Positions 1 through 64,000 of a stretch of 64,000 nucleotides of DNA are shown piece by piece. The notes under the pieces were generated by a model. It was not told the origin of the DNA. It made no database searches and saw nothing but the letters and a program-made list of their open reading frames with translations. The stretch covers positions 62,001 through 126,000 of the forward strand of contig JAGOQJ010000007.1 of NCBI GenBank assembly GCA_017991595.1, in the 5' to 3' direction. The position numbers were made by a program, and so were the translations under genes. Origin of the DNA: Candidatus Didemnitutus sp. GTDB taxonomy: Bacteria > Verrucomicrobiota > Verrucomicrobiia > Opitutales > Opitutaceae. Position 1 is the first letter of the stretch. Every line of letters starts with the position of its first letter.

Positions 1-978
1 CGCCTCGCCGTGGGCGGCATGCTGCAGGGGCAGGCGGAGTTCGGTGGCCGGCCCGACACGCGTTGGTCCGGCAGCACGGGGAACGATCGATTCTTCTTTC
101 GCCGCGCGCGGCTTTACGTGACGGGCGAGTTGGCTGAGCACTTCGATTTCAAGGCCGAGCTCGATCTTCAGGGCAACACGCTTGCCGGTGGCACCGGCCA
201 CAACGCCCGCGCCAACGAAGTCTATGTCAACTGGCGCCAGTTCCCCGCGGCGAACCTGCGCTTCGGCCAGCTCAAGCCCGCCTTCGGCGGCGAGCAGCTG
301 CTCAGCGATGCGAAGATGCTCACGATCGAGCGTTCGCTTGCCAACGACCGCCTCACCGACGGCCGCCAGCTCGCCGCTGCCGTGCTCGGCGAACTCTTCG
401 ACCGGCGGCTGAGCTACATGGTCGTCGTGGGCAACGGTAACGGCTCCAACGTCAGCGCGAACGACAACAACAAATTCCAGCGTTCCGCGCGCGTCGCATT
501 CTCCCCGTGGTCGGCGCCGGGCCGCAGGCTCACCGTCGCCGTCAACGGCCTGCAGACCGAGGACGACGCCGTGACGCGCAGCGGGCTCGGCTTCACCGGC
601 AACACCTTCGCCGGCCGGCGCTCGGGGCTGGGCGCCGATGTTGCGTTCACTGCCGGCGCGTTGGATCTCTCCGCCGAGTGGCTTCGCGCCACTTACCGTC
701 CGACGGACGGCGTGCCGGAGCCGCGTTTCCACGGCGAGGGCTGGCACCTCACGGCGGCGTATTTCCTCTGGCCGGCGAAGTTGCAGGCGGTCGTGCGGCG
801 CGAGTCCTTCGATCCCGATTCGGATCGGCCCGGCGACGCGGTCGACACCTGGCTCTTTGGTCTCAATTACCTTCTCAAGGGCGACGATCTCAAATTCCAG
901 CTCAACTACCTGCGCGGCGACTCCCCCGCGACCGGCGAGGACGGCCGGCTGTTGACGCGCGTGCAGCTGTTGTTCTGA
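1..978 (+). CDS. Phosphate-selective porin O/P family outer-membrane protein, 5' end cut by window
   Basis: The frame is open from base 1, so the true start and signal peptide lie outside the window; 325 residues are visible. Amphipathic strands such as RFFFRRARLYVTGEL and FDFKAELDLQGN near the visible N-terminus, many short strands separated by Gly/Asp-rich turns, and a final TRVQLLF with terminal Phe (the usual beta-barrel assembly signal) match the OprP/OprO porin family. Members form trimeric outer-membrane channels, classically for phosphate or polyphosphate; many homologues have other or unknown substrates, so phosphate is only the family label. A PstS-like binding protein four genes downstream makes an oxyanion role somewhat more likely. 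A PAS histidine kinase starts 23 bp after the stop and may be co-transcribed. Family assignment is good; substrate is inferred. Confidence 0.82.
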   Translation, partial: RLAVGGMLQGQAEFGGRPDTRWSGSTGNDRFFFRRARLYVTGELAEHFDFKAELDLQGNTLAGGTGHNARANEVYVNWRQFPAANLRFGQLKPAFGGEQLLSDAKMLTIERSLANDRLTDGRQLAAAVLGELFDRRLSYMVVVGNGNGSNVSANDNNKFQRSARVAFSPWSAPGRRLTVAVNGLQTEDDAVTRSGLGFTGNTFAGRRSGLGADVAFTAGALDLSAEWLRATYRPTDGVPEPRFHGEGWHLTAAYFLWPAKLQAVVRRESFDPDSDRPGDAVDTWLFGLNYLLKGDDLKFQLNYLRGDSPATGEDGRLLTRVQLLF

Positions 979-1001
979 GTCGCGCCGCGGCGGCACCCAC
1001 C

Positions 1002-2174
1002 ATGGCGGGCAAGAAACACAGTTCCCTCGACAAGGTCCTCGGTCGGCTCGACCAGCTCGACCAGGCCAACCTGCAGAATCTCGTGCAGCGTCTCGCGCGC
1101 GAGCGCGCGCTGCTTGAGGCGGTTTTCAACACGCTGCAGGAGGGCATCCTCGTCATTGATGCCGACGGCAACATCGACTACGCCAACGAGTCCGCGCTGA
1201 AGCTCATCGGCCTGAAGGACGGCGCCACCGGCGCCTCGCTCTGGCGGCTCGTGCCGGGTCTGCGCGATTCGCTCGCCGGCGGCGCCGAGTCGTCGGGCAG
1301 CGATCGCACCGCGCCGGTCGCCACGCGCGAGTTTGAGCTGACTTATCCGCAGCCGCGCGTCGTGCGGCTCTACCGCGTGCCGTTCCACGAAGGCGCCAAC
1401 GGCCAGGCGCGCTCCGCCATCATCCTCACCGACATCACGAGCGAGAAACAGTCCACCGAGGAACGCATCGAGAACGAGCGCGTCTCGTCCATCCTGCTCC
1501 TCGCCGCCGGCGTGGCGCACGAGCTGGGCAATCCGCTCAACTCGCTCACGATCCACCTCCAACTGATCGACCGCCGGCTCCGCAAACTCCGCGGCTCGAA
1601 GGAGACCGACGCCATAGTCGAGTCCATCAAGGTCTGTAAGGACGAGGTCACGCGGCTCGACGGCATCATCAAGAATTTCCTCGAGGCCATCCGCCCGCGG
1701 CCGCCCGATCTCGCCGACACCAATCTCATCGAGGTGCTGGAGGATGTGCTGCGTTTCCAAGCGCGCGAACTCGAGGACCGCCGCATCGAGGTGGACGGCG
1801 ATCTACCCGGCACCGCGCCCGTGATCTCCGCCGACCGCGACCAGCTCAAGCAGGTCTTCTTCAATCTCATCAAGAACGCCATGGAGGCCATGGAGCCGGG
1901 CGGCCGGTTGCGCGTGCGCGTGCGCACGGACGACGACTCGGTCTTCGTCGCCTTCGCCGACACCGGTAGCGGCATCAAGGTGGAGGACATGGCCAAGCTC
2001 TTCTCGCCCTACCACACGACCAAGCCCAGCGGCCACGGCCTCGGCCTGACCATCGTGGAGCGCATCATGCGCGATCACGGCGGCCATGTCGGCATCGAGA
2101 GCAAGGAAGGCGTGGGCACGGTCGTGACCCTGCAATTCCCGCAAAAGCACCGCCGCGTGCGGATGCTCAAGTAG
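1002..2174 (+). CDS. Cytoplasmic PAS-domain sensor histidine kinase (NtrB-like)
   Basis: A 390-residue protein starting at the ATG at 1002; the open frame runs further upstream but that part overlaps the porin gene out of frame and reads as low-complexity Arg/Ala sequence. A short coiled coil (about 10-40) precedes one PAS domain (about 36-150, with LVIDADGNIDYANE). The HisKA box LLLAAGVAHELGNPLN carries the phospho-accepting His at 173. The HATPase domain shows the N box FFNLIKNAMEAM, a DTGSGI G1 box and GHGLGLTIV. No membrane segment is visible, so it senses an internal signal. The architecture and soluble state resemble NtrB-type kinases, and the NtrC-type regulator at 4020 is the obvious partner although a GltD-like gene lies between them. 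Confidence 0.9.
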   Translation: MAGKKHSSLDKVLGRLDQLDQANLQNLVQRLARERALLEAVFNTLQEGILVIDADGNIDYANESALKLIGLKDGATGASLWRLVPGLRDSLAGGAESSGSDRTAPVATREFELTYPQPRVVRLYRVPFHEGANGQARSAIILTDITSEKQSTEERIENERVSSILLLAAGVAHELGNPLNSLTIHLQLIDRRLRKLRGSKETDAIVESIKVCKDEVTRLDGIIKNFLEAIRPRPPDLADTNLIEVLEDVLRFQARELEDRRIEVDGDLPGTAPVISADRDQLKQVFFNLIKNAMEAMEPGGRLRVRVRTDDDSVFVAFADTGSGIKVEDMAKLFSPYHTTKPSGHGLGLTIVERIMRDHGGHVGIESKEGVGTVVTLQFPQKHRRVRMLK

Positions 2175-2239
2175 GATCGGTTCACCCCGCATCCGGCTTC
2201 GCCGCTCAGTCAGTTTCGTGTGGAGCGGTATCGTCGGCG

Positions 2240-2267
2240 GCCTGCGCTGCGCAAGCGTTGCGCAGGC
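2240..2267. repeat. Inverted repeat in the gap between kinase and GltD-like gene
   Basis: The arms GCCTGCGC (2240-2247) and GCGCAGGC (2260-2267) are exact reverse complements around a 12-base loop. No T tract follows, so it is not a convincing intrinsic terminator. It may be an RNA hairpin or an attenuating structure in the 159-bp gap; no function can be assigned. Confidence 0.35.
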
Positions 2268-2333
2268 TTGGGCAAAAGGTGGCGGGCCTGTCGGGGGCGA
2301 TTGCGGGCATTATGACATTCCCCGCCCCACGTC

Positions 2334-3764
2334 ATGGTTTCCCCGTCCCAGCGTCAGTTGGAGAAATACGGCTGGTCCCTCATCCATCGCGCCGCTCCCC
2401 CCAAGCGAGCGGCCGATGAGCGTGTCTGCGACTACCAGGAAATCTACCGCGAATACGACGAGGAGACCGTGCGCGCGCAGGCGGCGCGTTGTATCCAGTG
2501 TCCGACGCCCGGCTGCGTGCAGGGCTGTCCGCTGAACAACCGCATCCCGGAATGGCTCGCGCTGGCCGCGGCGGGCGAGTTTCTCGAAGCCGCCGCCGTC
2601 TCGCGCTCGACCAGCAACATGCCCGAGATCTGCTCGCGCGTCTGTCCTCAGGAAAAACTCTGCGAGGGCTCATGCATCCTCAACGCGCGCAGCGATCCCG
2701 TCGCGATCGGCGCCGTGGAACGCTTCATCAACGAATACGCCTTCCGCCACGCCGCGCCCGAACTCGTGCAGGCCGTGCCCAACGGCCGGCGCGTGGCCGT
2801 GATCGGGTCGGGGCCGGGCGGGCTCGCCTGCGCAGACGAACTCGCGAAGGCCGGTTGCGCCGTGACGGTGTTCGAATCGCTCCTGTTGCCCGGCGGTCTG
2901 CTCGTGAACGGCATCCCGTCGTTCAAGCTGGAGAAACACATCGTCTCCCGCCGCGTGGATTTGCTCAGCCGGCGCGGCGTCGAGTTCCGCCTCGGCGTGC
3001 GCGTGGGCTGGGATGTCTCGCTCGAAGGGTTGCGCGCGCGCTACGACGCGGTGTTCCTCGGCATCGGTGCGCAGAAACCCAAGCCGCTCGACATCCCCGG
3101 CGCAGGCCTGCGCGGAGTCGTGGATGCGCTGCCTTTCCTCGTGCCGAAGAACGTCGATTCGCCGCTCGCCGAGGGCGACCACATCGACGTCGCCGGCAAG
3201 CGCGTGGCCGTGCTCGGCGGCGGCGACACCGCCATGGATTGCCTCCGCACCGCGTTGCGCAGCGGCGCGAGCGAGGTCACCTGCCTCTACCGCCGCGACC
3301 TCGCCAACATGCCCGGCAGCCGCAAGGAATACGCCAACGCGATCGAGGAGGGCGCGCGCTTCCAGTTCCTCACCAACCCGACCGAGTTGCTCGACGATGG
3401 CTCCGGCGCCGTGGTCGGCGTGCGCTGCGTGCGCATGGAACTCGGCGCGCCCGACGCCTCGGGCCGGCGCAAGCCGCGTGCCGTGCCCGGATCGGAGTTC
3501 ACGCTCGCGGCCGATGTCGTGCTCGTCGCCTACGGTTTCGATCCCGTGCCTTTCCCGGAGGGCAGCGATTTCAACCGGCTGGAGTTCGATGATTGGGATG
3601 GCATCCGGGTCGACGCGCAGCAGATGACGAGCCTGCCCGGTGTCTTTGCCGGCGGCGATTCCGTGCGCGGTCCGAGCTTGGTGGTTCACGCCGTGCGCGA
3701 CGGCCGCCGGGCCGCGCTCGGCATTATGCATTTCCTTGCGACCGCGCCGCTGCGGCCGGCTTGA
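2334..3764 (+). CDS. GltD-like NADPH:acceptor flavoprotein (glutamate synthase small-chain family)
   Basis: A 476-residue protein of the family that contains the glutamate synthase beta subunit, NfnB/SudA and related electron-transfer flavoproteins. Two N-terminal cysteine clusters that bind [4Fe-4S] centres are complete: Cys53, 56, 61, 65 (CIQCPTPGCVQGC) and Cys100, 104, 110, 114. The FAD fold follows (VIGSGPGGLACADELAKAG, about 156-174), then the NADPH fold (VAVLGGGDTAMDC) and the FAD-closing GVFAGGDSVRGPSL near the C-terminus. No GltB large chain is present in the window, so whether it serves glutamate synthesis or another acceptor is open. It sits between a soluble PAS kinase and an NtrC-type regulator, which would suit a nitrogen-status cluster. 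The 255-bp gap after it holds nothing I recognise. Confidence 0.9.
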   Translation: MVSPSQRQLEKYGWSLIHRAAPPKRAADERVCDYQEIYREYDEETVRAQAARCIQCPTPGCVQGCPLNNRIPEWLALAAAGEFLEAAAVSRSTSNMPEICSRVCPQEKLCEGSCILNARSDPVAIGAVERFINEYAFRHAAPELVQAVPNGRRVAVIGSGPGGLACADELAKAGCAVTVFESLLLPGGLLVNGIPSFKLEKHIVSRRVDLLSRRGVEFRLGVRVGWDVSLEGLRARYDAVFLGIGAQKPKPLDIPGAGLRGVVDALPFLVPKNVDSPLAEGDHIDVAGKRVAVLGGGDTAMDCLRTALRSGASEVTCLYRRDLANMPGSRKEYANAIEEGARFQFLTNPTELLDDGSGAVVGVRCVRMELGAPDASGRRKPRAVPGSEFTLAADVVLVAYGFDPVPFPEGSDFNRLEFDDWDGIRVDAQQMTSLPGVFAGGDSVRGPSLVVHAVRDGRRAALGIMHFLATAPLRPA

Positions 3765-4019
3765 AGGAGCACGGGTAACCTAGCCGTGTGGAAGCGGCTG
3801 CCGCTCGGTTGTCGCCGGCGAGTGCGGCGATTCCTCATCCGTTTCGAAAGCTTGCGGGGCTTTGAAGGCGAGGATTTCGCTTATTTAATTGTTCAAGAAA
3901 GGCATAGGTGTGGTTCGGAGCGCTCGTCCCTGCGCTCTGTCCAAACCAAGATCGATGAAGTGTGACAGCTCGTCTCATTTCCCGTTGACCGGGGCCGAAG
4001 GGCGGGGCTTCATACCGGC

Positions 4020-5393
4020 ATGGTGCCGAGCGTTCTGATCGTCGACGACGAGAAGCACACCCGCGAAGGGCTCCAGCAGGCCTTGCAGGACAACTACGAC
4101 GTGTCCGTCGCTGCGAGTGCCGACGAGGGTTTCAACCTCATGGAGGCGCAGGAGTTCGACGTGATCGTGACCGACCTCCGCATGCCCGGCAAAAGCGGCC
4201 TCAAGGTCATCGACAAGGCCCTGACTCTCGCGAACAAGCCCGCCGTGATCATGATGACGGCCTACGGCAGCATCGACTCCGCCGTGGAGGCGATGAAGCG
4301 CGGGGCGGTCGATTTCCTCACCAAGCCGGTCAACATCGAGCGGCTTGAAATCCTCATCCAGCGCGCGCTCAAGACCCGCACGCTCGAGGTCGAGGTGAAG
4401 CAGCTCCACGACCGCCTCGATGAGAAATTCAACGCCGACGGCATCGTTGGCCACTCGCAGAAGCTCAAGGACGTGATCGAGCGCGTGAAACTCGTCGCGC
4501 CTTCCAAGGCTACGATCCTCATCGAAGGCGAGACCGGCACGGGCAAGGAGCTCGTCGCGCAGGCCATCCATCAAGCCAGCCCGCGTGCGCGCGCGGCGTT
4601 CATTCCGGTGCATTGCGCGGCGCTCCCGCCGATGCTGCTGGAGAGCGAGCTCTTCGGCCACGAGCGCGGGTCGTTCACCGGCGCGACGGAGCGGCGCATC
4701 GGCCGCTTTGAGGCAGCCGACGGCGGCACGGTCTTCCTCGACGAGATCGGCGAGATCGGCCCCGAGATCCAGGTGAAGCTCCTGCGCTTCATCGAGACAC
4801 GGAGCTTCGAACGCATCGGCAGCACCAAGACACTGACCGTCGACGTGCGCCTCGTCGCCGCGACGAACCGCAACCTCGAGCAGATGGTGAAGGACGGGAA
4901 GTTCCGCGAGGACCTGTTCTTCCGCCTCAACGTCGTGCGCATCACCACGCCCGCGCTGCGCGAGCGGTCCGACGACATCCCGGTGCTGCTCGATCATTTC
5001 ATCCGGCAGTTCGCGAAGGAGAACGCCTACGAGCCCGTCTCGATCGACGCGGGGGCGATGCGTTTCCTGCAGGCCTACGCCTGGCCCGGCAACATCCGCG
5101 AGCTGCGCAACTTCGCCGAGAACGTCGTCGTGCTCCGCCGCGGCGGCACGCTCAACGAGTTCGAGCTCGAGCCGAAATTCCGCGGCGAGGTCGCCGGCAG
5201 CCCCGTCCTCAGCTCGCCTGCGCCGGCCAATCCGCTCTCCGTCGAGGAAAACGAGAAGCGCCTCCTCCGCGAGGCGCTGATCAAGGCCCGCGGCAACCGC
5301 ACGCAGGCCGCCGAGATGCTCGGCATCAGCCGCCGCACCCTCCACCGCAAGATCGCGCAGTGGCCCGAGCTCGACGTTTACGGCCGCGCATGA
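4020..5393 (+). CDS. NtrC-family sigma54-dependent response regulator
   Basis: A 457-residue activator with the standard three domains. The receiver domain (about 1-120) has DD at 9-10, the phosphorylation site Asp52 in [10 protein letters not shown] and Lys102. The AAA+ sigma54-interaction domain has Walker A GETGTGKE (170-177), the sigma54-contacting loop GSFTGA (217-222) and Walker [12 protein letters not shown] (235-245). The Fis-type helix-turn-helix lies near the C-terminus ([19 protein letters not shown]). All catalytic motifs are intact, so it should be an active enhancer-binding protein. Likely partner: the PAS histidine kinase at 1002. Its stop overlaps the start of the PstS-like gene (ATGA), implying translational coupling. 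Target promoters were not identified. Confidence 0.95.
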
Positions 5394-6274
5394 GCCTGCG
5401 CCTTGCCGTCGTGCTGTTCCTCGCCGGTCTCGGCGTGCTGGCCTCCGCTTGGGCGGCGCGCGATGTGCGCGTGACGGGCTCCGACCTGCTCGGCGCGGCC
5501 TTCAGCCACGCGCTCGCGGAGCATGCGCGGCAGAGCGCCATCGCGGTGGAGCAGGACTTTCGGGGCACGCGTCCCGGTTTGGAAAAACTCGCCGCGGGCA
5601 CCGCGGACGTCGGGTTGGTGATGTTGCCGCCGGGCGAGGTGCCGGCCTTCGATGGCCTGACGGCGCGCGTGATCGGCTACCAACCCGTGGTGATCGTGGC
5701 GCCCGAAGCCGCGGACGTCACGCAGGTGACTTTTCCCCAGCTGCGCGCGTTGTTCGGCACCGGAGCCCTGGAATCGATCAAGACCTGGGGCGAACTCGGT
5801 GTGCGCGGCGAAGGCCGCTCGCGCCTCGTGGAATTGCACGCGCTTGCGCCGGCGCACGGTCTCACGCTGCCGCTCTTTCGCCGCTTGCTGCTCAATGACG
5901 GCCCCGTGCGCGGCGATTTGAAACTGGCCGATTCGGCCGCCGCTCTCGCGCAAGCCGTCCGCCGCACCGAGCACGCGCTGGGTCTGAGCCCCGCGTTGCC
6001 GGCCGCCGGCTCCGGCCTGCGCGGGCTTGCCGTGGCCACCAGCGTCAGCGATCCCGCCACGCTGCCGACGGAGGAGAACCTCCACCACGGCAGCTACGCG
6101 CTGCGCCTGCCGCTCTATGTGGTCTTCCGCCGCGAGGCGGCGCCCGAGTTGCTGCCGTTCCTGCGCTTCCTGCTCAGCGACGAGTGCGCGGGCACGCTCC
6201 AGCAGGCGCATTTCCTGCCGCTGCCGGTCTCCGCGCGCAACCAGTTGGTGTTCGAGATCGAGGAGATGCGCTGA
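5390..6274 (+). CDS. PstS-like periplasmic substrate-binding protein
   Basis: The start ATG at 5390 overlaps the preceding stop and gives a good signal peptide ([21 protein letters not shown], cleaved near residue 22-24); 294 residues. The mature N-terminus DVRVTGSDLL, the EKLAAGTADVGLV segment and the later loops resemble the phosphate-binding PBP-like domain (Pfam PBP_like_2). These are stand-alone PstS-type proteins that bind phosphate or another small oxyanion. No Pst permease or ATPase is adjacent. Coupling to an NtrC-type regulator, with an OprP-type porin upstream, suggests the protein contributes to uptake or sensing of the same ligand. The ligand is inferred. Confidence 0.72.
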   Translation: MSLRLAVVLFLAGLGVLASAWAARDVRVTGSDLLGAAFSHALAEHARQSAIAVEQDFRGTRPGLEKLAAGTADVGLVMLPPGEVPAFDGLTARVIGYQPVVIVAPEAADVTQVTFPQLRALFGTGALESIKTWGELGVRGEGRSRLVELHALAPAHGLTLPLFRRLLLNDGPVRGDLKLADSAAALAQAVRRTEHALGLSPALPAAGSGLRGLAVATSVSDPATLPTEENLHHGSYALRLPLYVVFRREAAPELLPFLRFLLSDECAGTLQQAHFLPLPVSARNQLVFEIEEMR

Positions 6275-6312
6275 AGCGGTCGGCCCCGGACGGGTTAAAA
6301 CCGAGAGGGCAG

Positions 6313-6343
6313 GGGAGTCGGCCTGACGGCTCCCGGTCGTTTT
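6313..6343 (+). terminator. Candidate terminator after the PstS-like gene
   Basis: The stem GGGAGTCG (6313-6320) pairs with CGGCTCCC (6327-6334), including one G-T pair, around a 6-base loop. A modest T run ends GGTCGTTTT. The short T tract makes it a moderate candidate. It lies 38 bp past the stop at 6274 and before valS. Confidence 0.4.
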
Positions 6344-6398
6344 CTCCCCTTGTCAGGGGCGCGGGCGGGGCTTTCACTGCGCGGCTTAACCTTTTCCC

Positions 6399-9161
6399 AT
6401 GGCCTCGATCACCAAGAGCTACGAACCGCGCGACGTTGAAGGCAAGTGGTATGCCGCCTGGCAGACCGCCGAGTGTTTCGCGGGGCGCGTCGATCCCGCG
6501 AAGCAATCCTACAGCATCGTCATCCCGCCGCCCAACGTCACCGGCGTGCTCACGATGGGCCATGTGCTCAACAATTCCCTCCAGGACATCCTCATCCGCC
6601 GCGCGCGTCTCGAGGGCAAGGAGGCCATGTGGCTCCCCGGCACCGACCACGCGGGCATCGCCACGCAGACCGTCGTCGAGCGCGAGCTGCGCAAGCAGAA
6701 GGTCCACCGCCGCGACCTCGGCCGCGAGAAGTTCCTCGAGCAGGTCTGGTCCTGGCGCGAGGAAAAGGGCGGCATCATCCTCAAGCAGCTGCAGGCGCTC
6801 GGCGCCTCGTGCGATTGGAGCCGCACGCAGTTCACGATGGACCCGCACTACTCGCAGGCGGTCCTCAACGTGTTCGTCGATCTTTTCGCCAAGGGCCACA
6901 TCTACCGCGGCAAGCGCATGGTGAACTGGTGCCCGGTCTCGCTCACCGCGCTCTCCGACGAGGAAGTGATCATGAAGCCCGCGAAGGGTTTCCTCTACCA
7001 GGTGCGCTACGAGCGCGTCGACGCGCCGGGCGAGTTCATCACCGTCAAGACCACGCGGCCCGAGACGATTCCCGGCGACGTGGCCATCGCCGTGCATCCC
7101 GACGATCCGCGCTACGCCGGCTGGATCGGCAAGAAGGTGCGTCGTCCGCTGGGGCCGACCGCGGAGATCCCGATCATCGCCGACAGCGCGGTGGACAAGG
7201 AATTCGGTTCCGGCGCGCTCAAGATCACGCCGGCCCACGACAAGGTCGATTTCGAGATCGGCCAGCGCCACAAGCTCCCGCCGATCGATGTGCTCAACGC
7301 CGACGGCACGCTCAACGACCTCGCCGGCTCCGAACTCGCCGGTCTGGACCGTTTCGCCGGCCGCAAGAAGGCGGCCGAGCTGCTGAAGGATCGCGGCGCG
7401 CTGGTGAAGGAGGAGCCGTATGAGAACAACGTCGGCTTCTCCGAACGCGCCGACGTGCCGATCGAGCCGCGCCTGACTTGGCAGTGGTGGCTGAAGTATC
7501 CTCGCGTCGAGGAGGCCAAGGCCGCCGTGCGCGACGGACACATCAAGTTCCACCCGGAGCGCTGGTCGAAGGTTTACCTGCACTGGCTCGAAAACATCCA
7601 GGACTGGTGCATCAGCCGCCAGCTCTGGTGGGGCCACCGCATCCCGGTGTGGTATCGCAAGGGTCTCGACAAGGAGAAGCTCACCGAGGCCGAGCTGCGC
7701 GATCCGTCGAAGGTCCACGTCTCCCTCGCCGGCCCCGCCGACCCGCAGAACTGGGTGCAGGAGGACGACGTGCTCGACACCTGGGCGTCGTCCTGGCTCT
7801 GGCCCTTCGCCACGCTCGGCTGGCCCGATGCGGCCAAGATGAAGGAGCGCGGCTACGAGTATTTCTACCCGACGAGCACGCTCGTGACCGGCCCGGACAT
7901 CATCTTCTTCTGGGTCGCGCGCATGATCATGGCCGGCCTCGAATACACCCACGAGGGCCAGCCGCTTGAAAAACGGATTCCGTTCAAGGACGTCTATTTC
8001 ACCGGTATCATCCGCGACCAGCAGGGCCGCAAGATGTCGAAGTCCCTCGGCAACTCGCCCGACCCGCTCGACCTCATCGCCAAGTATGGCGCGGACGGCC
8101 TGCGCTTCGGCATCGTTTCCATCGCGCCGCAGGGGCAGGACATCCGCTTCCAGGAAGACCGCATCGAGAGCGGCAAGAACTTCTGCAACAAGCTCTGGAA
8201 CGCCTGCCGCTTCCGCCAGATGAGCGGCGACAGCGCCGACAACTCCTCGCTCGCCGCCATCCTCGCGCGCCTCGATGCCGCGAAGTTCGACGCCGACGAC
8301 CACGCCATCCTCGACCGCCTGCTCGCCACCACGCGCGCCGTCGAGGAGGCCTTCGCCAAGTTCGAGTTCAGCACCGCGGTCCAGACGCTCTACGGATTTT
8401 TCTGGAATGACTTCTGCGACTGGTATGTCGAGGTCTCGAAGGCGAAGCTGCAGGAAGCGTCCACCAAGGACAACTGCCTCGCCATCCAGGACCTCGTGCT
8501 GCGCCAGACGCTGCTGCTGCTGCACCCGTTCACGCCCTTCATCACCGAGGAACTCTGGCACCTGCTCGGCTACGCCGGCCCTGAGCCTGTCGAAGCGGGC
8601 ACCGACGCGCAATTCCTCATGCGCGACGTGCGGATCGAGAAGGAGGCCGAACTCGTCGCGGCCCTCGCGGCGCGCGGGGTGAAGATCGACACGGCCGCCG
8701 CCGCGGCCGTCGGCAGCCTCAAGGAGCTCACCTCGCAGGTCCGCGCCTTCAAGGCCGACAACGGCGAGGCGGCGAAGAAGGATTCGCAGTTCGTCGTCGA
8801 GGCCAGCGACGCGCAATGGGCGTTGCTCGAGGCCAACCTCGCCAAGCTGAAGCGCATGATGGGCGCGGCCGAGGTGACGCGCGGCAAGATGTCGCCCAAC
8901 GCGCCGGCGTGCGTGACGCCGCTCGGTTCGTGGAACCTCATCCGCCAGCTCAAGGCCGGTGACACGGCCGCCGAGAAGGCCCGTCTGACGAAGGAACTCG
9001 AAACCGTCTCCAAGCACATCGCCGGCACCGAGGCGCGGCTCTCGAACGAGGCCTTCGTCTCCAAGGCGCCGCCCGCCGTGCTCGAAGGAGCGCGCAAGCA
9101 ACTCGCCGACCAGAAGGCCAAGAAGGCCGAGGTCGAGCGCCTGCTTGCCGCGCTCGGCTGA
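6399..9161 (+). CDS. valS: Valyl-tRNA synthetase
   Basis: A class I aminoacyl-tRNA synthetase of 920 residues that charges tRNA-Val and edits mis-activated threonine. The HIGH-type motif appears as PPPNVTGVLTMGH (ending at His55) and the KMSKS loop is exact at about 545-549 (GRKMSKSLGNSPDP). The CP1 editing domain, the anticodon-binding domain and a C-terminal coiled coil (about 840-920) are all present, and the length is normal. The start ATG gives the family N-terminus KSYEPRDVEGKWYAAW. One oddity: codons near 8579-8597 encode GPEPVEAG from the sequence CCTGAGCCTGTCGAAG, which resembles a dispersed repeat seen in many bacterial genomes. A strong terminator follows. Confidence 0.98.
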   Translation: MASITKSYEPRDVEGKWYAAWQTAECFAGRVDPAKQSYSIVIPPPNVTGVLTMGHVLNNSLQDILIRRARLEGKEAMWLPGTDHAGIATQTVVERELRKQKVHRRDLGREKFLEQVWSWREEKGGIILKQLQALGASCDWSRTQFTMDPHYSQAVLNVFVDLFAKGHIYRGKRMVNWCPVSLTALSDEEVIMKPAKGFLYQVRYERVDAPGEFITVKTTRPETIPGDVAIAVHPDDPRYAGWIGKKVRRPLGPTAEIPIIADSAVDKEFGSGALKITPAHDKVDFEIGQRHKLPPIDVLNADGTLNDLAGSELAGLDRFAGRKKAAELLKDRGALVKEEPYENNVGFSERADVPIEPRLTWQWWLKYPRVEEAKAAVRDGHIKFHPERWSKVYLHWLENIQDWCISRQLWWGHRIPVWYRKGLDKEKLTEAELRDPSKVHVSLAGPADPQNWVQEDDVLDTWASSWLWPFATLGWPDAAKMKERGYEYFYPTSTLVTGPDIIFFWVARMIMAGLEYTHEGQPLEKRIPFKDVYFTGIIRDQQGRKMSKSLGNSPDPLDLIAKYGADGLRFGIVSIAPQGQDIRFQEDRIESGKNFCNKLWNACRFRQMSGDSADNSSLAAILARLDAAKFDADDHAILDRLLATTRAVEEAFAKFEFSTAVQTLYGFFWNDFCDWYVEVSKAKLQEASTKDNCLAIQDLVLRQTLLLLHPFTPFITEELWHLLGYAGPEPVEAGTDAQFLMRDVRIEKEAELVAALAARGVKIDTAAAAAVGSLKELTSQVRAFKADNGEAAKKDSQFVVEASDAQWALLEANLAKLKRMMGAAEVTRGKMSPNAPACVTPLGSWNLIRQLKAGDTAAEKARLTKELETVSKHIAGTEARLSNEAFVSKAPPAVLEGARKQLADQKAKKAEVERLLAALG

Positions 9162-9181
9162 GCAAACGAGTTTGCATGTCC

Positions 9182-9217
9182 GCCCCGAGCCGCCCGCGCG
9201 CGCTCGGGGCTTTTTAT
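9182..9217 (+). terminator. Intrinsic terminator of valS
   Basis: The perfect 9-bp stem GCCCCGAGC (9182-9190) / GCTCGGGGC (9202-9210), with an 11-base loop, is followed directly by TTTTT. It lies 20 bp past the valS stop codon. Confidence 0.9.
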
Positions 9218-9246
9218 TGGGGCGGTTTCGATGCCCGCCGCTGCCT

Positions 9247-9264
9247 TGTAGTCGAAAAACGACA
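9247..9264. promoter_or_regulatory. Inverted-repeat element upstream of the first PEP-CTERM gene
   Basis: TGTAGT-N6-ACGACA is a dyad with one mismatch, centred about 85 bp upstream of the ATG at 9341. The second PEP-CTERM gene has the perfect version TGTCGT-N6-ACGACA at 10371. Both copies continue with AGGA and, exactly 22 bases after the dyad, TAGT followed by a TCAC block. Conservation of sequence and spacing in front of two similar genes suggests a shared operator or promoter element. Which protein binds it is unknown. Confidence 0.6.
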
Positions 9265-9340
9265 GGAAGTCGTGATGGTGATTCGGTAGTGTGTCACCGG
9301 AACTAAACATGACATTTCGGGCAGCGTTTTGTCGAAGGTC

Positions 9341-10123
9341 ATGCTTCTACCAACCACTATGACATCCATGCTTGCATCCTTGCCAGGGCTCCGGCGCTTT
9401 GCCCCGCTGGCTTTTGTTTTCCTCGTGCTTGCGCAGCCCGAGGCAGTCCGTGCCCAAGTGACGGTGCCGGATATCGTCGTCACTTCGATGACAACCAGCG
9501 ATCCCGACAAGAATGGCGGCTATTGGTCCGGCGTGGAGACAGGGCAGCTGGGCAGCGTCGCGAACTCGGTTTTTCCTGCGGGAACTTACGCGGCCGGAAC
9601 GAGTATCACTGTCACCGTCCGCCCGACGGCGGGCTACGTTTTTCAGCTGAACCCGAATGATCAGTTTTTGTTTTCCTTCGGCTTCAAAAACGCTGCCGGT
9701 GGTGGCACGACGATCCAGTATTCGCCCACGACAGCGACTTTCCTTGATGTGCAGGGCGGGACACTCGATGGAGACAATCAGTTTTCCTCCCCGGCGATTG
9801 GTATCGGAGCAGACACAGGCAGTGCGAACTACTACACGATCTATAATTCCTCCAATTTGTTTACGAGCGGCTTGACCGTGACCGGAACGACGACATTCAG
9901 CGCGCTCCAATTCACCACCGTGTTGTCCGGCGAGCTGACTTTGAGTGAGCTGATTCTGGATCAGGTGAGGTTCGAGGTCCACAGTGTGTCACCGGGGGCC
10001 TTGAGCATGGTTGCCGCTCCCGCGGTGCCCGAGCCATCGACCTACGCAGCGATCTTTGGTGCGCTGGCGCTCGGTGCAGTCGGTATCGTCCGCCGTCGTC
10101 GCGTGCCCGTGACGCAGAACTGA
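9341..10123 (+). CDS. PEP-CTERM sorting-domain protein
   Basis: About 260 residues if started at ATG 9341; ATG 9359 or 9368 would also leave the signal peptide (LRRFAPLAFVFLVLA, then a cleavage site near VRAQ) intact. The body is beta-rich, Gly/Thr-rich and has no recognised domain. The C-terminus is a textbook PEP-CTERM signal: PEPSTYAAIFGALALGAV, a single membrane-spanning stretch, then RRRR. Proteins with this tail are processed by exosortase and linked to the cell surface or exopolysaccharide; no exosortase gene is in the window. It shares its tail almost exactly, and an upstream inverted repeat, with the gene at 10469. A strong terminator follows. Function of the exported part is unknown. 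Confidence 0.88.
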   Translation: MLLPTTMTSMLASLPGLRRFAPLAFVFLVLAQPEAVRAQVTVPDIVVTSMTTSDPDKNGGYWSGVETGQLGSVANSVFPAGTYAAGTSITVTVRPTAGYVFQLNPNDQFLFSFGFKNAAGGGTTIQYSPTTATFLDVQGGTLDGDNQFSSPAIGIGADTGSANYYTIYNSSNLFTSGLTVTGTTTFSALQFTTVLSGELTLSELILDQVRFEVHSVSPGALSMVAAPAVPEPSTYAAIFGALALGAVGIVRRRRVPVTQN

Positions 10124-10144
10124 CTTTGGGTCACCTCTCGTCGC

Positions 10145-10181
10145 ACTCCGGCCCGCGTCTACGCGGCCGGAGTTTGTTTTT
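10145..10181 (+). terminator. Intrinsic terminator of first PEP-CTERM gene
   Basis: The perfect stem ACTCCGGCC (10145-10153) / GGCCGGAGT (10165-10173) is followed by TTGTTTTTGTT. It starts 22 bp after the stop codon at 10123. Confidence 0.85.
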
Positions 10182-10225
10182 GTTGGCGCGCAGACGTGCG
10201 CGCCCTTCGTCCGCACGCGGCACGA

Positions 10226-10320
10226 CCAGCCGCGTCGTCGTGCCGTCGCGGGGAGAACTTCAGCGCGTTGCTGACGGGATTTTCGAGGACTTGGCGCAGG
10301 CGCGCGGCGTCGCCATCGCC
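10226..10320 (-). pseudogene. Decayed fragment of a histidine-kinase ATPase domain
   Basis: About 75-90 bases here align with the region near 11540-11630 inside the TPR histidine kinase gene, same orientation, with roughly ten mismatches and one indel. Read on the minus strand it gives DAARLRQVLENPVSNALKFSP, against DPARLRQVLENLVSNALKFSP in the intact gene: this is the N box of the HATPase domain. The surrounding frame has no other kinase motif and no start. It is therefore a non-functional relic of a duplicated or related kinase, stranded between the terminator of one PEP-CTERM gene and the upstream element of the next. It accounts for much of the 345-bp gap between those genes. Confidence 0.7.
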
Positions 10321-10370
10321 GCGCTTTTCTTTTGCCCGCGGCGCCCGCGCTGGCGAGGTCGCGCCGGGCT

Positions 10371-10388
10371 TGTCGTCGGAAAACGACA
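10371..10388. promoter_or_regulatory. Inverted-repeat element upstream of the second PEP-CTERM gene
   Basis: The perfect dyad TGTCGT-N6-ACGACA ends 80 bp before the ATG at 10469. It matches the element at 9247 in sequence, in distance to the gene and in the downstream TAGT...TCAC block at the same 22-base spacing. Read as a probable shared regulatory site for PEP-CTERM genes; the binding factor is unknown. Confidence 0.62.
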
Positions 10389-10468
10389 GGACGCCGTCGC
10401 GGGGAAACGATAGTATCACGCGGTCCCGAGTATCCCTGACGCACGAACCTATACCGTATCCTCCACCT

Positions 10469-11140
10469 ATGAATCGCACTCGTTGGGTCGCTTCGGCGGC
10501 TCTTTTGTTCTCCCTTGTGACCTTCGGCTCCGCCCAGACCACGATCTCCTCGTGGGAAGCCGCCGGCCCGGCCAATGCGGCCTGGGGCATCGCCGGCAGC
10601 GGCGGGTCTTGGATGTCGATGGTCGGCTTCACGGCCAACACCACCAGCGTCGTCGGCGAGGCCGGCCTCTATCTCTATCAAGGCACTTCCAGCGCCTACA
10701 CGGTCACGTATCAGCTCTGGTCGTCGATGCCGAACCGCATCAATCTCAACGCCGCCGGCCAGCCCGGCTATCTGGGTAGCGCGTCGGTCTCCGGTTCGGG
10801 CATGTCCACGACGAACGGTCAGTTGGTGACCGCCGATTTCACCGCGCAGAACATCACCCTGAACGCGGGCTCGACCTATTATCTGCTGCCGATCTTCGAC
10901 TCCGGCGGCGCGAACTGGAATATGACGGGCACTGGCAACCTCAGCGCGGCGGCCTTCTACAACACCGACGGCACCGGCTCGCTGACGTCCGCCTCCTGGG
11001 TCGCCAACCAAGCTTACAAGGACGTGGGTTACTCGGTGGCCGCTCCCATTCCTGAACCTTCCACCTACGCGGCGATCTTCGGCGCGCTGGCACTCGGCGC
11101 CGTGGCGCTCCGCCGTCGCCGTGCGGCGCAGGCGGCCTGA
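10469..11140 (+). CDS. PEP-CTERM sorting-domain protein
   Basis: A 223-residue exported protein starting at ATG 10469, which directly precedes a signal peptide (RTRWVASAALLFSLVTFGSAQ). The middle is Gly/Ser/Thr-rich beta structure (LWSSMP, YYLLPIFDSGGANWNMTG) and resembles the choice-of-anchor type of PEP-CTERM exoproteins. The C-terminus is IPEPSTYAAIFGALALGAV followed by RRRR, the exosortase recognition signal. The longer upstream open frame is discarded because it runs through the kinase relic and the regulatory dyad. It is probably co-regulated with the PEP-CTERM gene at 9341 through the shared upstream element. Exported role unknown. Confidence 0.9.
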   Translation: MNRTRWVASAALLFSLVTFGSAQTTISSWEAAGPANAAWGIAGSGGSWMSMVGFTANTTSVVGEAGLYLYQGTSSAYTVTYQLWSSMPNRINLNAAGQPGYLGSASVSGSGMSTTNGQLVTADFTAQNITLNAGSTYYLLPIFDSGGANWNMTGTGNLSAAAFYNTDGTGSLTSASWVANQAYKDVGYSVAAPIPEPSTYAAIFGALALGAVALRRRRAAQAA

Positions 11141-11166
11141 TATCCGGTTTCGTCCGCTACACTCTT

Positions 11167-11203
11167 CCCCGGCCACGTTCGCGTGACCGGGGTTTTTGTT
11201 TTT
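11167..11203 (+). terminator. Intrinsic terminator of second PEP-CTERM gene
   Basis: An 11-bp stem with one mismatch, CCCCGGCCACG / CGTGACCGGGG, closes on a TTCG tetraloop (11167-11192) and is followed by TTTTTGTTTTT. Confidence 0.9.
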
Positions 11204-11282
11204 GCGCGCTTGCGATCCTCACCCGCAGGCGGGACGTGAAGCGTAGTCGCCTGCGCCAGCGCAGCCGGCGCGGCTGTGCCCA

Positions 11283-13344
11283 TTAAGATCGAGCGGGGAA
11301 CTCGATGGAGAACGTCGCGCCTTGGCCGGGCGTCGAGTCGACTTCGAGGCGGCCGCCGTGCGCGATGACGAGGTCGCGCGCCAGCGCGAGGCCGAGACCG
11401 GTCGACGGCTCGCCGCCGGTCGGCACGGCGCTGAGGCGGCGGAAGCGTTGGAAGAGCCCGGCCCGATCCTCAGGCGTCAAACCGGGTCCCTCGTCGCGCA
11501 CGGCGAGGCGCACGGTTGCCGCGTCGGGGCGGCTGAGCTGCAAGCGGGTCGTCGTGCCCGGCGGGGAGAATTTCAGCGCGTTGCTGACGAGATTTTCGAG
11601 CACCTGGCGCAGGCGCGCCGGATCGCCCTCGATGTGGGGCGCGCCCGAGGCGTCACCGGAGATGAGTTCGAGACGCTGGTTCTTGCGGGCGGCGCGGTCG
11701 GCGAAGACGGCCACCGTGTCGGCGGCGAGGGTGGCGAGGTCGACCGGTTCGCGCGCGAGTTGCAGGCGGTGGGATTCGGTCGCGGAGCCGTCGAGCAGAT
11801 CCTGCACGAGCCCGAGCATGCGCCGGCTTTCCTCGCGGAGGGCGTGGGCACGAGCGGCGATGTCGGGCCGGTCGGCGCTCTCCTCGGCGATCGTCTCGGC
11901 GGTCATCATCGTGCCGACGAGCGGGGTTTTCAGGTCGTGCGAGGCGAGGTCGAGCAACCTCGCTTGCAGGGCGGCGGCCTCCTCGGCGGCATCGCGGGCG
12001 CGGCGGGTTTCCTCGAGAATGCGGCGCTCGGCGCGCGTGACGGCGCGCTGGCGGCTGATGATGGCGACGGCAGCGGTGAGGCCGAAGACGAGCAAGCCGG
12101 CCAGCCCGATGCGCTCGATGCGAGTGCGGCGCAGTTCGGCTTCCTTGGTGGCGAGTTCGGCGTCCTGTTTTTGCTGAGCGGCCTTGAGCTCGGCGATCTG
12201 GCGCTGGCGTTTCTCGGCGTCGAACCGTTCGCGGAGTTCGGCGATGGTTTTGGCGGTGTTTTCGCCGGAGACGATGTCGTCTTCCCCTTGGGCCTTGCGC
12301 TGGTATTCCAGCGCGGCGCGGTAATCGCCCGTGGCGGCGTAGGCCTCGCTGAAGGCGAGGTAGAGATTGCCGAAGAGTTCGTGGCTGCCGACCTTCTCGG
12401 CGAGCGGCGCGGCCGCGCGGAGTTGGGTGAGAGCCTCCTCACCGCGGCCGAGGCGTGCGAGGGTGGAGGCGACCGAGAGGCGGGCGGAGGCGATGTGGCG
12501 GGGCACCCCGAGTTCGAGGCGGAGGGCGAGGGCCTGTTCGAAAAACGGCAGCGCGGCGGGCGTGATTCTTCGCGGTGTTTTCGAGCGCGCCGAGGTTGAT
12601 GAGTGCGTTGGCCATGCTGCGACGGTTGCCGGCGGCGGTGTGCGTGCGCAGGTTTTCGAGCAACAGCGGGCGAGCCTCGTCGAAGCGGCCGCTATCGTAG
12701 AGGACGATGGCGAGGTTGTTGCGGATCTGGAGCCGAAGATCGGCGAGTTGGTGCTTTTCGGCCAGCGCCAGCGCGGCGCGGTGGTGTTGTTCGGATTGAT
12801 CGAACAGTTTCTGGTGTCGGGCGACAATGCCGCGGCTGTTCAGCACGCGGATGAGCAGTGTCGTGTCCTTGAGTTCTTCGGCGGTGCGCTGCGCCGCGAG
12901 GTAGCAGGCTTCGGCGGCTGGGTAGTCGCCGCGGTTCCAGTAAATCTGGCCCGACTCGTAGACGAGCCCGGCGTGGGCGAGGCGGTCCGCCGGGCTGTCG
13001 CCGAGCGGAAGGGCAAGGCCGGCGTCGGTGACGCGGCGTGCCTCGTCGTAACGGCTGTTGCGGCGGAGCGATTCGCTGAGCTGGGTGCGGGCGCGAAGCT
13101 CGTCGAGGCGGTCCGGGCTGCGCTCGGCGAGCGCGAGGGCCTCTTGGGCGACGGCGATGGCGCGTGCCGGCTCGTTGGCGTCGAGCGCGCGGGCATCCCG
13201 GATCAGCTCGTCGATGCGGGCGTGGGACGAATCGGTGACGGACGGTGCGCCGGCGGATGGCGCGGACAAAACCGGGCCAGCGATGGCGAGGCAGAGCGGG
13301 AGGAACGTGTGGCGCAGCCGAACACGGCGGACGGGGAGGATCAT
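11283..13344 (-). CDS. Exported TPR sensor histidine kinase, interrupted by a one-base frameshift
   Basis: The gene reads from ATG 13344 (signal peptide, LRHTFLPLCLAIAGPVLSAP) through at least five tetratricopeptide repeats in one frame up to INLGALENTAKNH. It then continues in another frame (ALPFFEQALALRLELG) to the stop at 11283. Removing one G from the GGG at 12558-12560 restores a seamless TPR phrase (NH-AAALPFFEQAL), so a single-base insertion or sequencing error is the cause. After the TPRs come a coiled coil, one membrane helix (GLAGLLVFGLTAAVAII), a HisKA box with LDLASHDLKTPLVG, and a complete HATPase domain (N box LENLVSNALKFSP, DEGPGL, STGLGLALA). The periplasmic TPR layout is typical of such kinases. 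It is divergent from, and likely signals to, the LuxR-type regulator at 13430. Confidence 0.85.
12558..12560 (-). other. Frameshift position in the TPR histidine kinase gene
   Basis: A GGG run (CCC on the coding strand). Both flanking frames are clean TPR sequence and one fewer base joins them exactly. This could be a real mutation that splits the kinase, or a homopolymer sequencing or assembly error. Confidence 0.7.
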
Positions 13345-13429
13345 CGGGGCAAGGCGCGGATTTTTGACGCTCGGGCGGGACAAAATTGCGTTGATCCAAG
13401 GAGTGTCAGCTCGGAGCGTGGGCGAGTCG

Positions 13430-14071
13430 ATGTCGGAAGATCCTGTGCCACAGATATTGCTGGCGGATGACCATGTGTTGATCCGCGATGCGTTGCCGTC
13501 CGCCATCCGGCGACGGGTGCCGCAGGCGCGTTTCGAGATGGTCGGCACGGCGGCGGCGGTGCTGCAGGCGGTGCAGCGCACGGAGTGGGATCTCGTGGTG
13601 CTCGACTTGGGTCTGCCCGGCGGCACGGAACTCGAGACCCTGCGGCGCGTGCGCGAGCTGCGTCCGCAGATGCCGATCCTGGTCTTGTCGATGTTTCCCG
13701 AGCAGAAGATGGGCGTGGCGGCGATCGAGGCCGGGGCGGACGGCTATCTTTGCAAGACGGCCGACCGGGCGACGATTGCGTCCGCGGTGGCGGAGACGTT
13801 GGCGGGTAACGGCTATCGGAGCGCGCACCTGCGGGAATTGCTGGCGAAGCGCGTCAGCGAACGGCGCGGTAAGGCGGCGGCGCTTTCGCAGCGCGAACTC
13901 GAGGTGCTGATCGCGCTCGGGCGCGGACGATCCAACAAGGAGATCGCGGCGGATTTCTGCATCAGCGTGACGTCCGTCGGCACGTATCGCACGCGGATCC
14001 TGGACAAGCTTGGGCTGCGGACGACGGCGGATTTGCTCCGCTACGTCGTCGAGCACCGGTTGGCCCGCTGA
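13430..14071 (+). CDS. NarL/LuxR-family response regulator
   Basis: A 213-residue regulator started at ATG 13430; the open frame extends upstream but there it overlaps the divergent kinase gene. The receiver domain (about 7-125) has ADDH at its start, the phosphorylation site Asp59 ([10 protein letters not shown]) and a conserved Lys near CKTADRA. The LuxR helix-turn-helix (about 150-210) carries [20 protein letters not shown] and [19 protein letters not shown]. It is divergent from the TPR sensor kinase with 85 bp between starts, a typical arrangement for a two-component pair sharing a promoter region. If the kinase is truly frameshifted, this regulator may be orphaned. Confidence 0.92.
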
Positions 14072-14147
14072 GGCAGCGCCGACGCCCGCGCGTCGCCCGA
14101 CGCGCGCTTGCGTGGGCGCGCGAGTTGCCTCTTGCTTGTCCCACCAC

Positions 14148-15182
14148 ATGAAGAAGGCCCTCATCACCGGCATCACCGGGCAGGACGGATCGTATCTCGC
14201 CGAGTTTCTCCTCTCCAAGGGCTACGAGGTCCACGGCATCATCCGCCGTGCGTCGACGTTCAACACGAGCCGCATCGACCACCTCAATTTCAACCGCCAC
14301 GCCAACGGCGCGCAGCTCACGCTTCACTACGGCGACCTCGCCGATGCGGTGCAGATGGTGAAGCTGCTCTACGAGCTCCAACCCGACGAGGTCTACAACC
14401 TCGCCGCGCAGTCGCACGTGCGCGTCTCATTCGACATCCCGGAATACACCGGCGACATCGACGGCCAGGGCGCGTTGCGCATCCTTGAGGCGATCCGCGA
14501 GGCCGGACTGGTGAAGAAGACTCGTTTCTACCAAGCTTCCTCCTCCGAGATGTTCGGCAAGGTGCAGGAGGTGCCGCAGACGGAGAAGACGCCGTTCTGG
14601 CCGCGTTCGCCCTACGGCTGCGCCAAGGTTTACGCCTATTGGCTGACCGTGAACTTCCGCGAGAGTTACGGCCTGCACGCGTCGAACGGCATCCTTTTCA
14701 ACCACGAAAGCCCGCGCCGCGGCGAGACCTTCGTTACGCGCAAGATCACCCGCGCTGCCACCCGCATCAAGCTGGGCCTGCAGGACTCGCTTTACCTCGG
14801 CAACCTCGACGCGAAGCGCGACTGGGGCTACGCCAAGGAATACGTCGAGATGATGTGGCTCATGCTCCAACAGGAGCAGCCCGACGACTACGTCGTGGCG
14901 ACGAACGAGACGCACAGCGTGCGCGATTTCTGCGCGGAGGCCTTCGGCCTGCTCGGGCTCGATTGGGAGAAATACGTCCGCCACGACACGCGCTACGAGC
15001 GCCCCGCGGAGGTCGACCTGCTCATCGGCAATCCGGAGAAGGCGCGCCGCCAACTCGGTTGGGAGCCGAAGGTCCGCTTCAAGGATCTCGTGCGGATCAT
15101 GGTCGAGCACGACCTTGAGCTGGCCAAACGCGAAGCTCAGATCGCGCAGCTGCCGGACGTCTCCAAGGCCCCCTTCGCCTGA
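14148..15182 (+). CDS. gmd: GDP-mannose 4,6-dehydratase
   Basis: A 344-residue extended short-chain dehydrogenase that converts GDP-D-mannose to GDP-4-keto-6-deoxymannose. The start at 14148 gives the family N-terminus [20 protein letters not shown], which includes the Gly-rich NADP site. The sequence also shows [15 protein letters not shown], the catalytic [14 protein letters not shown] and [10 protein letters not shown] (Tyr-x3-Lys), and [16 protein letters not shown], all diagnostic of Gmd. The next gene, 75 bp downstream, is GDP-L-fucose synthase, so the two form the standard GDP-L-fucose pathway for surface polysaccharide. Confidence 0.97.
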
Positions 15183-15257
15183 ACCTTCCGCGCACCACGC
15201 GAATCGCAGCGCAGGGATGATGCGAAAACATTCGCCCGCCTCGCGGACAAAAACTCC

Positions 15258-16196
15258 ATGAAACTCTTCATCGCAGGTCACCACGGCATGGTCGGCGCGG
15301 CGCTCGTGCGGCGCTTCCAGCGCGAACCCGGCGTGAAGCTTCTGCTGCGTTCCCGCCGCGACGGCCTTGATCTCACGAACCAGTCTGCCGTCACGGCCTT
15401 CTATGCGGCGGAGAAACCTGACGTGGCGATCATCGCCGCGGCGAAGGTCGGCGGCATCCACGCCAACGCCACTTATCCGGCCGAGTTTCTCTACGAGAAC
15501 CTCGCGATTGCGGCCAACTGCATCCACGGCGCCTACACCGCCGGCGTGAAGCGTCTGCTCTTCCTCGGCAGCTCATGTATTTATCCGAAGCACGCCCCGC
15601 AGCCGATGACGGAGGACTGCCTGCTCACGAGCGCGCTTGAGCCGACCAACGAGGCCTACGCCATCGCCAAGATCGCCGGCCTGAAGCTCGCGCAATACTA
15701 CCGCCAGCAATACGGCGTGCTCTACCACTCGGCGATGCCGACGAACCTTTACGGCCCGGCGGACAACTACCACCCGCAGAACTCGCACGTGTTGCCCGCG
15801 CTCATCCGCCGTTTCCATGAGGCGAAACTGGCGGGCAAGTCCGAGGTCGTTGCCTGGGGCACCGGCTCGCCTCGTCGCGAATTCCTCCACGTTGACGATC
15901 TCGCCGACGGTTGTGCGTTCCTTCTCCGGCAGGGCAATCCGCCCGACTGGCTCAATCTTGGCTCAGGCACGGACGTCACGATCAAGGAACTGACCGAACT
16001 CGTCGCCGAGACGGTCGGCTTCACCGGTCGCATCGTCTGGGATACGACCAAACCCGACGGCACGCCGCGCAAGCTCATGGACGTCTCCCGCCTCGCCGCA
16101 CTCGGCTGGCAGGCGCGGATCTCGCTGCGCGACGGCCTCCGTCAGACTTACGCGTCCTTCCTCGCCGAGCAAGCTGACGGCACGCTCCGCGGCTGA
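15258..16196 (+). CDS. fcl: GDP-L-fucose synthase
   Basis: A 312-residue epimerase/reductase that finishes GDP-L-fucose synthesis from the Gmd product. Motifs: [14 protein letters not shown] (NADP site), [33 protein letters not shown] (catalytic Ser/Cys), and [20 protein letters not shown] (Tyr-x3-Lys). The length is typical. It follows gmd in the same direction and is probably co-transcribed. The next gene is convergent and encodes a polytopic membrane protein. Confidence 0.97.
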
Positions 16197-16271
16197 CGCC
16201 GCGCATCATTCTCCAAATCGCTTAGCCTTCACCGTGGGCAGTCGCGCCGCGTCCAGCGTCAGCCTGCCGCC

Positions 16272-17693
16272 TCACGGCGCCGGTCGTGCTTCCGGTTCGT
16301 TCGCCGTTGCAGGCTCCGTCGAAAACAAACTCAGCCGGTGCCGGCGCAGGTAATAGAGCCGCGCACCCACGTCGCCCGGATAGATCGGATAGCCATTCAC
16401 GGCGATGCTCGCGCGGTCGGCCTCGGCCTGGCTGCCGGTTTGCAGGTATACGTCGCGCCAAGTCTCGCGGCCACGTCGGAATCCGTCGATGGCGCGCCGA
16501 TCACCGGAGGAGGGCAGCAGGCCATTCCAGCCGGCGAGCAGGGCGAACGCCACTGTCGTCGCATGCCGCCAGTTGCGCCGTGGCCCGCGTTGCAGTGTGA
16601 GATAAACCGCCAGCAATCCGGGCACCAGCATCGCGACATAGCGCGACGGATAACCGCCCGCGCGCCAGCCGAGCCCGATGCGGCCGACCGCGGTGTTGAG
16701 GCAGAAGAGCAGGGTCGTCGCCGCGAGTGCGAACAGCGCCAGGTGCACACGCCGGTCGCTCACGGCGCGGTCGAGCAGACGACGCCCGTGCAACACGGCG
16801 ACCGCGCTCACCGCGAGCAGCAGCACCGAGCCGAGCGGCAGCGTGAGCGCGAGCGGGTTTTTCCAGCCCGCATAGCTGGAGAACATCATCACGATGAACC
16901 CCGCGTATTCCCAAGGGCGGTCGTGCGGGAAGTGGAAATTCGGCTCCGCCGGTTGCCACACGTAGCCGCGGAAAAAGACGATCCACGCTGCCACCACCAC
17001 CGCCAGCGCGAGCGTGGCGCGCAACGCCGTCGCGCGGTTGCGCTCGCGCCACAGCGTCGTCGCTTCGAGCAGCAGCAAGGCGGTGCCGACCGCGCCGCCG
17101 AAGATGCCGAAGCCGGTGAAGATCATGAGTCCCACAAGACTGGCTTGCACCGCGAGCCGTCGTCCCGGCGCGGCGATGAACCAGGCCCACGCGTAGAGCA
17201 GCAGCAATAGCACGGGTAGGGGACTGTGCGCGGGATTGGCCGGGCCGACCCACAGCTCGTATTGTCGCGTCGTCAGCGTCAGCGCGAAGATCAACGCTGC
17301 ACTCGCCGGGCCGCCGATCCCGCAGCGGCGTGCGATCAGCACCCCGAGCGCCGCGCTGGCGATCGTCGCAGCGAGCGAGATCAGCGCGTCGCCGCGCAGG
17401 TCCCAAGCCGTGAGTTGCGCGAGGCCGCCCGTGAGCAGCGCGCCCAAGCCCTGCCGGTGCGGCCCGTGCTGGTGCATGAACCACGCCCACGGCGCCTGCT
17501 CCCGGAACAACGGCGTGTAGAAATCCCATTGGTCCCAGAACGGCACGTTCACCGCGCTCGTTGCCACCAGATGCACGCGGTGCGCCACCAGCCCCACGAT
17601 GAAGGCCCCGGCGACGATCCAACCGATCGCGGTGGCCGTGGAACGGCGGGAGGCGGATGGGGCTGGCCGGTGCATCGGGCGGAGTCGCGGCAT
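16272..17693 (-). CDS. Polytopic membrane protein, unassigned (glycosyltransferase-like topology)
   Basis: A 473-residue protein with roughly ten hydrophobic segments (for example IGWIVAGAFIVGLVAH near the N-terminus, LPVLLLLLYAWAWFI, LALAVVVAAWIVFFRGYVW). It has a soluble C-terminal part of about 90 residues. The first extracytoplasmic loop contains WDQWDFYTPLF and HGPHRQG, recalling the acidic-residue loop of GT-C glycosyltransferases, but no family motif is decisive. ATG 17675 is an alternative start. It is convergent with the GDP-fucose genes, so a role in surface glycan assembly is possible but unproven. Confidence 0.7.
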   Translation of the reverse strand: MPRLRPMHRPAPSASRRSTATAIGWIVAGAFIVGLVAHRVHLVATSAVNVPFWDQWDFYTPLFREQAPWAWFMHQHGPHRQGLGALLTGGLAQLTAWDLRGDALISLAATIASAALGVLIARRCGIGGPASAALIFALTLTTRQYELWVGPANPAHSPLPVLLLLLYAWAWFIAAPGRRLAVQASLVGLMIFTGFGIFGGAVGTALLLLEATTLWRERNRATALRATLALAVVVAAWIVFFRGYVWQPAEPNFHFPHDRPWEYAGFIVMMFSSYAGWKNPLALTLPLGSVLLLAVSAVAVLHGRRLLDRAVSDRRVHLALFALAATTLLFCLNTAVGRIGLGWRAGGYPSRYVAMLVPGLLAVYLTLQRGPRRNWRHATTVAFALLAGWNGLLPSSGDRRAIDGFRRGRETWRDVYLQTGSQAEADRASIAVNGYPIYPGDVGARLYYLRRHRLSLFSTEPATANEPEARPAP

Positions 17694-17795
17694 GGTCCGC
17701 GCTGCCCGGGACGAGGCAACCTTCTTTCCTCCGTGCGCTGACGGAGAGAATTTCCGCTTGCGGAGCCCAGCGGCGGCCCAACCCTATGCGCATCC

Positions 17796-18942
17796 ATGAT
17801 CGCTCCCGAAACATTTTCCCAACTCGAGCTCATCAAGAAGCGTGCCGGCTACTTGTGGAGGTTTCTTTGACGTCGAACAAAAGCAGCGTGAAATAGAGGC
17901 GATGGAGGCGCAGATGGGCGCCCCCGATTTCTGGAACAACTCCGACAAGGCCCAGAAACACATCGGCAAGGTCAACGGCCTGAAGAAAATCATCGGGGGA
18001 CTCGTCGCCTTCAACAAGAAGCTCGATGACGCCGCCGTCATGGTCGAATTGATCGACTCGGCCGAAGCAGCCGAGCAGGAGGCCTACGCCAAGGAGCTGG
18101 GCTCCAGCGTGGCCGCGATGGTGGAAGAACTCGACCAACTCGAGATCGCCTCCTTCCTCACCGGCCAGTTCGACCGCAACAACGCCATCTTCAGCATCCA
18201 GGCGGGCGCGGGCGGCACCGAGTCCAACGACTGGGCCGACATCCTCTTCCGCATGTATTCCCGCTGGTGCGAGCGCCGCGGCTTCGAGGTCGAGTTGATG
18301 GACGTCCAGCCCGGCGACCAAGCGGGCATCTCGAAGGCCACCATCCTCATCAAGGGCGAGAACGCCTACGGCTACGCCAAGGCCGAGCGCGGCGTCCATC
18401 GCCTCGTGCGCATCAGCCCCTTCGATTCGAACAAGCGCCGCCACACCTCCTTCTGCGCCGTCGACGTCATCGCCGAGATCAACGAGGAGATCGACATCGA
18501 CATCCCCGAGAGCGAAATCCGCGTCGACGTCTATCGTTCCTCCGGCAAGGGCGGCCAGGGCGTCAACACCACCGACTCCGCCGTCCGCCTGACGCACATC
18601 CCCACCGGCACGGTCGTTGTCTGCCAAAACGAACGCTCGCAGATCAAGAACCGCGCCAGCGCCCTGAACGTCCTCAAGGCCCGTCTCTACGAAAAGAAGC
18701 TCGATGAGCAGCGCAGCGAGATGGAGAAATTCTACGGCGAGAAGGGTGAAATCGGCTTCGGTTCGCAGATCCGCAGCTACGTGTTGCAGCCTTACCAGAT
18801 GGTGAAGGATCTGCGCACCGGCGTCTCCACCAGCGACACGCAGGGCGTGCTCGATGGCGACCTCGACCGCTTCGTCTATGCGTGGCTACGGGCCGGTTGC
18901 CCGCGCCACCGCAACAAGGACATCCAGATGGAAGACGAGTGA
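17796..18942 (+). CDS. prfB: Peptide chain release factor 2, with programmed +1 frameshift
   Basis: RF2 releases peptides at UGA and UAA. Translation starts at ATG 17796 and meets an in-frame TGA after 24 codons (17868-17870). The product needs a +1 shift at CTT TGA C, continuing [16 protein letters not shown] to the stop at 18942, for 381 residues in all. The slippery site is preceded by the internal Shine-Dalgarno-like GGAGG with a 3-base spacer, the layout of the classic autoregulatory prfB site. The second frame shows the SPF codon-recognition tripeptide ([15 protein letters not shown]) and the catalytic GGQ ([18 protein letters not shown]). A naive annotation would start at 17842 and miss the true N-terminus. 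Confidence 0.97.
17856..17871 (+). promoter_or_regulatory. prfB programmed +1 frameshift site
   Basis: GGAGG-TTT-CTT-TGA-C. When RF2 is scarce, slow recognition of UGA lets the peptidyl-tRNA on CUU slip to UUU, aided by the upstream Shine-Dalgarno-like pairing. The spacer length equals that of the E. coli site; the SD core differs slightly (GGAGG instead of AGGGGG). Confidence 0.93.
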
Positions 18943-18976
18943 GCTGTCCGGCGGACGCCTCGCGGCCCGCCGGCGC

Positions 18977-20239
18977 TCAGCGTCCGGCAAGCCAGAAGGC
19001 GACCGCGCCGGTCAGGCAGGTCGAGCCGAGCACCACGCCCACGTGCCAGCGCAGGCGGTCCGAGCCGGCCGAGGCGGCGATGAGCGCCTTCACGATCGTG
19101 TTGGCGATCGCGGCCAGCACCACGGCTTGGGCGGCGAGCGCGGGCTTCAGCCCGCCGTTGCCGTCGACGCTGCGCGCCATGCTCAGCGAGATCGCGGCCA
19201 TATCCGTCAGGCCGGACACGAAGCTCAGCGGCAGCAGGCTGCTTGCGAGCGCGCCGTGGTGCGCCGCGGCCTTCACGAGCAGGACGATGGCGCCGTAGAG
19301 CAGGGCGAACTGGAGAGCCGAGCGCAGTTGCAGCGGATTTTTCCCGGGCGGCGGATGTGGCACAGGCTCCGACTGGCGCTGCCGCCAGAAACACCCCAGC
19401 GCATAGACCAGCGCCGGCAACGCCATCAGCCCCAGCGGCAGGAGCAGGTCGGCCGCCATCTCGGCGTTCACCACGCCGACCAGCACCAGCGTGCGCGGCA
19501 GCATGACGGTGCAGGCGAGCGCCACGCCCAACGCGTAGGGTTCGGAGAGCTCCGGTTGATCCCGGCTCTGCCGGCTGAAGGAGAGAGTCGTTGCGGTGCT
19601 CGAGGCCAGTCCGCCGAACAGGCTCGCCAGCAGCACGCCCGAGCGCGGATCGAACAGGCGCGTCATCACGTAGCCGAAGAAGCCCAGCCCCGAGATGAGC
19701 ACGACCATCATCCAGACGTTGAAGGGGTTCACCGCTTGATAGGGGCCGAGGTTCTGGTTCGGCACCAGCGGGAGGATGACGCCGGTGATGGCGACGAATT
19801 GCAGCGTGGCGCGGATGTCCTCGTGCGTGAACTGCCGCGTCCACGAGTGAATCGGCGCCTTCAGGCCGAGGACAACGACGGTCACGGCGCTTACCAACAC
19901 CGCCTCCTTGGCGTGGCCCCAGCTCACGAGCGCACCGACGAGGAGCGTGAGCAGCGTCGCCGCGAACGTCGTGCTGCCCGGGCCGGTCATGTTCGGCGCG
20001 CGGCTTTGCCAGATGAAATGGGCGCCGACCAACACCAGCGTAACCGGCAACACGGCAGCGGAGTAGGTCGTCGAAAGGAAGGCCGTCACGCAGCCCAGCA
20101 CGCTCCAGAAGGTGAAGGTGCGCACTCCGGCGTAGTTCTCGAGACCGGGCTTGTCCGTCTGGTCGCTCCATTGGCGGATGAGACCGATCACGGCGCCGAA
20201 GCCCGCGCTGGCGATGATGGCGAGGAGAAGCGTGTGCAC
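18977..20239 (-). CDS. MgtC/SapB plus DUF4010 family membrane protein
   Basis: About 420 residues if started at GTG 20239 (HTLLLAIIASAGFGAVIGLIRQW); no better ATG exists nearby. The N-terminal MgtC/SapB-like domain has the characteristic small-residue membrane segments and a RTFTF motif. The remainder is DUF4010, with many helices (LATSLFGGLASSTATTLSFSR type sequence, reading as GLASSTATTLSFSRQSRDQPE). The molecular function of the family is not established; a role in ion or metabolite homeostasis is usually assumed. It is convergent with prfB and divergent from lysS. Start uncertain. Confidence 0.82.
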   Translation of the reverse strand: MHTLLLAIIASAGFGAVIGLIRQWSDQTDKPGLENYAGVRTFTFWSVLGCVTAFLSTTYSAAVLPVTLVLVGAHFIWQSRAPNMTGPGSTTFAATLLTLLVGALVSWGHAKEAVLVSAVTVVVLGLKAPIHSWTRQFTHEDIRATLQFVAITGVILPLVPNQNLGPYQAVNPFNVWMMVVLISGLGFFGYVMTRLFDPRSGVLLASLFGGLASSTATTLSFSRQSRDQPELSEPYALGVALACTVMLPRTLVLVGVVNAEMAADLLLPLGLMALPALVYALGCFWRQRQSEPVPHPPPGKNPLQLRSALQFALLYGAIVLLVKAAAHHGALASSLLPLSFVSGLTDMAAISLSMARSVDGNGGLKPALAAQAVVLAAIANTIVKALIAASAGSDRLRWHVGVVLGSTCLTGAVAFWLAGR

Positions 20240-20440
20240 GGAGGGGAGGATGGGGTGAGGCTGCGCTGGCCGCGAGACCGGAGTGGGCCGCCGGGCGGCG
20301 GTAGATGCGGGGCAAACTGGCTGCTTCGGGCGCTGGCGCAAGCGCGCTCGGCGCCGTCCGCGGCCGTGCGCCCCGGCACCCGTGCTGGACCCACTTTCCG
20401 TTTGCTCCGTCGGGCGGGGGACTTAAACCTCCGCGATTCC

Positions 20441-21928
20441 ATGAGCGACATTCCCCAGGACATCACCCACGACCAGTATGCCGTGCGGCTCAAGAAGCTG
20501 CAGGACATGCGCGCCGCGGGCGCGGACCCGTTCCGGGCCAACTGCGAGCAGACGCACTTCTCCGGCGAGGCGCTGGCCGCCTACGTCGACGGTCAGGACT
20601 ACACCGTGCCGGTGAAAGTCGCGGGCCGCCTCGTCGTCATCCGCGACATGGGCAAGAGCCAGTTCGTCAAGATTCTCGACCAGCAGGGGCAGATCCAGCT
20701 CTACCTGAAGAAGGACCTCGTCGGCGACGAGGCCTACGCCGCTTTCAAGAAACTTGATCTCGGTGACATCATCGGCGCCGAAGGCACCTTGTTCAAAACC
20801 AAGTCCGGCGAGATCACCGTCAAGGTCGACCGCTACACGCTCGTTTCGAAGGCCCTGCGCCCGCTCCCGGAAAAATGGCACGGCCTGACCGATGCCGAGC
20901 AGGTTTACCGTCAGCGCTACCTCGATCTGATCGTCAACCCCGAGTCACGCGCCCGCCTGATGCTGCGCAGCAAGATCGTGGCGAGCATCCGCGCGACGCT
21001 CGCGGGCCGCAAGTTCCTCGAGGTCGAGACGCCCGTGCTCGAAGGCGTGGCCGGCGGCGCCGCGGCGCGTCCCTTCGTCACGCACCACAACGCGCTCGGC
21101 ACCGACTTTTTCCTCCGCATCGCGCTCGAGCTGCGCCTCAAGCGCCTGCTCGTCGGCGGCTACGACCGCGTGTTCGAGATCGGTCGCATCTTCCGTAACG
21201 AGGGCATCTCCCGAAAGCACAACCCCGAGTTCACCATGCTCGAGGTTTACCAGGCCTACTCGGATTTCCACGGCATGATGGACCTCATCAAGGCCATCTT
21301 CGCCGACCTCTGCCGCGACGTCATCGGCAGCACCACGATCAAGCACGCCGCGAGCGGTCAGATGATCGACTTCGCCGGCGAGTGGAAGGCCGTGCGCTAC
21401 TTCACGCTCATCGACGAGGCCGTCGGCTTCAACCTCAGCGCCCACCGCGGCAAGCCCGACTACCGCGAGAAGGCGGTCGAGGCCTGCCAGAAACTCGGTC
21501 TCGAGGTGCACGACGGTTGGGAAACCTACGAGGTGGTGAACGAGATCTTCGGCAAAAAGATCGAGCCCACGCTCATCCAGCCGACCTTCGTCACGCACCT
21601 GCCCAAGGAACTCTGCCCGCTCGCCAAGCTGAACGCCGACGACGCCGGCCTGATCGATGTCTTCGAGCTCATCATCGGCGGCATGGAGGTCGCGCCCGCC
21701 TACTCGGAGCAGAACGACCCGTTCGTGCAGCGCGAGATGTTCGAGAAGCAGGTCGGCGAGGAGACCCAGAAGATGGACACCGACTTCCTGCTCGCGCTCG
21801 AGCACGGCATGCCGCCGGCCGGCGGCATGGGCGTCGGCATCGACCGCCTCTGCATCCTCCTCACCGGCGCCGAGAGCATCCGCGACGTCATCCTGTTCCC
21901 GTCGCTGCGTCCCACCGAGGCGAAGTGA
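20441..21928 (+). CDS. lysS: Lysyl-tRNA synthetase, class II
   Basis: A 495-residue class II synthetase. The start at 20441 gives the family N-terminus ([21 protein letters not shown]); the longer upstream frame overlaps the divergent gene. An OB-fold anticodon-binding domain (about 60-150) precedes the catalytic core, with motif 2 as [18 protein letters not shown] and motif 3 as [15 protein letters not shown]. It charges tRNA-Lys in the cytoplasm. The length is normal. The next gene begins about 60 bp downstream on the same strand. Confidence 0.98.
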
Positions 21929-21989
21929 TCCGGTAACCGCGCGCAGCCCGCGGCGTCTTGTCCGGCAACCTCGCCGGACCGCGCTTGCT

Positions 21990-24728
21990 GTGCCGGTCGG
22001 GGCCGTTTACCCCTTGCTGCGCTTGCCCCGTCACCTCCGCCGTCTGCTTGGTCTCAGCTGGTCCCTGTGCGCGTTGCTGCCCGCGTGGGCCGTTGCGCCG
22101 GTGGATGTGAATCAGGACGGCCTCGGCGATCTCTGGCAACTGCGCCACGGCGCTCAAGCGCTGGCGGCCGACGGCGATGCCGACGGTGACGGGTTGTCCA
22201 ACGCCGCCGAGGCACTCGCCGGCACCGATCCCTTTTCCGCGCGGTCGGCGCTGGCGCTGGAGTTAACCGCCGCCCCGGACGGCGCGCTCGCGCTCCGCTG
22301 GCCCGGCGTCACGGCGAAACGCTACGAGGTGCAGATCAGCCCCGATCTCGTGACGTGGACGCCGCAGGCGAGTCTGTCGGGCAATGACGCGCCGCTGGAG
22401 GCACTCGCGGCGATGGGCACAGCCGCGAATTTCTTCGTCCGTGTCGCGGTGCGCGAGACCGATACCGATGGCGACGGCGTCACGGATTGGGAGGAGTTGC
22501 AGGCCGGTTACGATGTGCGCCGGGTGTTCTCGGAAGGCCTCGGCAGCAATCCCGCCAGCCCCACCGTCTCCAACCCGCGCATCACGGACCTCGAGCGTTT
22601 CCGCGCGCAACTGGCCGTCGCGACGGACACGGTGAGCCTAGTCGCGATCGAGCCGGAACTCGCCGAAAGTTGGCCGCATCCGGCGACGGTCCTCGTGCGG
22701 CGCAACGGCGGCTTCGCGGCGCGCACGGTCAATCTCTCCCTCGGCGGCACCGCGACGGCCGGGCAGGACTACGTCGCTCCGGCGACACTGTCCGTCACGC
22801 TTCCGCTCGGGGCGGATCAGGTCGCGCTCGTGCTCCCGCTCGTGCCGGACACGGTGGAGGAGGGGACCGAGACTCTCACGGTGCAACTCGAAGCCGGCGC
22901 CGGCTACACCATCGACGCCGCGGCGCGCACCGCGACCTTCACCCTCGCCGATGCGGCGGCCGGGCCTTCGCCGACCGAGGCCACGCGCTTCCTGCAGCAG
23001 GCGAGCTTCGGCCCGAATCCGGCGGAACTCGCCCGCGTGCGCGCTCTCGGTTTCGCTGCGTGGCTCGACGAGCAGTTCCAGCGCCCCGTCGCTCGCCATT
23101 TGCCGATCGTGCAGACGTGGTATGCGGAGCGAAACACCGACGGACTCGTGATCGACAATTCCGTCATCTCCACCGAGCACCGCATCGAGGCGTTTTGGCG
23201 GCAAGTGATGCGCGACGACGCCACCTCCGATCCTTTGCGCCAGCGCGTCGCCTTTGCCCTTTCGCAGATTTTCGTGATCTCCGACCGCATGTCGTCGCTG
23301 AACAACGACCAGCGCGGCATGACCTCCTACTACGACACGCTGCTGACGCACGCCTTCGGCACTTATCGCCAGTTGCTCGAAGCCGTCACGCGTCACCCGT
23401 GGATGGGGCTTTACCTGAGCGCGCTGCGCAACCGGAAAGCCAACCCCGCGATCAACCGTTTTCCCGACGAGAACTACGCGCGCGAAGTCATGCAGCTATT
23501 CTCCATCGGCCTGTGGTTACTCAACCCGGATGGCACGCCCGTCCTGTCCGACGGCACCGCCGCCGGGCCGGACGGGGAAATCATCCCGGCCGGGCAGCCT
23601 GTTCCGACTTACGGTCAGGAGCAGATCTCCGAGTTCGCCCGTGTCTTCACCGGGCTGAGTTACTCCAAGCGTTTCAGCGGCTCGACTAACTTCACTGAGA
23701 TCAACACGTCAGCGCTCACGGACAGTCGCGGCGTGCCGTGGCAGCCGATGCGGATGTTTGATGTCGAACACGATCTCGCCGCCAAGCGCCTGTGGCTGCC
23801 CGGCGCGCCCGTGCTCAACCTTCCGGCGCGCACCGCCTCCGGCTCCAACGCAGGGGATGCGGACCTCGCCGCCGCGCTCGACTACCTCGCCAACCACCCC
23901 AACACCGGCCCCTTCATCTGCCACCAGCTCATCCAGCGGCTCGTGACCTCCAACCCCACGCCCGCCTACGTGGCGCGCATCGCCGCGGTGTTCGCCGACA
24001 ACGGTGCCGGTGTGCGCGGTGACTTGCGGGCCGTCATCCGCGCGTTGCTGCTCGATCCCGAGGCGCGCGATTTCGCCTCCGCTCTCGATCCCGAGCACGG
24101 TCAGCTGCGCGAGCCCTACACCCGCTTCGTCTCGCTCGCTCGGGCGCTCGGCGTCGCGCCGCGCGACGTGACTGCGGCCGGCGGACGCTACCGCGGCTTC
24201 TCGGGCATCGACGCCGATTTCCTGCAACGCCCGCTGAGTGCGCCCTCGGTCTTCAACTTCTACACGCCGGATTATGCGCCGCCCGGCGTCATGCAGGACA
24301 ACGGGCTCGTCGGGCCCGAATATCAGATCCTCAACAGCGTCACGGCCATCACCCTTCCCAACCGGATTTCCACCGCGCTCAACGCCAGCAGCACCACCGC
24401 GCTCACGCGTTTCAACAGCACCCAGCAGAACGACGATGCCGCGACTCCGGTCGACGAGAGCCTGTGGAATTCCTCCATGGACGAGGCTGGCTGGCAGCCG
24501 CTCGGCTTCGGCGACCCGGACGTGCTCGTCACCACGCTGGCCCGCGCCCTCTGCGCGCGCCCGTTGGAGCCGGAGACGTTCCGCGCCATCACCCGCGCCG
24601 TGCGCCGCGTTTCCGACCCGGCGGCGAGCGGCTTGACCACGTTGCAACGCGAGCAGCGCGCGCTGCACCGCGTCCGCCTCGCGGCCCACCTCATCGCCCT
24701 GACGCCGGAGGCCGCGGTGCTCCGCTGA
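21990..24728 (+). CDS. Exported DUF1800 protein with TSP3-type calcium repeats and a Calx-beta domain
   Basis: About 912 residues from GTG 21990, which precedes a plausible signal peptide (RHLRRLLGLSWSLCALLPAWA); TTG 22014 is an alternative. Acidic calcium-binding type repeats appear near 39-47 (DVNQDGLGD), 63-75 (DGDADGDGLSN) and 154-162 (DTDGDGVTD). A Calx-beta-like domain (about 217-323) is followed by DUF1800 (about 327-905: RFLQQASFGPN, WLDEQFQRP, RVAFALSQIFVIS, ENYAREVMQLFSIGLW, DVEHD). DUF1800 proteins are large, secreted, of unknown activity, and are regularly encoded just upstream of a DUF1501 protein, as here (13-bp gap). The pairing suggests they work together at the cell surface. 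Confidence 0.9.
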   Translation: MPVGAVYPLLRLPRHLRRLLGLSWSLCALLPAWAVAPVDVNQDGLGDLWQLRHGAQALAADGDADGDGLSNAAEALAGTDPFSARSALALELTAAPDGALALRWPGVTAKRYEVQISPDLVTWTPQASLSGNDAPLEALAAMGTAANFFVRVAVRETDTDGDGVTDWEELQAGYDVRRVFSEGLGSNPASPTVSNPRITDLERFRAQLAVATDTVSLVAIEPELAESWPHPATVLVRRNGGFAARTVNLSLGGTATAGQDYVAPATLSVTLPLGADQVALVLPLVPDTVEEGTETLTVQLEAGAGYTIDAAARTATFTLADAAAGPSPTEATRFLQQASFGPNPAELARVRALGFAAWLDEQFQRPVARHLPIVQTWYAERNTDGLVIDNSVISTEHRIEAFWRQVMRDDATSDPLRQRVAFALSQIFVISDRMSSLNNDQRGMTSYYDTLLTHAFGTYRQLLEAVTRHPWMGLYLSALRNRKANPAINRFPDENYAREVMQLFSIGLWLLNPDGTPVLSDGTAAGPDGEIIPAGQPVPTYGQEQISEFARVFTGLSYSKRFSGSTNFTEINTSALTDSRGVPWQPMRMFDVEHDLAAKRLWLPGAPVLNLPARTASGSNAGDADLAAALDYLANHPNTGPFICHQLIQRLVTSNPTPAYVARIAAVFADNGAGVRGDLRAVIRALLLDPEARDFASALDPEHGQLREPYTRFVSLARALGVAPRDVTAAGGRYRGFSGIDADFLQRPLSAPSVFNFYTPDYAPPGVMQDNGLVGPEYQILNSVTAITLPNRISTALNASSTTALTRFNSTQQNDDAATPVDESLWNSSMDEAGWQPLGFGDPDVLVTTLARALCARPLEPETFRAITRAVRRVSDPAASGLTTLQREQRALHRVRLAAHLIALTPEAAVLR

Positions 24729-24741
24729 TCCGTTCCCCGCC

Positions 24742-26274
24742 ATGCCGAAACGTCCCCTCACGCGTCGCGACTTCATCGGCCAGGCCAGTTGCGCGGCCGT
24801 CGGCTCCCTTGGGCTGCTCTCGACGCTGCTGAACCTGCGCATGGCCAACTCGACCATGGCGCAGACCCTGCCCGGCGGCGAGGACTACCGCGCGCTCGTC
24901 TGCCTGTTCTTCGCCGGCGGCATGGATTCCTACAACCTGCTCGTGCCCGCCGCGGCCACGCAGCACGCCGTCTACACCACCACGCGCGGCGGCATCTACG
25001 ATGCGGTGACCAACGAGGACGGGCTCGCCCTGCCGCGCACCTCGCTGCTGCCGCTCGCCGCGGCGGCGAGCGATCCCTTCGCCTTCGGCGTCCACCCGCG
25101 TGCCGGCGATCATGCGGGCACGCCCGGCATCCAGTCGCTCTACAACGCCGGCCACCTCGCCTTCCTCGCCAACGTCGGCACGCTCGTGGAGCCGACCACC
25201 AAGGCCGCCTACAGCGCTTCGCTCGCCAAGCTTCCCCGCAGTCTCTACTCGCACTCGGATCAGGTGAAACAGTGGCACACCTCCGTCGCCACCGACGTGC
25301 GCCGCGTCGGCTGGGCCGGCCTCGCGGCCGATCTCCTGCACGCGGGCAACGCGCCGGACGCGCGCGTGTCGATGAACATCTCCCTCAGCGGGCAAAACCT
25401 CTGGCAGACCGGGCGCCGCGTCTTCAATTACACCATCAGCAGCACGGGCAGCACGCTGCCGCACGATTACGCCTCGCCCTATGCGGCGCCGGTCGTCGGC
25501 GCCACCAGCACCACGGCGCTGCGGCAGGCGGCGCGCACGGCCGCGGTTGAGAGCCTGATGCAGCAACAGCACCAGCACTTGCTCGATCAGACTTACGTCC
25601 AGCACACGCGCGACTCGATCGAGGGTGCCGCTGCGTTCCGCGACGCCTTTGAGGAGAGTCTGGTCACGACGCTTTTCCCCGGCGATGCCAACTACGCCTA
25701 TCCCGCGGGTCTGACCGCCACCACCGATCCCGCGCGCAACCTCGGCCAGCAGCTCAAGGCCGTCGTGCGCACCATCAAGATGCGCCAGCAGCTCGGCCTG
25801 CGGCGCCAGACCTTCTTCGTCAGCTACGGCGGTTGGGACCATCACGACGAGGTCATCCTGTCGATGGACACGATGATCGACGTGGTGAACCGCGCCCTCG
25901 CCAGCTATTGGCAGGCGCTCGGCGAGATCGGCCTGCAGGAGCAGGTCACGCTCTACACGGCGTCCGATTTCGCGCGCACGCTCACCTCCAACGGCGCCGG
26001 CTCCGACCACGCGTGGGGCGGCAACGCCTTCGTGCTCGGCGGTGCCGTGCAAGGCGGGCGCGTCTACGGCGAATATCCCGACCTCGCGTTGAACGGCCCG
26101 CGCGTCATCACCTCGCGCGGCATCACCTTGCCCAGTTTGGCGGTGGAACAGTATTTCGCTGAGCTGGCGCTCTGGCTTGGCGTGCAACGGCATCAGCTCG
26201 CGGACGTGTTGCCGCGCATCGGCGAGTTCTATTCGCCCAGCGCGACCCCGCCCGTGGGCTTCATGCGGCTCTGA
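24742..26274 (+). CDS. Tat-exported DUF1501 family protein
   Basis: A 510-residue protein with a twin-arginine signal (LTRRDFIGQASCAAVGSLGLL), so it is probably exported folded. The DUF1501 fold belongs to the alkaline phosphatase/sulfatase-like superfamily: ALVCLFFAGGMDSYNLLVP near the mature N-terminus, SDQVKQWHTS, FFVSYGGWDHHDE, and late SDHAWGGNAFVLGG, which carry Asp/His residues suited to metal binding. No substrate is established for the family. It lies 13 bp after the DUF1800 gene and 9 bp before a small membrane-anchored protein, forming a tight three-gene unit. Confidence 0.93.
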   Translation: MPKRPLTRRDFIGQASCAAVGSLGLLSTLLNLRMANSTMAQTLPGGEDYRALVCLFFAGGMDSYNLLVPAAATQHAVYTTTRGGIYDAVTNEDGLALPRTSLLPLAAAASDPFAFGVHPRAGDHAGTPGIQSLYNAGHLAFLANVGTLVEPTTKAAYSASLAKLPRSLYSHSDQVKQWHTSVATDVRRVGWAGLAADLLHAGNAPDARVSMNISLSGQNLWQTGRRVFNYTISSTGSTLPHDYASPYAAPVVGATSTTALRQAARTAAVESLMQQQHQHLLDQTYVQHTRDSIEGAAAFRDAFEESLVTTLFPGDANYAYPAGLTATTDPARNLGQQLKAVVRTIKMRQQLGLRRQTFFVSYGGWDHHDEVILSMDTMIDVVNRALASYWQALGEIGLQEQVTLYTASDFARTLTSNGAGSDHAWGGNAFVLGGAVQGGRVYGEYPDLALNGPRVITSRGITLPSLAVEQYFAELALWLGVQRHQLADVLPRIGEFYSPSATPPVGFMRL

Positions 26275-26283
26275 GTTCCGAAG

Positions 26284-26826
26284 ATGGCTGCGCGCTCGTC
26301 CCGTCCTCGCTGGCTCGCCGCCGGCTTGCTGCTGATCGGCATCCTCGCTGTTGCGACGTGGTGGCTGTGGCGGCGATCGTCCACGGCGCCGCGCGAAGCG
26401 GCGCCAACTCCTGTGGCGGTTGTTCATCCCGCAGGCGCGCCGGAACGCGCGCACTCGCCAGCTGCGTCAGCTGCGGACTCGGCCGGGGCGCGCCTGCTCG
26501 CCGCGGACGGTTCCCCGCGCGAGGATTTGGCGGCCTTGCTCGATCTGGTCGACACGCTGTTGCAGACGGTGCCGGTGATGCAGCGACCGCCGCTGGGCTT
26601 CGACACCGATCTGGCGCGGGCGTTGGCCGATCCGGATTTGATGGGCGAGGCGGCGTTGCCACCCACGCATCCCGCCTTGCGGGACGGGCGACTGGTCGAT
26701 CGCTGGGGCAGCCCTTGGCTGGTGCACCCGTTGTCGAGCGACGTCATCCAGCTGCGCAGCGCCGGGCCGGATCGCCGGTTGTTCACGGCCGACGACCTCG
26801 TCGCCCCGCCGGATCCGGAGACCTGA
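26284..26826 (+). CDS. Small membrane-anchored protein with a GspG-like C-terminus
   Basis: 180 residues, starting 9 bp after the DUF1501 gene. One N-terminal helix (WLAAGLLLIGILAVATWWLW) is followed by a Pro/Ala-rich linker and a small folded part. The end, LVDRWGSPWLVHPLSS, then IQLRSAGPDRRLFTADDL, resembles the calcium-loop C-terminus of type II secretion major pseudopilins (D-WG-P, then G-D). The normal pilin N-terminal cleavage motif is absent, so it is not a standard GspG. Its position suggests an accessory of the DUF1800/DUF1501 pair. Function unknown. Confidence 0.75.
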   Translation: MAARSSRPRWLAAGLLLIGILAVATWWLWRRSSTAPREAAPTPVAVVHPAGAPERAHSPAASAADSAGARLLAADGSPREDLAALLDLVDTLLQTVPVMQRPPLGFDTDLARALADPDLMGEAALPPTHPALRDGRLVDRWGSPWLVHPLSSDVIQLRSAGPDRRLFTADDLVAPPDPET

Positions 26827-26926
26827 GGGCGGAATGCGGATTGCGGAGCGGGCCGGGGACTGTTGATTTTGCGGCGGCTGCGGGAACCCTTTCCGCGCCG
26901 CGCACTCTGAAATCCGTCTCCCTGCG

Positions 26927-28159
26927 ATGCCCTGGCCCCTCTATCTCGCGTTGAAGCAGCTGTTCCCCACCGGACGGCTGTCCTTCTTCACGCTGATCTC
27001 GATCCTCGGGGTCGGCTTGGGCGTGGCGCTGATGCTGGTGTCGACGAGCGTGATGGGCGGCTTCGGCCATCAGATCAAAAAGATGATCATCGACACGCAG
27101 GGCGAGGTGCAGGTCCGCGCCCGCTTGCCGCTCAACGAGGCGTCGGCGCCGCGCGTCGAGCAGGCGCTGCGCGACAATACGGCGGTCGCCGGCTATGCGC
27201 CGTATGCGGCGGGGTTTGTGATGATCGAATTCCAGAAGCGCCCGGTGTTCCCGACAATCACCGGCTTCGACGTGGAGCGCATGAAACGCGTCATCCCGCT
27301 CGAGCGCTACCTCCTGGCCGGTTCCCTCGACGATCTCGACGATGACTCCGTCATCCTCAGCTCGATCCTCGCTCGCAACCTCGGTGTCGGTGTCGGCGAC
27401 ACCGTGAGCGTCTACTCGCCGCTGATGATGGAGCGGCTGAAGGCCAACGAAGTGCTGCTCCCGCGCGAGGTGCGCGTCGCCGCCATCTTCCAAATCGGCC
27501 ACCAGCAACTCGACAGCTCGACGGTGCTCTGCTCGCTCCGCCTGATGCAGGATCTCTACGGCCTCGGTCGCTCGATTCATGGCTACAACGTCCGGCTCAA
27601 ACCCGGCCTCGACGAATACGCCGTCGCCTCCTCGCTCAATGCCGCGTTGCCGGCCTCCGCCTTCGCGCTGACATGGTTCGAGAGCAACGCCGACTTCCAG
27701 TCCGTGCTCAGCTTCGAGCGCAACATGATCTTCTTCCTCCTCACCTTCATTATCATCGTGGCGGCGTTCTCCATCACGAGCTCGCTCCTGATGTCGGTCG
27801 TGCGCAAGACCCGCGAGATCGGCTTGCTCGCCGCGATGGGCGGTCGGGCGCGCGACGTCGCGCTGTGTTTCTGTGCGCAGGGCCTCGTCATCGGCGCCGG
27901 CGGCACGGCCGCGGGGCTGGCCTTCGGCTTCACGTTGCTGCACTGGCGCGATGCGTTGGTGCAGTTCATCGCCCGGATGACGATGGGGCAGGAGGCGTTC
28001 ACGAAATTCTACCAGTTCACGTCCCTGCCGGCCTACACTGAGGCGAAGGACGTCGTCACGATCGTCGTCTTCTCGCTCGGCGCCGCGACGCTGGCCGGAC
28101 TCATCCCCGCGTGGCGCGCCGCGCGGCTCAAACCCGTGGAGGCGCTGCGCAGTGAATAA
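26927..28159 (+). CDS. Lipoprotein-releasing ABC transporter permease, LolC/LolE family
   Basis: A 410-residue inner-membrane permease. The N-terminus LYLALKQLFP, then FFTLISILGVGLGVALMLVSTSVMGGF, is the LolC/E signature. A large periplasmic domain (about 45-260) follows, then three C-terminal helices around FFLLTFIIIVAAFSITSSLLM and VRKTREIGLLAAMGG. With LolD it forms the complex that extracts lipoproteins from the inner membrane for delivery to LolA. Only one permease is here, so it may act as a homodimer (LolF-type). The stop overlaps the lolD start by 8 bp. Confidence 0.92.
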   Translation: MPWPLYLALKQLFPTGRLSFFTLISILGVGLGVALMLVSTSVMGGFGHQIKKMIIDTQGEVQVRARLPLNEASAPRVEQALRDNTAVAGYAPYAAGFVMIEFQKRPVFPTITGFDVERMKRVIPLERYLLAGSLDDLDDDSVILSSILARNLGVGVGDTVSVYSPLMMERLKANEVLLPREVRVAAIFQIGHQQLDSSTVLCSLRLMQDLYGLGRSIHGYNVRLKPGLDEYAVASSLNAALPASAFALTWFESNADFQSVLSFERNMIFFLLTFIIIVAAFSITSSLLMSVVRKTREIGLLAAMGGRARDVALCFCAQGLVIGAGGTAAGLAFGFTLLHWRDALVQFIARMTMGQEAFTKFYQFTSLPAYTEAKDVVTIVVFSLGAATLAGLIPAWRAARLKPVEALRSE

Positions 28160-28838
28160 TCCCGTCCTCCGCGCCTCCGGGCTGCGCAAGAATTACCGCA
28201 GCGGCGACGCCACGCTCGAAGTCCTGCGCGGCGTCGACCTCGCCGTCGCGCCCGGCGAAAGCGTTTCCATCCGTGGCGAATCCGGCTCGGGCAAGAGCAC
28301 GCTGCTCAACCTTCTCGCCGGTCTCGACCGTCCCGACGCGGGCGACCTGCACTGGGGCGCGGAGTCCACCGCGCAGCTGACGCTAGGCGAGCTCACCGCG
28401 CGCCGGGCGCAGTTTCTCGGCATGGTCTTCCAAGCCTATTACTTGATCCCCGAGATCGATGCGCTGGCCAACGTGCTCATGGGCGCGCGCATGCTGGGCG
28501 CGCCGGGTCGTGCCGAGCGCGAGCGCGCGGCGTCCTTGCTCCGTCGCGTCGGGCTCGCCGATCGCGCCGCCCACACGCCGGCACACCTTTCCGGCGGCGA
28601 GCGGCAGCGCGTGGCGGTGGCCCGCGCGTTGATGAACCGCCCGCAGTTGCTGCTCGCCGACGAGCCCACGGGCAACCTCGACGAGCGCACGGGCGAAGAG
28701 GTCATCCGCCTGCTGCTCGAAGTCTGCGCCGAGGAGCGCACCGCGCTCGTGCTGGTGACGCACAACGCCGCCCACGCCGCACGCACGCAACGCCAGCTTT
28801 TCCTGCATCAGGGCCAGTGGGACGCCACGCGGGCCTGA
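28152..28838 (+). CDS. lolD: Lipoprotein-releasing ABC transporter ATPase
   Basis: A 228-residue ATP-binding subunit starting at GTG 28152 inside the end of the permease gene (translational coupling). It has Walker [11 protein letters not shown]-loop [16 protein letters not shown], signature [15 protein letters not shown], Walker [14 protein letters not shown] and H-loop LVTHN. The sequence is of the LolD/MacB class. It powers the LolC/E-type permease encoded immediately upstream. Confidence 0.95.
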
Positions 28839-28911
28839 GCGGCGTGCCGCTCTGTGTGTGCAGGGCATCTTTCGTATGGCCCCCGCGTTCGTGGGTGCTA
28901 CGTTCGCCGCC

Positions 28912-29898
28912 ATGGCCAAACCGAAGATCAAGTGCGGAGTCGCGGGCGTCGGATCGCTCGGCCAGCACCATGCCCGGATTTATGCCTCGTTGCCCAATGC
29001 CGAACTCGTCGGCATCTACGAGGCCAGCGACGCCCGCGCGGCGGAAATCTGCGCGAAGCACCAGTGCCGCCGCTTCGCCACGCTCGCCGAGCTCGGTGCC
29101 GCCTGCGAGGTGGTCAGTGTCGTCGTGCCGACCGACAAGCATGCCGAGGTCGCCCTGCCGCTGCTGGCGGCGGGTTGCCACCTGCTGATCGAGAAGCCGC
29201 TCTGTGCGACCCTCGAGGAGGCCGAGCAGGTGCTCGCCGCGGCGCAAAAGGCGGGGCGCATCGTGCAGGTCGGGCATATCGAGCATTTCAACCCGGTGAT
29301 GAGCTACCTCGAGAAGCACACCGGCCGCCCGCAATACATCACCACCGAGCGCCTCGCGCCCTACACGACACGCGGCACCGAGGTGGGCGTCGTGCTCGAC
29401 CTGATGATCCACGACATCGGCATCGTGCTCGCGCTCGTGAAGTCGCCCATCCGCAAGATCGACAGCGTGGGCATAAGCGTGCTCTCGAAGACCGAGGATA
29501 TCGCGAACGCGCGCATCGAGTTCGAGAACGGCTGCGTGGCCAACCTCAGCGCCTCGCGCATGAGCCTGAAGAAAAACCGCGAGATTCGCGTCTTTCAGGA
29601 CAACGCCTACCTCTCGCTCGATTTCATGAACCAGAAGGGGCACCTGGTGAAGAAGAGCGACATCGTCGCCTATGGGCTGAAGCTGAAGATCGGCCTCGCC
29701 AAGGCCGGCGACGCCTCCTCGATCCCCGTGCACGAGATTCCGATCGAGAAGGGCGAGCCGCTCGCGATCGAGCTGGCGCATTTCCTCGAGAGCGTCGGCG
29801 CGGCGCGCCAGCCCAAGGTCGGCGGCGAACTCGGTCGCTCCGCCCTGCAGGTGGCGATGGCCATCACCGAGCAGATCCGGCAGGGGGCCAAGTCGTGA
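28912..29898 (+). CDS. Gfo/Idh/MocA-family oxidoreductase, possibly GnnA-like
   Basis: A 328-residue NAD-dependent sugar oxidoreductase. The start at ATG 28912 gives the Rossmann fold CGVAGVGSLGQHHARIYAS; an in-frame ATG 54 bases upstream would add an unlikely leader. EKPLCATLEEAE and VGHIEHFNPV (catalytic His region) are present. It lies 40 bp before lpxB. In some bacteria a Gfo/Idh enzyme beside lpx genes is GnnA, which oxidises UDP-GlcNAc at C3 so that GnnB can make the diamino sugar used in lipid A. No GnnB aminotransferase is in the window, so the role is a context-based guess. Confidence 0.85.
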   Translation: MAKPKIKCGVAGVGSLGQHHARIYASLPNAELVGIYEASDARAAEICAKHQCRRFATLAELGAACEVVSVVVPTDKHAEVALPLLAAGCHLLIEKPLCATLEEAEQVLAAAQKAGRIVQVGHIEHFNPVMSYLEKHTGRPQYITTERLAPYTTRGTEVGVVLDLMIHDIGIVLALVKSPIRKIDSVGISVLSKTEDIANARIEFENGCVANLSASRMSLKKNREIRVFQDNAYLSLDFMNQKGHLVKKSDIVAYGLKLKIGLAKAGDASSIPVHEIPIEKGEPLAIELAHFLESVGAARQPKVGGELGRSALQVAMAITEQIRQGAKS

Positions 29899-29938
29899 TG
29901 GTCGTCCGCGGGCAGATAAATCGGGTCCGGTCGCAGCC

Positions 29939-31105
29939 ATGAAAGTCGTTCCGGTCACCTCGTTGCCGGCGCCGCGCGACGGAGCCGTCGATCTCCTCTT
30001 CATCGCCGGGGAACACTCGGGCGACGAACATGCGGCGCGCCTGATCGCGGAGCTGCGACGCAAGCAGCCAGAGCTGCGCATCGCGGCGCTCGGCGGTCCC
30101 GGCATGGCCGCGGCCGGCGCGCAGCTGTTGCACGATCTCACGGCGACCTCGGTGGTCGGTTTCGTCGAGGTGCTGAAACACTACGGTTTCTTCAAGTCGC
30201 TCTTCGCCGCCACGCTCGATTGGATCGCGCAGCACCGACCGCGCGCCGTGTGCTTCGTGGATTATCCGGGCTTCAACCTCCGGCTCGCGGCGCAGCTGCG
30301 GGAGCGCGGGCTGAGTGTGAAGGGTGGGGGCGCGACCAAGCTCCTGTTCTACATCTCGCCGCAAATCTGGGCGTGGAAAGCCAAGCGGCGCTTCACCATG
30401 GCGCGCGATCTCGATGCGCTCGCGACGATTTTTCCGTTCGAGCCCGCCTGCTATGCCGACACGACGCTGCCGGCGGAGTTCGTCGGGCATCCGTTCCTGG
30501 CCGACGACTACGCGGCGCCCGTGCGCTTCGATCCGGCGGGCCCCGTGCTGCTGTTGCCCGGCAGCCGCGTGCAGGCGGTGGGGCGGATCTTCCCGCTGTT
30601 GCTCGGCGGTTTCGAGGCCTACCGGCGCAAGTGCCCCGAGGCGCGCGCCGTGGCGTTGTATCCGAGCGAAGAGGTGGCGGCTATCGCCCGTGCGGAGCTC
30701 GCGCGCTGGCCCGCGCTGGCTGGCGCGGTGGAGTTGCGCGCCAACGCCGGGGTGATGCCCGCGTCCGCCGTGCTCACGTCGAGCGGCACGATGTCGCTCC
30801 ATTGCGCGTTGCAGGCGATCCCGGGTGCGATCGTCTATCGCACGAATCCGCTCACCTACCTGCTGGCCCGATGGTGGGTGAAGATCGAGTTCATCGGCAT
30901 CGCCAACCTGCTGCTCCGCGAGCCGATGTATCCGGAGTTCATCCAAGGCGCGGCGACCGCTGCAGCTCTGGCCGCGCAACTGGAGGATTGTCGCACGCCC
31001 GAGCGGAGCGAGCTCACGCGCCGGCAGGCGGAGCGCTTGCGCGGGCTCCTGCATCAACCGCGCCGCGGCACGGCGGCGGACTGGGTCGCGCGGCAACTCG
31101 TTTAG
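29939..31105 (+). CDS. lpxB: Lipid-A-disaccharide synthase
   Basis: A 388-residue GT19 glycosyltransferase that joins UDP-2,3-diacylglucosamine and lipid X. Family motifs: FIAGEHSGDEHAARLI near the N-terminus, VGFVEVLKHYGF, CFVDYPGFNLRLA, YISPQIWAWK, EFVGHPFLAD, LLLPGSR, and the nucleotide-binding SSGTMSLHCAL. It acts at the inner face of the inner membrane. Its presence shows the cell makes lipopolysaccharide. It follows the Gfo/Idh gene, probably in one transcript. Confidence 0.96.
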   Translation: MKVVPVTSLPAPRDGAVDLLFIAGEHSGDEHAARLIAELRRKQPELRIAALGGPGMAAAGAQLLHDLTATSVVGFVEVLKHYGFFKSLFAATLDWIAQHRPRAVCFVDYPGFNLRLAAQLRERGLSVKGGGATKLLFYISPQIWAWKAKRRFTMARDLDALATIFPFEPACYADTTLPAEFVGHPFLADDYAAPVRFDPAGPVLLLPGSRVQAVGRIFPLLLGGFEAYRRKCPEARAVALYPSEEVAAIARAELARWPALAGAVELRANAGVMPASAVLTSSGTMSLHCALQAIPGAIVYRTNPLTYLLARWWVKIEFIGIANLLLREPMYPEFIQGAATAAALAAQLEDCRTPERSELTRRQAERLRGLLHQPRRGTAADWVARQLV

Positions 31106-31154
31106 AGCCGGAAAAGGGTTGGCTGACCCGCCCGGCGCGCCAAACTCTGCGCCG

Positions 31155-35462
<4,308 letters not shown>

Positions 35463-35585
35463 CACGGCCTGTGCAAGTCGTGGGCTTGCCAAGGCGGCAC
35501 CGGAAACGCCAGGCGTGAAACGCGGCAGGCAGTCCGATATTTCCGGCAGGAGCCGAAGTCGATTTGCTGGTTGTGATCCCGCGCC

Positions 35586-36701
35586 TCAACGCCCGAGCCG
35601 GGCGCGCCAAGTCGGGTAGTCGCGCTCCAGCAGCGCTGCCGGCCACGTGCCATACCACTCGTAACCGGTGCGCCGCTCGCGCTCGACGTCCGCGAGACTG
35701 GGCACGCGTTGGCCGCTGCGGTTGGCGAGGAAGGGCTGGCTGGTCTCGAGATCGTAGAACCGCGCCCACAGCGGCGGTGCGGCCGGATCGGGCACCGTGC
35801 GCCGGTCGGTCGTGCTCGTGTGCCACTCGTATTTCACCGGCTCGGCGGCGACGGTCTCATAGCGCAGGCCGTGGATCGTCGCGCTGCGGAACCACGCCAC
35901 GGCGGATTCGACTGCCGCGACGACTTCGGGCGACGGTGCCTCGAGGCTCATGAGGTAGCGCACGACCACGACACTCTCGCGGCAGACGAGGCCCGGCAGC
36001 TCGAAACTGCGCGCGCCGACCGGCTCGAGCGTGACGTGGTGGTATTGCCCGGCCCAGATCGTGCGCCGCTCGCCTTGGCGGACCTGCAGGCGCAAGATGC
36101 AGGCGTTGCCGCGTTCGACCGCCGCGGCGGCGCGCGTGCGACGCTTGGCGTCGACGAAGGCGAAAGGCGGGTGCGCTTCGGCGACTTGCTGCAAGATCCG
36201 CAGCACATCGGGCAGCACGTCGTCGGCGAAGGTCAGGTGCGGCCGATAGCCTGCCGTGCTCGGAAACGAGTGCGGGAATCCGCCACTCGGATGCTGGGCC
36301 GCGAAGAGAAAGTCGAGGCCACGCAACGCGCCTTCGCGGTAGCGGGCGTCACCGGTGAGATCGAAGGCCCCGGCGAGGTAGGCGATTTGCGGCCAGGTGT
36401 TGCGGTTGTCGAGGCTCGTGTCGGTTTTAGCGCGGTCGGCGAGAAGCTGCTTCTGCTCGTCATCGGACAGGATGCGCAGCGGGTCCTCGTTCTCGCGCCA
36501 GCCGCCGTTGGCGCGCTGGTAGAGGAGAATATTGTCCGCGATGCCGCGCACGTCGTCCTCGGCGAGGCGCGGATAGTCGGTCGTGTGGTGCGAATTCTGC
36601 CAATGATGGATGCCGTCCGCGAAACCATCGAGCGGCAGCGGCGGTGCGGCGCAGGCGGAGATCGTCGCGGTGGCAAAGGCGAGCCAGAGAGAACAGCGCA
36701 T
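35586..36701 (-). CDS. pelA: Secreted pectate lyase, polysaccharide lyase family 10
   Basis: 371 residues with a signal peptide (SLWLAFATATISACAAP). The mature protein has the PelA/PL10 pattern: ADNILLYQRANGGWREN, TSLDNRNTWPQIAYLAGAF, TGDARYREGALRGLDFL, FAAQHPSGGFPHSFP, and the late ERRTGYEWYGTWPAALL. Such enzymes cleave polygalacturonate by calcium-dependent beta-elimination. The full catalytic set was not verified residue by residue. It stands alone on the minus strand, convergent with the hybrid kinase gene, but its product would feed the uronate pathway at 51585-54834. Confidence 0.9.
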   Translation of the reverse strand: MRCSLWLAFATATISACAAPPLPLDGFADGIHHWQNSHHTTDYPRLAEDDVRGIADNILLYQRANGGWRENEDPLRILSDDEQKQLLADRAKTDTSLDNRNTWPQIAYLAGAFDLTGDARYREGALRGLDFLFAAQHPSGGFPHSFPSTAGYRPHLTFADDVLPDVLRILQQVAEAHPPFAFVDAKRRTRAAAAVERGNACILRLQVRQGERRTIWAGQYHHVTLEPVGARSFELPGLVCRESVVVVRYLMSLEAPSPEVVAAVESAVAWFRSATIHGLRYETVAAEPVKYEWHTSTTDRRTVPDPAAPPLWARFYDLETSQPFLANRSGQRVPSLADVERERRTGYEWYGTWPAALLERDYPTWRARLGR

Positions 36702-36813
36702 GACGCCGCCACGTTACTCATCCCGTCGGGCGACGGAAGCCGCGAGTGCGGTTGGCGGCTGGTTTCGTCTTGTGCGGGCGGTGGGGTTGCCGGCACAAAC
36801 ACGCCCTTTTTTC

Positions 36814-37671
36814 ATGACCAGCCAGACCCAGGAAATTCCTCTCGATAAGATCAACCTCTTCGGCGGCACGCAGACGCGCGTGAAGACGAACGACGACGCG
36901 GTCGAAAGCTACGCGGAAGAAATGGCGCGCGGCACGGTCTTCCCGCCGATCTCGCTCTACTTCGACGGCTCCACCTACTGGCTCGCCGACGGCTTCCACC
37001 GCTATCTCGCGACTAAGCGCAACGGCACGCCCGCGATCGCAGCGGAAGTCCAGCCCGGCGGACGCACCGAGGCGCTCCGCCACGCGCTCGGCGCCAACGC
37101 GACCAACGGCATCTACCGCACGAACGGCGACAAGCGCCACGCGGTCGAGATCGCCCTCGAAGAGTGGCCCGAGTTGGCTAACACCGTGCTGGCGGAAATC
37201 TGCAAGGTGTCGGTCGAACTCGTCCGTGGCTGTCGCCAGCAGATGCAGAAAGCCGGCCGCATCCCCGAGGTGATCACGGTCACCGGGCGCGACGGGAAAA
37301 ACTATCCCGGCGCAGTCGAGCGTCAGCCGCGCGGTAAGACCGAGGAGGCTTCGAGCGAGAAGGGCGGTGGCGGGGGCGGCGGAGGCTTCTCCAAGGGCAA
37401 AGGCGACGCCGGTGCGCTTGGCGGCTCGACGAGCGAACTCGAGCAGGAGGCGCGGCAGATGATCCGCAACGGCGAGATCAATCCCTTCGAGTTGGCGAAA
37501 ATGTCCAGCGCCACGCCGATCGACTACGCCGTGACCACGGTGAAGTTGCTCGAGACCATGCGTCGCGATCACCCGCAGCGTCGCGAAGGGTTGGTGAAGA
37601 TCCGCGATTGGATCGACCGCGAGTTGCGCGGGGAAAATGCGTCGGCGGTGGTGGTGGCGTCTGCTGGCTGA
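36814..37671 (+). CDS. ParB-like nuclease-fold domain protein, not a chromosome partition ParB
   Basis: 285 residues from ATG 36814. The N-terminal half is a ParB/Srx-like fold: IPLDKINLFGGTQTR, FPPISLYFDGSTYWLADGFHR (DGxHR replaces the GERR motif of true ParB), then RHALGANATNGIYRTNGDKR and a helical segment resembling a DNA-binding region (EICKVSVELVRGCRQQMQ). A run of glycines (GGGGGGGG near 179) links to a helical C-terminal part. No ParA neighbour or parS-like repeats are seen. The function is unknown; a DNA-binding regulatory role is possible. Confidence 0.8.
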   Translation: MTSQTQEIPLDKINLFGGTQTRVKTNDDAVESYAEEMARGTVFPPISLYFDGSTYWLADGFHRYLATKRNGTPAIAAEVQPGGRTEALRHALGANATNGIYRTNGDKRHAVEIALEEWPELANTVLAEICKVSVELVRGCRQQMQKAGRIPEVITVTGRDGKNYPGAVERQPRGKTEEASSEKGGGGGGGGFSKGKGDAGALGGSTSELEQEARQMIRNGEINPFELAKMSSATPIDYAVTTVKLLETMRRDHPQRREGLVKIRDWIDRELRGENASAVVVASAG

Positions 37672-37693
37672 GCGCGATGGGGCGCGGGGGCGT

Positions 37694-39112
37694 TCAGATT
37701 TTCTGCGCCTTCCATGTGCCGCGTCTGAATAGCGCGGCACTCCAGAGCGTCAGCACCGAGAACGACACGGGCACGGCGAGATAGACGCCCAGCGGACCGA
37801 GCCCGACGGGCTGGGCCAGCGCCCAAGCCAGTGGCACTTGGCCGAGCCAGAAGCAGAAGAAGTTGAGGCGGGTCGGCGTCCACGTGTCGCCCGAGCCGTT
37901 GAAGGTCGCTTCGTAGCACATGCCCGCGGCGTAGAGCGGGAAGGCGAGGCTGATGATCCAGAGCGCGCGCACGGCCTCGGGGAACACGGCGGGGTCGGTC
38001 GTGAAGATGCCGACGATGAGGCGGGAGAGTGCGATGAAGATCAGCCCGATTACGCCGAGAAAGATCATGTTGTAGCGCACGGCGAGGCGGATGGCCTCTT
38101 CCGCGCGGTCGGGCCGTCCGGCGCCGAGATTCTGGCCGACGAGGGTGGCGCCGGCATTGGCGAGGCCCCACGCAGGCATGAGCGCGAAGATGACGACGCG
38201 GATCGCAATGGTGTAGCCGGCCAGCACGGAGCTGCCGAAGGGCGCCATGATCTTGAACAGGCCGACCCAACTCGTGGTCGCGATGAGCAACTGCGCGATG
38301 CCGTTGCCCGAAGTCTTCAAGATGGTGCCCATCACGCCCGGCTGCGGCAGCAGATCACGCCAGTGCAGGCGGATCTGGCCGGGACGGCCGGTGAGGTGCC
38401 AGAGCTGGTAACAGACGCCGATGCCGCGTCCGATGTTGGTCGCCACGGCGGCGCCGGTCACGCCGAGCTCGGGGAAGGGTCCCCAGCCGAAGATGAAGCA
38501 CGGATCGAGGACGATGTTCAGGCCGTTCGCCAGCCAGAGCGTGCGCATGGCGATGGTGGCGTCGCCGGCGCCGCGGAAGACGGCGTTGATGAGAAAAATC
38601 AGGAATACAGTGATGTTCCCGCCGAGCATGATCCGGGCGTAGCCCGTGCCGAGGGGCACGATGCGTTCGTCGGCACCCATGAGGCGCAGGATGTCCGCGG
38701 CGAACCAGCCGAAGCCGAGGCCGAGCAGCGCGGACACGCCCGCACCGAGCAGGATGATCTGGCCCGCGGCGTGGGCGGCCTGTGCGGGATTCTTTTCCCC
38801 GATGCGCCGTGCCACCATGGCGGTCGCCGCGAACGAGATGCCGATGGCGACGGCATAGATGAGGGACATGACCGACTCGGTCAGGCCGATGACGGCCACC
38901 GCCTCGGCGCCGAGGCGCGAGACCCAGAAGACGTCGACGACGGCGAAGAGAGACTCCATCGACATCTCGAGCACCATCGGCACGGAGAGCAGCAGGATGG
39001 CCTGCTTGAGCGGCAGGGTCGTGAAGTCGCTGTGCGTGCCCTTGATGGCCTGCCAGACGCTGCGCCAGAAAGGCGGCGCCGGTGTTGCGGAAGGTTGCGC
39101 GGATGCGGTCAT
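37694..39112 (-). CDS. MATE-family multidrug/metabolite exporter
   Basis: 472 residues with the twelve-helix MATE layout in two repeated halves: LPLKQAILLLSVPMVLEMSMESLFAVVDVFW, then AVAVIGLTESV, and in the second half KTSGNGIAQLLIATTSWV, GYTIAIRVVIF, LVGQNLGAGRPDRAE. MATE proteins export cationic drugs or metabolites using a sodium or proton gradient. Substrate not predictable. It is convergent with the ParB-fold gene (22 bp between stops). Confidence 0.94.
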   Translation of the reverse strand: MTASAQPSATPAPPFWRSVWQAIKGTHSDFTTLPLKQAILLLSVPMVLEMSMESLFAVVDVFWVSRLGAEAVAVIGLTESVMSLIYAVAIGISFAATAMVARRIGEKNPAQAAHAAGQIILLGAGVSALLGLGFGWFAADILRLMGADERIVPLGTGYARIMLGGNITVFLIFLINAVFRGAGDATIAMRTLWLANGLNIVLDPCFIFGWGPFPELGVTGAAVATNIGRGIGVCYQLWHLTGRPGQIRLHWRDLLPQPGVMGTILKTSGNGIAQLLIATTSWVGLFKIMAPFGSSVLAGYTIAIRVVIFALMPAWGLANAGATLVGQNLGAGRPDRAEEAIRLAVRYNMIFLGVIGLIFIALSRLIVGIFTTDPAVFPEAVRALWIISLAFPLYAAGMCYEATFNGSGDTWTPTRLNFFCFWLGQVPLAWALAQPVGLGPLGVYLAVPVSFSVLTLWSAALFRRGTWKAQKI

Positions 39113-39249
39113 GCGTGGAGACCTTGGTCAGCAGCTTGGGCGAGGAGTTCGCCAAAATCGACGAAGCAATCTCACCTCAGCGGGCACACTCAGTGGGCAC
39201 AGACAGGCGGGAAAAACGGAGCCGATGGCGCCGGGTAGCGCGGCAAGGG

Positions 39250-39651
39250 TCAAGCTGCCGGACCGGCGGACGGTTTCGCTCGTTGAAGCGGAAGGACCTG
39301 TTGGATGGCGGCGAGCAGGTCGGCCGGTTGGATGGGCTTGATGAGGGCGGCAGCGATGCCGAGCTCGTCCAAGGTCGGCCGGATGCGGTGATCGGCGGGC
39401 GAGGTGAGCATCACGACGGGGATGCGTTGCAGCTCGGGCTTGGAGCGCATCAGCGTCAGCAACTCGACGCCGTCCATGATCGGCATGCTGACGTCGAGGA
39501 GGATGATGTTCGGCATGGCCTTCTCCATCGCGAAGAGGGCGTTGAAGCCGTTGGAGGCCTCGGTCACGAGCACGTCGAAAGGCGCGAGGGCCCGTTTGGC
39601 AAGCTCGCGCACGGGTTTGGCGTCGTCGACGACGAGAATGACGGCGGGCAT
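39250..39651 (-). CDS. Single-domain CheY-like response regulator
   Basis: 133 residues, receiver domain only: VVDDAKPVRELAKRAL with Asp9/Asp10, phosphorylation site Asp53 (LLDVSMPIMDG), Thr near 83 (VVMLTSP) and Lys105 (ALIKPIQP). There is no output domain, so it must act by protein contact or as a relay. It starts only 13 bp after the end of purL on the same strand and is probably co-transcribed with it, an odd pairing. A relay with the hybrid kinase at 31155 is possible but unsupported. Confidence 0.9.
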   Translation of the reverse strand: MPAVILVVDDAKPVRELAKRALAPFDVLVTEASNGFNALFAMEKAMPNIILLDVSMPIMDGVELLTLMRSKPELQRIPVVMLTSPADHRIRPTLDELGIAAALIKPIQPADLLAAIQQVLPLQRAKPSAGPAA

Positions 39652-39664
39652 GCGCAGACGGGGC

Positions 39665-43657
<3,993 letters not shown>

Positions 43658-43705
43658 GGTCGGGGTCGAGGCTTCGCCGGGAAGGGAACGGCGTCAAGCG
43701 ATGGA

Positions 43706-43744
43706 ACCGGCACAGCACAGTTCCCGGGCCGGAACTGTGCCGGT
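43706..43744. promoter_or_regulatory. Long inverted repeat between divergent purL and purF
   Basis: The core CACAGTTCC (43716-43724) / GGAACTGTG (43731-43739) is a perfect 9-bp dyad around CGGGCC. The outer ACCGG (43706-43710) and CCGGT (43740-43744) also pair, with a 5-base CACAG duplication bulged on the left. It sits 48 bp from the purL start and 97 bp from the purF start, the natural place for a shared operator. The cognate regulator is unknown. Confidence 0.6.
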
Positions 43745-43841
43745 CGCGGGCCGATGACACGGCTTTTGCGGGGCGAGGCGGCGGCGGCTGGAGAAAGCCG
43801 TTGACCAATCCGCGCGGGGTCCAAACCTAGATTTTCCCTGC

Positions 43842-45755
43842 ATGAGCGAATTTCTCTCCCACGAATGCGGCATCGCGTTGGTCCGGCTGAAGCGGCCGCT
43901 CGCGTATTATCAGGAGAAGTATGGGACGCCGCTGTGGGGTCTTTATCAGCTGTTCCTGCTGATGGAGAAGCAGCACAACCGCGGGCAGGACGGCGCAGGT
44001 ATCGCCTGCATCAAATTCGACATGCCGGCGGGCGAGCCCTACATGTTCCGCGAGCGCACGACCGAGTCGAACCCGCTGGACAAGATCTTCCAGCCGATGA
44101 TCGCCCGCTTCACCCAACTCGTCGGCGAAGGCACGGTGCATCCGGAGTTTCCCGACACGGTGAAGAAGCACTTCGATTTCTGCGGTGAACTTTATCTGGG
44201 GCACCTGCGCTACGGCACTTCCGGCGGCTACAACCTCAGCGCGTGCCACCCGTATTTCCGCCGCAGCTCGTGGCCGACCCGCAATCTGGTGCTGGCGGGT
44301 AACTTCAACATGACCAACACGGCTGAGCTGAACGCCGTGCTCACGGCCACGGGCCAGCACCCGATCTTCGCGACCGACACGCAGGCGCTGCTCGAGATGC
44401 TCGGCCACGGCCTCGACAAGCATCACGAGGACCTTTACCGCGGATTCAAAGCCCAGGGCCTGCCCGGCACCGAGATCACGCACCGCATCAACGAGGGCAT
44501 GGACCCCGCCTACGTGCTGCGCGAAGTCGCGGCGGACTGGGACGGCGGCTACACGCTGATCGGCGCGCTCGGCAACGGCGACGCCTTCGTCACGCGTGAT
44601 CCCTCGGGCATCCGGCCCTGCCACTGGTTCGAGAACGACGAGGTGGTGGCTTTTGCCTCCGAGCGCGCCCCGCTTTGCACGGTGTTCCAGCGCACACCCG
44701 ACCAGGTGCAGGAGCTCGAGCCCGGCCACGTCGTCGTGGTGAAGAAGAACGGCACCGTGCGCGTCGAGCGCGTGAAGGAGCCGCTGCCGCGTTCGCAGTG
44801 CACGTTCGAGCGCATCTATTTCTCGCGCGGCAACGACGCCGACATCTACCGCGAGCGCAAGGCGCTCGGCGCGCAACTCGCCGAGCCCATCCTGCGCGCC
44901 ATCGGGCGCGACCTCGAGCACAGCATCTTCAGCTTCATCCCCAATACCGCGGAGGTTGCCTATCTCGGCCTGATGAGCGAGCTGCGCTACCGTCGCCGCG
45001 CCGAGGTGAAACAGGCACTGCTCGACGCCGCCAAGGCGGGCGAGCTTACCGACGCGCTCGTGGACGAGCTCATTCTCATCAACTGGCCGCGCGGCGAGAA
45101 AATCATCAGCAAGGACGCCAAGCTCCGCACCTTCATCGGCCAGGAGAAATGGCGCAACACGCTCGCCTCGCACGTCTATGACGTCACCTACGGCATCGTG
45201 ACGCCGAAGGACAACCTTGTGTGCGTCGATGACTCCATCGTGCGCGGCACCACCCTGCGTCGCTCGATCCTGCGCATCCTCGGCCGGCTCAACCCGAAGA
45301 AGATCGTCATCGCCTCGACCGCGCCGCAGATCCGCTATCCGGATTGCTACGGCATCGACATGTCCGAGCTCGGTAAATTCATCGCCTTCGAGGCCGCCGT
45401 TTCCCTGCTGAAGGAGCGCGGCCAGGGTTCGGTGTTGGAAGAAGTTTACCAAGCCTGCCGCGGCTACGTGGACAACCATTCGCGGGAGCCCGTGAATCAT
45501 GTGCGCCGCATCTACGAGCCGTTCACGGCGGAGGAAGTCTCGCGGCGTATCACGGAGCTCGTGACTCCGCGCAATGCCGATTGGCAAGGCGAGGTGGAGA
45601 TCATCTTTCAGTCGCTCGAGAGCCTGCACCGCGCGCTGCCGAACCACACCGGCGACTGGTATTTCAGCGGCAAGTATCCCACGCCCGGCGGCTATCGCGT
45701 GGTGAACCAGGCCTTCGTAAATTATTTCCACAAGTCCGAGGGCCGGGCTTACTGA
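43842..45755 (+). CDS. purF: Amidophosphoribosyltransferase, long form
   Basis: 637 residues, longer than the roughly 500 of E. coli or B. subtilis and like the Bacteroidetes-type enzyme. It makes phosphoribosylamine from PRPP and glutamine, the first step of purine synthesis. The glutaminase nucleophile is Cys9 in SHECGIALVRL, so eight residues must be removed or the N-terminus must otherwise free Cys9. EKQHNRGQDGAG and GHLRYGTSGGYN are present. The PRPP loop is NLVCVDDSIVRGTTLRRSI. The C-terminal 80-100 residues are specific to the long type. Followed 75 bp later by purM. Confidence 0.96.
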   Translation: MSEFLSHECGIALVRLKRPLAYYQEKYGTPLWGLYQLFLLMEKQHNRGQDGAGIACIKFDMPAGEPYMFRERTTESNPLDKIFQPMIARFTQLVGEGTVHPEFPDTVKKHFDFCGELYLGHLRYGTSGGYNLSACHPYFRRSSWPTRNLVLAGNFNMTNTAELNAVLTATGQHPIFATDTQALLEMLGHGLDKHHEDLYRGFKAQGLPGTEITHRINEGMDPAYVLREVAADWDGGYTLIGALGNGDAFVTRDPSGIRPCHWFENDEVVAFASERAPLCTVFQRTPDQVQELEPGHVVVVKKNGTVRVERVKEPLPRSQCTFERIYFSRGNDADIYRERKALGAQLAEPILRAIGRDLEHSIFSFIPNTAEVAYLGLMSELRYRRRAEVKQALLDAAKAGELTDALVDELILINWPRGEKIISKDAKLRTFIGQEKWRNTLASHVYDVTYGIVTPKDNLVCVDDSIVRGTTLRRSILRILGRLNPKKIVIASTAPQIRYPDCYGIDMSELGKFIAFEAAVSLLKERGQGSVLEEVYQACRGYVDNHSREPVNHVRRIYEPFTAEEVSRRITELVTPRNADWQGEVEIIFQSLESLHRALPNHTGDWYFSGKYPTPGGYRVVNQAFVNYFHKSEGRAY

Positions 45756-45829
45756 TCTTTCATCGGAGGCTACAGAGAAGCTGCGCTGCCGGGGTCTCCG
45801 TTTCTTCCGCCTCCTCCCGTTTCAATCCC

Positions 45830-46936
45830 ATGTCCCTTTCCTACGAAGCCTCCGGCGTAAACTACGACCAGCTTGATGCCTTCAAGCGCGCGTGCCAGCG
45901 GGCGGCGCGCACGACGGCGAGTGAGCTTGCGGCGCACGGTTACGCCGAGCCGGCGAGCACGCGGGGCGAGAGCGCTTACCTGATCGAGGCGGAGGATCAT
46001 TTCCTCGCGCACGTGGAGGAGGGGCTCGGCACCAAGAACCTCGTGGCCGATGCGGTTTACGCGCAGACGGGGAAGAGTTTCTACCGCGAGATCGCGATCG
46101 ATACCGTCGCGACCATCGTGAACGACCTCGTCACCTGTGGTGCGCTGCCGATCTCCGTGGCGATGCACGCGGCAGTGGGCGAGTCGGCGTGGTTCGCCGA
46201 CGCGGTGCGCATGCAGGCGCTGGTCGACGGATGGGCCGACGGTTGCCGGCAGGCCGGCGCGGTATGGGGCGGTGGCGAGACGCCGACGCTCCGCGGCATC
46301 GTCGAGAAGGATGCCATTGTGCTCGCCGGCTCCGCCATCGGACGGATCGCGCCCAAGTCGCTCCGCATCACAGGCGATGTGCGCGACGGTGACTCCATTG
46401 TTTTCCTCGCCAGTTCGGGTGTGCAGACGAACGGGCTTTCCCTCTGTCGGCTCATTGCCGAGCGGCTGCCGCAGGGTTACCAGACTCCGATCGGGCACGG
46501 CGATCCGCGCACTTACGGCGAGGCGTTGCTGGCGCCATCGGTCATCTATGTGGCATTCGTGCGCGAATGCCAACGGCGCGGGTTGAAGCTCAACTACGTC
46601 GCGCACGTGACTGGCCACGGGTGGCGCAAACTGATGCGGCTCGACGAGCCGTTCGTCTACGAGATCACCGCGCCGCGCGCGCCGTTGCCGTTGTTCAAGT
46701 TTCTCCAGCAGGCGGGTCCGATTACCGAGCGGGAAATGTATGCCACCTTCAATCAGGGCGTGGGCTTCGCGGCCTACGTGGATCCTGCGCTGGTTCCCGC
46801 GGTGCTCGAGGCGGCTCGGGCCAGCGGCTATGAGGCGTGGGCGGCCGGGCGTGTGCGCAAGGAAGGCGATCGGAAGGCTGTCGTGGTGCCCTCGCTCGGC
46901 CTCGAATTCGACGCCAGCACGCTGCAGGTGCGTTGA
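45830..46936 (+). CDS. purM: Phosphoribosylformylglycinamidine cyclo-ligase (AIR synthase), divergent type
   Basis: 368 residues of the PurM fold. The start at ATG 45830 gives SLSYEASGVNYDQLDAF, the family N-terminus (SYxxAGV). It has EEGLGTKNLVADAVY in place of the usual DGVGTK region, IVNDLVTCGALPISVAM, and AVWGGGETPTLRGIV where classical PurM has GGETAEMPGMY. It should convert FGAM to AIR, the step after PurL, and its place after purF supports that. The altered GGE segment means a diverged paralogue is possible. Confidence 0.88.
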   Translation: MSLSYEASGVNYDQLDAFKRACQRAARTTASELAAHGYAEPASTRGESAYLIEAEDHFLAHVEEGLGTKNLVADAVYAQTGKSFYREIAIDTVATIVNDLVTCGALPISVAMHAAVGESAWFADAVRMQALVDGWADGCRQAGAVWGGGETPTLRGIVEKDAIVLAGSAIGRIAPKSLRITGDVRDGDSIVFLASSGVQTNGLSLCRLIAERLPQGYQTPIGHGDPRTYGEALLAPSVIYVAFVRECQRRGLKLNYVAHVTGHGWRKLMRLDEPFVYEITAPRAPLPLFKFLQQAGPITEREMYATFNQGVGFAAYVDPALVPAVLEAARASGYEAWAAGRVRKEGDRKAVVVPSLGLEFDASTLQVR

Positions 46937-47147
46937 GGAGGCTGCGCGCACAAGCGTGCACGTGCGGTTGGCGCAAGCCCTCATTGAGGGCGCAAGGGAA
47001 CAGATGCGGTGACTCGTGACGGCAGGGGGCGCGGCATTGCCGACGTGTCGTTTGTTCGCGCTGCGGTCCAATTTCGCCGCAGGGGCGGCGCAGCGATTCA
47101 CTTTCCAAGGGGCGAAGCGTGCCGCGCCGCACGCTTTCCATCGGGCG

Positions 47148-47178
47148 CAAAAAAACGCCGGGCGGTGAGGCCCGGCGT
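47148..47178 (-). terminator. Intrinsic terminator of the FecR-domain gene
   Basis: On the minus strand the perfect stem ACGCCGGGC / GCCCGGCGT, with a 6-base loop (47155-47178 plus-strand coordinates), is followed by a run of seven T. It lies 27 bp past the stop at 47205. Confidence 0.88.
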
Positions 47179-47204
47179 GGGAAAGAGTTCAGTTCGGCAG
47201 TGAA

Positions 47205-48098
47205 TCAGGTCGGGCTGATGACGTCCGTGTTCGGCTGATTCGTCTGTTGGTTCTGCTGCTGCTGGTTCTGTTGATTCTGCTGCTGCTGCTGCTGGTTTTG
47301 CTGCTGTTGCTGCTGCTGATTGGATTGCTCGGTCTGGGTGATCGTGACCGTTGCGGTAGCTTCAACCGCGGTGGTGACAGCGCTGGTGATCGCGGCAGCG
47401 GCGGTGGCCGAGATCGTGCTCGGCGTGCTCACCGCAATGTTGGTGATAGCGCCCGACGTCGGATCGACCGTGACGGTGGCGGTGACTTCGGTGCCCGCGG
47501 GGACGGCGGCTTCGCCCGTGCCGCTGGTCACTTGGACCGTGCCGCTGGCGGTGAAGTTCACCAAGCCTTCGGAGGTCGCGAGGCTGAAGCTGGCTTTGCC
47601 CTGGGCGTCGAAGCGGAGGACGATGCGGAAGGTCGTGCCACGGATGCCGGCGGCGCCGACCGGGGTCTGCACATCGTAAACGGAGGCGGCGTTGAGCTTC
47701 TTCACGTTGCCGACCATTTCGCCGTAGGCGAGGTTAAGGCGGGTCTTGGAAACGGAGGGCTCGCCGCTCAGCTTGGCGACGTTGATGTCACCGGCGAGCG
47801 GGTCCATTTTGAATTCTTCAATGGCGAGTCGGCTGTTCTCCGCGAGGGAGATGCTGGAGCCGTTGGCGAACACGAGCACCACGGTGGCGCTGCCGCGGGT
47901 GATGACGGTGTCAGTCTCCGTCAGGAGCTGGCCATCCTTGATGGAGGCGGTGGTGCCGTCCTTGGACAGCTTCAAGACTTCGCCCGTCACGCGAGCGGCC
48001 TTGACCGCGCCGGCTTGGGTTTGAGCCGAGGCCGACAAGGCGACGGCGAATGCGGCAAAAGCGCAGAAGAGGAATCGGAACAGGTTGAGTCGATACAT
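47205..48098 (-). CDS. Secreted FecR-domain protein with a poly-Gln/Asn tail
   Basis: 297 residues from ATG 48098, giving a signal peptide (LFRFLFCAFAAFAVALSASAQ). A FecR domain follows (about 30-190): GEVLKLSKDGTTASIKDGQLL, VVLVFANGSSISLAENSRL, VGAAGIRGTTFRI. Stand-alone secreted FecR proteins, without a sigma factor or anti-sigma helix, occur in many Verrucomicrobiota and are thought to be surface or matrix proteins. The last roughly 40 residues are almost only Gln and Asn, encoded by CAG-type triplet repeats (47229-47318), a likely unstable and disordered tail. A perfect terminator follows. Confidence 0.9.
   Translation of the reverse strand: MYRLNLFRFLFCAFAAFAVALSASAQTQAGAVKAARVTGEVLKLSKDGTTASIKDGQLLTETDTVITRGSATVVLVFANGSSISLAENSRLAIEEFKMDPLAGDINVAKLSGEPSVSKTRLNLAYGEMVGNVKKLNAASVYDVQTPVGAAGIRGTTFRIVLRFDAQGKASFSLATSEGLVNFTASGTVQVTSGTGEAAVPAGTEVTATVTVDPTSGAITNIAVSTPSTISATAAAAITSAVTTAVEATATVTITQTEQSNQQQQQQQNQQQQQQNQQNQQQQNQQTNQPNTDVISPT
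47229..47318 (-). repeat. CAG/AAC triplet microsatellite encoding a poly-Gln/Asn tail
   Basis: Runs of CAG with interspersed AAC codons (plus strand CTG/GTT) encode blocks of 7, 6, 2 and 4 glutamines split by asparagine. Being a triplet repeat inside a coding region, length changes would keep the frame and vary the tail. Confidence 0.85.
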
Positions 48099-48589
48099 GG
48101 GTGGGCTTAGGTTCGTCGGTAAGTTGGCGGGTGTTTGGGTCGGAGCCAAGCCAACAATTGCAAATAAAGTGCGCGCACAAAAACGGGATCTGAAGTGCCA
48201 GCATGGTCGGGGGAGCGGCCCAGCTCATGCAATCTGCCAGAGGCGTGCGGCTTGCGCGTGTAGGATGTGGATTTGCTTTCGAGGCGCCTCGAGCACGCCC
48301 GGGCGTGTAAACTCAACGCTGAGGGTTTCTCAGTCATAGGTGAGTCAAGGTGGCCGATTTTGCGGCAGCTAGGTCCGTTCGACGCGGGCCATTGGACGCT
48401 ACCGCGTTGGCGTGACCGGATCATCGGAAGGCTCTCGAGGGGCCGACACGGCACATCGCTGCCGGCGAAACGGTCTTGGTATGGTCATGTCGGAGCCGGC
48501 CTGTGCATCTTGTCCCGTTGAGCGCGGGGCGAGCACGAGGTGAGGTTTTGCTTCGCCTCGGTGCGAGCGAGACGCCTCTCATCTTGGCC
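48099..48589. other. 491-bp intergenic region with a cluster of palindromes, no gene recognised
   Basis: This region lies between two divergent genes. I see no convincing coding frame and no tRNA, tmRNA, RNase P or SRP signature. It contains GTGCGCGCAC (48169-48178), then the 14-bp perfect palindromes TCGAGGCGCCTCGA (48279-48292) and CACGCCCGGGCGTG (48294-48307) separated by one base. CTGAG-N5-CTCAG (48319-48333) follows. The promoters of both flanking genes must lie here, but I could not place them. Confidence 0.6.
48279..48307. repeat. Two adjacent 14-bp perfect palindromes
   Basis: TCGAGGCGCCTCGA and CACGCCCGGGCGTG are each fully self-complementary and are separated by a single G. A 14-bp palindrome alone can occur by chance in GC-rich DNA; two side by side in a non-coding gap are less likely to. 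Possible operator pair or cruciform-forming site. Confidence 0.6.
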
Positions 48590-48997
48590 ATGACCGAAAA
48601 AACACCGCCGGAGCGACGCTGGGATTGGGTGATTGTTTTGCTCGCGCTCTTGGTTTTGCCGGGAGTGGCGGGGGCGCGGGCGTTCGGTGGATACTGGGAA
48701 TGGGCGTTCATTGCGGCGGCGGCGCTTTCGGTGTTCACCGCGCTTGTCTATGCGGCGGACAAAGGCCGAGCCAAGCAGGGCGATTGGCGGATCGGCGAGG
48801 GCACGCTGCATCTGCTCTCGTTGCTGGGCGGCTGGCCCGGGGCTTATGCAGCGCAGCATTTGTTCCGGCACAAGACGGCCAAGGTTTCTTTCCAAGCGGT
48901 GTTCTGGGCGACTGTGCTGCTGCACCAAGCGCTGGCGTTGGACTATCTGCTCGGGTGGCGCATCGCGCGGGCGGGCTTGACGGCGCTGGGGCTGTGA
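48590..48997 (+). CDS. DUF1294 family small membrane protein
   Basis: 135 residues from ATG 48590. It has two to three hydrophobic segments (WVIVLLALLVLPGVAGA, AFIAAAALSVFTALVYA) followed by the DUF1294 core: AADKGRAKQGDWRIGEG, LHLLSLLGGWPGAYAAQ, FRHKTAKVSFQAVFW. DUF1294 proteins are short inner-membrane proteins of unknown function, sometimes fused to a cold-shock domain, which is absent here. It lies 44 bp before the GreA/GreB-like gene on the same strand. Confidence 0.88.
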   Translation: MTEKTPPERRWDWVIVLLALLVLPGVAGARAFGGYWEWAFIAAAALSVFTALVYAADKGRAKQGDWRIGEGTLHLLSLLGGWPGAYAAQHLFRHKTAKVSFQAVFWATVLLHQALALDYLLGWRIARAGLTALGL

Positions 48998-49041
48998 CCG
49001 CGGTGGCTTGCGCGGCACGGCACCACGGATAAGCTCGCGCC

Positions 49042-49563
49042 ATGAGCCGGGCCTTTACACGGGAAGAAGATGCGCGGGACGTCGCGCTGCCGCGTCCGGT
49101 GTCGGTTTTGCCGCCGGGGGCGCGCAACTACCTCACGGTCTCCGGCGCGGCACGATTGCGCGAGGAGATGCTGCGGTTGTCCGATCAGGAGCGTCCGCGC
49201 CTCATCGCCGCATCAGCGGAGGAGGGCGGGCGGGGCGCAGACGCCAAGGAGGAATTGCAGCGCGTGGAGCTGCGCATCGCCTACCTGCAACAGAGTCTCG
49301 CCCAAGCGGAGATCACGGCGCCGCCTCCTCCGCCGCACGACGTGGTGCGTTTCGGCGCGACGGTGGAGGTGCGAGATCGGCAGGGCGCGGTGAGCCGCTA
49401 CCGGATCGTCGGGGCCGACGAAGCGGATTTTGGTCGGGATGAGGTGAACTGGACTTCTCCGATCGCGCGGGCCTTGCTGGGCGCACGGCTGGGCCAGCAG
49501 GTGCCGTTCAAGTTTCCGAGCGGTCAAACGACGCTCGAGATTACGGGCATCCGCTACGAATAA
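49042..49563 (+). CDS. GreA/GreB-family transcript cleavage factor-like protein
   Basis: 173 residues. The N-terminal coiled coil (about 30-90) contains YLTVSGAARLREEMLRL and the pattern KEELQRVELRIAYLQQSL. The C-terminal FKBP-like domain has VVRFGATVEVRD, RYRIVGADEADFGRDEVNWTSPIARALLG and FKFPSGQTTLEITGI. Gre factors rescue backtracked RNA polymerase. The acidic tip residues of the coiled coil (DAKEE region) look preserved, but whether it acts as GreB or an Rnk-like variant cannot be decided. It is convergent with the esterase gene, 7 bp between stops. Confidence 0.88.
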   Translation: MSRAFTREEDARDVALPRPVSVLPPGARNYLTVSGAARLREEMLRLSDQERPRLIAASAEEGGRGADAKEELQRVELRIAYLQQSLAQAEITAPPPPPHDVVRFGATVEVRDRQGAVSRYRIVGADEADFGRDEVNWTSPIARALLGARLGQQVPFKFPSGQTTLEITGIRYE

Positions 49564-49570
49564 ACCGCGC

Positions 49571-50473
49571 TCACGGCAGCCAGCCGTGGCTGCGCATCCA
49601 TTCCTCGCAGCGCTGTGGCCAGTTGGAGGTGGGGCCGAGGTCCGCGCGCATGCCGAAACCGTGCGGACCTTTTTCGTAAAGGTGGAGTTCCGCCGGCACA
49701 CCGGCCCGGCGGAGCGCAGCGTAGAAGGCCAGCGAGTTTTCGAGCGGCACGGAGGTGTCCTGCGCCGTGTGCACGAGAAACACCGGCGGCGTCTGTGCGG
49801 TGACTTGGCGGTCAGTGGACAACAGGTCCAGCAACTCCGCGGAGGGTTGCGGACCGAGGAGATTCTGGACCGACCCGCGATGGGCGTGCCGGCCTGCGAG
49901 GAGGATGACGGGGTATTGCAGCACCGCGAAATCCGGACGCGCACTCACGGCGTCGAGTGGATGGCCGGTCCGGCCCGCCGGGTGGTCGAAGAGCGTGGCG
50001 GCGCACGAAGCGAGGTGTCCGCCGGCGGAGGAACCGTAGACGCCAATGCGCGCAGGATCGACGCCGAACTCCGCGGCGCGCGCTCGCACGAGCCGCACGG
50101 CCCGCAGCACATCGCGCAAGGGCGCGGGATGGCCGTATTCCTTGAGCCGGTATTTGAGGATGAAACAGGTGATGCCCTGCGCGGTCAGCCACGCAGAAGT
50201 GGGCGTGCCTTCGACGGACACGGCCAGCCGGCCATAACCGCCGCCCGGGCAAAGGATCACCGCCGTGCCGTTCGCCTTGCCGGCCGGAGGCGCGTGGAGC
50301 GTGAGCGAGGGTTGCTGCACGTTGAACACGCGGTCGTCTTTGACGTATTCCTGTCCGCCGTCTGGTTGCGCGTCGGGCACGCCTTCGGGCCAGAGCGGGA
50401 TCATGGTCGGCTCCGCGAGGGCTAGGATCGGCGAAAGCATGAGGAGTAAGGGGAGGGTAAACGTGAGGCGCAT
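49571..50473 (-). CDS. Secreted alpha/beta-hydrolase, carbohydrate esterase-like
   Basis: 300 residues with a signal peptide (LTFTLPLLLMLSPILALA). The mature protein begins with MIPLWPEGVPDAQPD, typical of the acetylesterase/BD-FAE group found beside plant-cell-wall enzymes. The oxyanion loop is ILCPGGGYG, the nucleophile elbow GSSAGGHLAS, the acid Asp lies in VHTAQDTSVPLENS, and the base His is in EKGPHGFG. Likely substrates are acetyl or feruloyl esters on xylan or pectin. It starts 3 bp after the DUF4337 gene ends, so the two are co-transcribed, possibly by chance of packing. Confidence 0.88.
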   Translation of the reverse strand: MRLTFTLPLLLMLSPILALAEPTMIPLWPEGVPDAQPDGGQEYVKDDRVFNVQQPSLTLHAPPAGKANGTAVILCPGGGYGRLAVSVEGTPTSAWLTAQGITCFILKYRLKEYGHPAPLRDVLRAVRLVRARAAEFGVDPARIGVYGSSAGGHLASCAATLFDHPAGRTGHPLDAVSARPDFAVLQYPVILLAGRHAHRGSVQNLLGPQPSAELLDLLSTDRQVTAQTPPVFLVHTAQDTSVPLENSLAFYAALRRAGVPAELHLYEKGPHGFGMRADLGPTSNWPQRCEEWMRSHGWLP

Positions 50474-50476
50474 GGG

Positions 50477-51397
50477 TCAGAGGAAAACGTAGACGTAGGC
50501 GGCGAAGCTCACTGCGACGAGGCCGGCGGAGGCGGCGAGCGACCAGAGCAGGCTGCGGCGGCGCGCGGCGATCGCGAAGGTCGAGACAAGCACGGCGGCC
50601 TGCGCGCCGAGCATGCCGTAGAAGAAACGCGTGCTGCGGCGCTGGTGACGTTCGGCGGTGAGGTTGGTCTGGCGGACCTGCACGTCGTAGAGACGGGCGA
50701 TGGATTGGTTGAGCTTCGCCTCGGCGTCGTAGCGCATCGAGGAGTAGGAAAGCCGGAGGACGGCGAAATCGCGGCCGAGCGTTTTTTTCGCGGCGGCGGA
50801 GGCGTCGATCGCCTCGCCGAGGCGGTCGCCTTGGGTGACGATCGGATGCAGGGTCGCGTCGAAGCTGCGGGCGTGATCCTGCGCGGCGCGGAGTGCATCA
50901 GCGAGCGTGGCGGAAGCGATGGCGCGCACGGCGGTGGCGACTTCGGTGTCGGGCGCGCCGCGCTCGATGGTGTCGAGCGCGGTGCGGATTTCCGGGGCGA
51001 GCGTGGGCGAGGCGGCTTGCGGCGGGAGTTGGCCGGAGAGGAGCGTGTCGAGGGCGGCGAGCAGCGGGGTAGAGTCGGGGAGCGTGGCGGCGAAGGCGCG
51101 CAGGCGCGCGGCGTCGGGCGTGATGTCGCCGACGGTGAGTTGTGCGGTGTCGAGCGCGCCGGCTTGGATGGCGCCGCGCAGACGCTTGGCTTGGAAGAAC
51201 GCCCACTGGTCGCCGGCCTTCGATTGCTGCTGGGCGGCGAGGGCGCGCGTGTATTGGGCGCGGGTCATCTCGCTGGTGGAGAGGCCGGCGAGAAGCGTGG
51301 CGACCACGGTCATGATGACCGGAGTCATGCCGAGAATTTTCCCCCATTTGCCTTCGGGGAGGGTGGCTTTGATGTCCGCGGGAATCTCGGCTTTCAT
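50477..51397 (-). CDS. DUF4337 family membrane protein
   Basis: 306 residues from ATG 51397. A short soluble N-terminus is followed by a helix (ILGMTPVIMTVVATLLAGLS). A large Ala-rich helical middle region contains QWAFFQAKRLRGAI, a pattern of DUF4337. Two closing helices (FFYGMLGAQAAVLVSTFAI and SLAASAGLVAVSFAAYVYVFL) end the protein. No function is known for the family. The esterase gene follows after 3 bp. Confidence 0.78.
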   Translation of the reverse strand: MKAEIPADIKATLPEGKWGKILGMTPVIMTVVATLLAGLSTSEMTRAQYTRALAAQQQSKAGDQWAFFQAKRLRGAIQAGALDTAQLTVGDITPDAARLRAFAATLPDSTPLLAALDTLLSGQLPPQAASPTLAPEIRTALDTIERGAPDTEVATAVRAIASATLADALRAAQDHARSFDATLHPIVTQGDRLGEAIDASAAAKKTLGRDFAVLRLSYSSMRYDAEAKLNQSIARLYDVQVRQTNLTAERHQRRSTRFFYGMLGAQAAVLVSTFAIAARRRSLLWSLAASAGLVAVSFAAYVYVFL

Positions 51398-51494
51398 GGC
51401 AGAGGTTTTCGCCAGAAATGGAAAAAGGCGCGAGCTGAAAGGCTGGCAAGCCGTGCAGGCGGGCAGTGGAAATTTCCCACAGAGAGCTGGGCGG

Positions 51495-51532
51495 AAAACA
51501 AAAGCGGCGCGGGCCTGAGAGGCGCGCGCCGC
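51495..51532 (-). terminator. Intrinsic terminator of the KDG kinase operon
   Basis: On the minus strand the perfect stem GCGGCGCG / CGCGCCGC (plus coordinates 51504-51532) is followed by TTTTGTTTT. A second hairpin, CGCCGGTC-GCA-GACCGGCG (51551-51569), lies between it and the kdgK stop at 51585. Confidence 0.82.
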
Positions 51533-51584
51533 GGGAAATGTTGATCGAACCGCCGGTCGCAGACCGGCGCTGCTTGGGGACGGC

Positions 51585-52682
51585 TTAGCGCACGACGCGG
51601 GCGCCGCCGCCGCCCATCGTCTTTTCGACTTCCTTGCGCGTGGCCATCGAGGTGTCGCCGGGCGTCGTCGAGGCGAGCGCACCGTGGGCCGCGCCGTATT
51701 CGACGGCTTTCTGCGGGTCGTTGAAGGTCATGAAGCCGAACTGCAGGCCCGAGGCGAAGGAGTCGCCGCCGCCGACGCGGTCGAGGATCTCGAGCTCGGG
51801 ATACTTGCGGCTCTCGTAGAACTGGCCGTCGTGCCAGAGGATCGCGGACCAGTCGTTCTTCGTCGCGGTGATGACGCGGCGGAGCGTGGTGGCGGCGACC
51901 TTGAAGTTCGGGAATTCCTTCACGGCGGTGCCGATCATGTCCTTGAACGCGTCGAGCTCGATCTTGGAGATGTTGTGGTCGGCGCCCTTGACCTCGAAGC
52001 CGAGCGAGGCGGTGAAGTCCTCCTCGTTGCCGATCATGACGTCGACATACTTCGCGATCTCGCGGTTGACCTCCTGGGCCTTCTTGAGGCCGCCGATGGT
52101 TTTCCAGAGCGAGGGGCGGTAGTTGAGGTCGTAGGAGACGATGACGCCGTGCTTCTTCGCGGCCTTGACCGCTTCAACGGTGAGTTCGGCCGTGGAGGCG
52201 GAGAGCGCGGCGAAGATGCCGCCGGTGTGGAACCAGCGGGAGCCGAGCTTGCCGAAGATGTGATCCCAGTCGAAGTCGCCCGGCTTGAGTTGCGAGGCGG
52301 CGGTGTTGCCGCGATCGGGGCAGCCGACGGCGCCGCGGATGCCGTAGCCGCGCTCGGTGAAGTTGAGGCCGTTGCGGACGTTGCGGCCGATGCCGTCGTC
52401 CTCGCGCCACTTGATGAAGTCGGTGGCGACGCCGCCTTGCATGATGAAGTCTTCGACGAGGTGGCCGACCTCGTTGTCGACGAACGCGGTGCAGACGGCG
52501 GTTTTCAGGCCGAAGCATTTGCGCAGGCCGCGCGAGGTGTTGTATTCGCCGCCGCCTTCCCACGCGGTGAAGTGCCGCGCGGTGCGGATGCGGCCCTCGC
52601 CGGGATCGAGGCGGAGCATGACCTCGCCGAGCGAGATCTGGTCAAAGGCGGTGCTGTTAGCGGGTTTGACGGGAAGGGACAT
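51585..52682 (-). CDS. kdgK: 2-Keto-3-deoxygluconate kinase (PfkB family)
   Basis: 365 residues of the ribokinase/PfkB fold: SLGEVMLRLDPGEGRIRTARHF at the N-terminus, WEGGGEYNTSRGL, YDLNYRPSLW (sugar/ATP interface) and the catalytic DRVGGGDSFASGLQFG near the C-terminus, where Asp is the base. It is close to KdgK enzymes that phosphorylate KDG to KDPG. The neighbouring KDPG aldolase, 72 bp upstream in transcription order, supports that substrate. It is the last gene of the iclR-larA-eda-kdgK unit, before a terminator. Confidence 0.92.
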   Translation of the reverse strand: MSLPVKPANSTAFDQISLGEVMLRLDPGEGRIRTARHFTAWEGGGEYNTSRGLRKCFGLKTAVCTAFVDNEVGHLVEDFIMQGGVATDFIKWREDDGIGRNVRNGLNFTERGYGIRGAVGCPDRGNTAASQLKPGDFDWDHIFGKLGSRWFHTGGIFAALSASTAELTVEAVKAAKKHGVIVSYDLNYRPSLWKTIGGLKKAQEVNREIAKYVDVMIGNEEDFTASLGFEVKGADHNISKIELDAFKDMIGTAVKEFPNFKVAATTLRRVITATKNDWSAILWHDGQFYESRKYPELEILDRVGGGDSFASGLQFGFMTFNDPQKAVEYGAAHGALASTTPGDTSMATRKEVEKTMGGGGARVVR

Positions 52683-52754
52683 GGGGAGAGATGAAGTTGC
52701 GGGTTGAGAGATGAGAGTTGGAAAGGGGGTCGTGGCGGAGCGTGCGGGCGGAAC

Positions 52755-53390
52755 TCAGGCCTTGTTCGCCGCGGCGACGAATTCCTTCGCGCGCAGCGTG
52801 ATCGCGGCCCAGTCCTTGGCCTTGAGCGCGGCGGGTTGCACGAGGGCGCTGCCCGCGGCGGTGGCGTAGGCGCCGGCTTTGAGGAAGTCGGCGACGGTTT
52901 CCGGCGTGACGCCGCCGGTCGGCATGATGTTCAGGAAGGGGAACGGAGCCTTGAGCGACTTGATGAAGGCCGGGCCGAAGAACTCGGCGGGGAAAACCTT
53001 CACGATGTCGGCGCCGAGCTCGTAGGTGTTGTAGGCTTCCGTCGGCGTGAGCGCGCCGCCGAGGATGGCGAGGCCGCGCTCTTTGCACGCGGCGATGACG
53101 GCCGGGCGCACGCAGGGCGTGACAATGAACTTCGCGCCGGCGGCCTGCGCTTGGGCGACGGTCTCGGCGTTGACGACGGTGCCCATGCCGAACGTGACGT
53201 TCGGGAGCTCCTTCGCGGCTTTCGCGAGGACGTCGAGCGCGCCAGGCGTGGACATCGTGAGCTCGATGACCGTGAGGCCACCGGCGGCGAGGGCGCGGGC
53301 GCAGTCGATGAGACTGTCGGGGCCGTCGGCGCGGATGAGCGCGATGACCTTCTCTTGTTTGATGCGGGCGAGGACTTCGGACTTGTTCAT
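52755..53390 (-). CDS. eda: KDPG/KHG aldolase
   Basis: 211 residues from ATG 53390. It splits 2-keto-3-deoxy-6-phosphogluconate to pyruvate and glyceraldehyde 3-phosphate. Glu43 (VIELTMSTPG) and the Schiff-base Lys131 (GADIVKVFPAEFFGP) match the catalytic pair of E. coli Eda; FIVTPCVRPAVI and MPTGGVTPE (phosphate site) are present. The length equals the family norm. It acts directly after KdgK in uronate and pectin breakdown. Confidence 0.96.
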   Translation of the reverse strand: MNKSEVLARIKQEKVIALIRADGPDSLIDCARALAAGGLTVIELTMSTPGALDVLAKAAKELPNVTFGMGTVVNAETVAQAQAAGAKFIVTPCVRPAVIAACKERGLAILGGALTPTEAYNTYELGADIVKVFPAEFFGPAFIKSLKAPFPFLNIMPTGGVTPETVADFLKAGAYATAAGSALVQPAALKAKDWAAITLRAKEFVAAANKA

Positions 53391-53541
53391 GGGGAAAGGA
53401 GATAACGGGAACGGGCAGGCGGAAGGGTTAACCGTTTCGCGCGGCGAGGCCGGGCGAAACACTGTCATCGCACACGATGAGACCGGCGCGCGGCGAATGT
53501 CCCGGGGGGCTCATCGTTGCATCGCGCGCGGCCATTAGCAG

Positions 53542-54834
53542 CTAAGCGCCACCGGCCCACTTGGGCTTCTGGCGGAGGTGATAGAGACGCTCGCCGGCCT
53601 TGGGTTCGAGGAGCACGCCTTCGTGCTCACGGTTGGCGAAGTCTTCCTTTTTGATCGTGCGCCAGTCGCGGTAGCCGAGGTTGATCTTGCGGCAAGTGGC
53701 CTCGGGGATGCCGGTGGCGAGCGTCACGCGCACGCGCGGCGTTTCGATGCCGGTGGCAGGGTCGTAGGTGCCGATGCCATGCACGTGGGTCGAGTGGGCG
53801 AGGATGCCCCAGGGCTCGTGCTGGAATTTGTCCCACTGTTTCAGGAAATATTGCACACAGTGGTAGCCGATGCGCTCGATGTTCTTCCCGTGCACGACGG
53901 AGACCTCGTGGATGTGCGGCGCGTAGATGATGAGCTCGCCGCCGTCAGCGACGACCGGCTCGAGTTTATACATGCACTTCCCGCCGACCCAGAGCTCGTC
54001 ATACATCAGCGGCGCGCAGCTGAGCACGGTGTGGAACGGGCGGTCCTTGTAAGTGATGTGGAGTTCGCGCGAGAGTTCGCTGGCGCCGTCCCACGCTTGC
54101 TCGGGCGTGCCGGCGTAGAGGCCGGCGAGTTCGCCTTTGCCCTGCACGACCATCGCGAAGCAGAACTTCGGCACCGTGACCATCGCGCCGGCGCGGTCGA
54201 CGACCTTGCGCACGGGCGTCCACTTGTTGCCGATGATCATCGGGTTGGTGACGACGGCGCCGAGCCAGTGGAAAAAATTCAGGATCTGCGGGCCGGCGAC
54301 GCCAGGGAAGAGGTATTTGTTGCCGCCCGAGAAGCCGACGACCTCGTGCGGGAAGACCGGGCCGATGATGATCAGCTGGTCGTAGTCGAATAGGCGGCGA
54401 TTGACATGCACGGGCACGTCCATCGCGAACAGGCCGCTGGAGAGCTGCTTAATCTCGTCGGCTGGGATGACGCCGAGGTCGCGCAGCGCCGTGGGATTGT
54501 CCCACTCGTGGTTGATGAACTCGACAGAGCGGTAGGTGGTGGCGCGCTCCTCGGCGGTGATCTCGACGCGCGCGTTGATGGCGTCGTCCGGCATCGGCGG
54601 ATGCGTGCCGAGGGCGATCATGACGTCGAACTTCGCGGCGACGCGGCCAAACTGCGCGAAGAGCGTCTTGAACATCAGGCCGACGGGCGCGGTGCGCGTG
54701 CCGTCGGGAATGATGAGACACACGCGCTGGCCGCGATAGGCTTCGGCCGGGCAGGCTTGGGCGACCAGCTCCGCGACTTCTTCAGGGCGGAGTGCGGCGC
54801 CGGAGGCGGCGATCTTTTGGAACGGAGCAGGCAC
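53542..54834 (-). CDS. LarA-superfamily nickel-pincer 2-hydroxyacid racemase/epimerase
   Basis: 430 residues. Key LarA positions are all present with near-exact spacing: DGTR (44-47), GTH with His78, His163 and Lys173 in FPHEVVGFSGGNKYLFPG (ten residues apart as in LarA His174/Lys184) and His189, sixteen residues after the Lys as in LarA His200. The Lys would anchor the nickel-pincer nucleotide. Family members interconvert 2-hydroxyacid epimers (lactate, malate, hydroxyglutarate, D-gluconate). Its place between an IclR regulator and eda-kdgK points to a sugar acid rather than lactate; gluconate-mannonate epimerisation would feed KDG. The cofactor-making larB, larC and larE are not in the window. 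Confidence 0.9.
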   Translation of the reverse strand: MPAPFQKIAASGAALRPEEVAELVAQACPAEAYRGQRVCLIIPDGTRTAPVGLMFKTLFAQFGRVAAKFDVMIALGTHPPMPDDAINARVEITAEERATTYRSVEFINHEWDNPTALRDLGVIPADEIKQLSSGLFAMDVPVHVNRRLFDYDQLIIIGPVFPHEVVGFSGGNKYLFPGVAGPQILNFFHWLGAVVTNPMIIGNKWTPVRKVVDRAGAMVTVPKFCFAMVVQGKGELAGLYAGTPEQAWDGASELSRELHITYKDRPFHTVLSCAPLMYDELWVGGKCMYKLEPVVADGGELIIYAPHIHEVSVVHGKNIERIGYHCVQYFLKQWDKFQHEPWGILAHSTHVHGIGTYDPATGIETPRVRVTLATGIPEATCRKINLGYRDWRTIKKEDFANREHEGVLLEPKAGERLYHLRQKPKWAGGA

Positions 54835-54896
54835 GGTTAATAAATATGAAGTCGATTCTGGGGCGGAAGGGAATCCGAAACTTGCCTGCGGGTGCG

Positions 54897-55730
54897 TCAG
54901 TCGCCCGAGGCTCCGTCGGTGTAGCCGAGACTGCGGGCCAGATCGGCGGCGGCGGCGGTGACCTTGGCGGCGAACTCAGGGATGCGCTCCTTGGAGAAGC
55001 GCACCGTGGCAGCGGTGATGCCGAGGGCGGCGACGACGTTGCCATCGGAGCCGAACACCGGGGCGGCGAGGCAGCGGACGCCGGGGTGGTATTCCTCGTT
55101 GTCGAGGCTGTAGCCGCGTTTGCGCGTGAGCTCGGCCTCGCGTTTGATCTCGGCGAAGGTCGTGAGCGTGTGCGGCGTGCGGCGGGCGGACTCCTTGCGG
55201 CTGAACCACTCGGTGAGCCGCGCTTGGTGCAGGAACGCGAGGAAGATCTTGCCCGTGGATGAGCAGTGCAGCTCCGCCAAGTAACCGGGGCGCGAGGCCG
55301 CGCGGAGCGGGTGGGGGCTGTCCTGCACGGCGACGATCAGAGCGCGGTTGTCGCAGGGAATCGCGAGGTGCGAGGTTTCCTCGGTGGTCTGCGTCAGCTG
55401 TTGCAGCACGGGCAGCGCCGCCTCGCGGATCTCGGTGCCGGCGAGCGAAGCGTTGCCGAGGTGGATGAGCACCGGGCCGAGCTCGAAGCGGCCCTCGACC
55501 TTGCGCACGAAGCCCTCGAGTTGCAGCGTGGCCATGATGCGCAGCGTCGTGGTGACGGGCAGCCCGAGCGTGCGCGCGATGTCCGCGACCTTGCAGCCCT
55601 CCTTGCTCGTCCCGAGCAGTTTGAGGATGTCGCACGCGTTCCGCAGATTCGGGATCACGTAGCGCTCCAGGCTGGAGGCAGTGTCGTCGTTTTTGCTGGC
55701 CGGACGTTTCATGGGCGAAAGGGGTCTCAT
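54897..55730 (-). CDS. IclR-family transcription regulator (KdgR-like context)
   Basis: 277 residues from ATG 55730, preceded by GGAG; ATG 55712 is an alternative. The N-terminal winged helix-turn-helix (about 25-85) has ACDILKLLG, DIARTLGLPVTTTLRIMATL and FVRKVEGRFELG. The C-terminal effector domain shows HCSSTGKIFLAFL, GYSLDNEEYHPGVRCLAAPVF and AALGITA, all typical of IclR. It is first in a same-strand unit with larA-like, eda and kdgK, and divergent from a TonB-dependent receptor. A tandem dyad 61-93 bp upstream of its start is the likely operator. Probable effector: KDG or a uronate derivative (inference). Confidence 0.94.
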   Translation of the reverse strand: MRPLSPMKRPASKNDDTASSLERYVIPNLRNACDILKLLGTSKEGCKVADIARTLGLPVTTTLRIMATLQLEGFVRKVEGRFELGPVLIHLGNASLAGTEIREAALPVLQQLTQTTEETSHLAIPCDNRALIVAVQDSPHPLRAASRPGYLAELHCSSTGKIFLAFLHQARLTEWFSRKESARRTPHTLTTFAEIKREAELTRKRGYSLDNEEYHPGVRCLAAPVFGSDGNVVAALGITAATVRFSKERIPEFAAKVTAAAADLARSLGYTDGASGD

Positions 55731-56071
55731 GCGTCTCCGCACGGCGGAGCAAGTCCGGGGCGGGGATGGGGAACTGGGAATTCTCGCCGCATCCATAAGT
55801 GAACCAGGCATTCATTAGCGAATCATTTTCCCCGCGACGTGCTTCCAGCACCCGCGAAGAGTTGGCGAGCCGGTGCTCGTCGCCGCTTGGGCGCCTGATT
55901 GTGCGGTCGCTGCTTCGGATCAGCGCGGCAACGGGCGGCGGCCTTCCCGGCACGTGGGTAAGAGGAGTCGGGCTGCGGTGATAGCAGTCGGGAGCTTTTT
56001 GTGTCATTTGTTCAACGGTGGACAAATTTCCGCCTCGCCTGCCGGTGCGTGGCCGTTTCGCATAGGGCATA
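55731..56071. other. 341-bp divergent control region between iclR and a TonB-dependent receptor gene
   Basis: Contains the tandem dyads at 55791-55823 and, nearer the receptor gene, TTGTTC-N6-GGACAA (56008-56025), a near-perfect dyad centred about 55 bp before the receptor start. No coding frame is convincing. Promoters for both directions must lie here; I could not identify clear -35/-10 boxes. Confidence 0.6.
55791..55823. promoter_or_regulatory. Tandem operator-like dyads upstream of iclR and receptor gene
   Basis: Two 14-bp dyads, ATCCATAAGTGAAC (55791-55804) and ATTCATTAGCGAAT (55810-55823), fit RTTCA-N4-TGAAY with one mismatch each and are 19 bp centre to centre, about two helical turns. 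The same pair with the same spacing occurs at 61004-61036. IclR proteins commonly bind as dimers of dimers, so this is the best candidate site for the adjacent IclR regulator. Confidence 0.65.
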
Positions 56072-58246
56072 ATGCGTCGTTTGTTGCTGTTCTGCGGGGT
56101 GTTACTCTGTGCCGGAGCTGGTTTGTGGGCTCAAACCAAGGATGAGCCGCCGCCTCTGGTGATGGATCCGTTCACCGTCGATGGGTTGGCCGATGAGGAA
56201 TACGACCGCACGGGCATGGGCTCCGTGGAGGAGCAGATCCGCGACGAGCCGTTTTCGAACGATCTCATCAGCCTCGCCGACTACACCGACGAGACCAATC
56301 TCACGCTCGAACTCGCCGCGGACCTCGCCGCGGTGTCGAATCCCTCGCCGTCCGACCGTATCGTGAGCGAGGACCGCCTCAATCTCCGCGGCTTCCCCAC
56401 GCCCACGCTGCGCAACAGCTTCATCCGCGTCGGCGTGGCGGAGTCTCTCAACAGCGGACGCACGATCGTTATCCAAGGCCCGCTCGTGCCCGTGCTCGGT
56501 CGCGCGGCGCCGGGCGGCATCCAGGATGTGCATGCGGCCCGGCCGCGCGTGAAGGCGCAGCAGCGCCTCGACCTGCAATTCACCGATCAGGACCGCCGCC
56601 GGGTCGCCTACGAGACCACGGGGCCGGTCGTGAAGAAGAAGGCCTGGCAGCGCGTCGCCGTGAACTGGCAGCGGCGCGAAGGCCCCGAGGCGTTCACGCG
56701 GGAGGAATTGCTCTCCGTCAGCACCTCGCTCACGTGGAAACACAGCCGCGCCGCCAGCTCGATGATCTCGGCCGACTATCGCGACATCAAGGCCCGGGTC
56801 ACCCCCGGCATCCCCGAGTATCGGCCCGCCGGCGGTGGCTTGATCGCCGGGCCCTATCTACCGCTCGCCTATTTCAACGCCAACGGTCCCGAAGCCGCCG
56901 TGCGCCGGCGCAGCATGACCATCGCGGCGCAGTTCGACGGCCAGATTAATCCCAATTTCTCCCTGCGCGCCAATGTCGAGGGCTGGTGGCGCGACATCGA
57001 GCAGGACCGCTTCACCACCTCCGTGCTCTCACTCGACACCGGCCTGTTCGAGGGCACGCGCGAGCCGCGTCACATCGAGCAGCCGCACCAGGCCATCGTT
57101 TCGATGGTGGAGCTCACTGGGCGTTTCCGCGCCTTCAAGGCGGTGCACAAGTTCCTCGCCACGGCGAGCCACACCTGGGGCACCTACGGACGCGAGGACC
57201 GCGCTCTCTCCATCGCCGACCGCAACGCCCTGCCGCTCAGCGTGCGGCGCTTCGATCCCTTCAATCCCGACTACTACGCGCCGGCTTACGATCCCTTGCT
57301 CTACAACCGCGTGGTGACCGACCGCACCGAACGCGCGCGCTATGGCGCGATTGAGATCAGCGATCGCATGGCCTTCGCCCGCGGACGCTGGGTGGCCTCC
57401 ACGGGCCTGCGCTACGACACCGTGGAGCTCGAGGTGCAGGACGACCGCGTCAACGCCCCGTGGCCGCTCGTGCGCGACACCGTCGCACAACTCAGCTACC
57501 ACGCCGGCCTCAACTGGCAGGTCGCCCCCAGCAAACTGCTCGCCTACGCCAGCGTCAGCACCGCCTTTGACCCTTCCACTCGCGTCGACGCGCGCACCGG
57601 CCGCATCCAGGATAACGAGACCACTCTCGGCTACGAAGCCGGCGTGAAGGGCCGCTCCTTCAAGGGCAAAGTCGACTACAGCGCGGGCGGCTTCCAGCTG
57701 TTCAACCAGCACATCTCGCGCCGCAATCCGCTCTACGACGACCCGATCGCCGATGCGAACCAGACGCAGCCGCAACTTGTCGCCGCCGGCGAGGAGCGTT
57801 ACCGCGGCCTGCGCTTCGACCTGCGTTGGCAGATCGCCAAGCCCGTCCTCTTCATCGCGCGTTCGGTTTACATGAAGGCCGTGACCACCGCGTCGCCCGA
57901 CTTGCCGCAAGAAATCGGCCGCGAGATCTCGCGCCTGCCCGGCTTCACCGCCACCGCGCAGCTGCGTTATCGCTCGCTGGCCAAGACGGGCGGCTGGTTC
58001 AGCTCCGGCACCTGGCAATACATCGACGGCTACGTTGGCAATTACGCCGACACCCGCCGCGCCTATCTTGAATACCCCGGCTACGGCGTCGTGCACGGCA
58101 ACGTCGGCTACTCCTGGCGCGGTCCCAAGCGCACGCTCGAGGTCGAGACCGGCGTGCGCAACCTCTTCGACCGCGACCTGCTCACCAGCCACGCGCGCGT
58201 CAACGCCGACCGCGAGCTCACGTTCACGACGCGCCTGTATTTCTGA
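56072..58246 (+). CDS. TonB-dependent outer-membrane receptor-like protein
   Basis: 724 residues with a signal peptide (RRLLLFCGVLLCAGAGLWAQ). A plug-like region follows (about 30-170; DRLNLRGFPTPTLRNSFIRVG), then a 22-strand-type barrel ending in the aromatic TFTTRLYF. TRNLFDRD-type sequence near the end (GVRNLFDRDLL) is a hallmark of TonB receptors. It is related to the abundant Opitutaceae receptors, without an N-terminal carboxypeptidase-like domain. Divergent from iclR and upstream of a pectin methylesterase-GH43 gene, so oligogalacturonide or another pectin fragment is a reasonable cargo guess. Confidence 0.88.
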   Translation: MRRLLLFCGVLLCAGAGLWAQTKDEPPPLVMDPFTVDGLADEEYDRTGMGSVEEQIRDEPFSNDLISLADYTDETNLTLELAADLAAVSNPSPSDRIVSEDRLNLRGFPTPTLRNSFIRVGVAESLNSGRTIVIQGPLVPVLGRAAPGGIQDVHAARPRVKAQQRLDLQFTDQDRRRVAYETTGPVVKKKAWQRVAVNWQRREGPEAFTREELLSVSTSLTWKHSRAASSMISADYRDIKARVTPGIPEYRPAGGGLIAGPYLPLAYFNANGPEAAVRRRSMTIAAQFDGQINPNFSLRANVEGWWRDIEQDRFTTSVLSLDTGLFEGTREPRHIEQPHQAIVSMVELTGRFRAFKAVHKFLATASHTWGTYGREDRALSIADRNALPLSVRRFDPFNPDYYAPAYDPLLYNRVVTDRTERARYGAIEISDRMAFARGRWVASTGLRYDTVELEVQDDRVNAPWPLVRDTVAQLSYHAGLNWQVAPSKLLAYASVSTAFDPSTRVDARTGRIQDNETTLGYEAGVKGRSFKGKVDYSAGGFQLFNQHISRRNPLYDDPIADANQTQPQLVAAGEERYRGLRFDLRWQIAKPVLFIARSVYMKAVTTASPDLPQEIGREISRLPGFTATAQLRYRSLAKTGGWFSSGTWQYIDGYVGNYADTRRAYLEYPGYGVVHGNVGYSWRGPKRTLEVETGVRNLFDRDLLTSHARVNADRELTFTTRLYF

Positions 58247-58312
58247 GGTTCAGTGCGCCGCGCTGTCGTCTGCTTGAACGACTCGCGGCGAACGCCGGTT
58301 AAACAATGCGCG

Positions 58313-58328
58313 CGCGAATACGTTCGCG
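58313..58328. promoter_or_regulatory. Perfect dyad upstream of the pectinesterase-GH43 gene
   Basis: CGCGAA-TACG-TTCGCG is a perfect 6-4-6 inverted repeat, 33 bp before the start at 58362. Its orientation (GAA...TTC) is opposite to the RTTCA-N4-TGAAY dyads, so it is probably not the same operator. Function unknown. Confidence 0.4.
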
Positions 58329-58361
58329 AAAAAGGCGCGGCTGTCTTGTCGTGCCGGCCCG

Positions 58362-60884
58362 ATGAGATTCGTTTTTGCGTGCCTGCTGTCGTTGCTCGGG
58401 TTCCTGCCCGCGTGGGCTGGGGAAGCGGCCTTCGCGGCTGATGCGGTCGTCGCGGCCGACGGCTCCGGGGATTACCGCTCGTTGCAGGAGGCGATCAGCG
58501 CCGCACCGATGCGCGCGCCCGCTGCGGGTGCGCTCTGGCGCATCCTCGTCCGGCCCGGCGTCTATGAGGAGCGCATCTACGTGCAGCGTGAGCGCGGGCG
58601 CATGCACATCCGCGGCGAGGACGCCGCGCGCACCGTGATCCGTTACCACCTCCACGCCGGCGTCGTGGGTGAGGACGGCAAACCCATCGGCACCTTCCGC
58701 ACGCCCACGGTGCACATCGACGCGGACGACATGATCTGGGAAAACCTCACGCTCGCCAACACCGCCGGCCCGGTCGGGCAGGCCCTCGCGCTCCGCGCGG
58801 ACGGCGACCGGTTGCAGTTCCGCGGTTGTCGTTTCCTCGGCTGGCAGGACACCGTGCTGCTGAACCGCGGACGGCATTACTTCGAGCAGTGTTACATCGA
58901 AGGCCACGTGGATTTCATCTTCGGCGCCGCGACGGCGTGGTGGCAGGATTGTCACATCCATGTGCTGCGCGACGGCTACATCACCGCCGCGTCGACACCG
59001 GCGGAGCAGCCGCATGGGTTTGTGTTCGCCGATTGCCGCATCACCGGCGAGGAAGGCGCGCGCACTTATCTGGGCCGGCCGTGGCGCGACTACGCCGCGA
59101 CGGTGTTCCTGCGCACGACGATGACGGGGGCGGTGCGGCCCGAGGGCTGGCACAATTGGAAAAAGCTCCACGCCGAGCATACCGCACGCTACGCCGAGCA
59201 CGGCTCGCGTGGTGCCGGCGCCAACGACGCGGCGCGCGTGCCGTGGGCGCGGCGCCTGACCGAGTCCGAGGCGGCGGTGCTCACACCCGCGGCCGTATTG
59301 GGCGGAGCGGATGGCTGGGATCCTCTAGCGTCCGCTGGCCAAGCCGCGCCGTGGATGCCCGACCTCGGCGACGGGCGCTACCGCAACCCGGTCCTTGCCG
59401 CGGATTATTCCGATCCCGACGCCGTGCGCGTGGGCGACGATTATTGGCTGACTTCGTCCAGTTTTAGTCAGGTGCCCGGCCTGCCGATCCTGCACTCGCG
59501 CGATCTGGTGAACTGGCGTCTGGTCACGCACGCGCTGCCGCGCTTGGTGCCGGAGGCGGCGTTTGCGCAGCCACAGCCCGGCAAGGGCGTGTGGGCGCCC
59601 TCGTTGCGTCACCACGACGGCAAATTCTGGCTCTATTACCCGGACCCCGATTTCGGGATCTATCTCATCACGGCCACCGATCCGCGCGGACCATGGAGCG
59701 CTCCGGTGCTCGTCAAGGCGGGGCAAGGCCTGATCGATCCCTGCCCGTTGTGGGACGAGGATGGCACACTCTACCTGATCCACGCGTGGGCAAAGTCGCG
59801 CTCCGGCATCAACAACGTTCTCACGCTGCTGCGGCTTGATGCGACGGGCACGCGCGTCGAAGAGGATTTCGGCGTAGTGATCGACGGCCACCGCCTGCCC
59901 GGTTACCGCACGCTCGAGGGACCGAAGCTCTACCGGCGCAACGGCTGGTATTATGTTTTCGCGCCCGCCGGCGGCGTGAAGGAGGGCTGGCAATCGGTCT
60001 TCCGTGCCCGCGATTTGCGCGGCCCCTACGAGGATCGCATCGTGCTCGAGCAGGGCTCGACCCCGATCAACGGCCCGCACCAAGGCGCGCTCGTCGACAC
60101 GCCCGGTGGCGAGTGGTGGTTCTTACATTTTCAAGACAAGGAGGCTTATGGCCGCGTCGTGCACCTGCAGCCCGTGCGTTGGCAGGACGACTGGCCGGTG
60201 ATCGGTCGCGATGACGATGGCGACGGGCGCGGCAAGCCTGTGCTCGTGCATCGCAAGCCGGCGCTGCCTCCGCAAGTGCCCGCGGCGCCCACGACTAGCG
60301 ATGAGTTCGAATCCAGCACGCTCGGGTTGGCGTGGCAGTGGTCGGCGAATCCCGAGGAGCGTTGGTATTCGCTCACCCAGATGCCGGGTGCGCTGTGGCT
60401 CGCGGCGCAGGCGATCCGTGGTCCCAACCTGCACACGGCGCCCAATCTGCTGCTCCAGAAATTTCCGGCCGAGGAGTTTTCCGTCACCACACGGTTGAGC
60501 GTCGCTGCGGGCACACGGGCCGGACTGGTCGTTTACGGGGCGAGCTACGCTTGGCTCGGCGTCGAGTTCGGCGCGTCAGGAGCGCGCGTGGTGTTGCGCC
60601 AATGCGCTGACAAAGCCCCGACGGCCGCGGAGCGGGAAGAATTCGCCGCCGATCTGCCGGGTGGGCCGGTGGAATTGCGTGTGACCGTGCGGTCCGGTGC
60701 GCGGTGCGAGTTCAGTTACCGTGGGGCAGGGGAGGCGGAGTTCCGCGTCCTGCCATGGCCATTCGCGGCGCGCCCCGGGCGTTGGATCGGGGCGAAGGTG
60801 GGACTCTTTTGCCAGCAAACCGGCGATGCGCCGGGTGGCGTGACGGCGGATTATTTTCGCGTGACGGCGGTGCGGCCGGAGTGA
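58362..60884 (+). CDS. Secreted bifunctional pectin methylesterase (CE8) and GH43 glycosidase
   Basis: 840 residues with a signal peptide (RFVFACLLSLLGFLPAWAGE). The CE8 domain (about 27-320) has PGVYEER, GWQDTVL, GHVDFIFGAATAW (catalytic Asp) and YLGRPWRDYAA (catalytic Arg). The GH43 five-blade propeller (about 345-640) has the three acids: Asp in ADYSDPDAVRVG, Asp in LIDPCPLWDEDGT and Glu in TLEGPKLYRRNGWYY. A C-terminal beta-sandwich of the GH43 C2 type (about 650-840) ends the protein. It should demethylate pectin and trim arabinose, xylose or galactose side chains in one polypeptide. It lies between two TonB receptor genes in a pectin locus. Confidence 0.95.
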   Translation: MRFVFACLLSLLGFLPAWAGEAAFAADAVVAADGSGDYRSLQEAISAAPMRAPAAGALWRILVRPGVYEERIYVQRERGRMHIRGEDAARTVIRYHLHAGVVGEDGKPIGTFRTPTVHIDADDMIWENLTLANTAGPVGQALALRADGDRLQFRGCRFLGWQDTVLLNRGRHYFEQCYIEGHVDFIFGAATAWWQDCHIHVLRDGYITAASTPAEQPHGFVFADCRITGEEGARTYLGRPWRDYAATVFLRTTMTGAVRPEGWHNWKKLHAEHTARYAEHGSRGAGANDAARVPWARRLTESEAAVLTPAAVLGGADGWDPLASAGQAAPWMPDLGDGRYRNPVLAADYSDPDAVRVGDDYWLTSSSFSQVPGLPILHSRDLVNWRLVTHALPRLVPEAAFAQPQPGKGVWAPSLRHHDGKFWLYYPDPDFGIYLITATDPRGPWSAPVLVKAGQGLIDPCPLWDEDGTLYLIHAWAKSRSGINNVLTLLRLDATGTRVEEDFGVVIDGHRLPGYRTLEGPKLYRRNGWYYVFAPAGGVKEGWQSVFRARDLRGPYEDRIVLEQGSTPINGPHQGALVDTPGGEWWFLHFQDKEAYGRVVHLQPVRWQDDWPVIGRDDDGDGRGKPVLVHRKPALPPQVPAAPTTSDEFESSTLGLAWQWSANPEERWYSLTQMPGALWLAAQAIRGPNLHTAPNLLLQKFPAEEFSVTTRLSVAAGTRAGLVVYGASYAWLGVEFGASGARVVLRQCADKAPTAAEREEFAADLPGGPVELRVTVRSGARCEFSYRGAGEAEFRVLPWPFAARPGRWIGAKVGLFCQQTGDAPGGVTADYFRVTAVRPE

Positions 60885-61003
60885 CGGGCACGTGTGCTTG
60901 GCCTCGCCTCGCGGAGTGCGCGGGTTCGCGATCGGAGTGGAGGCGCGGATTTTTCACCGATGGCTGCGCGGTGCCCATTTTGAGATTGCACGGGGCTCAA
61001 AAC

Positions 61004-61036
61004 ATTCACATATGAATGCATAGTTCATTAGTGAAC
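61004..61036. promoter_or_regulatory. Tandem operator-like dyads upstream of the second receptor gene
   Basis: ATTCACATATGAAT (61004-61017) and GTTCATTAGTGAAC (61023-61036) are perfect RTTCA-N4-TGAAY dyads in their 5-bp arms, 19 bp centre to centre. This repeats the layout found upstream of iclR at 55791-55823; the second dyads share the core TTCATTAG. They lie 76-108 bp before the receptor start at 61112. Confidence 0.7.
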
Positions 61037-61111
61037 GTGCGCTGCCCGCCCCAACCCCCATCCTGCGGTGGTCGTCGCACTCGAGACTGTTAACCCTAAC
61101 CCCACCTGAAC

Positions 61112-64000
61112 ATGGATATCGTCCACCGTCTTGCGCGCGGCTTGAGCACGCGGCTGCGCACTCCGGCTTGGTTGCGCCTGCTGGCGCTCACCGTCGCCGT
61201 TTCCCTTCCCCTCGCCGGCCAGGCCCAGACCACGGGCTCCGTCAGCGGCACCGTGACCAGCGGTGCCACCAGCAACTTCATCGAGGGCGCCGATGTCTCC
61301 ATCGACGCGCTGAATCTCCGCACCAACACGGGTCGCGGCGGCGCGTTCCGCTTCGACAACGTGCCGGCCGGCTCGCACAGCGTCAGCATCAGCTACCCGG
61401 GCCTCACGCCGTATTCGACCACGGTCGAAGTCACGGCCGGTGCCACTGCGACCATCGCCGCGACTCTCTCCTCGGACGTCGTCACGCTGAGCGAGTTCAA
61501 GGTCACCGCGATGCGCGAGGGCATGGCGCAGGCCATGGCGCTCCAACGCGTCTCCGTGCAGATGAAGACCGTTCTCGCTGCCGACCAATTCGGTCCGATC
61601 AGCGAGGGCAACGTCGGTGAATACATGAAGTTCATCCCCGGCGTGAGCGTCGACTACAACGTGAACGACGCCCGCGGCGTCTCCCTGCGCGGTCTCTCCA
61701 CCGCCTTCACCATCGTCACCGTCGACGGCACGCCGATGGCCGGCGCCTCCTCGGTCGACCTCACGCGCCGCTTCGAGTTCGAGCAGATCGCGATGAACAA
61801 CGTCGAGACCACCGAGCTCTTCAAGACCGTCACCCCCGACATCTCGGCCGGTGCGACGGGCGGTTTCGTGAATTTTGTCACCAAGAGCGCCTTCGACCAC
61901 GGCGACCAGCAGCGCATCAGCTACGACCTTTCCTTCGGCGGCCCGAGCACCAACTTCGAGCTCAAGAAGGTCGGCGGCGTCTGGGGCAACCGCAAGGAGT
62001 TCCCCGTCCGCCCGAGCCTCGAGGCCAACATCTCGCGCAAGCTCTCCGATAAGGTCGGCATCAACGTCAACTACCGCTTCTCCGATAAATACGACGACGC
62101 CCCGCGCACCATCGAGAATTGGACCATCTCCGGCACCACGCCGACCCTCGGCTCCTACACCGTGCAGGACGAGCAGAAGCTGACGCACCGCGAGTCGCTC
62201 GCCGCCAAGGTCGACTTCCGCCTCTCCGACCAGACCAAGGTCTTCGTTGCCGGCTCCTGGAATAACTACGACCTCCTCTTCACGCAGCGCGGCCTCGTGT
62301 TCAACCTCGGCACCAACCCGACGCTCTCCGGCGACACCGTCACCTCCGGCACCACCGGCACGCGCACGATCACGAACAACATCCTCCAGCGCCGCAAATT
62401 CGGCGACACCTACCACTTCAACGCCACGTTGGAGCACAAGTTCAACGACGAGGCCGTGATCCGTATCACTCCCTATTGGTCCCGCGCCGACGGTCACTAT
62501 CAGGACACCGGCGAAGGCTACATCTCCGGCAACGCCGCCATCACCTACGGCGGCACGGTTCCGGCGGGCGGCACCGCTTCGCCGTTCAACCAGATCGTCC
62601 TCGGCGGTATCTACGACATCACGTCCGCTCCGAGCGTCATCCTCCGCAATGGCGCCACCATCACCGCCAACGACTACCTGCGCGACCTCGGCAACTATAA
62701 CTACAACAACTCCGCCACTGGCACCGCGTTCCAATCCCGTCCCTGGGATGCGCGCGACATCAAGAGCGGCGTGAACGGCAATTACACCCGCGACCTCACG
62801 ATCGGCTCCATCCCGGTCAGCCTCGACGCCGGCTTCGCTATGGACGACGTCAACCGCCGCATCAAGAAGCCCGATTACCGCGCGGCCCAAGCCGTCATCA
62901 CCGGCAACGCCCTCCGCTCCCTCGCGGACGAGTATTACAGCGACGATGTCGCGTTCGGCTTCGGTTCGATGCAGGCGATCGATCCTTACAAGCTCTGGAG
63001 TGCCTACTCGAGCACGGCCATGGTGCTGAACAACTACGAGAACTACCGCTTCGAGGAGGAAAACCTCGCCGGCTACCTGCGCCTCGATGCCAAGGTCTCC
63101 GACAAGCTCCTGCTGGTCGGTGGCGTGCGCTGGGAGCAACGTGACATCACCGCCGAGACCGAGCGCTTCTCCGGCGGACGCAGCAACACCGGTCTGACGA
63201 CGTTGAAATACGACAACTTCTTCCCGTCGCTCACGTTCAAGTATTCGCCCTCGAAATCCCTGGTCCTCCGCGGCGGTGCCTCGCGCACGGTCGGCCATCC
63301 CGACTACACCGACCTTGTCACGTCGGTCACGCCCGAGACCACCTCCGGTGGCGACGGCATCATCGTCCTCTCCGACCCGAACCTGAAGCCCTACTTCGCC
63401 TCGAACTTCGACCTCGGCGTCGATTACTTCACGGGCACGCGCGGTGTCATCGGCGTTGCCGTCTTCTACAAGAAGCTGAACAACTTCATCTCGCAGCGCT
63501 CGATGAGTGTCGCCGAGCGCAACGCCGCCGCCACCGCGCTGGGTTACGATCCGCTCGACTTCAGCACCGGCACGATCTCCACCAACGGCGCCGCCGCCAC
63601 CTACCAAGGCGTCGAGTTCAGCTTCGCGCAGAATCTCACCTTCCTGCCGAAGCCCTTCGACGGCCTCTCCGTGCAGGCCAACTACTCCTACGTCGACATC
63701 AGCTCCGACGATCTCGACACCGAGTATTCCGCCAAGCGCGCCGTCTCGCCGCAGACGATCAACGTCATCCTCGGCTACCGCCTCGGCCGCTTCAACGCCA
63801 CCATCACCAACAACTGGGTCGACGAGAATCTCTACGGCGGCTTCGTCAACACCTCCTACTTCGCGGGCTCGGGCGACAACCGCCTGCTCCGCATGAAGGA
63901 CGAGAAGTGGACCACCGACGCGAAGGTCGAATACAGCATCAACAAATACGTCTCGGCCTACGCCGTCGTCCGCAACATCTTCAACTCGGGCCGCGAGGAA
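61112..64000 (+). CDS. TonB-dependent receptor with carboxypeptidase-like N-terminal domain, 3' end cut by window
   Basis: 963 residues are visible from ATG 61112, with no stop before the window ends. A signal peptide (PAWLRLLALTVAVSLPLAGQA) is followed by a carboxypeptidase-regulatory-like domain (about 40-120; GTVTSGATSNFIEGADV and AFRFDNVPAGSHSV). The plug comes next (about 130-265; EGNVGEYMKFIPGV, ARGVSLRGLSTAFTIVTVDG, ATGGFVNFVTKSAF), then barrel strands up to SAYAVVRNIFN near the end. Such receptors import oligosaccharides or other large ligands using TonB energy. It shares a tandem upstream operator with the iclR region and lies behind the pectinesterase gene, so a pectin-derived ligand is likely. 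Confidence 0.95.
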   Translation, partial: MDIVHRLARGLSTRLRTPAWLRLLALTVAVSLPLAGQAQTTGSVSGTVTSGATSNFIEGADVSIDALNLRTNTGRGGAFRFDNVPAGSHSVSISYPGLTPYSTTVEVTAGATATIAATLSSDVVTLSEFKVTAMREGMAQAMALQRVSVQMKTVLAADQFGPISEGNVGEYMKFIPGVSVDYNVNDARGVSLRGLSTAFTIVTVDGTPMAGASSVDLTRRFEFEQIAMNNVETTELFKTVTPDISAGATGGFVNFVTKSAFDHGDQQRISYDLSFGGPSTNFELKKVGGVWGNRKEFPVRPSLEANISRKLSDKVGINVNYRFSDKYDDAPRTIENWTISGTTPTLGSYTVQDEQKLTHRESLAAKVDFRLSDQTKVFVAGSWNNYDLLFTQRGLVFNLGTNPTLSGDTVTSGTTGTRTITNNILQRRKFGDTYHFNATLEHKFNDEAVIRITPYWSRADGHYQDTGEGYISGNAAITYGGTVPAGGTASPFNQIVLGGIYDITSAPSVILRNGATITANDYLRDLGNYNYNNSATGTAFQSRPWDARDIKSGVNGNYTRDLTIGSIPVSLDAGFAMDDVNRRIKKPDYRAAQAVITGNALRSLADEYYSDDVAFGFGSMQAIDPYKLWSAYSSTAMVLNNYENYRFEEENLAGYLRLDAKVSDKLLLVGGVRWEQRDITAETERFSGGRSNTGLTTLKYDNFFPSLTFKYSPSKSLVLRGGASRTVGHPDYTDLVTSVTPETTSGGDGIIVLSDPNLKPYFASNFDLGVDYFTGTRGVIGVAVFYKKLNNFISQRSMSVAERNAAATALGYDPLDFSTGTISTNGAAATYQGVEFSFAQNLTFLPKPFDGLSVQANYSYVDISSDDLDTEYSAKRAVSPQTINVILGYRLGRFNATITNNWVDENLYGGFVNTSYFAGSGDNRLLRMKDEKWTTDAKVEYSINKYVSAYAVVRNIFNSGREE

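Follow-up and report, generated by a model that had tools for sequence, protein, structure and literature searches.

Control of PEP-CTERM genes in described systems

In Proteobacteria, PEP-CTERM genes are preceded by a sigma54 site, with a profile that matches those of PrsR, PrsK and PrsT, as laid out in the relevant passages of Haft et al. (2006, PMC1569441). Excerpts of two other reports state that one PEP-CTERM gene depends on RpoN (PMC9850573) and that target enrichment is found for DVUA0057 (PMC3333781). For Verrucomicrobium spinosum, which is outside the Proteobacteria, Table 1 of Haft et al. gives 65 PEP-CTERM genes and no PrsK, PrsR or PrsT (PMC1569441).

Here, we analyzed a 64,000-nucleotide stretch of DNA (the window) from Candidatus Didemnitutus sp., in which an 18-bp inverted repeat stands before each of two PEP-CTERM genes and a histidine kinase and a response regulator are encoded nearby. 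Compared with the PrsK/PrsR/PrsT system, as far as it is described in those passages, the logic is the same and the parts are different. Both have a cis-site before single PEP-CTERM genes, a phylogenetic profile that matches a kinase-regulator pair, and the involvement of TPR sequence. Unlike the proteobacterial system, the locus in the window combines an 18-bp dyad, at about -43 of a sigma70-like promoter, with a LuxR/NarL-type regulator and a kinase to which the TPR sequence is fused, and its range is limited to a subset of PEP-CTERM genes. PrsR is NtrC-like and has a sigma54-interaction domain, while the neighbouring regulator has Response_reg and GerE domains only; the window system falls outside the PrsR system.

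GacA is a LuxR/NarL-type regulator with the same domain make-up as the regulator in the window. The GacA box, given as TGTAAG-N6-CTTACA in the corresponding part of PMC4950607, resembles the dyad described here in its 18-bp length, 6-bp halves, N6 spacer and TGT...ACA ends. In contrast to the GacA/UvrY case as presented there, the half-site is TGTMGT instead of TGTAAG, and the targets are PEP-CTERM genes instead of small RNAs. The regulator in the window scores 88.3 bits against the UvrY/SirA/GacA equivalog model (NF007018), for which the cut-off is 280. In the literature searched, we recognised no account of the dyad or of a LuxR-type PEP-CTERM regulator in Verrucomicrobia.

An 18-bp dyad precedes two PEP-CTERM genes

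PEP-CTERM protein 1 (260 aa; ORF at 9341-10123, forward strand) has a signal peptide-like N-terminus and a VPEPSTYAAIFGALALGAVG-RRRR tail, while PEP-CTERM protein 2 (223 aa; 10469-11140, forward strand) matches PF07589 with 21.4 bits. Both carry the PEP motif, hydrophobic helix and basic tail of the sorting domain, and both exceed the TIGR02595 cut-off of 16 (22.5 and 22.6 bits, respectively). The two putative operators lie upstream on the same strand, namely: dyad 1 at 9247-9264 (TGTAGTCGAAAAACGACA, TGTAGT-N6-ACGACA) and dyad 2 at 10371-10388 (TGTCGTCGGAAAACGACA, TGTCGT-N6-ACGACA). The first-pass annotation had placed them 76 and 80 bp before the start codons, and these are indeed the gaps from the dyad ends to the ATGs at 9341 and 10469; for gene 1, the in-frame ATGs at 9359 and 9368 are further possible starts.

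That annotation had noticed no other copies in the window, which is borne out and extends to the whole draft genome (2.88 Mb, 18 contigs), where the exact pattern TGTMGT-N6-ACGACA has the same two matches. It had also suggested a genome-wide search for enrichment before PEP-CTERM genes, and 2/2 exact sites are within 150 bp upstream of such genes. Since these upstream intervals make up only ~0.16% of the genome, the placement of the exact sites before PEP-CTERM starts is more than chance. When one mismatch is allowed, the own genome has 23 matches in all, counted by strand, vs. 15 for the reversed pattern; these counts are close to background, and therefore the exact form alone is informative in this genome. 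Of the flanking blocks that had been described as shared, GGA follows each dyad and TAGT lies at 22 bp in both copies, but TCAC does not keep a constant offset: counted from the first base of TAGT, it begins 7 bp on in copy 1 and 5 bp on in copy 2.

Distribution of the site in the genus, family and order

The PEP-CTERM genes of sister species were reached by a protein search with PEP-CTERM protein 1. The dyad is also found before PEP-CTERM genes in three sister species (G008, G001 and G007) and in two other genera. In the sister species it stands before each PEP-CTERM gene of a syntenic locus (three in G008, one of them with a single mismatch; two in G001; one in G007), the order of which is valS - [dyad-PEP-CTERM]n - histidine kinase (convergent) / response regulator - gmd - fcl. 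The kinase and regulator are present in 4/4 cassettes of the genus. Comparison of the valS-gmd junction (window 9161-14148; L099, L100, L104, L105, L122 and L106 in relatives) revealed that the cassette is absent, with valS followed directly by gmd, in five genomes of the genus (G003, G009, G010, G006 and G004) and in one of another genus (G018). No exact site exists in G003, whose valS is 98% identical and in which 40 PEP-CTERM matches were counted.

The 13 genomes of the genus contain 13 distinct exact 18-bp sites, eight of which precede PEP-CTERM genes; the other five look coding, the one in L092 having been called so on a reading of the sequence only. One of the eight is an extra site of G001 at an unlinked locus (C12:720357, i.e. 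L093 1501-1518); it has the opposite orientation, lies 61 bp ahead of its PEP-CTERM gene and lacks TANNNT at offset 22. The PEP-CTERM protein encoded there has a metalloprotease-like HELLHSFG stretch.

A longer form of the site, TGTMGTNNNNAAACGACAGGA, was used as the pattern for a search of 252 family genomes, which returned 9 exact matches, and 24 matches at up to one mismatch vs. 5 for the reversed control. In eight of the nine exact cases a PEP-CTERM tail is encoded ~650-840 bp downstream: two in the own genome (G000), two in G008, and one each in G001, G007, G057 and G036. At the ninth, in G131, the contig stops short, with unrelated-looking sequence at its edge and no PEP-CTERM gene linked to the site. 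Among the one-mismatch sites, 2/15 are before PEP-CTERM genes, both at the genus locus. Exact sites occur in four genera, as G057, G036 and G131 represent three genera other than the own one. Order-wide, 5 of 372 genomes contain the exact site, all five belonging to the Opitutaceae family searched. A tighter pattern gave 7 matches in a broader contig collection; one is the G036 contig, and the other six have no PEP-CTERM gene downstream, some of them with little downstream sequence.

The composite ACGACAGG-N19..21-TAGT was rejected as the signal: apart from the two own sites it was not enriched in 57 relatives, because the -10 element varies. G060 was dropped as a dyad genome, as its one-mismatch site has convergent genes on either side and a T-run after it, and no PEP-CTERM gene is present there.

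Promoter geometry

Eleven sites were aligned: the two of the own genome, three from G008, two from G001, and one each from G007, G057, G036 and G131. TANNNT, which resembles a sigma70 -10 element, begins 22 bp past ACGACA in 10 of the 11 and 23 bp past it in the remaining one; in 5000 shuffles of the downstream 60 bp, at most 3 sequences had one common TANNNT offset. The TANNNT positions are outside the patterns by which the sites were collected and are thus independent evidence, whereas most dyad positions are conserved partly by construction.

In the window, the putative -10 elements are TAGTGT (9287-9292) and TAGTAT (10411-10416), both on the forward strand and 22 bp after dyads 1 and 2, respectively. 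With the -10 element placed at -12 to -7, the dyad would span -52 to -35 and be centred at -43.5 from the predicted start, which is the position of a class II activator. No ordinary -35/-10 promoter emerged when the region was scanned with the sigma70 consensus. An operator over -35 at a fixed spacing to the -10 element, here 22 bp in 10/11 sites, is the arrangement of a class II activator-dependent sigma70 promoter; in that promoter class the activator bound to the operator contacts RNA polymerase, as it may here.

The site marks a subset of PEP-CTERM genes

At E ≤ 1, 31 PEP-CTERM matches were obtained in the own genome, and the upstream sequence was examined for 30 of them, the 31st (below the cut-off) having no locus; for six long genes the open-frame start was used, which is unconfirmed. 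The site precedes 2 of these 30 genes and is missing from the other 28. The best of the latter is the upstream region of L029, with a score of 9.0; the real sites reach 43-44, and the background peaks at 6.6. L020 and L029 (C12 of the own genome, ~79.7-81.4 kb) form a divergent PEP-CTERM pair with a common intergenic region that holds a weak composite site. In 30 PEP-CTERM loci taken from eight relatives (of 187 matches there), the best dyad score is 11.2 and none is above the background 99th percentile, which is likewise 11.2 as determined from 230-bp stretches.

Because the site is carried by 2/30 own genes and by none of the 30 relatives' loci beyond background, the dyad marks a sub-regulon and is not a general PEP-CTERM signal. 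The first-pass annotation had considered dedicated regulation of PEP-CTERM/exosortase cargo. A specific, position-conserved dyad before the genes it would regulate stands, but a general PEP-CTERM/exosortase signal is not supported, given the 28 examined own genes without the site and G003. It had also named other PEP-CTERM genes lacking the motif as evidence against its claim; such genes exist, and they count against the broad reading and not against that of a sub-regulon. This suggests that the PEP-CTERM proteins of one genome fall into separately controlled groups.

The neighbouring regulator and its co-occurrence with the site

The candidate dyad-binding protein is encoded at 13430-14071 (forward strand). 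Its Response_reg (PF00072, 69.9 bits) and GerE (PF00196, 47.2 bits) domains both score over the cut-off and place it in the LuxR/NarL (GerE) class. The TPR histidine kinase (11283-13626, reverse strand) is in two frames in the own draft: a C-terminal frame at 11283-12827 with TPR_12, HisKA and HATPase_c, and an N-terminal open frame at 12439-13626 with the TPR sequence, the real start of which is probably lower. It is a single ORF in G001, G007 and G008, and the split reflects either a sequencing error or recent decay.

The regulator was compared with 252 genomes, the best 12 candidates being scored in each. Among these candidates, orthologues were found in 7/252 genomes (G000, G007, G001, G008, G057, G131 and G060), with 82-50% identity besides the own protein, and every other match is at most 44% identical. 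The six with at least 57% identity, i.e. all except that of G060, come from genomes with an exact site and have SVGTYR in common in the helix-turn-helix; the G060 regulator (50% identity) has SVETDR instead, and its genome has no convincing site. In G057, 37 kb separate the kinase-regulator pair from the site, so the match between site and regulator is not explained by linkage alone. A naive count for 6 regulator genomes inside 7 exact-site genomes of 252 gives 2e-11, and a naive genus-level count for 3 regulator genera inside 4 site genera of 49 gives 2e-4, the true number being weakened by relatedness in both cases. Four of the six regulator genomes represent one syntenic locus in one genus, which leaves few independent events (three genera).

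Proposed mechanism and alternative explanations

We regard the dyad and its promoter as a genuine operator-promoter unit serving a PEP-CTERM sub-regulon, and the regulator at 13430-14071 is a strong candidate for the protein that acts on it. Dyad conservation, the fixed 22-bp TANNNT spacing, the association with PEP-CTERM genes and the co-occurrence with the regulator are features of the sequences themselves, and the neighbouring two-component pair probably switches both PEP-CTERM genes on. The explanation that we favour, with fair confidence, is that the dyad would be a class II activator-dependent operator, bound by the adjacent LuxR/NarL-type regulator, which would activate the PEP-CTERM sub-regulon. 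In such a scheme, each dyad would serve a sigma70-type promoter of one PEP-CTERM gene. The TPR histidine kinase, divergently encoded, would phosphorylate the regulator, a dimer of which would bind TGTMGT-N6-ACGACA at about -52 to -35 (centre ~-43.5) and recruit RNA polymerase to the TANNNT 22 bp downstream, standing in for a poor -35 element. The set of genes so controlled would be a few surface-exported PEP-CTERM proteins and not all of them.

On a wider scale, we lean towards a two-component system of the family's own, comprising the TPR histidine kinase and the LuxR/NarL-type regulator with sigma70 promoters, that would serve a PEP-CTERM sub-regulon independently of the proteobacterial sigma54 PrsK/PrsR system. 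It would be carried as a lineage-variable cassette, i.e. one to three [operator-PEP-CTERM gene] units with kinase and regulator, which lies between valS and gmd in one genus, while regulator and targets are unlinked in another. This suggests a second, independently built kinase-regulator solution for PEP-CTERM cargo. As the operator is defined, the promoter geometry is fixed and a candidate regulator is named, the question of control is directly testable.

The alternative that survives best, to which we give a minor but real share of the probability, is that the dyad is a real operator bound by another protein, either a repressor or an unlinked activator, with the kinase-regulator pair as a travelling companion. 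This would account for G036 (94% complete), which has the site before a PEP-CTERM gene and no regulator match at E ≤ 1e-40 among the best 12 candidates scored. The regulator is also physically linked to the site at the main locus, and common ancestry thus accounts for part of the co-occurrence; the stretch between the kinase and regulator genes yielded no dyad ahead of the latter, hence no sign of autoregulation. However, regulator and site occur together in three genera, 37 kb apart in G057, and G060, whose regulator alone among the orthologues has an altered helix, is also the genome that lacks a convincing site. Moreover, a position of about -43 fits an activator better than a repressor.

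It is improbable that the similarity between the two upstream regions is a functionless relic, left by tandem duplication of a [dyad-PEP-kinase] unit. A remnant of the histidine-kinase gene, from the stretch that encodes the ATPase domain, does lie at 10231-10318 (reverse strand; blastn 86% over 88 bp, E 2.6e-24), after PEP-CTERM gene 1 and before dyad 2, and in G131 another such remnant, a kinase tail, lies beside the dyad; units have therefore been duplicated or rearranged. Nevertheless, the two upstream regions of the window align poorly outside ~29 bp around the dyad, and PEP-CTERM proteins 1 and 2 are only 28% identical, so recent duplication is not the whole explanation. The confinement of the alignment to ~29 bp next to such divergent proteins speaks for selection on the dyad region, and the site is kept before PEP-CTERM genes in other genera.

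The chance that the dyad acts as an RNA hairpin, in a leader structure or a terminator, is just as slim. Its halves could pair into a 6-bp stem closing a 6-nt loop, and the look-alike of G060, flanked by convergent genes, has a T-run behind it, but none of the 11 aligned sites has a T-run directly after it and a promoter/terminator scan gave no terminator at either dyad. With the -10-like box at a fixed spacing downstream, the dyad would not be transcribed from the predicted start. Least probable of all is that the site belongs to the known sigma54/PrsR regulation, which has the same class of target genes and a two-component pair with TPR sequence: the best sigma54 matches near all 11 sites have 3-5 mismatches to TGGCACG-N4-TTGC, as do random window stretches (the first-pass annotation had rightly judged the motif unlike a sigma54 promoter), the regulator has GerE and no sigma54-activator domain, and neither the PrsR nor the PrsK model ranks within the best 25 NCBIfam matches of regulator and kinase.

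In another genus, on contig C200 of G131 (L201 4621-5268), a PEP-CTERM gene directly follows the regulator gene.

Follow-up and report, generated by a model that had tools for sequence, protein, structure and literature searches.

A GntE2-like LarA-superfamily protein in a pectin-associated operon of Opitutaceae, most of which lack detectable larB, larC and larE

The current view of LarA enzymes is that the cell itself supplies them, through LarB, LarE and LarC, with the nickel-pincer nucleotide (NPN) on which they depend. In the window (the whole analyzed stretch of 64,000 nucleotides from Candidatus Didemnitutus sp.) a gene for a LarA-type protein lies in one operon with genes for a regulator, an aldolase and a candidate KDG kinase, close to genes for pectin degradation. 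This locus raises the question of which reaction such a protein would contribute to uronate catabolism, in which direction, and how it would be supplied with its cofactor. The relevant features are the following.

53542..54834, minus strand: LarA-superfamily protein, putative GntE2-like sugar-acid 2-epimerase (430 aa, GTG start; assigned by Lar_N, the match to 4NAR and its residues)
54316..54351, minus strand: cofactor-loop codons PHEVVGFSGGNK, residues 162-173, with catalytic His163, substrate-loop Glu164-Val165 and NPN-anchoring Lys173
54897..55811, minus strand: IclR-family regulator (IclR_C 144.6 bits, HTH_IclR 41.4 bits; KdgR model 121.9 against a cut-off of 275)
52755..53390, minus strand: KDPG/KHG aldolase, eda (PF01081 162 bits; TIGR01182 190.3 against a cut-off of 156)
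51585..52682, minus strand: PfkB-family KDG kinase, kdgK-like (PF00294 57.8 bits; top NCBIfam matches of the KDG-kinase type, under curated cut-offs)
58362..60884, plus strand: pectinesterase-GH43 fusion on the divergent side of the pectin cluster (PF01095 207.9 bits, PF04616 249.7 bits)
49571..50473, minus strand: esterase of BD-FAE/PaeX type, lying downstream of the operon and possibly acting as a pectin acetylesterase (PF20434 81.8 bits; PaeX model 234 against a cut-off of 550)

The protein encoded at 53542-54834 is a member of the LarA superfamily. The Pfam domain Lar_N covers its residues 33-191 (70.5 bits, cut-off 23.3), and it is the single Lar_N protein found in the source genome (G000). 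The nearest solved relative in a phmmer search against the PDB is 4NAR (232.9 bits, residues 31-423), that is, T. maritima GntE2 (LarAH20), an enzyme with demonstrated NPN-dependent 2-epimerase activity on D-gluconate/D-mannonate (PMC7583248). 4NAR is also the top Foldseek match of the AlphaFold model (mean pLDDT 94.5), with a predicted fold similarity of TM 0.85 (E 2.1e-44), and lactate and malate racemases follow well behind. Since the nearest solved relative is a demonstrated epimerase, the reading of the protein as a putative sugar-acid epimerase is well supported.

The cofactor-binding and catalytic sites are complete. NPN-binding Arg47 (phosphate), Lys173 and His189 correspond to R75, K184 and H200 of LarA, and catalytic Asp44, His78, His163 and Lys286 to D72, H108, H174 and K298 (reference residues from PMC7583248). 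The first-pass annotation had named His78, His163, Lys173 and His189, and all four are indeed at the LarA-equivalent positions, Asp44, Arg47 and Lys286 completing the set. His163, Glu164 and Lys173 are kept in 102 of 102 orthologue rows (some genomes being counted twice), and Val165 in every row except L025 (46-48% identical). Loop residues Glu164-Val165 together with Trp190 match the signature of the hexonate groups 18-20, a Glu-Val/Ser loop plus Trp (PMC7583248). By this signature and the nearest relative, rather than by a tree with reference sequences, the protein may be placed near GntE groups 19/20, and it probably interconverts mannonate and gluconate.

Lactate racemase was rejected as the identity of this protein (Phe-Phe loop lacking; 69 bits where 460 are required), as were LarA groups 12/13/16, which are devoid of the NPN residues, all of them being present here, and group 18 proper (NF052594; 176.3 bits against a curated cut-off of 500). 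The initial suggestion of a LarA-type sugar-acid 2-epimerase, not a lactate racemase, is borne out by the relationship to GntE2, the loop and Trp190, and the location in a pectin/uronate cluster.

The genes iclR, larA, eda and kdgK are codirectional, with gaps of 62, 151 and 72 bases in that order, and the Pfam and NCBIfam matches agree with the identities proposed earlier for the neighbors of larA, all on the minus strand. The accompanying proposal of pectin control is plausible from the neighboring pectinases, but the IclR protein scores under every curated KdgR cut-off. Past the window end, the divergent side of the cluster extends on the same contig with genes for a DUF4861 protein, a GH88-GH28 fusion, an MFS transporter and a pectate lyase-esterase fusion, and, approximately 18-23 kb from larA, an SDR, a divergent UxaE-like protein and UxaC. 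The top NCBIfam match of this SDR is D-mannonate oxidoreductase, under the cut-off; a D-mannonate-oxidoreductase-like SDR is close to larA in 53 of 101 loci and is the commonest neighbor outside Opitutaceae. Neighbors of larA in relatives comprise kduI, kduD, uxaC, uxaE-like, SDR and pectinase genes, and in four genomes (G040, G074, G096, G147) uxuA lies within the larA operon itself (larA-eda-uxuA-kdgK). On the basis of this gene neighborhood we place the enzyme in hexuronate catabolism, at the point where mannonate is handled.

Three two-domain pectin enzymes are encoded in one cluster, the pectinesterase-GH43 protein (window 58362-60884) and the GH88-GH28 and pectate lyase-esterase proteins (L188:11168-13732; L188:15274-17289). 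Between iclR and the pectinesterase gene there is an ORF, 56072-58246 (724 aa), with 66-98% identity in G133, G040 and G074 and no Pfam match; a TonB label considered for it was dropped, having no Pfam backing. A UxaE-like protein seen at L078:6868-8691 and L190:2303-4144 is long (607-614 aa) and divergent and adjoins UxaC, its match to the tagaturonate-epimerase family being confined to the middle (29 bits, cut-off 27).

Profile searches of the source genome, 87% complete, found no LarC and no LarE above the cut-off and no AIRC-family protein whatever, purE being missing as well; the larC and larE profiles were positive in T. maritima, used as the control. The first-pass annotation had deduced from the conserved residues that the protein should be active and had named absence of larB, larC and larE as evidence against its reading. 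At the sensitivity of the profiles, the three genes are missing from this genome and from nearly all of its close relatives, and that deduction is not supported. Their absence weakens the case for the protein working with NPN made by the cell itself, whereas its homology to LarA is unaffected. In particular, larB, larC and larE are all absent in 18 of the 22 Opitutaceae genomes with an orthologue, closed and 100%-complete ones included, and the four that do have them are G052 and, at a greater distance, G048, G101 and G137. The absence spans at least seven genera. Besides the source genome, there are 17 such orphan genomes, 92-100% complete, one of them a closed chromosome, and the probability of this pattern arising through incompleteness is about 1e-31; loss by incompleteness is therefore not credible.

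LarC and LarE co-occur in the identical 28 of 150 family genomes, and a LarB-like second AIRC match is observed only in genomes with LarC, beside it (24 family genomes searched for AIRC). The orthologue and larC show no association in the family (4/22 versus 24/128, Fisher p = 1), and 37 of 53 LarA-bearing family genomes have no larC. Outside Opitutaceae, LarC was found in 44 of 49 Verrucomicrobiota genomes with an orthologue (p = 5e-9 versus Opitutaceae), these being draft genomes profiled for LarC alone, in which LarC could serve other LarA proteins too. Moreover, a second LarA subfamily (LarA1-like, close to lactate racemase), with its motif intact, occurs in larBCE-less genomes, e.g. G040, G136, G119 and G085.

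Several related patterns were observed in the same genomes and in other Verrucomicrobiota. A group-18 hexonate epimerase is encoded in genomes without LarC in genus g17 (G016, G086, G108, G142; e.g. L026, L175, L176), which would be a further orphaned LarA subfamily, in another genus. The reverse decoupling, larC and larE without a LarA relative (search with the LarA of the window, E 1e-3), is seen in G014, G019, G032, G036, G058, G078, G083, G089, G091, G110, G127 and G144. In G153, G160, G151, G158, G154, G164, G171 and G174, Verrucomicrobiota that do not belong to Opitutaceae, LarC has an in-frame stop or falls into two pieces near model position 235, which recalls the frameshifted larC of L. 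plantarum.

The orphan proteins group together in the maximum-likelihood tree, as a single clade (support 100/99) nested among LarC-bearing ones, with G052 as the sole larBCE carrier within it. The cofactor and catalytic residues are all retained in about 100 orthologues, orphan and LarC-bearing, and 98 positions are invariant across both sets. Cofactor-switch substitutions near the active site were sought as clade-specific changes, and V90/L90 alone turned up; this single fixed difference between the sets is outside the known active-site residues. Pairwise dN/dS inside the orphan clade is 0.03-0.20, that is, the proteins are under purifying selection. The second intact LarA subfamily, the unchanged residues and purifying selection make a general NPN supply across the family, whatever its origin, seem likelier than decay or a switch confined to a single enzyme.

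As for the direction of the reaction, the first-pass annotation had proposed a route from gluconate via mannonate to KDG. UxuA mannonate dehydratase was not found by profile search in the source genome, in its closest relative G133 (LarA 94% identical), in the closed relative genome G071, or in G065, G059, G015 and G048, and the first three retain larA-eda-kdgK despite this. Edd is above the cut-off in none of the 22 orthologue-bearing genomes, and gluconokinase (GntK) in 15 of them, the source genome among them; G133 and G071 have gluconokinase too. In T. maritima, with the gene order gnd-uxaE-uxaD-gntE-gntK, the branch proposed runs from mannonate to gluconate (PMC3750489), opposite to the first-pass route. 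Since no UxuA was found, gluconokinase is present and this precedent exists, mannonate to gluconate appears to be favored over gluconate to KDG in the source species, and the latter is possible in the four uxuA-carrying relatives. Location of gntK 12-16 kb from larA in G040, G074 and G071 was considered as a functional link and set aside: in the source genome gntK is on a different contig, next to genes for RNase III and an ABC transporter, and its flanking genes in G040 and G074 match these in size, so its proximity to larA is taken as synteny.

From these observations we infer the substrate, the direction, and the identity and source of the cofactor as follows. Pectin-derived galacturonate would be converted to D-mannonate by UxaC, the UxaE-like epimerase and the SDR acting as fructuronate reductase. 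The LarA protein would invert C2 of D-mannonate by transient hydride transfer to NPN, yielding D-gluconate, and gluconokinase would convert it to 6-phosphogluconate. Eda and KdgK of the same operon would serve the KduI/KduD branch or, where uxuA exists, UxuA-derived KDG. NPN would not be made via LarB-LarE-LarC, the cofactor being imported or produced by other genes. On balance, we consider a GntE-type NPN-dependent D-mannonate/D-gluconate 2-epimerase, acting from mannonate through gluconate to 6-phosphogluconate with NPN imported or otherwise made, to be moderately probable. The absence of larBCE counts against it, NPN loading of the protein thus having no direct support, and uxuA inside the larA operon of four relatives suits the opposite direction equally well.

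That opposite direction, with LarA converting gluconate to mannonate and UxuA passing it to KDG for KdgK and Eda, is also in line with the KDG kinase and aldolase genes adjoining larA in the window. Still, it seems unlikely, since the searches of G000, G133 and G071 gave no UxuA, all three have gluconokinase, and the upper galacturonate pathway of the same contig already gives mannonate. We are equally doubtful about the same LarA chemistry on another substrate, namely altronate/allonate, a hexarate, or the alpha-hydroxyl at C5 of a uronate. In its favor, uronic acids are alpha-hydroxy acids at C5, the identity to GntE2 is only about 36-40%, and a preference of group 19 for a uronic or aldaric acid has been suspected (PMC7583248). 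Against it, the loop and Trp signature is that of D-gluconate epimerases, and the frequent D-mannonate-oxidoreductase-like SDR near larA also argues for mannonate.

The remaining alternatives concern the cofactor. It is less likely still that the clade has changed its cofactor or dropped NPN, the LarA scaffold working with another pyridinium or metal or having a non-catalytic role. Complete absence of larB, larC and larE over so many genera under ongoing purifying selection would agree with this, but Lys173, Arg47, the Ni ligand His189 and the two catalytic His do not vary, V90/L90 is the sole fixed difference, and conservation of the LarA1-like subfamily in larBCE-less genomes speaks for a common NPN supply over a change confined to a single enzyme. 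An artefact, with larBCE existing outside the assemblies or being too divergent for the profiles, is very improbable. The incompleteness of G000, where even purE is missing, speaks for it; against it are the 17 more complete orthologue genomes without all three genes, the selection of identical 28 family genomes by the LarC and LarE profiles, and the success of the LarC profile in most of the other Verrucomicrobiota drafts.

The chemistry of such an enzyme and its role in galacturonate catabolism are already known from T. maritima, and the reading proposed here would be the second example, in a distant organism, of the branch from mannonate to gluconate suggested for that species. In the literature searched, outside which the 2014 survey lies, no description was found of LarA retained in the absence of larBCE, or of NPN uptake. 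An intact LarA in a core catabolic operon without larBCE would mean that NPN is shared between bacteria, or that there is a second route to it or a different cofactor. That this pectin-degrading Opitutaceae lineage uses LarA with NPN from outside, or with NPN or a substitute from an undescribed pathway, is a tentative proposal, to which we give slightly less than an even chance. If true, it would imply that the lineage is auxotrophic for NPN, has a second pathway to it, or uses a LarA cofactor that is new.

Among the known systems, the LarA lactate racemase of L. plantarum (5HUQ) shares the superfamily fold, cofactor site and catalytic residues with the protein studied here, but is only 16% identical to it, has Phe-Phe instead of Glu-Val in the loop, and differs in that no larBCE genes are linked to larA here. 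The best NCBIfam resemblance is to LarAH group 18 (NF052594, putative hexonate epimerase), with the PHEV loop common to both, whereas group 18 proper is represented in other Opitutaceae by a distinct protein (L026, 645 bits against the cut-off of 500), which has Phe at the position of Trp190 and A-N-Y/H where S-G-G stands here. In about 15% of genomes larBCE occur without larA (PMC11796402), which likewise decouples NPN synthesis from LarA; here the reverse is seen, LarA being kept and the synthesis genes gone. T. maritima has larC and larE, unlike the source organism and most of its relatives, and GntE2, apart from its limited identity, is associated with gnd-gntK there and not with iclR-eda-kdgK. 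Still, the closest similarity is to GntE2, in the fold, the NPN-binding and catalytic residues, the substrate-loop Glu, the Trp following the Ni-ligand His, and the setting, a pectin/galacturonate locus that also encodes UxaE and a reductase.
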